Of a stretch of 34,350 bases of DNA, positions 1 to 34,350 are shown piece after piece. The notes under the pieces were generated by a model, which was given only the letters and a program-made list of their open reading frames with translations, made no database searches and was not told the origin of the DNA. The position numbers and the translations under genes were made by a program. The DNA is taken from assembly GCA_018830525.1 (NCBI GenBank), contig JAHJSH010000033.1:1-34350 (forward strand), written 5' to 3'. The stretch comes from Nanobdellota archaeon. Its GTDB lineage: Archaea; Nanobdellota; Nanobdellia; Pacearchaeales; GW2011-AR1. Each line of letters begins with the position of its first letter. The stretch's first letter is position 1.

Positions 1-139
1 GATTAGGTTGGGGCATGCTATACCCTCACATATATCCTAGATTAGGTTGGGGCATGCTATACCCTCACATATATCCTAGATTAGGTTGGGGCATGCTATA
101 CCCTCACATATATCCTAGATTAGGTTGGGGCATGCTATA
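1..139. repeat. Perfect tandem repeat, period 39 bp (GATTAGGTTGGGGCATGCTATACCCTCACATATATCCTA), about 3.6 copies
   Basis: Copies start at 1, 40, 79 and 118. The last copy is truncated after 22 bp. Confidence 0.95.
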
Positions 140-156
140 TTGAAGAAGTTAGCTTT

Positions 157-678
157 TTACACTCTTGTCCATTTGACTTCGTAATAGGAAACGGAGCCTT
201 CGTCGTCAACGACGGCAATTAGAAGATTCTTTTTTGTTGAATGGGCGACTCGGCTTTTTGCGGAGAATTCTTGCCAAGTTAATTGTGTGTTTTCTGAAAC
301 TGGGAAGCAGAGCCACTTAGAATGGTCTTTTCCAACTTTCTTTCCTTTTTCATATACTCGGAACTCTGCACCAAATTTTAGTGCGGTTTTTACGATGTAA
401 CCATTTTTTCTTAGGTCACTGAAAACTAAGGATTTTGTTTTGAATTTTTTATCGATTTGTTCAAATTTCTTCAGAATTTCTTTTTCGGAGAGTTTTTTGT
501 TTCTAAAATTGTAGAGTTCCATCTTTTTGTCGTGGATTAAGTATAGTGCTTCGGATAATGAGTAAAGGATTTTTTCTCCAAACTTTTCTCCAAATCTTGA
601 GGTTGCAAATAAGCTTTGAGCCTCGGCTGTGTTTGATGTTACTTTCTCTGAGATCAATGTTGCTTTGATTTTTTCCAT
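157..678 (-). CDS. endA: tRNA-splicing endonuclease (tRNA-intron lyase)
   Basis: C-terminal catalytic domain pattern: VFSDLRKNGYIVKTALKFGAEFRVYEKG ... AHSTKKNLLIAVVDDEGSVSYYEV. TTTATAA box begins 29 nt upstream of the ATG. Confidence 0.85.
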   Translation of the reverse strand: MEKIKATLISEKVTSNTAEAQSLFATSRFGEKFGEKILYSLSEALYLIHDKKMELYNFRNKKLSEKEILKKFEQIDKKFKTKSLVFSDLRKNGYIVKTALKFGAEFRVYEKGKKVGKDHSKWLCFPVSENTQLTWQEFSAKSRVAHSTKKNLLIAVVDDEGSVSYYEVKWTRV

Positions 679-781
679 GTTTTAATGAATGGAAATTGAG
701 TTATAAAGGTTTTGAGAAAGAGAATAGCAAGTCTAGTGGTCAAGTAGGAAGATATAAAAACTGTTAGTGGTTTTTATGGTC

Positions 782-1693
782 ATGAGGGTAAGGCTTAACG
801 AGGGTAAACAGAAGGAATTAATTTTGTTGGCTAGGGGGAATATGGGTTGGACAGAGTTATCTAAGATTTTGGAGATTCCAGTTAATTATTTGTCTGGGGA
901 TTTAAGATATGAAAAAGTTTTAATTTCTAAAAAACTTTTTGGTAAATTATGTGAAATTTCTGGGAAAAATTATGAATCTTGTGTTCTGGAGATTTTAGAA
1001 GATAATTGGGGCAAATCTAAGGGGGGTTTTAATTCTCAGGGTTCAACGATTGATATTAAAATTCCTAAATATAGCTCTGAGCTTGCAGAATTTATAGGGG
1101 CTGTTTTAGGTGACGGTCATGTGCATTATACTAAAAAAAGTTTAAAGGCTAGAAAAATTGGAGTTTATCAAATTAGAATTACTGGAGATTTAAGATATGA
1201 AAAAGAATATCATAATTATTTAGGGGAATTGTCAAAATTATTATTTGGAATTAATCCAAAGTATGCCTGTAAAAATGGTAAAAATGAAAGGTATTTATTC
1301 TTATCGAGTAGAAAGTTGGTTGAGTTTTTTATGGGGATGGGAATTAATCCGGGAAACAAAATTGTTAATCAGTCTACTATTCCTAAATGGGTTTATGAAA
1401 ATAGAGAGTATATGAAGGCATGTCTCCGAGGTTTAATTGATACTGATGGGAGTATACATCGTATGTCTAAGAGAGATTTTAATTTATTGAGAATTAGTTT
1501 TACTAATCATGATAATAAATTACTGCAGGATACTAGGGCTTTATTTGTAATCCTAGGGTATTGTCCTTCGAAAATTATAAATAATCGTAACTTTTATATA
1601 TCCGGGCAAGGGGAGATAGAGAAGTATTTAAAAGAGATAGGTTTTTCAAATAAGAAACATGTAGATAGGTACAAACAATTCAAAGCTCTGTAG
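782..1693 (+). CDS. Free-standing LAGLIDADG homing endonuclease-like protein (ORF open from 767; ATG at 776 or 782 likely)
   Basis: Two dodecapeptide-like motifs: FIGAVLGDGHVH and CLRGLIDTDGSIH. Stop codon lies inside the following tRNA gene. Confidence 0.85.
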   Translation: MRVRLNEGKQKELILLARGNMGWTELSKILEIPVNYLSGDLRYEKVLISKKLFGKLCEISGKNYESCVLEILEDNWGKSKGGFNSQGSTIDIKIPKYSSELAEFIGAVLGDGHVHYTKKSLKARKIGVYQIRITGDLRYEKEYHNYLGELSKLLFGINPKYACKNGKNERYLFLSSRKLVEFFMGMGINPGNKIVNQSTIPKWVYENREYMKACLRGLIDTDGSIHRMSKRDFNLLRISFTNHDNKLLQDTRALFVILGYCPSKIINNRNFYISGQGEIEKYLKEIGFSNKKHVDRYKQFKAL

Positions 1694-1756
1694 TGTAGTT
1701 GGTCAAGCATCCGAGGTTCTGGGCCTTGGGACCCAGGTTCGAATCCTGGCAGGGCT
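1684..1756 (+). tRNA. tRNA-Gln (anticodon CTG)
   Basis: 7-bp acceptor AGCTCTG/CAGGGCT. Anticodon stem CGAGG/CCTTG with loop TTCTGGG. T arm CCAGG-TTCGAAT-CCTGG. Confidence 0.9.
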
Positions 1757-1877
1757 ATCCTATCTAAAATATGTTTCACAGATAAATTTTCTACGGAAAC
1801 TTTATAAAGCAAAATTCGGATACAATGATACCATGAAAAGGAAGAAGTAAATTCTTTCATTTCATTTTACAAGCAAA

Positions 1878-1988
1878 ATGAAAAGAAGTTCAAGACGATG
1901 GAAGAAGAAAGGTCAAATGCGTTGGAAGTGGCAACGAAAGAGACTTAAGAAAGAAAAGCGAAAGAGAAAGCTTAAGAGAAACAAGTAA
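1878..1988 (+). CDS. rpl41e: Large ribosomal subunit protein eL41-like (36 aa)
   Basis: MKRSSRRWKKKGQMRWKWQRKRLKKEKRKRKLKRNK. Extreme K/R/W composition and helix like eL41 ([22 protein letters not shown]). Missing from the supplied ORF track because of its size. Confidence 0.7.
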   Translation: MKRSSRRWKKKGQMRWKWQRKRLKKEKRKRKLKRNK

Positions 1989-2054
1989 TTGTAATTCTAG
2001 GACTGAGGAAAATTTGGTGGGAAATTTTAAAAACTATTTGTGTTTAATTGATTT

Positions 2055-2216
2055 ATGATTGGGCTGAAGAGTTTGTTGGACTATGTTTGTATTGAAGCTA
2101 TAGTGGATTGGATTTCTCCAGAAGAGCAAAAAAGAATGGCGGATTCATTTAACTTGCTTCCAATTCATTATGTCGTTGAAAGTGAAGAGAGTTCTTCTTA
2201 TGATGCTAATGACTAA
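2055..2216 (+). CDS. Small hypothetical protein (53 aa)
   Basis: ORF MIGLKSLLDYVCIEAIVDWISPEEQKRMADSFNLLPIHYVVESEESSSYDAND in an otherwise empty gap. No family recognised. Confidence 0.45.
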   Translation: MIGLKSLLDYVCIEAIVDWISPEEQKRMADSFNLLPIHYVVESEESSSYDAND

Positions 2217-2266
2217 TATTTATTTATCACAATAATCCTTATAAACGGGACTTCTTATTTTAAATC

Positions 2267-3265
2267 ATGAGTGAGCATTATAATTCAGAGGTGTGGACTG
2301 AGAAATATCGGCCGAAGGTTTTTGACGATATGGTTGGTCAGGAGGAGATTCTTAAGCGAGTTAAAGCCTTGACTAATTCTATGAATATCCCACATTTGCT
2401 TTTTGCTGGGCCAGCTGGAACTGGGAAGTCGACTTTGGCATTGATTGTTGTTAAAAGTTTGTTTGGGGAATCTTGGAGGGAAAATTATTTGGAGTTGAAT
2501 GCTTCGGATGAAAGGGGTATTGATGTTGTCCGACAGAAGGTTAAGGATTTCGCGAGGACTCGGGCAATTGGAGACGTTCCGTTTAAGGTTATATTCTTAG
2601 ATGAGGCAGATGCGCTGACCAGGGAGGCTCAACAGGCGCTGAGAAGGACTATGGAAAATTATACTTCTACCTGTAGGTTTATATTATCCTGTAATTATTC
2701 TTCGAAGATTTTAGATCCTATTCAGTCTAGAACTGTTGTATTTCGATTTCAGTTGTTGGAGAAGAAGGACATCAAGAAGAGAATTGATTTGATTTCACGG
2801 GACGAAGGTTTGTCGATTACGGCTGACGCGTTTGATGCTCTTTATGAGGCGAGCGAGGGAGATTGTAGACGAGTTATTAATTTATTGCAAGCAACAGCCT
2901 CAATTTCTCCGAACATTACCCCTGACCTTGTTAACACGATTGTTTCAAAGGCTAAGCCTTCGGATATAAAGATTGTTTTGGATTACGCCTTGACTGGTGA
3001 TTTTCATAATTCTCGTGAGAAACTTTTAGATATCATGTTGAAGGAGTCGATTTCTGGGCAGGACGTGATTAAGGCGATTCAGAAAGAAGTTTGGAATTTG
3101 CCAATTGATAATTCTTTGAAAGTTAAGTTGACTGAGAAGACGGGTGAGGCGGAATTTAGATTGGTTGAGGGTGCGGACGAGTTTATTCAGTTGGAAGCGT
3201 TGATTGCGAGTTTTGTCTTAGCAGGTCTTGGCGGTAAAAGTGGAGATCTGAAGGGGGCTGAGTAA
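2267..3265 (+). CDS. rfcS: Replication factor C small subunit
   Basis: WTEKYRPKVFDDMVGQEE, Walker A GPAGTGKST, FLDEADALT, ELNASDERGIDVVR. Confidence 0.97.
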   Translation: MSEHYNSEVWTEKYRPKVFDDMVGQEEILKRVKALTNSMNIPHLLFAGPAGTGKSTLALIVVKSLFGESWRENYLELNASDERGIDVVRQKVKDFARTRAIGDVPFKVIFLDEADALTREAQQALRRTMENYTSTCRFILSCNYSSKILDPIQSRTVVFRFQLLEKKDIKKRIDLISRDEGLSITADAFDALYEASEGDCRRVINLLQATASISPNITPDLVNTIVSKAKPSDIKIVLDYALTGDFHNSREKLLDIMLKESISGQDVIKAIQKEVWNLPIDNSLKVKLTEKTGEAEFRLVEGADEFIQLEALIASFVLAGLGGKSGDLKGAE

Positions 3266-3267
3266 CC

Positions 3268-3678
3268 ATGAAGATTTTTATTGCATGTAGTAAGCATTTT
3301 TATTCTGAAATTGAACATGTTGCAAGAATCTTGCAAGGGGCAGGACATGAGGTAAGTTATCCGAATTCTTATGGGGATCCATTTGCTGAGGAGAGATTAA
3401 AGAATCTGGGGGCTGAAGACCATGTTAAATGGAGGAGTATGATGATGTGGATAGACGAAGATAATATTGATCCCCAAGATGCGATTTTAGTTTTAAACTT
3501 CGAGAAGAAAGGGATTCCTAATTATATTGGTGGTGCGACTTTTTTGGAGATTTATATTGCTTGGAAAATGGGGAAGAAAATATTTTTCTATAATCCTCTT
3601 CCCAACTGTTCTTTTACTGATGAACTCAAAGGTATAAGCCCTATGATTATAAATGGAAATCTGGGGTTGATACGATGA
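3268..3678 (+). CDS. Nucleoside 2-deoxyribosyltransferase-like protein
   Basis: MKIFIACSKHFYSEIEHVARILQGAGHEVSYP ... DAILVLNFEKKG ... GGATFLEIYIAWKMGKKIFF fits the NDT/TIR-like nucleotide-processing fold. Confidence 0.55.
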   Translation: MKIFIACSKHFYSEIEHVARILQGAGHEVSYPNSYGDPFAEERLKNLGAEDHVKWRSMMMWIDEDNIDPQDAILVLNFEKKGIPNYIGGATFLEIYIAWKMGKKIFFYNPLPNCSFTDELKGISPMIINGNLGLIR

Positions 3679-3764
3679 TACATAAATTTGGAGGCAGAGG
3701 ATTTTTAGATTGTCTTACGACACAATGTCGTGCGTTATCCAAAATCGGAGATTTTTGCTTATGA
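3675..3764 (+). promoter_or_regulatory. Upstream ORF/structured leader, copy A: MIHKFGGRGFLDCLTTQCRALSKIGDFCL*, overlaps rfcL start
   Basis: 29-codon ORF, stop TGA overlaps rfcL ATG at 3761 (TTATGATG). Hairpin ACGACA-CAA-TGTCGT at 3717-3731. AAAATCGGAGATTTTTGCTTATG end shared with the other copies. Confidence 0.75.
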
Positions 3765-4963
3765 TGAATTTAGACAACATCCCGTGGTGTGAGAGATATC
3801 GGGCTAAATGTTTTGCAGATATTAAGGGGCAAGAGTTGGCTGTTGATAAGGTAAAATTATTCTTGAAGAGTTTTCCTAAGAAGCGGGCGGTGGTTTTACA
3901 TGGTCCCTCAGGGGTTGGGAAGACGAGTCTTGCTTATGCGATTGCGTTTGAGAGTGATGCGGAGATTTTAGAATTGAATGCTTCGGATTTTAGAAATAAA
4001 GCAAAGATTGCTGAAATTGTGGGGCCTGCTTCTCAGCAAAGGAGTTTGTTTAGAAAGAATAAGATTATCTTAGTTGATGAAGTTGATGGGATTGCGGCGG
4101 TTAAGGATCGTGGAGGACTTGGGGAACTGTTGGGTCTTTTGGAGAAGTCTTCGTTTCCGATTATAATTACGGCTAATGATATCTGGGATAAAAAGTTTAA
4201 TTTGCTTCGGCGGAAAGTGGAGTTGGTCCAGTTGAAAGAAGTTGATTATAAGGTTGTTCTAGATATTTTGAAGGAAGTTTGTGAGAAGGAAAATTGTGTT
4301 GTATCGTCGGAAGTTTTGACTTCTATTGCGATTAAAGCTCGTGGAGATATTCGTGCGGCCTTGAATGATTTACAAATTCTTTCTAATATGGATTCTCCCG
4401 AGTTGTTACAGGAAGTCGGTGAGAGAAATAGGGAGCAATCGATTTTTTCTGCATTGCAGTATGTTTTCAAAAATGCGAAAATTGATGCAGAGATGTTGAA
4501 AGTTTATGATGAGGTGAACATGCCGATTGATGATATTTTTTTATGGATTGAGGAAAATATTCCTGTAGCCTATAAGGGTGAGGAATTGGCTAAGGCGTTT
4601 GATGCGTTGAGTTTAGCTGATGTTTTTAGGGGAAGGATTAGGAGACAGAGGCATTGGAGGTTTATGGTTTATGAGTATTTTTTACTTGGTGCGGGGATTG
4701 CAAGTGCTAAGAAATACAATCGGGCTGGATGGACTAGTTACCGGAAGCCGTCAAGAATTTTGAAGATTTGGTTGCAGAATCAAAGAGCTATGAAAAAGAA
4801 GACGATTTGTCAGAAGTATGCGAAGCATTGTCATATTTCGACGAAGACTGCGATGAAAGATTTTATGTTGTTTAAAATTATTTTACAGCGTTCGGATATT
4901 CGGGAGACTTTGAGGCTTGATAGTGATGAGATTGCTTATTTGGATAAGCCGATTGTAGCATGA
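3761..4963 (+). CDS. rfcL: Replication factor C large subunit (ORF open from 3710)
   Basis: WCERYRAKCFADIKGQE, Walker A GPSGVGKTS, ILVDEVDGI, ELNASDFRNK. Confidence 0.93.
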   Translation: MMNLDNIPWCERYRAKCFADIKGQELAVDKVKLFLKSFPKKRAVVLHGPSGVGKTSLAYAIAFESDAEILELNASDFRNKAKIAEIVGPASQQRSLFRKNKIILVDEVDGIAAVKDRGGLGELLGLLEKSSFPIIITANDIWDKKFNLLRRKVELVQLKEVDYKVVLDILKEVCEKENCVVSSEVLTSIAIKARGDIRAALNDLQILSNMDSPELLQEVGERNREQSIFSALQYVFKNAKIDAEMLKVYDEVNMPIDDIFLWIEENIPVAYKGEELAKAFDALSLADVFRGRIRRQRHWRFMVYEYFLLGAGIASAKKYNRAGWTSYRKPSRILKIWLQNQRAMKKKTICQKYAKHCHISTKTAMKDFMLFKIILQRSDIRETLRLDSDEIAYLDKPIVA

Positions 4964-5547
4964 TGGATGAAAAATTATATTTGTTTTTAAGAGAATCGAA
5001 TGCAATTGAAGGAGAGTATTCTGAAGAAGCTTTTGAGGATTCTATTGGTGCTTGGCAATATGCTGCTAAGAATTCGAATGATTTTGATATTAATTATGTT
5101 TGCGGGATTCATAAGGTTTTAATGGGTAGGTTGAATTTGAATAACGCAGGGAAATTGAGGCGGAAGACAGTTTATATTGTGGGAAGGGATTCTGGAGGGG
5201 AGCGAAGAATTATTCGAACGATTCCTGCCGGAGGGAATAGGCCCAGGTTGGAGGGGTGGTGTAAGCGATATAAAACTCCACAAAGTGCAGAAGATATTCG
5301 AGAGGCGCATATTGATTTGGAGATGATTCATCCGTTTATGGATGGGAACGGGAGGACTGGGAGGATTTTATATAATGTTCAAAGGCTACAGATAGGATTG
5401 GATATTGAAGTATTTTATGACAAAGACAAACAGAAATATTATAAGTGGTTTGAAGATAGGCAGAGAAATGATGATATGATTGAAACTATTAGACAAATGG
5501 AAGAGTTGAATTCTAAAAATAATTTTAAGAGCACTGAGCTGCAGTAG
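4960..5547 (+). CDS. Fic/DOC domain protein (predicted AMPylase-type)
   Basis: Complete Fic motif HPFMDGNGRTGR. N-terminal SNAIEG matches the inhibitory helix pattern [S/T]xxxE[G/N]. Confidence 0.93.
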   Translation: MMDEKLYLFLRESNAIEGEYSEEAFEDSIGAWQYAAKNSNDFDINYVCGIHKVLMGRLNLNNAGKLRRKTVYIVGRDSGGERRIIRTIPAGGNRPRLEGWCKRYKTPQSAEDIREAHIDLEMIHPFMDGNGRTGRILYNVQRLQIGLDIEVFYDKDKQKYYKWFEDRQRNDDMIETIRQMEELNSKNNFKSTELQ

Positions 5548-6559
5548 CTGCTGCTTGTGTTGTTGACCAACCGAAGCCTGGTGTTGGTTGTGCTGAAGGT
5601 AGCTCTGTATTACATTCTTCTGGGGCTTCGTTGAATGCTGAACAGATTGCGCCTAGGTAAGATGCTGAATCTCTTCCTGCTTGTGCCTGTACTCCATTGA
5701 TTACTAATGTAGGTGATCCTCCAATTCCATAAGCTTCGTTCTCAGATTTATGGATATCGAATTTAGGGAATTGTCCACTTAGCCATGAAGATTTATCTTC
5801 AAGGTTAGCTAATACGTTGAATTCCTGGTTAGCTGCTGCAGTACATGTAGTCAACTTTGCTTTATCAATTCCTGCTTCATCAAGACATGCCGCTCCATCA
5901 GCTTCACTTCCCGTCTTTCCTAACCAGCAAGTTAGGTAATCAATGAACTTGTCGTTTTGCTCTTCTTGGATACAGTATTGGTCAAGTTGTTCTTCTACTT
6001 CACCGTATGTTGGGTGCATAGCATAGTATACGAATTTGATATTGAAATCAATTGTATCTCCAAGGACTCCTACTACTGGAAGCATTCCTTTTTCTGCTTG
6101 AGTTCCATAGGGGCAGTGAGACATAACAAATAATTCTACTTTAGGTTTATCTGTTTTAGGAATATTAGTTGGTGTTGGTGTTTGAGTATTTGAAGGAGCC
6201 TCTTGAGCAACTGCCCCAGTTAATGGGATTGCTTGAAGGATAAGGTTCTGTCCATCTTTGGTTATTTGGAGAGTCGCTTCTGTTGTTTGTGAATTTTCAG
6301 GATTTATATAAGAAAATGTAACTGCATAAAGTCCTCCTTCGTCGGTTACGGAAACTACTTCCACACCACTTACCTGCCCACTCGCCCAATCTGCTACTTT
6401 TATCCCAGCAGCGTCTGCACTAATTGCTGATCCTCCAGTTCCACCAATTATGAATATTAAAATTAGAACTACTGCGAGAATTACTGTTGAGACTGCCCAA
6501 TAATTTTTTGATAAACTTTTTAGAATCTTTTTACAATCGCATTTTTTTTTGCTTGTCAT
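5525..6559 (-). CDS. Membrane-anchored DsbA/thioredoxin-fold-like oxidoreductase
   Basis: N-terminal hydrophobic helix (AVSTVILAVVLILIFIIGG). KVELFVMSHCPYGTQAEKGMLPV with CPYG active site. Late GIGGSPTLVINGV cis-Pro-like segment. Confidence 0.8.
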   Translation of the reverse strand: MTSKKKCDCKKILKSLSKNYWAVSTVILAVVLILIFIIGGTGGSAISADAAGIKVADWASGQVSGVEVVSVTDEGGLYAVTFSYINPENSQTTEATLQITKDGQNLILQAIPLTGAVAQEAPSNTQTPTPTNIPKTDKPKVELFVMSHCPYGTQAEKGMLPVVGVLGDTIDFNIKFVYYAMHPTYGEVEEQLDQYCIQEEQNDKFIDYLTCWLGKTGSEADGAACLDEAGIDKAKLTTCTAAANQEFNVLANLEDKSSWLSGQFPKFDIHKSENEAYGIGGSPTLVINGVQAQAGRDSASYLGAICSAFNEAPEECNTELPSAQPTPGFGWSTTQAAATAAQCS

Positions 6560-6659
6560 GAAATGTTGAAATTACAATTCTTTATAAATGTTTTGAAGTA
6601 ATCAGTTACATGATAATTAAATTGCTGGGGCAGAAGAGAACCGTAGTCTTGTTTTTCCT

Positions 6660-7511
6660 ATGGAAAAACGCGGTGACAAATCTATAGATTTGCCAATGGG
6701 TATTGAAAAGAAAGTTGCAGAGACGATTAAGAAATATAGTTTGGTCAGCGAGGGAGATAAGATAGTTGTTGCTCTGTCTGGTGGGAAAGATTCTACTTCT
6801 ATCTTATATATACTGAAGAAACTGGGATATGATGTTCATGGACTTTTGATTGATTTGCATTTGGGCGAATGGTCCAAGATTCATAATAATAATATGATTA
6901 AGTTTTGCGAGGAGCTTGAGATTCCTTTGACGATTGTTGATTTGAAGAAGGAATTGGGTCAGGGGATTTGTTTTATCAAGGCGGTTTTGAAGAAGCAGAA
7001 GAATTTTACTGGCTGTACTGTTTGTGGGATTATTAAGAGGTGGATTTTGAATAAATGGGCAAAGAAGCTTTGGGCTGACAAACTTGTAACTGGGCATAAT
7101 CTCGATGACGAGGCACAGAATGTTTTGATGAATTTTCTGAAAGGGAATGTTTTGCTTGGAGTTAATTCTTCACCTGCTACCGGGGGCAAGGCAGTTGAAG
7201 GTTTTGCTCAGAGGATTAAGCCGTTGTTTTTTGTCCCGGAGTCGGAGATTAGAAAATATGCTAAGGCGAAGAAGTTTGATATTCTGTATGATAAGTGTCC
7301 GTGTGCGTTTGGGACGTATCGAGTTGAGACGCGAGAGTGGATGAGGGGGATTAGTGATATTGAGAAAAAGAAAATTGTTGAGAATTTTCAGAAATTGGTT
7401 CCGAAGTTGCGGACGGAAAATGTTTTTGAGTTGAAGACTTGTAAGGAATGTGGGGAGCCGTCGAGCGGAGAGATTTGTAATGCATGTAAAATTTTTGCGT
7501 GTTTGAAGTAA
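6660..7511 (+). CDS. TtcA/Ncs6-family tRNA 2-thiolation ATPase-like protein (internal start at 6696 also possible)
   Basis: PP-loop VVALSGGKDS, CTVCG, LVTGHNLDDEAQ, CPCA. C-terminal zinc motif CKECGEPSSGEICNAC. Confidence 0.85.
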   Translation: MEKRGDKSIDLPMGIEKKVAETIKKYSLVSEGDKIVVALSGGKDSTSILYILKKLGYDVHGLLIDLHLGEWSKIHNNNMIKFCEELEIPLTIVDLKKELGQGICFIKAVLKKQKNFTGCTVCGIIKRWILNKWAKKLWADKLVTGHNLDDEAQNVLMNFLKGNVLLGVNSSPATGGKAVEGFAQRIKPLFFVPESEIRKYAKAKKFDILYDKCPCAFGTYRVETREWMRGISDIEKKKIVENFQKLVPKLRTENVFELKTCKECGEPSSGEICNACKIFACLK

Positions 7512-7564
7512 TATATATTTTGGAGTATATACTTATTTATTAATCTATTTTGTTGGGGGATGTT

Positions 7565-8626
7565 ATGATTGATGAGGCGGGTAGAGCGGAAGGTGAATGG
7601 CAGGATTATTGTGTGGATTTTCGGGGGGAGGGTTCTAAGATTGAGGAAATTTTTCAAGAACGTCAAAAAGAGGGTTTTGTTGGTGTGATGTCTTCTGGGG
7701 GAAATGGAAATATCCCGGTTCTTTTTTCTAGAGGAAAGACTTTAGCACAGGCTTGGGAAAATTCTTTAATTATTTTGGCGGCGCGAGGAGGATTTGTTAG
7801 GACGCAATATGACGACAAGAATCCCGAAAATGGCCTTTATATGTCCCCACCGAGTATCGATTCTACGATGAGTACTATTATTGAAGACCCTTCTTCTGAG
7901 CCCATGATTCATAAATCTTTTCCAGGGGGATTGGAAGATTTGGAGGAATATCGGCAAGAAGTTTTGGATGGGATTAAGGACCATTGGGTGCGAGACCAGA
8001 ATGACCCTGATGATAAGCGGTGGGAGTATACTTATCATGAGAGGATGTGTAAGTATAAAGTTCCGGGGCTGGATAAATCTATTGATCAAGTTGCGATGAT
8101 GATTGATAATTTGGCGCGGAGTCCGATTACTCGAAGGGCGCAAGTTATTTCATGGAAGCCTTGGGAGGATTTGAATATTTCTGATCCGGCTTGTTTCCAA
8201 TCTTTGTGGGGAAGAATTTTAAGGGCGAATCCAGAGTTTGAACTTTATTCAAATGAGGTTGATGGCGAGGCGAAATTGAATTTGAATATGAGATTTAGAA
8301 GTCGGGATGCTTACGAAGCGGCGTTTATGAACGATTTTGCGTTTATTCATTTGGCAGAATATATGGCGAAGGTGATTTCTGAAAAGCGGGGCGAGGAGAT
8401 TAAGCTTGGGAGGTTTATTGACCAATCTGATTCGTATCATATTTATGGGAAGAGTCTTCAGAATTTTAATGATAGTTTTGTGAAGAAGTTGGTTGAACGG
8501 TCTTATGAAAACAGGGTTTGGACAAGAGAATTTGCTCAGCCATTTTTTGAAGATGCGAAGCCAATAATAATTGCGAAAGTTGAAGCGCAGGACGCTAAGT
8601 ATCGTGATCAAGGTTTGGTGAAATAA
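7565..8626 (+). CDS. Thymidylate synthase, ThyA-like archaeal type (ORF open from 7550)
   Basis: SPITRRAQVISWKPWEDLNISDPACFQSLWGRI and LNMRFRSRDAYEAAFMN resemble the TS catalytic Cys and substrate region. Confidence 0.8.
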   Translation: MIDEAGRAEGEWQDYCVDFRGEGSKIEEIFQERQKEGFVGVMSSGGNGNIPVLFSRGKTLAQAWENSLIILAARGGFVRTQYDDKNPENGLYMSPPSIDSTMSTIIEDPSSEPMIHKSFPGGLEDLEEYRQEVLDGIKDHWVRDQNDPDDKRWEYTYHERMCKYKVPGLDKSIDQVAMMIDNLARSPITRRAQVISWKPWEDLNISDPACFQSLWGRILRANPEFELYSNEVDGEAKLNLNMRFRSRDAYEAAFMNDFAFIHLAEYMAKVISEKRGEEIKLGRFIDQSDSYHIYGKSLQNFNDSFVKKLVERSYENRVWTREFAQPFFEDAKPIIIAKVEAQDAKYRDQGLVK

Positions 8627-8627
8627 A

Positions 8628-9257
8628 ATGAAACCTGGAAAATTTATTGTTCTTGAGGGAATTAATGGTTGTGGGAAGGGAACGCAGTTGCCTTATCTTG
8701 TTGATTTGATTATTGGTGCGGATAAATCTAGTACGGTTTTTGTGACGCGAGAACCTAATGATTTTGATGAAAATGGTCGTAAGGCTCGAGAGATGTTGAA
8801 ATCAGATGGAGACCCTTATGAAAATGCAGTAGAAGCAGTAGGACATTTTGCCAAGAACCGAGATTCTCATAATCGGATTTTTGTCCCGATGTTGGAGCAG
8901 GGAATTAATGTTATTTCAGATAGATATTGGCATTCAAATTTTGCCTTTCAGGGGGCCCAAGGTGTTTCTTATCATGATATAAAATTTGCTAACTATTATT
9001 ACAATGTTCCAGATTTAACTATGATTTTGGATGTTCCAGTTGAAATTGCTTTTGATAGATTAGATCATAGGGATGGAAGAACTAGAAGAAAATTTGATAG
9101 TGATAAGAAATTTTTGGATAAAGTTAGACAAAATTATCTAAATTTGCCCGGAGTTTTAAATTCTGAGAATATTGTAATAATTAATGGAAATCAAGATATC
9201 GAGGCTGTTAAAAAAGACATAAAATTGGTTTATGATTCTACTTTTAAATCTTCGTAG
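8628..9257 (+). CDS. tmk: Thymidylate kinase
   Basis: KFIVLEGINGCGKGTQ, VTREPND, ISDRYWHSNFAFQG. Confidence 0.9.
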   Translation: MKPGKFIVLEGINGCGKGTQLPYLVDLIIGADKSSTVFVTREPNDFDENGRKAREMLKSDGDPYENAVEAVGHFAKNRDSHNRIFVPMLEQGINVISDRYWHSNFAFQGAQGVSYHDIKFANYYYNVPDLTMILDVPVEIAFDRLDHRDGRTRRKFDSDKKFLDKVRQNYLNLPGVLNSENIVIINGNQDIEAVKKDIKLVYDSTFKSS

Positions 9258-9360
9258 TCCCTTAAAAAAAGTAACTGGTAGTTTGCTTTGTTAACTATCG
9301 TTAACGAATCTAGTTCTTTTATTACAATAATCTTTAAATAGTGATTGAGACAGTGATAAG

Positions 9361-9414
9361 TTACATCTACAAGTAATTGTGGTAAAAAGGGGTGCGAGAT
9401 ACAATATCTTGTAT
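9361..9414. promoter_or_regulatory. Candidate NrdR operator region (TTACATCTACAAGTAA 9361-9376; ATACAATATCTTGTAT 9399-9414)
   Basis: Both are imperfect 16-bp palindromes, and the second resembles the known NrdR box (ACACWATATMTWGTGT-like). They lie between a TTTAAATA box (9333) and the nrdR ATG. Confidence 0.55.
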
Positions 9415-9437
9415 TCATTATAAAATAACAAAATAAG

Positions 9438-9878
9438 ATGAGGTGCCCATATTGTACAAATCCAGATACGAAAGTTACGGATAAACGAGATTCTGAGTCT
9501 GGAGCGCGTAGAAGACGTGAATGCCTAAAATGTGAGAAACGATTCACTACGTATGAGCGAGTTGAATTGGACCTTAATGTTATTAAAAAGGATGGACGGA
9601 GACAGAAATTTAATCGGGATAAACTTTTCGAAGGGGTTTCCAAGAATTTAGAAAAGCGGCCTTTTACTACTGAGCAGATTGATGAGATTGTTGATGATAT
9701 TGAGGCTCGGATTTATCGGATTGCAAAAGATAAAGATATTCCGAGTTCAAAGGTTGGGGAAATTGTTATGGATAAGTTGAAGAAAGTGGATAAGGTTGCA
9801 TATATCCGTTTTGCGGCGGTGTATAGGGACTTTGCGGACATTGATGAGTTTAAGGAAGAGATAAAAAAATTAAAATAA
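9438..9878 (+). CDS. nrdR: Transcriptional repressor NrdR (Zn ribbon + ATP-cone)
   Basis: MRCPYCTNPDTKVTDKRDSESGARRRRECLKCEKRFTTYERVE, followed by the ATP-cone. Confidence 0.95.
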   Translation: MRCPYCTNPDTKVTDKRDSESGARRRRECLKCEKRFTTYERVELDLNVIKKDGRRQKFNRDKLFEGVSKNLEKRPFTTEQIDEIVDDIEARIYRIAKDKDIPSSKVGEIVMDKLKKVDKVAYIRFAAVYRDFADIDEFKEEIKKLK

Positions 9879-9879
9879 A

Positions 9880-10005
9880 ATGGGAAAAATAAATTTAAGA
9901 TTATGCAATGACAAAGTCCTTGCGGATCACCCAGTAGGTGATCTGGTGATTAAAAAATCTAAGGCAGTACCCGATTTGGAGAATCAAGATTTTTGTTTAT
10001 GGTGA
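9880..10005 (+). promoter_or_regulatory. Upstream ORF/structured leader, copy B: MGKINLRLCNDKVLADHPVGDLVIKKSKAVPDLENQDFCLW*, overlaps nrdD start
   Basis: 41-codon ORF starting 1 nt after the nrdR stop. Stop TGA at 10003 overlaps nrdD ATG at 9999 (ATGGTGA). Hairpin GCAA-U-GAC-AAA-GUC-C-UUGC at 9905-9923. Confidence 0.75.
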
Positions 10006-13000
10006 CAAAAGTAAGGAAAAGAGATGGGAGCGTTGTGCTCTTTCAGGAAAGTAAAATTGCTGATGCGATTTGGAAGGCGGCCCGAGCTGTTGGTGGAAAG
10101 GATCAGGAAAAGTCGAAGGTTCTCGCGAAGGAAGTTGTTGAAAATCTGAATAAGATTTATGGAGAATATGGAATCCCCGAGGTTGAAGAGGTTCAAGATC
10201 TTGTTGAGAAGACTTTGATTGAAGCGGGGCATGCGAAGGTTTCTAAGGCATACATTCTTTATCGGAAAAGCCATGATGAGTTAAGGAATGTTAAAGGTTT
10301 ATTTGATACGATTGAGGCTGTTGAAGATTATATTGGGTTGAATGATTGGATGGTTAAGGAGAACTCCAATATGGGTTTTTCGTTGCAGGGTTTGAATAAT
10401 TATATTGCTACGAAGATTATTTCAAATTATTGGATGAGGCGAGTTTATCCTGAGGCGATTCGGAAGGTTCATGAGGCTGGAGATTTACATATCCATGATT
10501 TAGGGACCTTGGGAGCATACTGTTTTGATGATAAAACTAAAATATTGACTGAGAATGGTTGGAAGTTTTTTAAAGATGTTGCTAAGGGGGAAAAGGTTGC
10601 TACAAAAAATTTGAAAACTGGGGAGTTAGAGTTTCAAGCTCCTTATGATAAACAGGTCTATAAATATTCTGGAGATATGTATTCTTTTGAGGGGCGAGGA
10701 GTGTCTTTATCAGTGACCCCAGAACATCGTCTTTTGGTGAGAAGAAAACATAAGAAATCTTGGGAGTTTGTAAATCCTACCGAATTTAAGTATGGGATGG
10801 AGTTTGATAAAAAGGTTTCTTGGAAGGGTAAGGATATGGAAACATTTCAGATTCCGGTAGTTCGTGGAGGAAATAGAAAGAAAAATATTGAAAAATTTGA
10901 TATGGTTAATTATGTGGAGTTCATGGGCTGGTATCTTTCTGAAGGCTCGGTTTATGAGCCTAATAGGAGGGATTATAGGATTAGTATTGCACAATCTAGG
11001 AAGAAGTATAGGGGGGAAGTATTAAGTTTATTAGACCGAATGAAATTAAATTATAATGATAGTTCTGAATTTAATATCCATTTACATTCTAAGGATTTAT
11101 TTTATTATCTAAAAAGTTTTGGAATTTCTGGAGCAAAGTATGTTCCAGATAATATTAAAGAGTTGAATTCTAAAATGATTAGGAAATTTTTGATTGCATT
11201 ATTTAAGGGGGATGGCTCTTTTTCTAAAAAAGGTGAATTATTGAAATATTATACCAAATCGAAAAGATTAGCCGATGATGTGGTTGAATGTTTATTGAAA
11301 ATTGGAGTTTGTGGTACAATTACTCGGCGGAAGGGAATGGATATTTATATGGTCTCCGTAGAAAATAATCATCTTACTCCAATATATCGAAAGAGTATAG
11401 TAAAGAAACCTTATCATGGAAATGTTTATGATTTTTCAGTTAGGAATGGTACCTTAATTGTTATGCGGGAGGGGAAAGTCGTTGTTTCAGGAAATTGTGT
11501 CGGGTGGGATTTGAAGGATTTATTGACTGTTGGTTTCAAAGGAGTTAAGGGGAAGGTTGAATCGAAACCGCCGAAGCATCTTAGGACGGCATTGGGGCAA
11601 ATTGTTAATTTCTTTTATACCTTGCAAGGAGAGACTGCGGGGGCTCAGGCTTTTTCTAATTTTGATACTTTGCTTGCTCCTTTTATTCGGACGGATAATC
11701 TGAGCTATAAGGATGTGAAACAGGGTATGCAAGAATTTTTGTTTAATATGGCTGTTCCGACAAGAGTTGGTTTTCAGTGTATGTCGGAGGATACAGAAAT
11801 CTTAACTCCGAATGGTTGGGCAGGTTATGGTGAATTGAAAAGGGGGGATGTGATTAAGACGTTTAATATTGGGAAGGGAATTGTCGAAGATAAGCCAATT
11901 AAGAAGTTGTTTAAGCGAGAATATCATGGAGTTATGTATCGTTTGAAGAATAGAATTCAAGACCAACTTATCTCTCCGGGACATAGAATTGTTAGGAAAA
12001 AATTTCAGACAGAAGATTACGTTTTAGAAGAAATTGAGAATACCTTAAAGATGAAGTCGCCCTTTATCGTCCCTATTGCTGGGAAGAATGTTTCTTTGGA
12101 TAAGAAAATTTCTGATGAGGAAATTAAGCTTTTGGCATGGATAATTGCCGAGGGGAGTATTGAAAATTCTGGTCAGAAACATAGGCATTGTAAGAGAGTT
12201 ACAATTTATCAATCTAAGATTAAAAATCCTAGGGGGTATAATGAGATTATTTCGCTTTTAGATTATTTCGCTTTGAATTATTCTATTGGAGATTCTTGTC
12301 CTGCTTTTGGCGATAGTGTTAAAATGATTCGGTTGAATGCTGAGTCTTCTCGAAAAATTCATAAAATGTTTGGGGTGGATAATTGTGTTGGCTTTATTCC
12401 TGATAGATTATTTAATTTGAGTTGTCGACAGGCGAGAGTTTTTTTGGATACTTATTTGAAGGCAGATGGTTTTGAGGGTTGTAAAATAGCGACGACGAGT
12501 AAGAACATTCTGGATGGATTGCAGCAAATTGCAGTTAGTGCTGAGTATGGATTTAGTGTTATTTGTAGGAAGCCGACTATAGGTAGAAAGGAGATTTATG
12601 TTTTGAGACTTATTAAGCATAAGGATACCTATATTCAAAAGATTGAAAATGTTAACTATAGTGGAATTATTTGGTGTCCTAATACAGATAATGAAACGGT
12701 GATTGCGAGACGAAATGGCAAGGTTTTTATTACAGGGAATACCCCATTTACAAATCTGACGATGGATTTGAAGGTTCCTTCCTATATGGCTGATGAGCAT
12801 GTGGTTATTGGGGGTCAGCCCCAGATGGAGACTTATAAAGATTTTGAGGTTGAGATGGAGATGATTAATCGGGCTTTTGCAGAATGTATGCTTGAGGGAG
12901 ATGCTTCGGGGAGAGTTTTTACTTTTCCAATTCCGACATATAATATTACTAAGGATTTTGATTGGGACAACAAGGATCATGATTTGATTTGGGAAATGAC

Positions 13001-15365
13001 TGCGAAATATGGGATTCCATATTTTTCTAATTTTATTAATTCAGATATGAAGCCTGAGGATGCGAGAAGTATGTGTTGCCGTTTAAGGATTGATAATACT
13101 CAGTTGAGAAAACGGGGCGGTGGTTTGTTTGGTGCGAATCCTTTGACAGGTTCTATAGGGGTTGTTACAATTAATATGCCGAGGCTGGGTTATGTTTCTA
13201 CTGGCGAGGATGATTTTATTGCTCGTCTTGATAGGTTGATGGAACTTGCTAAGGAGAGCTTAGAGATAAAGAGGAAGGCCATTGAGAATTTTACCGAGGT
13301 GGGACTTTATCCCTATTCGAAATTTTATCTGAGGCAAGTTCATCAGAGATTTGGGGAATATTGGAAGAATCATTTTTCTACTATTGGGTTATTGGGGATG
13401 AATGAATCAATTACAAATTTTCTTCCAGGGGAGAATATTACTACTGAGAAAGGGCATGGGTTTGCGGTGAAGATTATGGATTTCATGAGGGGGAAGTTAG
13501 AAGAGTTTCAGACGGAGACGGGAAGTATCTACAATCTCGAAGCTACTCCGGGGGAGGGAACGACCTATCGTTTTGCGAGAATGGATAAGAAGAGATTTGG
13601 GAGAGTTCTTGTTGCAAATGAGGAAGCTTATCAAAATGGGGCGAATCCATATTATACAAATTCTACCCAGTTGCCGGTGAATTTTACAGAGGATGTTTTT
13701 GAAGCGTTGGATTTACAAGATGAATTGCAATGTAAATATACGGGAGGATGTATTGAGAAGGGGAATAAGGTTTTGACAGATAAAGGACTTATTAAGATAG
13801 AGGATATTGTTCGAGATTTTGATAAAATTAAACCGATAAAAGTACTTAGTTATAATGATCAGGAAGGTGTTGGTGAGTGGGATGAAATTAGTGATGCGAT
13901 GAAGATTGATGTTAAAAAACATGATAAGATACGGGTTAGGGGGGAGAAAAATCTGGATATTGTTACTTCAGATTGGCATCCTTTTTTTGTGTTAGAAAAA
14001 ATTAAGGTTAAGTCTATTTGCCCGATTTGTGAGAAAAAGATAGAAGGTGTTAAGAGTTTTGCTAATCATCTTCGGATGAGTAAGTTTTGTAGGGAGAAAT
14101 ATAAAAATTATAATAAGTATGCGGTTGTGGAGAGAAGGGCAGATGAATTAAAAAGGGGAGATTACGTGTTGCAAAATTCATTTAATCTTTACCCTAATAA
14201 GAAAACTAAGCTTGATTCTGATATGATGTGGTTGATTGGATTTTTTATTGGGGATGGATGTATTTCTAAACTTGTGGATAATCGTGGGGGGAATAATATT
14301 AAGAAATACAGTGTAAGATTTTTTAGTAGTAATGTTAAAGTTTTGGCTAAGGTGAAAAAAATTTTATTTGAAAAGTTTGGTGTAGAAATTAGTGTAATTA
14401 AGAATGACAAGCGGAGTGAGGTTTTGAGGCGGGTGGGTACTTCGAGTAAAAATGTATTGGACTTTTTCTTTAAATGTGGATTTGTTGTAGGTAAGAAAGT
14501 TTATGATGTTAGGATTCCAGATTTTGTTAAGAGTAATTTAAATTCTTCAAATGTTTTTTCACTTTTAACTGGGTTAATGGATAGTGATGGTCATATCAGT
14601 GGGCGAGATGGAGATTTGGAATATAGTACTGTTTCTCCGAATTTAGCTGATGATTTACTTGAAGTGTTTTCTGTCGCTGGGATTAATATTGGAAAGTATA
14701 GTAAGGAATCTAAGAGAGCTAATGAGAAGAAAATTTATAGACTGAGAATTCCACAGTATTATCTCAGTTTTATTCGGGATAAAATTGATGCTAATGTAAA
14801 TGTATTAAATATTCGAGAGAAAGTGTCAAATAGGAAAAAACGACATCTCCCCGTCGTGAGAGTTAAAGAATGTTCAAAAACTAATGTTGAAGATAATATG
14901 TTTTATGATTTGACAACGAAGAAAAATCATAATTATTTGGCTGGTAAAGATTGTCTGGTTTTTGTTCATAATACTGTGTTTCATACTTTTGTCGGAGAGA
15001 AGATGAGTAAGGATTCGGTTAGGGCGATGGTGAAAAAGATTGCGTATAATTATCACTTGCCTTATTTTACGATTACTCCGACTTTCTCTGTTTGTCCGGT
15101 CCATGGTTATTTGAATGGGGAACATGAATATTGTCCGAAATGTGATGAAGAGCTTGCGGAGATTGAGGCGACTCCAATTTCTGTAGCCGATGCAGATGAG
15201 GTTGGTAAAGAGTCAAATGAGTTTTCTGGGGAGGCCCTCGTAGGGCATGACTCCTCAAAGGATGATTCTAGTAAGTCCTCTGGTGAGCCCGATACTTTGG
15301 AAGCCCCATTTACAAACTCTCAAATAAATTTAGGAGGTGATATAAATGGGGCGAACAAAATGTGA
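9999..15365 (+). CDS. nrdD: Anaerobic (class III) ribonucleoside-triphosphate reductase large chain with ATP-cone and three inteins; lacks the C-terminal glycyl-radical segment
   Basis: ATP-cone VTKVRKRDGSVVLFQESKIADAIWKA. Exteins HIHDLGTLGAYC/VGWDLKDLL, RVGFQ/TPFTNLTMDL, CKYTGG/TVFHTFVGE. C-terminal CPVHGYLNGEHEYCPKC. Confidence 0.95.
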   Translation: MVTKVRKRDGSVVLFQESKIADAIWKAARAVGGKDQEKSKVLAKEVVENLNKIYGEYGIPEVEEVQDLVEKTLIEAGHAKVSKAYILYRKSHDELRNVKGLFDTIEAVEDYIGLNDWMVKENSNMGFSLQGLNNYIATKIISNYWMRRVYPEAIRKVHEAGDLHIHDLGTLGAYCFDDKTKILTENGWKFFKDVAKGEKVATKNLKTGELEFQAPYDKQVYKYSGDMYSFEGRGVSLSVTPEHRLLVRRKHKKSWEFVNPTEFKYGMEFDKKVSWKGKDMETFQIPVVRGGNRKKNIEKFDMVNYVEFMGWYLSEGSVYEPNRRDYRISIAQSRKKYRGEVLSLLDRMKLNYNDSSEFNIHLHSKDLFYYLKSFGISGAKYVPDNIKELNSKMIRKFLIALFKGDGSFSKKGELLKYYTKSKRLADDVVECLLKIGVCGTITRRKGMDIYMVSVENNHLTPIYRKSIVKKPYHGNVYDFSVRNGTLIVMREGKVVVSGNCVGWDLKDLLTVGFKGVKGKVESKPPKHLRTALGQIVNFFYTLQGETAGAQAFSNFDTLLAPFIRTDNLSYKDVKQGMQEFLFNMAVPTRVGFQCMSEDTEILTPNGWAGYGELKRGDVIKTFNIGKGIVEDKPIKKLFKREYHGVMYRLKNRIQDQLISPGHRIVRKKFQTEDYVLEEIENTLKMKSPFIVPIAGKNVSLDKKISDEEIKLLAWIIAEGSIENSGQKHRHCKRVTIYQSKIKNPRGYNEIISLLDYFALNYSIGDSCPAFGDSVKMIRLNAESSRKIHKMFGVDNCVGFIPDRLFNLSCRQARVFLDTYLKADGFEGCKIATTSKNILDGLQQIAVSAEYGFSVICRKPTIGRKEIYVLRLIKHKDTYIQKIENVNYSGIIWCPNTDNETVIARRNGKVFITGNTPFTNLTMDLKVPSYMADEHVVIGGQPQMETYKDFEVEMEMINRAFAECMLEGDASGRVFTFPIPTYNITKDFDWDNKDHDLIWEMTAKYGIPYFSNFINSDMKPEDARSMCCRLRIDNTQLRKRGGGLFGANPLTGSIGVVTINMPRLGYVSTGEDDFIARLDRLMELAKESLEIKRKAIENFTEVGLYPYSKFYLRQVHQRFGEYWKNHFSTIGLLGMNESITNFLPGENITTEKGHGFAVKIMDFMRGKLEEFQTETGSIYNLEATPGEGTTYRFARMDKKRFGRVLVANEEAYQNGANPYYTNSTQLPVNFTEDVFEALDLQDELQCKYTGGCIEKGNKVLTDKGLIKIEDIVRDFDKIKPIKVLSYNDQEGVGEWDEISDAMKIDVKKHDKIRVRGEKNLDIVTSDWHPFFVLEKIKVKSICPICEKKIEGVKSFANHLRMSKFCREKYKNYNKYAVVERRADELKRGDYVLQNSFNLYPNKKTKLDSDMMWLIGFFIGDGCISKLVDNRGGNNIKKYSVRFFSSNVKVLAKVKKILFEKFGVEISVIKNDKRSEVLRRVGTSSKNVLDFFFKCGFVVGKKVYDVRIPDFVKSNLNSSNVFSLLTGLMDSDGHISGRDGDLEYSTVSPNLADDLLEVFSVAGINIGKYSKESKRANEKKIYRLRIPQYYLSFIRDKIDANVNVLNIREKVSNRKKRHLPVVRVKECSKTNVEDNMFYDLTTKKNHNYLAGKDCLVFVHNTVFHTFVGEKMSKDSVRAMVKKIAYNYHLPYFTITPTFSVCPVHGYLNGEHEYCPKCDEELAEIEATPISVADADEVGKESNEFSGEALVGHDSSKDDSSKSSGEPDTLEAPFTNSQINLGGDINGANKM
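10521..11495 (+). mobile_element. Intein 1 in NrdD (325 aa, LAGLIDADG-containing)
   Basis: Begins CFDDKTKILTENGWKFF and ends VVVSGN|C. Motifs FMGWYLSEGS and LIALFKGDGSFS. Confidence 0.92.
11778..12740 (+). mobile_element. Intein 2 in NrdD (321 aa, LAGLIDADG-containing)
   Basis: Begins CMSEDTEILTPNGWAGY and ends KVFITGN|T. Motifs LLAWIIAEGSIE and FLDTYLKADGFEG. Confidence 0.92.
13749..14972 (+). mobile_element. Intein 3 in NrdD (408 aa, LAGLIDADG-containing, with zinc-finger-like insertion)
   Basis: Begins CIEKGNKVLTDKGLIKIEDI and ends DCLVFVHN|T. Motifs LIGFFIGDGCIS and LLTGLMDSDGHIS. Insertion CPICEKKIEGVKSFANHLRMSKFC. Confidence 0.92.
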
Positions 15366-15465
15366 GGTATGGAGTAGGGTCTGCGGATACTTGCGACCGA
15401 CAGCACGATGGAACGAAGGGAAGTTAGAAGAGTTCAAAGACCGTGTTTTATTTTCAGGAGAGTAG
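15346..15465 (+). CDS. Separate 39-aa NrdD C-terminal peptide carrying the glycyl-radical motif
   Basis: MGRTKCEVWSRVCGYLRPTARWNEGKLEEFKDRVLFSGE. RVCGY core plus RPxxRWNxGKxxEFKDR typical of the C-terminus of archaeal/Thermotoga-type NrdD. Strong SD AGGAGGTGAT just upstream. Overlaps nrdD by 20 nt in the +1 frame. Confidence 0.85.
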   Translation: MGRTKCEVWSRVCGYLRPTARWNEGKLEEFKDRVLFSGE

Positions 15466-15466
15466 T

Positions 15467-16168
15467 ATGAAAATCGTTGGTTTGCAGAAGACAACCTTGA
15501 TAGATTATCCTGGAGAGGTTGCCTGTACTATTTTTTTATTTGGGTGTAATTTTCGTTGTGGCTTTTGCCATAATCCCGAGTTGGTAGTTAAGGATTTTGG
15601 GGGGGGATTTTCAGAGGAAAATATTCTTAAATTTTTAAAAGAGCGGAAAGGAAAGCTTGATGCTGTTTGTATTTCTGGAGGAGAGCCTTTGATGAGCTTA
15701 GATATTGATTTTGTTAGAAAAATTAGGAAGTTAGGATACAAGATTAAGATTGATACTAATGGAAGTTTCCCTGAGCGATTAAAAAAATTAATTAATGAGG
15801 ATTTGGTCGACGCTGTTGCTATGGATATAAAGGCTTCTAAGAAAAAATATTCTGAAGTTGTAGGGGCTAAGGTTGATGGGGAGAAGATTGAGAAATCTAT
15901 TAAAATGATTTCTAATCTAGATGATTATGAATTTCGGACGACGATTGTTGAAAGGTTTCATGATTCCTCAGAGATGAAGGCTCTTGGTCAATGGATGAAT
16001 AAAGTTTGTGGAAAGAAACCGAAAAAGTTTTTCTTGCAAGGATTTAAGGCTGGGGGAAAATTGATTGATGATAGTTTTTCTAAGGAAAAAGATGTTTCGG
16101 AAAAATATCTGCTAGAATTGAAAAAATCTGTTGATGAATTTTTTGAGGAAGTGGGGGTGAGGGTATGA
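15467..16168 (+). CDS. nrdG: Anaerobic RNR-activating radical SAM protein (ORF open from 15443)
   Basis: KTTLIDYPGEVACTIFLFGCNFRCGFCHNPELV (CxxxCxxC), CISGGEPL. Immediately follows the glycyl-radical ORF. Confidence 0.88.
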   Translation: MKIVGLQKTTLIDYPGEVACTIFLFGCNFRCGFCHNPELVVKDFGGGFSEENILKFLKERKGKLDAVCISGGEPLMSLDIDFVRKIRKLGYKIKIDTNGSFPERLKKLINEDLVDAVAMDIKASKKKYSEVVGAKVDGEKIEKSIKMISNLDDYEFRTTIVERFHDSSEMKALGQWMNKVCGKKPKKFFLQGFKAGGKLIDDSFSKEKDVSEKYLLELKKSVDEFFEEVGVRV

Positions 16169-16398
16169 GTGATTTGAGAATTGGGAAGTATCGGCATTTT
16201 AAGGGGGGTGAGTATGAGGTAATTGCTATTGCTAAGGATTGTGAGGATCCGGAAAAGGAAGTTGTTGTTTATCGGGCACTTTATGATTCGGAGGATTTTG
16301 AGATTGGACAGGTTTGGACTCGTTTACTTGAAGATTTCATAGGATTTAAAAATGTTGATGGAGAACAAGTTAAACGATTTACATTTATAGAAGAATGA
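16165..16398 (+). CDS. DUF1653-family protein
   Basis: IGKYRHFKGGEYEVIAIAKDCEDPEKEVVVYRALYDSEDFEIGQVWTRLLEDF. Confidence 0.8.
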   Translation: MSDLRIGKYRHFKGGEYEVIAIAKDCEDPEKEVVVYRALYDSEDFEIGQVWTRLLEDFIGFKNVDGEQVKRFTFIEE

Positions 16399-17093
16399 AA
16401 AAAATACATATTGTCGGGAAGGATTTGGAGAAAGTTAATGGAATGAAGGAACGTTTGAAAGATTTGGGTTTTGTTTTTGTCGAAGAGAATCCTGATTTGG
16501 TAATAAGCTATGGGGGGGATGGGATGTTTTTAATTGCGGAGAGGATGTTTCCTGGAGTTTTGAAACTCTCGATGAAGGATAGTGAGGTTGGAAGAAAATG
16601 TTATTGCGGGGAATTGGAGGAAGCGTTGAAAAAATATTCTTTAGGAAATTTTGAAGTTGGGGAGATTCATAAATTGAAGGCAATTCATCGTGGGCGGTTC
16701 GAGACTCGGGAATTGATTGGTGTTAATGATATTGTGGTGAGGAATAGTTTGCCTACAGAAGCAGTTCGTTTTAATGTTCTTGTTGGGGAAAGGGGGATTG
16801 ATAATTTAATTGGAGATGGGATTGTTGTTTCTACCCCTTATGGGTCTGGAGGATATTTTTCTTCGATTACTCATAAGAATTTTAAGACTGGTATTGGGAT
16901 TGCTTTCAATAATGTGACCAAATCTCATGAGTCCTTGATTTTGGCGGAAGATGAAAAGATTGAGATTGAAATTGTCCGTGGTCCAGCAGTATTAGTTGCA
17001 GACAATAACAGAGATTTTATTAATCTTGAAAATGGGGATAAGATTAGGATTGAGCAAATTGATGAAGTTGCGCGGAGGGTTAGTTTAAAATGA
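16395..17093 (+). CDS. nadK: NAD(+)/NADH kinase
   Basis: DLVISYGGDGMFLIAERM (GGDG), DGIVVSTPYGSGGYFSS. Confidence 0.85.
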   Translation: MKKIHIVGKDLEKVNGMKERLKDLGFVFVEENPDLVISYGGDGMFLIAERMFPGVLKLSMKDSEVGRKCYCGELEEALKKYSLGNFEVGEIHKLKAIHRGRFETRELIGVNDIVVRNSLPTEAVRFNVLVGERGIDNLIGDGIVVSTPYGSGGYFSSITHKNFKTGIGIAFNNVTKSHESLILAEDEKIEIEIVRGPAVLVADNNRDFINLENGDKIRIEQIDEVARRVSLK

Positions 17094-17524
17094 TAAAGAT
17101 TAAGATAAAAAAAGTGAAAGAGAATGCGATTGTTCCGGCGTATGCTCATCCGGGCGATGCTGCGATGGATTTATTTTCTGCTGAAGATTGTATTATCGCT
17201 CCCGGAAAAAGGAGATTGGTTTTGACAGGGATTTCTATGGAATTGCCCGAAGGTTATTTTGCCTCAATTCGTGATAAAAGTGGATTGGCTTATAAACGAG
17301 GGATTACGACTCTTGGGGGGGTGATTGAATATACTTATCGTGGAGAGTATGGGGTTGTTGTTTTGAATACGGGTGATGAAGATTTTGAGATTAATGCAGG
17401 TGATAAAATTGCACAAGTTGTTATTGCTCCGGTTGCGACTGCGGATGTTGAAGTTGTTGAAGAATTAAGTGAAACTGTCCGGGGTGCTGGTGCATGGGGT
17501 TCGACTGGTGGAAGTAATATATAG
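17090..17524 (+). CDS. dut: dUTP diphosphatase
   Basis: HPGDAAMDLFSAED, RDKSGLAYKRGI, GAGAWGSTGGS trimeric dUTPase motifs. Confidence 0.95.
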   Translation: MIKIKIKKVKENAIVPAYAHPGDAAMDLFSAEDCIIAPGKRRLVLTGISMELPEGYFASIRDKSGLAYKRGITTLGGVIEYTYRGEYGVVVLNTGDEDFEINAGDKIAQVVIAPVATADVEVVEELSETVRGAGAWGSTGGSNI

Positions 17525-17568
17525 TCTAGTCTAATAGTTTTTATAAATGATTTTTGTGTTTGTGTTAG

Positions 17569-17658
17569 ATGATAATTGGAATTATGGAGGTAATAGATTT
17601 GAAATTATGCAATGGCATAGCCCTTGCTTGTCAAAAATCTAAGGATTTTTTCTTATGA
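17569..17658 (+). promoter_or_regulatory. Upstream ORF/structured leader, copy C: MIIGIMEVIDLKLCNGIALACQKSKDFFL*, overlaps downstream start
   Basis: 29-codon ORF; ATG is 29 nt from TTTATAAAT (17540). Stop TGA at 17656 overlaps gene ATG at 17655. Hairpin GCAA-U-GGC-AUA-GCC-C-UUGC at 17609-17627. Confidence 0.75.
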
Positions 17659-18722
17659 TAATTGGAATTACCGGAACTTTAGGTGCGGGAAAAGGAGCGA
17701 TTGTCAATTATCTAATCGGGAGGAGATTCAAACATTATTCTGTTCGAGCTTTTTTGACTGAAGAGATTTTAAGGAGGGGACTTGAAGTTAATAGAGATAA
17801 TATGGTTTCTGTGGGGAATGATCTTCGCGCGAAGTTTGGTCCTAGTTATATTGTTGAACAATTATATCTGCAGGCGATTAAGGCTGGTGGAAATTCGGTG
17901 ATTGAAAGTATTCGTTGTCCCGGGGAGGTGGGAGCATTGAGGAAGAAAGAGAAGTTTGTTTTGTTTGCGGTTGATGCAGATATTGAAGTGAGGTATTCAA
18001 GGATTGTTGGGAGGGCTAGTGCTACTGACAGGATTTCATTTGAAGATTTTATTGCGGCAGAGCAGAGAGAGATGGAATCTAATGACCCTTACAAACAGAA
18101 TATTAGAAGATGTATTGAGATGGCAGACCATAGGTTTAGGAATGATTGGACTGTTGAAGAGTTGCATTCTAAGGTTGGAGCGGTTTTGGGTAAGGTTGTA
18201 CAGGGTTCTCCAACCACTTCTAAAATTTCTAAAAGAAAAGATGTTCTTTCATGGGATGATTATTTTATGTCTATAGCTCTTCTTTCTGCAGAGAGAAGTA
18301 AGGACCCTAATACTCAGGTTGGTGCTTGTATAGTAGATTCAACCAAAAAAATAATTGGGGTTGGTTATAATGGGTTTCCTATTGGCTGTTCAGATGATGA
18401 TTTGCCTTGGGCGAGGAAAGGAGATTTTCTAGATACTAAATATCCTTATGTTTGTCATGCTGAGTTGAATGCTATATTAAATAGCGTTGGAAGGAATTTG
18501 TCTGGTAGTTCGATTTATATCGCATTGTTTCCTTGTAATGAATGTGCTAAGGCCATAATTCAATCGGGAATTAAAGAGGTTGTTTATCTTTCGGATAAAT
18601 ACGCAGATACAGATTCTATAAAGGCTTCAAAAAAAATGTTTAATATGTCTGGAATTAAAATTCGACAGTTAATTCCTAAGGCAAGATCTATAATTGTCTC
18701 TCTTGATTTAACGAATGAATAG
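17655..18722 (+). CDS. P-loop kinase-like domain fused to deoxycytidylate (dCMP) deaminase
   Basis: N-terminal IIGITGTLGAGKGAIVNYL P-loop. C-terminal zinc deaminase CHAELNAIL ... PCNECAK preceded by SWDDYFMSIALLSAERSKDPNTQVGACIV. Confidence 0.9.
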   Translation: MIIGITGTLGAGKGAIVNYLIGRRFKHYSVRAFLTEEILRRGLEVNRDNMVSVGNDLRAKFGPSYIVEQLYLQAIKAGGNSVIESIRCPGEVGALRKKEKFVLFAVDADIEVRYSRIVGRASATDRISFEDFIAAEQREMESNDPYKQNIRRCIEMADHRFRNDWTVEELHSKVGAVLGKVVQGSPTTSKISKRKDVLSWDDYFMSIALLSAERSKDPNTQVGACIVDSTKKIIGVGYNGFPIGCSDDDLPWARKGDFLDTKYPYVCHAELNAILNSVGRNLSGSSIYIALFPCNECAKAIIQSGIKEVVYLSDKYADTDSIKASKKMFNMSGIKIRQLIPKARSIIVSLDLTNE

Positions 18723-18850
18723 TTTTTTAAATTGAATTTTAATCATTAATCTATGGCTCCGTAGCTTGACTCGATTCCTTAAAATCGAGAAGTTACGATT
18801 AGTCGATTTCAAAAAATCTCGGCCTGGTCGACCAGTCTGAGAAATACAAT

Positions 18851-18925
18851 GGCTCCGTAGCTCAGCCTGGTCAGAGCACTGGACTTTTAATCCAGGTGTC
18901 GGGGGTTCAAATCCCCTCGGGGCCA
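18851..18925 (+). tRNA. tRNA-Lys (anticodon TTT)
   Basis: GGCTCCG/CGGGGCC acceptor. Anticodon arm CTGGA-CTTTTAA-TCCAG. T arm with GGTTCAAATCC. Confidence 0.95.
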
Positions 18926-18974
18926 TATCTTTTATCATATAAATCTTTAAATATCTCTAGGGGGATTATCTTTT

Positions 18975-19652
18975 ATGAATAAAAGAATTGCTGGACTTTA
19001 TCAGGCAGTACAAGATGCGCGGGATGAAATTAGTTCATTGAGCGTAGACATTCGGGTTGGAAAAAAAACTCTGGGAAATAAGTTTGACAATTTTGTCTTT
19101 TGTAGTATTGGTGCGAATCCTTCTGATTGGATGCCGTTTTATAGTTTGGATGAGCAGATGAAAAGTTCTTCTGGGGAGGAAATTTTGATTGTTTGTTCGA
19201 AGAAGGAGCTTGCTGAACCTATGATTCATTATGCAGAGGAGGGGTTTTGTGGGGATTTGGAGGAATCTAACTGTGAATCATTTATGCCGCCAATGCAATT
19301 TTATAATACTGAATGTAATCTTGCTTATGGGGTTTTGACTGGTAAGGGTCTCGATTTTGATTTGGGGGAAGCCGAAATTATTTTTCCTAATGGGCGGAAA
19401 CATATCCGAGTTTCTGCGTCTTCTGTTTTTGATTATAGTTTTACATTTAATCCTCTTGAAGTTGTGCAAGGGAGAATTCGAAAAGAAGTGGAGGATTTAA
19501 CCCATTTGTATAAAAGTTGTGGCTTTGAAGGTTTGAAATTTATGGGTAATATTCAGACCTCGCAAATCTTAGTTGGTCCGGAAGTTGGAGAATATTTTGG
19601 GAAAATTATTAATGGAGAAAAGGCTTATTCTGAAATAAAGAAAAAGTTGTAA
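18975..19652 (+). CDS. Hypothetical protein (225 aa)
   Basis: Long ORF with TTTAAATA 29 nt upstream and a purine-rich SD (GGGGGAT). No family recognised. Confidence 0.75.
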   Translation: MNKRIAGLYQAVQDARDEISSLSVDIRVGKKTLGNKFDNFVFCSIGANPSDWMPFYSLDEQMKSSSGEEILIVCSKKELAEPMIHYAEEGFCGDLEESNCESFMPPMQFYNTECNLAYGVLTGKGLDFDLGEAEIIFPNGRKHIRVSASSVFDYSFTFNPLEVVQGRIRKEVEDLTHLYKSCGFEGLKFMGNIQTSQILVGPEVGEYFGKIINGEKAYSEIKKKL

Positions 19653-19758
19653 ATTGGATGATTTTGACACGAACTACTCTAAAATAACAAAAAAGAAAAG
19701 GTTTTTAAAGCCATTTTTGATATTTTCATTATCTAAAGACTAATATTCTAAAAGTAAA

Positions 19759-19962
19759 ATGCACGTACTACAACCAAGGCACACGAAATTGAGTTCCACC
19801 GACGCTGGAAAGGTCTTAGCGGAACATAATATTGCTTTGGCGCAGCTACCTAAAATTTCTAATAAGGATCCTGCACTTCCTGAAGGTTGTAAAACTGGTG
19901 ATGTCGTTAAGATTGAACGAAAGGGCGATTATGCTGAAGTATATTATAGGGTGGTCATTTAA
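19759..19962 (+). CDS. rpoH: DNA-directed RNA polymerase subunit H (Rpb5 C-terminal domain)
   Basis: VLQPRHTKLSSTDAGKVLAEHNIALAQLPKISNKDPAL ... GDVVKIER; directly before rpoB. Confidence 0.93.
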   Translation: MHVLQPRHTKLSSTDAGKVLAEHNIALAQLPKISNKDPALPEGCKTGDVVKIERKGDYAEVYYRVVI

Positions 19963-19964
19963 AA

Positions 19965-20078
19965 ATGGCTGAAGTAAATTATGAACAATTTTCATGTTTT
20001 TCTTGCAAGGCACGAAAAAAGGTAACATTGAAAATGTTTCGAGCAGACATTTATTCACTGGAGGTGAAAAATGGCTGA
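19965..20078 (+). CDS. Small CxxC protein/leader peptide (37 aa) overlapping the rpoB start
   Basis: MAEVNYEQFSCFSCKARKKVTLKMFRADIYSLEVKNG*. Stop TGA 20076-20078 overlaps rpoB ATG at 20071. Confidence 0.6.
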   Translation: MAEVNYEQFSCFSCKARKKVTLKMFRADIYSLEVKNG

Positions 20079-23000
20079 GCATGTATTAGTTCGAGAGTTT
20101 TTGAAGACTCATTCCCTTGTTGAGTCTAATATTAAATCTTTTAATGATTTTATTCAGAATAGAATGCAGGAAATTGTAACTGAGCTTTCCGATTCTCTCC
20201 CTACAGAAGATTTTGAGATTAAGTTAGGTAAGGTTCGGGTGGGTAAACCGAATATGGTTGAGTCTGATGGGTCATCTAAGCCAGTTACTCCAACAGAGTC
20301 TCGATTGAGAAGTTTAACTTATTCTGCTCCGATTTGGATGGAGATGACAATTAATTATGCTGGTCAGGTTGAAACTGAAGAAGTTCAGCTTGGGCGAATT
20401 CCAATTATGGTAAAAAGTGGTGCTTGTAATCTTGAGGGGATGAGCGAAGAAGATTTAATTAAGAATTATATTGATCCGAAGGATCAGGGAGGTTACTTTT
20501 TGATTAATGGTAATGAGAGAGTTATGGTTATGGCTGAAGACCTTGCTTCTAATCAGACTTTTGTTGAATGGCAGAAGGTTAAGAAGCGTTTGATGTTACG
20601 TTTATTTTCCCAAAGGGGGGCTTACAAGATTCCTGTCTCTTTGGTTGAGAGTGCTGAAGGAATTTTGGAGATTTCTTTTTCACGTTTTAGGGATATTCCG
20701 GCGATTGTTTTATTGAAAGCACTTGGCTTGTCAAGTGATTCTGAGATTGCGCAATTGGTCGGGAAGCAGACAGATAGTTTGATTGTTAATCTTTATGAGT
20801 ATGCGGAAATTGGGAGTATTAATGATGCTTTGATGTGGATTGCGGAGAAGAGTGCTTTGCAAGGCACTAACAAGGAAATGCTTGATAGAGTTAAGCAAAG
20901 AATGGATTCTTATTTCTTACCTCACATTGGTCTTGACAAAGATTCTCGGGTTGAGAAAGCTAAGACTCTTTGTAAGTTTATCAAACAATTTTATGTTGCT
21001 AAGGAAAATCCTAAAGATTCTATGACTGATAAGGACCATTATGCGAATAAGAGGGTTCGACTTTCTGGTGATTTGCTTGCTGATTTGTTTAGGGTTAATA
21101 TGAATATTTTATTGAGGGAAGTTCAGCATACTTTGCAGAAGACTGTAAAGAGGCGGAAATTTTATTCTATTAAGACAATTGCTAAGTCTACTTTGTTTAC
21201 GCATCGAATGGAAAGTGCGATTGCTACCGGTTCTTGGATTGGTGAGCGAAATGGTGTGACTCAGAATATGGATAAGAACAATTCTTTCGCGATTATGTCT
21301 CAATTACAGAGGGTGACTTCTACTCTCCCGGGGGAGCAAGAGAATTTGGCTGCGAGAACTGTTCATCCAACACATTATGGTCGATTCTGTCCGATTGAAA
21401 CTCCTGAAGGAACTGAAATTGGTTTAAGAAAGAACTTGGCCCTTTTGGCTAGAATTTCTACTCGGACAAAAATGGGTTATGACGAGGTAATTAAAGTCTT
21501 GAAAAATTCTGGAATGAAAGAGGGGGAGGGAAGTATTGATGTTTTCTATAATGGGAGATTTATCGGTGCGGTTTCCGAAGTTCAGAATTTTATTAGGGAG
21601 GTTAAGAATGCTAGAAGGGGAGGAAAGCTCCCGATTGAAATGTCGATTAAGTTTGATACATTTTTAGATACCGTTTTTATGAGTTCTGAGATTGGAAGAG
21701 TTATTCGTCCGCTGATTATTGTTGAGAATGGAGTCTCTAGATTGAAGCAAGAGCATTTGAAGTTGATTAAGGAAGGAGCTTTGACTTGGGAAGGATTGTT
21801 CAAGGAAGGAATTTTGGAGTATCTTGATGCTGCTGAAGAGGATGATTGTTATATTTCGCTTAATGAAAAAAATTTGATTGAGGAACATACTCATTTGGAA
21901 GTTGATGAGTTGGATATTTTTGGTGTTTCGGTATCTTTGATTCCTTTTGGAAATCACGATCCTCCTGCGCGTATGGTTAAGGGTGGTTCGAGGGCTTATC
22001 GACAGGGTCTTGGTATTTATGCTGGAAATTTTCAGGTGAGGGTCGATACAGATGTTTCGCTTTTACATTATCCTCAAAAGCCTTTGGTTCGGACTTTTAT
22101 TTATGATACTTTAAATGTTCATCCAGTTGGGCAGAATGTTATCGTTGCTGTTTTGCCTTATGAAGGTTATAATATGGAGGACGCCACTGTATTGAATCAG
22201 GGTTCTGTTGATAGGGGTCTTGGACGAAGTTCAAGATTTAGACCTTATACTTCCGTTGAATTGAATTATGCGGGAGGTCTTAAGGATGAGATTGTTATTC
22301 CAGATAAAGATGTTTCTGGTTATAGAACTGAAGAGAGTTATAGATATTTAGAAAATGATGGAATTGTTTATCCTGAAGCAAATATGATCTCTGGAGAAGT
22401 TGTTATTGGGAAAATTAGTCCTCCCAAGTTCTTGAGTGAAGCTAGAGAAATTTCTATTCAAACAAAGAAGGAAGCTTCTTCTGCTATTCATCAGGAAGAA
22501 ACTGGAATTGTCGATGCTGTTTTTATTACTCAAGATAAGGAAGGTAATAAGATTGTTAAGGTTCGAACTCGGGAATTGAGAATTCCGGAGATTGGAGATA
22601 AGTTCTCGGTACCTCATGGACAGAAAGGTATAGTTGGGATGCTTGCTCCTGAAGCCGATGTTCCTTTTACAGTTAATGGTATACGGCCAGATATTATGTT
22701 TAATCCCCATGGTATACCTTCTCGTATGACTGTTGGTTATTTGATGGATATTCTTGGTGGAAAAGTTGCGGCTCTTTCGGGGAAGATTGTTGATGCTTCT
22801 GCATTTACTGGGGAAACAATAGATAGTTTGGAAAATAATTTGAAGAAATTAGGATTCCGAGAGAATGGTAAGGAAGTTATGTATCATGGTATTACTGGAC
22901 AGAGAATGCCTGTTAAGATTTTTGTAGGTAATATGTTTTATTTGAAGTTGAAATATATGGTTGCAGATAGAATGCATGCTCGAGCTTCGGGTAAGATTGC

Positions 23001-23328
23001 ATTATTGACACGACAGCCAATTGAAGGTAGGTCTCGGGGCGGTGCTTTGAGACTCGGTGAAATGGAGCAAGAAGCATTGGTCGGTCATGGAGCTTCACTT
23101 CTTTTGAAGGAGCGTTACGATTCCGATAAGGTTTTGGTACATATTTGTTCAAAATGTGGAACTCTTGTTATCGACGACCAGATTCATAATAAGAAGGTTT
23201 GTAGTTTATGTCATTCAAATCAAGTTGAGCCTATCGAAGTTTCATATGCATTCAAGTTATTGATCGAAGAATTGCAAGGATTGCATTTATTAACTAAATT
23301 CGAAATGAAAAATAAATACGAGAAATAA
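20071..23328 (+). CDS. rpoB: DNA-directed RNA polymerase subunit B (unsplit)
   Basis: GYNMEDATVLNQGSVDRGLGRSS, GDKFSVPHGQKGIVG, GGALRLGEMEQEALVGHGAS. Confidence 0.97.
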   Translation: MAEHVLVREFLKTHSLVESNIKSFNDFIQNRMQEIVTELSDSLPTEDFEIKLGKVRVGKPNMVESDGSSKPVTPTESRLRSLTYSAPIWMEMTINYAGQVETEEVQLGRIPIMVKSGACNLEGMSEEDLIKNYIDPKDQGGYFLINGNERVMVMAEDLASNQTFVEWQKVKKRLMLRLFSQRGAYKIPVSLVESAEGILEISFSRFRDIPAIVLLKALGLSSDSEIAQLVGKQTDSLIVNLYEYAEIGSINDALMWIAEKSALQGTNKEMLDRVKQRMDSYFLPHIGLDKDSRVEKAKTLCKFIKQFYVAKENPKDSMTDKDHYANKRVRLSGDLLADLFRVNMNILLREVQHTLQKTVKRRKFYSIKTIAKSTLFTHRMESAIATGSWIGERNGVTQNMDKNNSFAIMSQLQRVTSTLPGEQENLAARTVHPTHYGRFCPIETPEGTEIGLRKNLALLARISTRTKMGYDEVIKVLKNSGMKEGEGSIDVFYNGRFIGAVSEVQNFIREVKNARRGGKLPIEMSIKFDTFLDTVFMSSEIGRVIRPLIIVENGVSRLKQEHLKLIKEGALTWEGLFKEGILEYLDAAEEDDCYISLNEKNLIEEHTHLEVDELDIFGVSVSLIPFGNHDPPARMVKGGSRAYRQGLGIYAGNFQVRVDTDVSLLHYPQKPLVRTFIYDTLNVHPVGQNVIVAVLPYEGYNMEDATVLNQGSVDRGLGRSSRFRPYTSVELNYAGGLKDEIVIPDKDVSGYRTEESYRYLENDGIVYPEANMISGEVVIGKISPPKFLSEAREISIQTKKEASSAIHQEETGIVDAVFITQDKEGNKIVKVRTRELRIPEIGDKFSVPHGQKGIVGMLAPEADVPFTVNGIRPDIMFNPHGIPSRMTVGYLMDILGGKVAALSGKIVDASAFTGETIDSLENNLKKLGFRENGKEVMYHGITGQRMPVKIFVGNMFYLKLKYMVADRMHARASGKIALLTRQPIEGRSRGGALRLGEMEQEALVGHGASLLLKERYDSDKVLVHICSKCGTLVIDDQIHNKKVCSLCHSNQVEPIEVSYAFKLLIEELQGLHLLTKFEMKNKYEK

Positions 23329-23371
23329 AATGTATGTTTTCATTTATTCAAAAAACACAGAAAAATAAAAA

Positions 23372-26300
23372 ATGGTACGTCCCGTAAAAAAACAAATCAG
23401 TGGAATGTCTTTTCATTTACTTAGTCCTGAACAGGTTAAGAAATTGAGTGTTGCGAAAATTGTTACTCCAGAACTTTATGATGTTGATGGTTACCCGGTT
23501 GATGGGGGTTTGATGGATTTGAGACTTGGTGCGATTGACCCCGGGGTTAGATGTCGAACTTGTGGTGGGCGATTGAAAGAGTGTTTGGGACATCCAGGAG
23601 TAATTGAATTGGCTCGACCAGTTGTTCATATTAGTTATTTACCAATTATCGATTTAGTTTTGAGGTCGACTTGTGAGGCTTGTGGAAAGATTTTGATTAA
23701 AGATGAAAAGGATTTGAATAAACCCCTGATTGATAGAATTAAGAAAGCGAAGGATGGGAAGAAATGTCCTCATTGTAGTATTATTCAGGAAAGAGTTAAG
23801 CTTGAGAAGCCGTCTACTTTTAGAAGTGGTAGAAGAAGATTATTTCCTTCAGAGATTAGGGAAAGATTGGTTAATGTTCCTGATAGAGATTTAAAATTTT
23901 TGGGAATTAATGCTGCGACCTTAAGACCTGAGTGGGCGATTTTGACGTTGCTGTTAGTTCCTTCGGTTACAGTTCGACCTTCGATTACCTTGCAAACAGG
24001 TGAGCGAAGTGAAGATGATTTGACTCATAAGTTGTCGGATATTATTCGATCTAATCAGAGACTTTGGGAGAATTTGAATGCTGGAGCCCCTGAAGTTATT
24101 ATTGAAGATCTTTGGGATTTGTTGCAATATCATATTACTACTTTCTTTGACAATTCTAAGGCAAAGATTCCACCGGCGAGACATAGAAGTGGTCAGCCCT
24201 TGAAGACGATTACTGAGAGGATTAAAGGTAAGGAGGGACGAATTCGAAAGAACTTGGCTGGTAAGCGAGTTAATTATTCTGCGCGAACAGTTATTTCTCC
24301 AGACCCTAATTTGAAGTTGAACGAGGTTGGTGTCCCTTTAGATGTTGCGAATGTTTTGACTGTTGCTGAGAAGGTTACTACTCTTAATATGAAAAGGATG
24401 AAGAAATTAATTATGGCTAAAGGTTATCCGGGAGCTAATTATATTCTTCGTCCCGATGGAAAGAGAAAAAGAATTACTGATGATTTGAGGGAAGATTTAC
24501 AAAATGAGATTGAGCCTGGGTATACCGTTGAAAGACATCTTATTGATGGAGATATCGTTTTGTTTAATCGACATCCTTCATTGCATCGAGCGTCTCTTAT
24601 GGCTCATTTTGTGAGGGTTCTTCCAGGGAAGACATTTAGGATTCATCCGGCAGTTTGTGCTCCTTATGGTGCGGACTTTGATGGTGATGAAATGAATATT
24701 CATGCTCCCCAGACTGAGGAAGCTAGGGCTGAAGCAGAGGTTTTGTTGAATGTGAATGCTAATTTATTTTCTCCAAAAAATAATACGAATTTTCTTGGAT
24801 GTGTTAAGGATGCGGTCAGTGGAAATTTTGTTCTTGGAGAATCTGAACTTTCTAAAGAGGATGCTAGTCAGTTATTATATCAGGCGGGTATCGAAGCGAC
24901 GGGTTTGAGCAAGAGCAATTCTGGGAAAGATATATTTAGTCGAATTATTCCTAAGGAGATTGCGGGAAGTAGCGTTAGTTCTAAAGGTTTTAAGAGTGGT
25001 AGTGGTGCTGTTTTGAAAGAGGCGGATAAGAAACTTGGTAGGGAAGAAACTGTTGAGCTTTTGAGGAGGGTTTTTGCCTTGGGAACTACGTTTTTATCGA
25101 GAAATGGATTCACACTTTCTGCCCAGGATTTAGATGTTCCTGAAGATGTTAAGAAGAAAACGCAGAAAATTATTGAGGTTGCTGAAGAAAAGACTCAAAG
25201 GATTATTGAAAGTTATTATAATAAGACTTTAGAATTATTGCCTGGTAAAACTGCGGAGGAAACTAGGGAAACTAAGATTCTCCATGCTCTGAATGAGACT
25301 AGGACTGAAATTGGTGATGCGGTTAAGGCTGGGTTTCCTAAGGATAATTTGGCGAATCAGATGATTAGTTCTGGTGGTGGTGGTAGTTTATTGAATATTA
25401 CTCAGATTGCGTGTTCTGTTGGACAGCAAGTACTTCATGGACGTAGGATTGATTTTGGGTATACCGAAAGAACTCTTCCATTTTTCAAGAAGGGCGACTT
25501 ATCTCCAAGGTCTCATGGATTTATTTATAGTTCTTTAATGAAAGGTTTTGAGCCGGATGAATTTTTCTTTGGTGCGATGACTGGTCGGGATGGTCTGATG
25601 GATGTTGCACTCCGAACTCCGAAGTCTGGTTACTTGTATCGAAGATTGGCGAATGCATTGCAGGATTTGGTTATGGCTTATGATGGAACTGTTCGAGATG
25701 CTTCAAATAATATTGTTCAGTTTGTTTATGGTCTTGATGGTGTTGACATTTCAGCTAAGCATCTTGGGACGAAGGTTGCTCCGGGAGAAGCTATTGGTGT
25801 TGTGACTGCTCAATCTTTCGGGGAGGCTTCGACGCAAATGGTTCTTAATGTATTCCATGCAGCAGGTGTAGCTGAAGTTCAAGTTACTCAAGGTCTTCCA
25901 AGACTTATTGAAATTCTTGATGCAAGGAAATTGCCTAAGACACCTTCGATGGAAATTTATTTGGACAAGGACCATAACAATGAGAAGGATGCTAGAGTTG
26001 TTGCGGAGAAAATCAAAGAAGTTAAGTTGAAGGAGATAATTTCTGATATCGCGATTGATTTTGGTGCGAAGAAAGTTAAAATTAGCGTTGATCCTAAGAG
26101 CTTGAGAGCGACACATATTTCCTTGGATAAAGCTGTAGAAGTTCTTCATGAAAAAGGATTTACTGTTAAAAAATTATCTGATGGGCTTGTTCTTGATATG
26201 GCTAAGGAAAACTATAAGATAATCTATAAGACTAAGGAAAAGATTAAGGAAGTTATCCTAACTGGTGTTAAGAAGATTTCGCAGGTTCTTGTTGTAAAGC

Positions 26301-26794
26301 GAGGAAAAGATTATGTTATTTTGACTGCGGGTTCAAATTTGAAAGATATTTTGAAGTTCAAGGGTGTTGATACTGACAGAGTAATTACAAATGATATTCA
26401 CGAAATTTCTAGCATTTTAGGTATTGAATCTGCAAGACAGGCAGTTATTAATGAGATTCAAAAAGTTATTACTTCCCAAGGTCTTGCAATTGATGGAAAG
26501 CATGCAATGCTCGTCGCGGATACTATGACTGCATCTGGTGTAGTGAAGGGGGTTACAAGAATGGGTATTATTGGAGATAAGAGTTCTATCTTGGCTCGAG
26601 CTTCTTTCGAGACTCCAATTCCTCAATTTGTTCAGGCGACTAAGACTGGCAAAAAGGATAAGTTGGCTTCGGTAATTGAGAATATTATCTTGAATCAACC
26701 GGTTCCGGTGGGTACTGGTCTTCCCGGATTGCTTGTAAAGGTCACTGGCCCATTAGCAGATCAGAAGAAAGATAAATCTAGGGGGAAAGAATAA
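23372..26794 (+). CDS. rpoA: DNA-directed RNA polymerase subunit A, A' and A'' in one ORF
   Basis: GADFDGDEMNIH (A' catalytic loop) and GVVTAQSFGEASTQMVLNVFHAAGVAEVQVTQGLPRLIEILDARK (A'') in the same 1140-aa frame. Confidence 0.96.
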   Translation: MVRPVKKQISGMSFHLLSPEQVKKLSVAKIVTPELYDVDGYPVDGGLMDLRLGAIDPGVRCRTCGGRLKECLGHPGVIELARPVVHISYLPIIDLVLRSTCEACGKILIKDEKDLNKPLIDRIKKAKDGKKCPHCSIIQERVKLEKPSTFRSGRRRLFPSEIRERLVNVPDRDLKFLGINAATLRPEWAILTLLLVPSVTVRPSITLQTGERSEDDLTHKLSDIIRSNQRLWENLNAGAPEVIIEDLWDLLQYHITTFFDNSKAKIPPARHRSGQPLKTITERIKGKEGRIRKNLAGKRVNYSARTVISPDPNLKLNEVGVPLDVANVLTVAEKVTTLNMKRMKKLIMAKGYPGANYILRPDGKRKRITDDLREDLQNEIEPGYTVERHLIDGDIVLFNRHPSLHRASLMAHFVRVLPGKTFRIHPAVCAPYGADFDGDEMNIHAPQTEEARAEAEVLLNVNANLFSPKNNTNFLGCVKDAVSGNFVLGESELSKEDASQLLYQAGIEATGLSKSNSGKDIFSRIIPKEIAGSSVSSKGFKSGSGAVLKEADKKLGREETVELLRRVFALGTTFLSRNGFTLSAQDLDVPEDVKKKTQKIIEVAEEKTQRIIESYYNKTLELLPGKTAEETRETKILHALNETRTEIGDAVKAGFPKDNLANQMISSGGGGSLLNITQIACSVGQQVLHGRRIDFGYTERTLPFFKKGDLSPRSHGFIYSSLMKGFEPDEFFFGAMTGRDGLMDVALRTPKSGYLYRRLANALQDLVMAYDGTVRDASNNIVQFVYGLDGVDISAKHLGTKVAPGEAIGVVTAQSFGEASTQMVLNVFHAAGVAEVQVTQGLPRLIEILDARKLPKTPSMEIYLDKDHNNEKDARVVAEKIKEVKLKEIISDIAIDFGAKKVKISVDPKSLRATHISLDKAVEVLHEKGFTVKKLSDGLVLDMAKENYKIIYKTKEKIKEVILTGVKKISQVLVVKRGKDYVILTAGSNLKDILKFKGVDTDRVITNDIHEISSILGIESARQAVINEIQKVITSQGLAIDGKHAMLVADTMTASGVVKGVTRMGIIGDKSSILARASFETPIPQFVQATKTGKKDKLASVIENIILNQPVPVGTGLPGLLVKVTGPLADQKKDKSRGKE

Positions 26795-27060
26795 TGTCTG
26801 TAAAAGAAATTTCTGAAGCTATTGAATCGGGGAAGATTTCATTTGGAATTCGGCAATGTTTGAAAATTGGGAAAAAGGCGAAGAATGTTTTTATTGCTAA
26901 GGATACTCGGGACGAGACAGTTGAAAAGCTTGAGGTTGCAAAGATTGAATTTATTGTTTTGAAATCTAAGGCAGAACTGGCTAAAGAACTAAATCTCGAC
27001 TTTGAGTGTGAAGTTTTCTGTTTGCACCAGAATGGTGTACCCCACAAGGGGGCAAAGTAA
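26794..27060 (+). CDS. rpl30e: Ribosomal protein eL30 (L7Ae/L30e family)
   Basis: Canonical position after rpoA. IRQCLKIGKKAKNVFIAKDT. Confidence 0.85.
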   Translation: MSVKEISEAIESGKISFGIRQCLKIGKKAKNVFIAKDTRDETVEKLEVAKIEFIVLKSKAELAKELNLDFECEVFCLHQNGVPHKGAK

Positions 27061-27061
27061 A

Positions 27062-27487
27062 ATGGCAGAAATTATTGATATGCAGTTGATGAGATATATT
27101 AATTTGTTCTCTCAAACAACCAGGGTTCAGACAACGAAGTGTTTTGTTTATAATAATCAGATAGTTTTTGCAGTTCCTAAGGCTAAAGTTTCTGAAGCGA
27201 TTGGTCGGGGGGCAGATAATGTTAAGAAGTTAAATGGAATTTTGAGAAGGAAAATTAAAGTTGTTGCCATGCCTGCTCTTGATAGTCGTGAAGGAATTGG
27301 AAAGTTTGTCGAGGCTGTTGTGAACCCAATTGAGTTTAATAAAGTTGAAGTAAAAGAAAATTCGGTTACAATTAGTGCGGGTCGGCAGAGTAAGGCTGCG
27401 CTTATTGGAAGAAATAGGACCCGAGAAAAAGAATTAGCTGATGTTCTGAAGAACTTTTTTCATATTACTAAATTGCGGATTGCGTAA
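27062..27487 (+). CDS. nusA: Archaeal NusA-like transcription factor (ORF open from 27002)
   Basis: KH motif VSEAIGRGADNVKKLNGILRRKIKVV; between L30e and S12. Confidence 0.88.
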   Translation: MAEIIDMQLMRYINLFSQTTRVQTTKCFVYNNQIVFAVPKAKVSEAIGRGADNVKKLNGILRRKIKVVAMPALDSREGIGKFVEAVVNPIEFNKVEVKENSVTISAGRQSKAALIGRNRTREKELADVLKNFFHITKLRIA

Positions 27488-27525
27488 AGATTTATAAACC
27501 GATTTTTCGCCTAGATTATATTATA

Positions 27526-27621
27526 ATGATACATAAAACCATGGAAAAAATAAATACAAGATTATGCAATGACAAGTCCTTGCATATCAAAAAATCGGAG
27601 GATTTTTGCTTATGGGATTAA
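27526..27621 (+). promoter_or_regulatory. Upstream ORF/structured leader, copy D: MIHKTMEKINTRLCNDKSLHIKKSEDFCLWD*, overlaps rpsL start
   Basis: 31-codon ORF overlapping rpsL ATG at 27612. Hairpin TATGCAA...TTGCATA at 27563-27586. AAAAATC-GGAG-GATTTTT at the ribosome-binding site. Confidence 0.75.
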
Positions 27622-28034
27622 TGAGTGGAAGAAAATTGAAGAAAGATCGAATGAAGTTTAGAGATAACAAGTTGCCTGATAAGAAAAAGCGACTGGGAAT
27701 TAGTTTGAAGTTTGACCCGATTGGGCGAGCTGCACAGGCTAAAGGAATTGTTACAAAGAAAATTCAGAAGGAAGCTAAACAACCTAACTCGGCTATGAGG
27801 AAATGTTGCAGGGTTCAGTTGGTTAAGAATGGTAAAGAAGTTACCGCCTTCATCCCCGGAAACTTGGCACAGAAATTTGTTGATGAGCATGATGAGGTTA
27901 TTATTGAAAGAATTGGTGGAAAGCAGGGACGAACAAAGGGAGATTTATCTGGTGTTCGATTTCAGGTTATTAAAGTAAATGATCAGCCGTTAGCGAGACT
28001 TTGGTCTGGAAAGATTGAGAAGGGAAGACGATAA
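27612..28034 (+). CDS. rpsL: Ribosomal protein uS12
   Basis: KQPNSAMRKCCRVQLVKNGKEVTAFIPG ... GRTKGDLSGVRFQVIKVN. Confidence 0.96.
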   Translation: MGLMSGRKLKKDRMKFRDNKLPDKKKRLGISLKFDPIGRAAQAKGIVTKKIQKEAKQPNSAMRKCCRVQLVKNGKEVTAFIPGNLAQKFVDEHDEVIIERIGGKQGRTKGDLSGVRFQVIKVNDQPLARLWSGKIEKGRR

Positions 28035-28174
28035 TGGTAGAAAAAAATCTAGGTTATGATTGGTATATATGGGTGGATGAGAAGTCCGGAGAGATATCTC
28101 CAAATCCTTATAAATCTAAGTTTGAAAGTAAGACTTATGAACTGTCTGAAGATTTAATGGAGGTATCTTGGTAA
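28034..28174 (+). CDS. Small hypothetical protein (46 aa) between uS12 and uS7
   Basis: MVEKNLGYDWYIWVDEKSGEISPNPYKSKFESKTYELSEDLMEVSW*. Starts on the last base of the rpsL stop and ends 2 bp before rpsG. Confidence 0.6.
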   Translation: MVEKNLGYDWYIWVDEKSGEISPNPYKSKFESKTYELSEDLMEVSW

Positions 28175-28175
28175 A

Positions 28176-28772
28176 ATGGTACAGATGAAAATTTTTGGAT
28201 TATATGATGCTTCGGAGGTTCGAGTTGAAGACCCTGGTTTGAAGAAAGTTATTAATTTGAATGCGAAGTTGATGTTGAAATCCCATGGAAGAATTAAGTA
28301 TGATCCGACTCGGGCGAAGGTTAATGTTGTTGAGAGATTGATTAATTTGTTGCAGGTTCCGGGAAGCCGGGGGAAGAAGCATAGAATTATTACTGGTTGG
28401 ATTACTGGGAAACAGACGAAGTGTGCGGGTATTGTTATTGATGCGTTCAAGATTATCGAAGAGAAAACTGGGGAAAATCCGTTGAAGGTTTTGGTTAAAG
28501 CAATTGAGAACGCGGCCCCTCGAGATGAGGTAACTTCTATTGAATATGGGGGGGCGAAATATCCTCAGGCTGTTGATGTTTCTCCGAGGCGAAGATTGAA
28601 TTTAGTTTTGAGGTATATTATTAATGGATCTTATGACAAGGCTTTCAACAAGAAAGCTACAATTGTAGAGTCTTTGGCTAGGGAAATAATGTTGGCGGCC
28701 GATAATTCTAGCGAGTCTTATGCAATTTCTAAAAAAAATGATGCTGAGAAGCAAGCTGATGCTGCGAGATAA
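28176..28772 (+). CDS. rpsG: Ribosomal protein uS7
   Basis: ENAAPRDEVTSIEYGGAKYPQAVDVSPRRRLNLVLRYI. Confidence 0.95.
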   Translation: MVQMKIFGLYDASEVRVEDPGLKKVINLNAKLMLKSHGRIKYDPTRAKVNVVERLINLLQVPGSRGKKHRIITGWITGKQTKCAGIVIDAFKIIEEKTGENPLKVLVKAIENAAPRDEVTSIEYGGAKYPQAVDVSPRRRLNLVLRYIINGSYDKAFNKKATIVESLAREIMLAADNSSESYAISKKNDAEKQADAAR

Positions 28773-28822
28773 TTATTTTTGAGTATAATCATTTTTATAA
28801 AGTCTTTTTTGGTGAGTTTTTT

Positions 28823-29116
28823 ATGATAAAAGTTTCAATTGGTGAGGGAATTTCCTTAGATAATTTGGGTGGTGCGGTTTTGTCTCGGGATGGCAGAGAT
28901 TATGTTTTTGTTCAACTCGGAACTTCTAATCTTCATCCAATCTATTGTCCGTTTAATGGTGCTGAATGTGATTCTAAGGGAATTGTGGAATGTCTAGGTA
29001 ATATGGATGAAGACTTGGATAAGAAGAGTATTGGTCCAAGATATGATTTCTGTAAACCTTATCAAATACTTATTCCCGAATTTAGAAGAATTGCAATAGA
29101 ATCTCAGCGTTCCTGA
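28823..29116 (+). CDS. Hypothetical protein (97 aa, Cys-containing)
   Basis: ORF with TTTATAA 29 nt upstream of the ATG. No family recognised. Confidence 0.7.
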   Translation: MIKVSIGEGISLDNLGGAVLSRDGRDYVFVQLGTSNLHPIYCPFNGAECDSKGIVECLGNMDEDLDKKSIGPRYDFCKPYQILIPEFRRIAIESQRS

Positions 29117-29193
29117 AATATTTGTTTTTCTCGTCGATAAATTTCTTTTTTGTAACGCAAATATTTATAAACCAATTTTTCAATCAATTATCT

Positions 29194-31365
29194 ATGGCAG
29201 TAGATATGACTATAAGAGTTAAAGAACTTCAGAAAGAACCTAAACATATTCGTAACATCGCAATTTGTGCGCATATCGACCACGGCAAAACAACTTTTTC
29301 AGATAATCTGTTAGCTGGTGCGGGGATGTTGTCTCAGGAACTTGCAGGAAAAAAATGTGCCTTGGATTTTCATGAGGATGAGGCGGAGAGGGGAATTACA
29401 ATTGATTCGGCTTCGGTTTCGATGGTTCATAAAGTTGAGGGGCAAGATTATTTAGTTAACTTGATTGATACTCCAGGTCATGTGGATTTCGGAGGAGATG
29501 TTACTCGAGCTATGAGGGCTGTTGATGGGGCTATTGTTTTGACTTGTGCAAGTGAAGGAATTATGCCTCAGACTGAAACCGTTCTCCGACAGGCTTTGAA
29601 GGAGAGGGTTAGACCAATTCTTTTTATCAATAAAGTTGACCGATTAATCAGGGAAGTTAAGTTGACTCCTAAAGAAATGCAGGAAAGATTTATTGCTATT
29701 ATTAACTCGGTGAATAAGTTAATTGAAGAAATTGCTGAGCCAGAATATAAACAGAAGTTCCAGGTTAATGTTGCAGATGGTTCAGTTGCGTTTGGTTCCG
29801 CCTTTCATAATTGGGCTTTGAGTATTCCTTATATGCAGAAAAAGGGAATTAGTTTTAAGGAGATTATTGATGCTTACGAGGCTGGGGGGGAAGAGTATAA
29901 GTCTTTGGCTAAGAAAGCTCCGATTCATGAAGTTATTTTGAGTATGGTAGTTAATAATCTTCCAGACCCTGTGACTGCACAGGCATATAGAATTCCGAAG
30001 ATTTGGCATGGAGATTTAGAAAGTCAGGCTGGAAAAGATTTGCGAGCTTGTAATATTGATGGGGAAGTTGCGTTTGTTCCGATTAAAATTGTTGTTGATA
30101 AAAATGCTGGAGAAGTTGCGGCTGGGCGATTATTTGGTGGAAGGATTAAGAAAGGGGATGAATTATATTTAAATATTGCTGGGAAAAAGGTTAGGGCTCA
30201 GCAAGTTTCTATTTACAAAGGTGCTTCTCGAGTTCAGCTTGATGAGGTTGTGGCGGGTAATATTGTTGGAATTGTTGGGCTTGGAGATGTTGTCGTTGGT
30301 GAAACCGTTTCTAGAAATCCGATTGAACCATTCGAGGCGATTAGCCATTTGTTTGAACCAGTCGTTACAAAATCTATAGCGGCTAAAAAGACTGCAGATT
30401 TACCGAAGCTTATTGAAATTTTGAGACAAGTTGGAAAGGAAGATCCTTCTTTGAGAATTGAAATTAATGAAGAGACGGGGGAATCTTTAATGTCGGGTAT
30501 GGGGGAATTGCATTTAGAAATTATTGAAAATAGAATTAAGTCGGAAAAAGGGCTTGAGATAGAAATGGGCCCTCCAATCATTGTTTTTAGGGAGGCTGTT
30601 GCTAAGGTTAGTGATGTTGCTGAAGGACGATCTCCGAATAAGCATAATAGTTTTTTCTTGACGGTTGAGCCTTTGGAAGATGCAATTGTTGAAGCTATCG
30701 CCTCAGGTAATTTGCCTAGGGGAAGAATTAAGAAGAAAGATAAGGCTCTTGATGAGACTCTTGTTGGATTAGGAATTTCTCGGGAAGAAGCTCAGCAGTA
30801 CAGAGATATTTTTAATGGAAATGTTTTCTTGGATAAGACTAAAGGTGAAGTTCACATTGGTGAAGTTATCGAATTAGTTTTGGATTCTTTTGAGGAAGTT
30901 ATGAAGGCGGGTCCTTTGGCTCGGGAGCCGACTTTGAAGTTGAAGGTTTCTTTGGTTGATTTGAAGTTGCATGAGGATGCGATTCATCGGGGTCCTGCAC
31001 AGGTATACCCTGCAATTCGGTCAGGTCTTCGAGAGGCTTTTGCTAAGGCATCCCCCACAATTTACGAGCCGGTTCAGGTTCATCAGATTGAAGTGCCTAC
31101 ATCTTTTATGGGTGCGGTGACTTCATTGGTTTCTACTAAAAGGGGAAATTTAGTCGATGTTTCTCAAGATGAGACTGGCGTTACTATTCGGGCAGAGATT
31201 CCAGTTCAGGAGATGATTGGTTGGACGAATGATTTGCGATCGGCTACGGAGGGAAGAGGAGTGAGTTCTTTAGTTAGTCAGACTTTTAAGAAATTACCTA
31301 ATGATATGCAGGCTAAGATTATTGCACAGATAAGGTCACGGAAGGGTTTAGCTGAAAACCAATAA
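29194..31365 (+). CDS. fusA: Elongation factor 2 (ORF open from 29122)
   Basis: NIAICAHIDHGKTT, LIDTPGHVDFGGDV, and HEDAIHRGPAQVYPA containing the presumptive diphthamide His. Confidence 0.97.
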   Translation: MAVDMTIRVKELQKEPKHIRNIAICAHIDHGKTTFSDNLLAGAGMLSQELAGKKCALDFHEDEAERGITIDSASVSMVHKVEGQDYLVNLIDTPGHVDFGGDVTRAMRAVDGAIVLTCASEGIMPQTETVLRQALKERVRPILFINKVDRLIREVKLTPKEMQERFIAIINSVNKLIEEIAEPEYKQKFQVNVADGSVAFGSAFHNWALSIPYMQKKGISFKEIIDAYEAGGEEYKSLAKKAPIHEVILSMVVNNLPDPVTAQAYRIPKIWHGDLESQAGKDLRACNIDGEVAFVPIKIVVDKNAGEVAAGRLFGGRIKKGDELYLNIAGKKVRAQQVSIYKGASRVQLDEVVAGNIVGIVGLGDVVVGETVSRNPIEPFEAISHLFEPVVTKSIAAKKTADLPKLIEILRQVGKEDPSLRIEINEETGESLMSGMGELHLEIIENRIKSEKGLEIEMGPPIIVFREAVAKVSDVAEGRSPNKHNSFFLTVEPLEDAIVEAIASGNLPRGRIKKKDKALDETLVGLGISREEAQQYRDIFNGNVFLDKTKGEVHIGEVIELVLDSFEEVMKAGPLAREPTLKLKVSLVDLKLHEDAIHRGPAQVYPAIRSGLREAFAKASPTIYEPVQVHQIEVPTSFMGAVTSLVSTKRGNLVDVSQDETGVTIRAEIPVQEMIGWTNDLRSATEGRGVSSLVSQTFKKLPNDMQAKIIAQIRSRKGLAENQ

Positions 31366-31419
31366 TTTTTGGGAAGGTTTTATCGATAAATATTTAAATG
31401 AGCTTTAATCAATATTATT

Positions 31420-31659
31420 ATGGTTAATGGGGAATGTATAGTTACTTTTGATGATTCTGTTTGTATGGAAGTTCTGGATGTTTTTGGCAAGTCTGTTGAT
31501 TCTGAAGGATTTATTGTTGAGAAGGAAAATATGGCTCAAAAGGTACTTAGTGAAGATGGTCAAGAGGTGAATATTAAAGAGTTTGGAGGAATAAAGAAAG
31601 GCTCTGAAGTGTTCATTAAAAACGATCTTGTTTCTCTGATGAGACTTTCTAAGGAATAG
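31420..31659 (+). CDS. Hypothetical protein (79 aa)
   Basis: ORF with an AT-rich promoter box 27 nt upstream; closely followed by the next ORF. No family recognised. Confidence 0.6.
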   Translation: MVNGECIVTFDDSVCMEVLDVFGKSVDSEGFIVEKENMAQKVLSEDGQEVNIKEFGGIKKGSEVFIKNDLVSLMRLSKE

Positions 31660-31661
31660 AA

Positions 31662-32441
31662 ATGGCTTGGTTGGATAAACTTAAGGCTTTGTTCAATTTT
31701 GAGCTTAATGCTCCTTTGATAAATATAACTAAGAATTCTGGTAATTCTAATTTAGGTAAGGAATATGTGAATAGCGGGGAGAAGATTGATATTCTCTTTG
31801 ATAACCTTTCTAAGGAAAAACAAGAAAAATTAAAGTTAATCTTAAAGGAAAAAGTTGAGGAAGGGAGTAAACTTCTTGAGGAAAAATCTTTTGGATTGCT
31901 GAGAGAGTTAATTAATTTCCAAAGAACTAAGGGAGAAGATAAAAAAGTCTTAGATTTCTTTCAGAATCTTATCCCTAAGGAAGATTTTGAAGCTCTTGAG
32001 TCTTCCCTTTATCTTAGGAGAAGGTTTCAAGAAAAAAGGGATGTTAGTAAACTTAAGGAAGATATAAGAACGCGATTTGGTGATCGTGGAAAAAATATTT
32101 CAAATCTTTGTACTGCCGGATATTTTGAGAATTTTCTTATGCCTTTGTTTAACTCTTCAAAAGAAGGTTTTGACAATATTTATAATGTTGTTGTCTCTAG
32201 GTCTCCAATGGCAATATTTGTTCATAGTGCTATGGGGGAGGATCAAATAACTCGGGATATAAAGACTGGATTAGAAGTGTCTAAAAAATATGGGATAAAA
32301 TTTTTGCACATACATGGGATTGGTGATCAAAATATCCGAACAATAAAGCGATGTATTTATGAAAATAAGGAATTGTTTAATTACTATGATAAAGAGATAT
32401 TCGAGAATAATGGAATAATAATTGTAGAGCTAATTCTTTAA
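31662..32441 (+). CDS. Hypothetical protein (259 aa)
   Basis: Long ORF 2 bp after the preceding gene; charged helical N-terminus. No family recognised. Confidence 0.7.
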   Translation: MAWLDKLKALFNFELNAPLINITKNSGNSNLGKEYVNSGEKIDILFDNLSKEKQEKLKLILKEKVEEGSKLLEEKSFGLLRELINFQRTKGEDKKVLDFFQNLIPKEDFEALESSLYLRRRFQEKRDVSKLKEDIRTRFGDRGKNISNLCTAGYFENFLMPLFNSSKEGFDNIYNVVVSRSPMAIFVHSAMGEDQITRDIKTGLEVSKKYGIKFLHIHGIGDQNIRTIKRCIYENKELFNYYDKEIFENNGIIIVELIL

Positions 32442-32452
32442 ATAATTAATTC

Positions 32453-32520
32453 TCCAAACAACAACCTTTAAAATATAATATATTTTCTAAATTTCCGAAC
32501 AACAACCTTTAAAAACCGAC
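32453..32520 (+). promoter_or_regulatory. Duplicated BRE/TATA-like promoter element (AACAACAACCTTTAAAA twice)
   Basis: The same 17-mer occurs at about 32457 and 32498. The TTTAAAA of the second copy (32508) is 29 nt before uORF1 ATG. Confidence 0.65.
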
Positions 32521-32536
32521 TTTAATATCATATTTT

Positions 32537-32623
32537 ATGTCTTTGATACGTCAAAGATGTATTAGAGTACGATTAAAAATCGTATACTCAAAATTTTTCC
32601 GAAGGGAAAAATTATTAAATTAA
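32537..32623 (+). promoter_or_regulatory. EF-1alpha leader: uORF1 MSLIRQRCIRVRLKIVYSKFFRREKLLN* containing three consecutive hairpins
   Basis: Hairpins CTTTGA-TACG-TCAAAG (32541-32556), GAGTACGAT...ATCGTATACTC (32565-32589) and AATTTTTCC-GAAG-GGAAAAATT (32592-32613). Confidence 0.65.
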
Positions 32624-32642
32624 CTAAATTAAAATATAGAAA

Positions 32643-32705
32643 ATGGCTAAAGAAACTTTCGAAAAGTATCATGAAGCCATTTATCTAGAAAACAAAAATG
32701 GCTAA
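32643..32705 (+). promoter_or_regulatory. EF-1alpha leader: uORF2 [20 protein letters not shown], overlaps the EF-1alpha start
   Basis: 20 codons. Stop TAA 32703-32705 overlaps EF-1alpha ATG (32698). First 13 bp ATGGCTAAAGAAA are identical to the EF-1alpha start. Confidence 0.6.
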
Positions 32706-33984
32706 AGAAAAACCTATAATGAATGTTGTCTTCGTTGGACACGTCGATCAGGGAAAGTCTACCTGTGTTGGTAGAATATTCTTTGACGGTGGAGCAGTTA
32801 CCGAACAGGAACTGAAAAAGTACAAGGAAGAAGCAGCAAAACATGGTAAAGCAGGATTTGAATTTGCTTACGTAATGGATAATCTGAAGGAAGAGCGAGA
32901 GAGAGGAGTTACTATTAACTTGTCTTATAAGAAGCTTATGACTCAGAATTATGAAGTTACAATTATTGATGCTCCAGGTCACAAGGATTTTGTTAAAAAC
33001 ATGATCACTGGTGCTTCTCAAGCAGATGCGGCTTTCTTAGTTGTTGGATGTGAAGACGGTGTACAACCTCAGACAAAAGAGCACGTTTGGTTACTTCGAA
33101 CTATGGGTGTGAAAGCACTTGCAGTTCTTATTAACAAGATGGATGTTGTTAAATATTCTGAAGAGAAGTATAATAAAGCTGTCGAAGATGTTAAGGTTGT
33201 TATTAAGCAAGCAGGATATAAACCTGATGAAACTGCGTTTATTCCGGGTTCTGCTTATGTTGGCGACAACATTGCAAAGAAATCCGACAAGATGGCCTGG
33301 TACAAAGGACCAACTGTTCTTGAACAGATTGATAAGTTCCCTACACCAGAAAAACCAATTGGTTTACCATTGCGAATGCCTATCCAGGATGTCTACGAGA
33401 TTACTGGAATTGGTACTGTACCTGTAGGAAAGATTGAAACTGGTATTATGAAAGTTGGCCAAAAGGTCATAGTATTACCAGGTCGATCAGGGACTGGAAT
33501 CACTGGTGAAGTTCGATCTATCGAAGCTCACCACGAGCAGTTAAAAGAAGCTGAAGCTGGAGACAATGTCGGTATCAACATCCGAGGTGTTGGTAAGAAG
33601 GATATGGCTCGAGGGGACGTTATCTGTGATGCTGCTCATCCGGCGGTTATTGTTGAAGAGTTTGAAGCGCAAATTGCGGTTATCAATCATCCAACAGTTA
33701 TTGCTAAAGGATACACTCCAGTTTTCCATGTTCACACAGCTCAAGTTCCATGTCAATTCGTGGAAATTAAAGCTAAGTTGGACCCTGCAAGCGGACAAGT
33801 TACCCAAGAAAACCCAGACTTTATTAAGAATGGGGATGTTGCTATTGTAAGAATCAAGCCTATCGGAAATCTAGTTTTGGAATCTGCAGATAAGAATCCA
33901 AACATGGCGAGATTCGCTATCCGAGACGCTGGTGTTACAGTTGCAGCAGGTGTTTGTAAATCTCTTGTTGCGAAAAAACTTTAA
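32698..33984 (+). CDS. tuf: Elongation factor 1-alpha
   Basis: [42 protein letters not shown]. Confidence 0.97.
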
Positions 33985-34017
33985 GGTCTAATTGACCAAT
34001 TTATTTTTTTATTTTTG

Positions 34018-34082
34018 CCCTCCTAGAGGGTACCCCTAAAGGGGCATAATAAATTCCTTTTGGGGATTTCTCCCAAGGGTTA
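34018..34082 (+). other. Cluster of GC-rich hairpins downstream of EF-1alpha (3' UTR/terminator-like)
   Basis: CCCTC-CTA-GAGGG, CCCC-TAAA-GGGG, and imperfect CCTTTTGGGGA...TCCCAAGGG in series. Confidence 0.5.
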
Positions 34083-34226
34083 AACTATTTTTTATTGATG
34101 TGACTGGAGTATAATAATTCTTAAAAACCGTCTAACATGTTTTTAGTTATGGATATTAACTTAACCTCGCCACTTAAATTTTAGTTCCAACTATTTCCTT
34201 CCCTTGCTGTTCCTGACAGTTGGGGT

Positions 34227-34350
34227 TTACCAACGCAATTTTAGGGACTTATCTTCGTATCTTTCAATAAAAGTGCCCAAAATTGCTTCGATTTCAGGTA
34301 AAACATTAGACAAAATCTTGAATTTGAACAAACTCTTGTTATAAACCACA
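34227..34350 (-). CDS. Possible C-terminal part of a CDS entering from the right edge
   Basis: Open frame VVYNKSLFKFKILSNVLPEIEAILGTFIERYEDKSLKLRW* up to the window edge. Short, no family recognised. Confidence 0.25.
   Translation of the reverse strand, partial: VVYNKSLFKFKILSNVLPEIEAILGTFIERYEDKSLKLRW

Follow-up and report, generated by a model that had tools for sequence, protein, structure and literature searches.

Leaders in the window

The window, by which we mean the whole stretch of 34,350 nucleotides analysed, is contig C32 of a 963,380-base genome in 35 contigs, and its host is, judged from its genes, a DPANN archaeon of the Pacearchaeota type. The window genes are archaeal, among them an RFC-like clamp loader and, in this order, a KH-domain protein, uS12, uS7 and EF-2. 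The initial annotation had placed four short upstream open reading frames (uORFs) at 3675, 9880, 17569 and 27526, each reading into the start of the next gene; all four leaders (A to D, Table 1) were found there with the layout described. The distance of 86 nt from uORF ATG to gene ATG reported for three leaders is exact in A, C and D, and it is 119 nt in B. The HP1 hairpin GCAAUGRC..GYCCUUGC common to B, C and D and the AAAATC..GATTTT hairpin ahead of the start codon are likewise real, and the host genes are unrelated, as had been stated: an RFC-large-type clamp loader, NrdD, a dCMP deaminase and uS12.

The general anatomy begins with the uORF ATG, which often occupies a leaderless start position behind a TATA box. 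Within the uORF come one or two small hairpins and, after them, the last hairpin of the leader, which often has a Shine-Dalgarno (SD)-like motif in its loop, some 10 nt 5' of the gene ATG. The uORF stop overlaps this ATG. In leader B, a further module is nested in the loop of the last hairpin, and a similar nested module occurs at C22:4383, L122 and L114.

Two of the host loci have features of their own. An NrdR-type repressor with a Zn ribbon and an ATP-cone (9438-9878) lies directly 5' of NrdD (9993-15365), and the NrdD itself contains intein splicing and LAGLIDADG domains. At its N-terminus, the dCMP deaminase (17655-18722) has about 180 residues of P-loop (AAA_18-like) type, and its relatives have them as well.

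Table 1. Leaders A to D of the window, their hairpins, promoter elements and host genes
Feature	Position	Strand	Description	Basis
Leader A	3675..3764	+	uORF MIHKFGGRGFLDCLTTQCRALSKIGDFCL, then stop; TGA stop overlaps gene start (ATGA)	
Host gene of A	ATG 3761	+	RFC-large-like AAA+ clamp loader	Pfam AAA
HP1-equivalent hairpin of A	3717..3731	+	ACGACA-CAA-TGTCGT	sequence
Start-proximal hairpin (HP3) of A	3741..3755	+	AAAATC-GGA-GATTTT	sequence; covariance-model match 3707-3764
Leader B	9880..10005	+	uORF MGKINLRLCNDKVLADHPVGDLVIKKSKAVPDLENQDFCLW, then stop	
Host gene of B	ATG 9999	+	NrdD; 119 nt, in phase	Pfam NRDD
HP1 of B	9905..9923	+	GCAATGAC-AAA-GTCCTTGC	sequence, covariance model
HP2 of B	9928..9950	+	optional module CACCCAGTAGGTGATCTGGTGAT, 23 nt; also occurs outside leaders	
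HP3 of B	9953..9994	+	stem AAAAATC..GATTTTT, module GGCAGTACCCGATTTGGAGAATC nested in loop	sequence
TATA box of C	17540..17547	+	TTTATAAA, 29 nt 5' of uORF C	sequence
Leader C	17569..17658	+	uORF MIIGIMEVIDLKLCNGIALACQKSKDFFL, then stop	
Host gene of C	ATG 17655	+	dCMP deaminase with N-terminal P-loop region	
Start of uORF C	17569-17584	+	ATGATAATTGGAATTA; repeats own gene start, 17655-17670	
HP1 of C	17609..17627	+	GCAATGGC-ATA-GCCCTTGC	sequence, covariance model
HP3 of C	17633..17650	+		covariance model
TATA box of uS12 promoter	27491..27498	+	TTTATAAA	sequence, comparison with G005
Leader D	27526..27621	+	uORF MIHKTMEKINTRLCNDKSLHIKKSEDFCLWD, then stop	
Host gene of D	ATG 27612	+	uS12 (rpsL)	
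HP1 of D	27566..27583	+	GCAATGACAAGTCCTTGC	sequence, covariation
HP3 of D	27590..27607	+	AAAAATC-GGAG-GATTTTT	sequence, covariation
SD-like motif in HP3 of D	27597-27601	+	GGAGG, 10 nt 5' of ATG	

Copies in the genome and the genus

Further copies exist: with copy D alone as query, the window's genome yields 22 additional matches (E<1e-3), and a covariance-model search gave 29 own-genome matches (E<1e-3), one of which, C15:3987, is probably due to chance, with 9 of 16 genus genomes positive. These 16 genomes and the 181 of the family sample are all incomplete metagenome assemblies, and the statistics for genus and family count related copies as independent. When all 35 contigs of the window's genome were read stretch by stretch, about 26 leaders were counted, each terminating on a start codon. 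Their hosts include genes of translation and replication (PCNA, RFC, uS3, uS4, uS12, uL18 and an eIF2beta-type IF2B/IF5-domain protein), together with SecY, NrdD, dCMP deaminase, a PEP synthase-type PPDK protein, an RNase Z-like MBL-fold protein, a UDP-GlcNAc epimerase, an M50 peptidase, an FtsX/MacB permease, an ArsR-type regulator, a VWA protein and others. The same genes carry the cassette repeatedly, namely uS3 in four genera, uS4 in three genomes, and PCNA, eIF5A and SecY each in two or three genomes. Tandem arrays of leaders exist, and the mean similarity of copies within genomes is 0.65-0.93, compared with an average of 0.66 between genomes.

A 10-residue ORF, MEVYLTP[LI][LM]F, flanks a leader on both sides at C28:88814 of the window's genome, at L135 of G003 and at L177 of G006. 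It is conserved in all three genomes, and the other hosts are unlike that.

Hairpins and modules

Covariation in the genus form was assessed over 15 modelled base pairs, 8 of which show double changes, a value that none of 500 shuffles reaches; sliding the pairing partners against each other lowers pairing from 88% to 35-53%. HP1 occurs in the variants GCAAUGAC..GUCCUUGC, GCAAUGGC..GCCCUUGC, CUAAUGGC..GCCAUUAG and UUAACGAU..AUCGUUAA, its sequence being free to vary while pairing holds. Single-sequence folding is modestly better than that of shuffles (z -1.9 for D; A, B and C not significant), as would be expected of small AU-rich hairpins, and the structural case rests on covariation because the folding energies of single copies are unremarkable. 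A search of the window against Rfam at E up to 1 gave no match for the leaders, and only tRNAs reached threshold.

The 23-nt HP2 module also lies in non-leader hairpins, both in the window's genome (C1:23660, C14:11479(-), C16:5054(-), C20:38237(-) and C28:169507) and in relatives (L028, L033, L034 and L042), in several instances 3' of a gene end and, in one relative, directly 3' of a tRNA, in the order AAGAAAC, HP2, TAAGGTTTCTT. HP2 has the appearance of a small hairpin unit able to nest inside other hairpins. HP1 and HP2 seem to resemble the 3' end of 16S rRNA (GGATCACC). In an order-level relative (G023), the hairpin AAAAATCTAAAGATTTTT is not 5' of a start codon and was set aside as a non-leader.

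Reading frame and peptide

The four leaders of the window all have ATG-to-ATG distances of 2 mod 3, so that the constant relative frame described for them stands, although the wider set contains exceptions: the uORF is in that phase in 49 of 69 genus leaders (6 and 2 in the other phases) and in 63 of 72 leaders of a sister form from other genera, described below (6 and 5). Nine leaders of the window's genome with inserted modules or altered length have distances of 89, 95, 104, 110, 119 or 125 nt, all 2 mod 3, and in the copies bearing HP2 a compensating single base restores the frame. The uORF stop falls at -2 to +11 relative to the gene ATG in most leaders of both forms, with overlaps such as TAATG and TTATGA. 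Shifts of 1 nt occur in G002, in L115 of G003 and in the eIF2beta leader of the window's genome, and the uORF stops before or inside HP1 in L179 and L180 of G004, L183 of G012 and the window genome's SecY, uS4 and PEP synthase leaders. A subclass (L179 and L180 of G004, L182 of G001, L183 of G012 and the uS12 leader L203 of G006) has a different first hairpin, e.g., AAGTGAG..CTCACTT; its uORF ends ahead of the hairpins, usually at TAG, so no overlap coupling is possible there.

The peptide itself does not behave as a conserved coding sequence. Counted over single-base codon differences, the synonymous fraction is 0.195 in the uORF frame, compared with 0.199 and 0.271 in the other frames, and the peptides differ widely among other genera; the endings KSxDFC and KSGDFA before the stop recur across genera. 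Since the frame is kept through changes of length and the peptide shows no synonymous excess, selection appears to maintain the hairpins and an open frame ending on the gene start, not the peptide.

Initiation and promoter signals

SD-like motifs (GGAG, GAGG or GGGG, 6-24 nt 5' of the gene ATG) are present in 62 of 72 sister-form leaders and 35 of 69 genus leaders, compared with 146 of 700 background long ORFs, and the spacing to the ATG is mostly 10 nt. The 16S rRNA of the window's genome terminates in GGATCACCTCCT. This enrichment suggests selection for good downstream initiation. The layout initially proposed, with an SD hairpin in a uORF terminating at the start of the gene, is borne out, although the motif is found in only about half of the genus leaders.

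TATA-like boxes lie 18-45 nt 5' of the uORF start in 29 of 67 leaders, mostly at -27 to -32, compared with 0 of 67 at the same distance from the gene start and 5.6% of random places. Because these boxes precede the uORF start and never the gene start, the uORF would occupy what is otherwise the start position of a leaderless gene.

Insertion at start codons

At uS12, the relative G005 has an empty site, ...tttataaaccgaattttcgcctagattatattaag joined directly to ATGGGATTAATG, in which the promoter stands directly 5' of the ATG and the leader is absent; the window (G000) has the promoter as in G005, then 86 nt, then ATGGGATTAATG. The sister species G012 and G001 have nearly identical SecY promoters, with the site filled in G012 and empty in G001. 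Similarly, eIF5A is filled in G004 and empty in G012 and G001, as well as filled in G015 and empty in G009; uS3 is filled between operon genes in the window's genome and empty in the 15 other genus genomes; and for PCNA both empty and filled orthologous sites were found. Most sister-species orthologs have no leader. As orthologs without the cassette proceed from promoter directly to gene ATG, the cassette is, by this comparison, a clean insertion exactly at start codons, mostly those of otherwise leaderless-looking genes. When six host genes were placed on a five-protein tree, some nodes of which are weak, 12 changes were needed for 12 filled cases, and each filled case is accordingly read as an independent gain or as a site that independently survived losses.

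Some uORFs open with a stretch of about 10-21 nt that repeats the first bases of their own gene, as is seen in leader C (ATGATAATTGGAATTA), in eIF5A of G006 (21 nt) and in L175 of G006 (about 20 nt). Summed over 67 leaders, matches between uORF and gene start number 559, which none of 5000 permutations reaches (458+-16), with tandem copies included; tandem arrays make up 5 of the 12 strongest cases, and there the copy follows from the array itself. Leader D has no such copy and begins with the generic ATGATACATAAA. The gene-start copies are a hint that the target start may be duplicated on insertion. A transposase could not be encoded in elements as short as the cassettes, and in those compared neither terminal inverted repeats nor a fixed target duplication was seen.

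A sister form in other genera

The sister form was reached by a pattern search for the last hairpin followed by TAATG, and a model was then built from it. It is shorter (e.g., ATGAAAAATAAATTTTTCAAAGATACAAAATCAGGGGATTTTGCATAATG, with the uORF MKNKFFKDTKSGDFA), and its hairpin covaries too (0 of 500 shuffles). With this model, matches were obtained in 21 of the 181 family genomes, representing 13 genera besides that of the window, with up to 33 copies per genome, and some of the weak matches may be due to chance. Hosts named from sequence include uS3 (in three further genera), uS4 and eIF1, and ATG-to-ATG distances include 41, 44, 47, 50, 53, 56, 59, 65 and 71 nt. In G118, short units follow one another, each stop-start overlap opening the next mini-ORF.

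At L386, L388 and L390 of G118, chains of ORFs of about 26 nt (e.g., MIQNRSFA and stop), several of them TAATG-joined, lie 5' of other genes. Directly 5' of EF-2 in another genus (G098, L127) are two similar hairpins with no evident in-frame uORF, a borderline case. Family-level matches of model R1 at L124, L126 and L130 are not leaders, and a match in Lachnospiraceae was attributed to chance. A viral origin was also considered and rejected; pattern matches in viral contigs are chance hits to unrelated sequence, and the sister form has no viral matches.

Proposed mechanism and alternative explanations

The initial view of a portable structured module at unrelated genes is supported by the covariation, the frame and the list of hosts. 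We consider it probable that the leaders are a dispersed ATG-to-ATG fore-cistron cassette of Pacearchaeota, which hands ribosomes to the gene by termination-reinitiation. Ribosomes would initiate on the uORF, melt its hairpins in passing, terminate on the start codon of the gene and begin again at that codon, with the exposed SD assisting where one is present. The cassette would take over initiation of the gene and leave the protein unchanged, which would make it a naturally occurring equivalent of the engineered leaderless bicistronic design. Its copies would be made by some duplicative route that joins cassette to start codon, and duplicative spread is suggested by the precise filled and empty sites, the gene-start copies, the tandem arrays and the mostly greater likeness within genomes. 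Translation of the uORF and coupling are what we infer from this sequence layout, and the host may gain regulation or buffering from the cassette or may simply tolerate it. Counting against the fore-cistron reading, about half of the genus copies have no SD-like motif, and some leaders break the rule of frame and overlap.

Much of the same evidence would also fit a selfish mobile element targeted to start codons, whose in-frame uORF returns ribosomes to the gene and makes it translationally transparent, with no benefit to the host. We regard this as possible but rather doubtful. The precise filled and empty sites, the uORF starts repeating up to 21 nt of the gene start, the separate gain or loss in nearly all cases, the tandem arrays and nested modules, the copies mostly more alike within genomes and the unconserved peptide all speak for it. 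However, no terminal inverted repeats, constant target duplication or transposase were seen at the cassettes, the same genes are targeted repeatedly, many of them core genes of translation and replication, and the SD enrichment suggests selection for downstream initiation. Only tentatively, then, would one speak of a new class of mobile elements that target start codons and are neutral by translational transparency, the in-frame mini-ORF capturing a ribosome where the gene formerly started and releasing it onto a recreated start; inteins and introns, which stay silent by splicing, offer a parallel.

A regulatory leader, in which a signal sensed by the uORF peptide or its rate of translation (attenuation or arrest) would govern a growth-gene regulon, seems improbable. 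The hosts within one genome (PCNA, RFC, NrdD, uS3, uS4, uS12, uL18, SecY and eIF2beta) would make such a regulon plausible, as would the KSxDFC and KSGDFA endings recurring across genera; however, the synonymous fraction is not raised in the uORF frame, peptides of other genera are diverse, a VWA protein, an M50 peptidase, an FtsX permease and an epimerase are among the hosts too, and most sister-species orthologs have no leader. The initial suggestion of regulation by peptide-dependent stalling finds no support, given the same lack of synonymous excess, the absence of a common ligand or pathway among the hosts, and the retention of an SD motif in only about half of the genus leaders. Still less probable is a cis-regulatory RNA (a riboswitch or protein-binding leader) to which the ORF is incidental: strong covariation and the occurrence of HP2 outside leaders, in hairpins 3' of genes and a tRNA, are what it would explain, but the frame is conserved over many lengths, the window has no Rfam match for the leaders even at E of 1, no host pathway is shared, and hairpin sequence varies while pairing holds. 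That AT-rich repeats produced the pattern through assembly or chance hardly merits belief; the genomes are metagenome assemblies and C15:3987 does look like chance, but the layout is repeated in independent assemblies and genera, with the covariation, frame and SD statistics and the clean empty sites all against it.

Comparison with known systems

Dispersed palindromic repeats, MITEs and the in-frame Rickettsia palindromic elements are, like the cassette, short, present in many copies, hairpin-forming and variable in presence between species. The cassette differs from palindromic repeats and MITEs in its exact placement at start codons, its conserved frame and its stop-start overlap, and the inverted termini and fixed target duplication of MITEs were not found in it. 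Literature searches for a dispersed fore-cistron element in archaea returned only engineered analogues. As far as searched, a natural dispersed fore-cistron cassette, situated at the start codons of core genes and turning over between sister species, is therefore undescribed, whereas termination-reinitiation of neighbouring genes and engineered fore-cistrons are already known. If the coupling is true, a portable element could rewire translation in a lineage rich in leaderless genes, the cassettes would be ready natural parts, and the question would arise of how a sequence comes to be copied with such precision to the start codons of genes.

In Haloferax and E. coli, translation of two genes is coupled where the stop codon of one overlaps the start codon of the next, and a distance of about 20 nt nearly abolishes coupling (PMC10666635, PMC6728339), and an SD is helpful but not essential for reinitiation in Haloferax (PMC6728339). 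The cassette shares the overlap, of TAATG or ATGA type, and the optional SD; the known coupling, however, concerns ordinary gene pairs, whereas in the cassette a short portable element, repeated in front of unrelated genes, takes the upstream place. Bacterial uORF leaders, such as those of Corynebacterium ilvB-II (PMC10272879) and a Salmonella Mg2+ transporter (PMC8092293), are alike in that a translated short ORF affects the downstream gene; as reported, they serve one gene or pathway, whereas the Pacearchaeota cassette is not bound to any one gene and has an unconserved peptide. In the leaderless bicistronic design (BCD) of Corynebacterium glutamicum, a leaderless promoter is followed by a fore-cistron, an SD and TAATG, and full expression needs both fore-cistron translation and the SD (PMC10367133). 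Both that design and the cassette have a short fore-cistron with an internal SD near its end, a TAATG overlap and a promoter without a 5' UTR, so that the fore-cistron begins at the 5' end of the mRNA in the design and would do so in the cassette. The Pacearchaeota cassette differs in being natural, archaeal and present in tens of copies per genome, in its conserved hairpins, and in that its coupling is proposed from layout.
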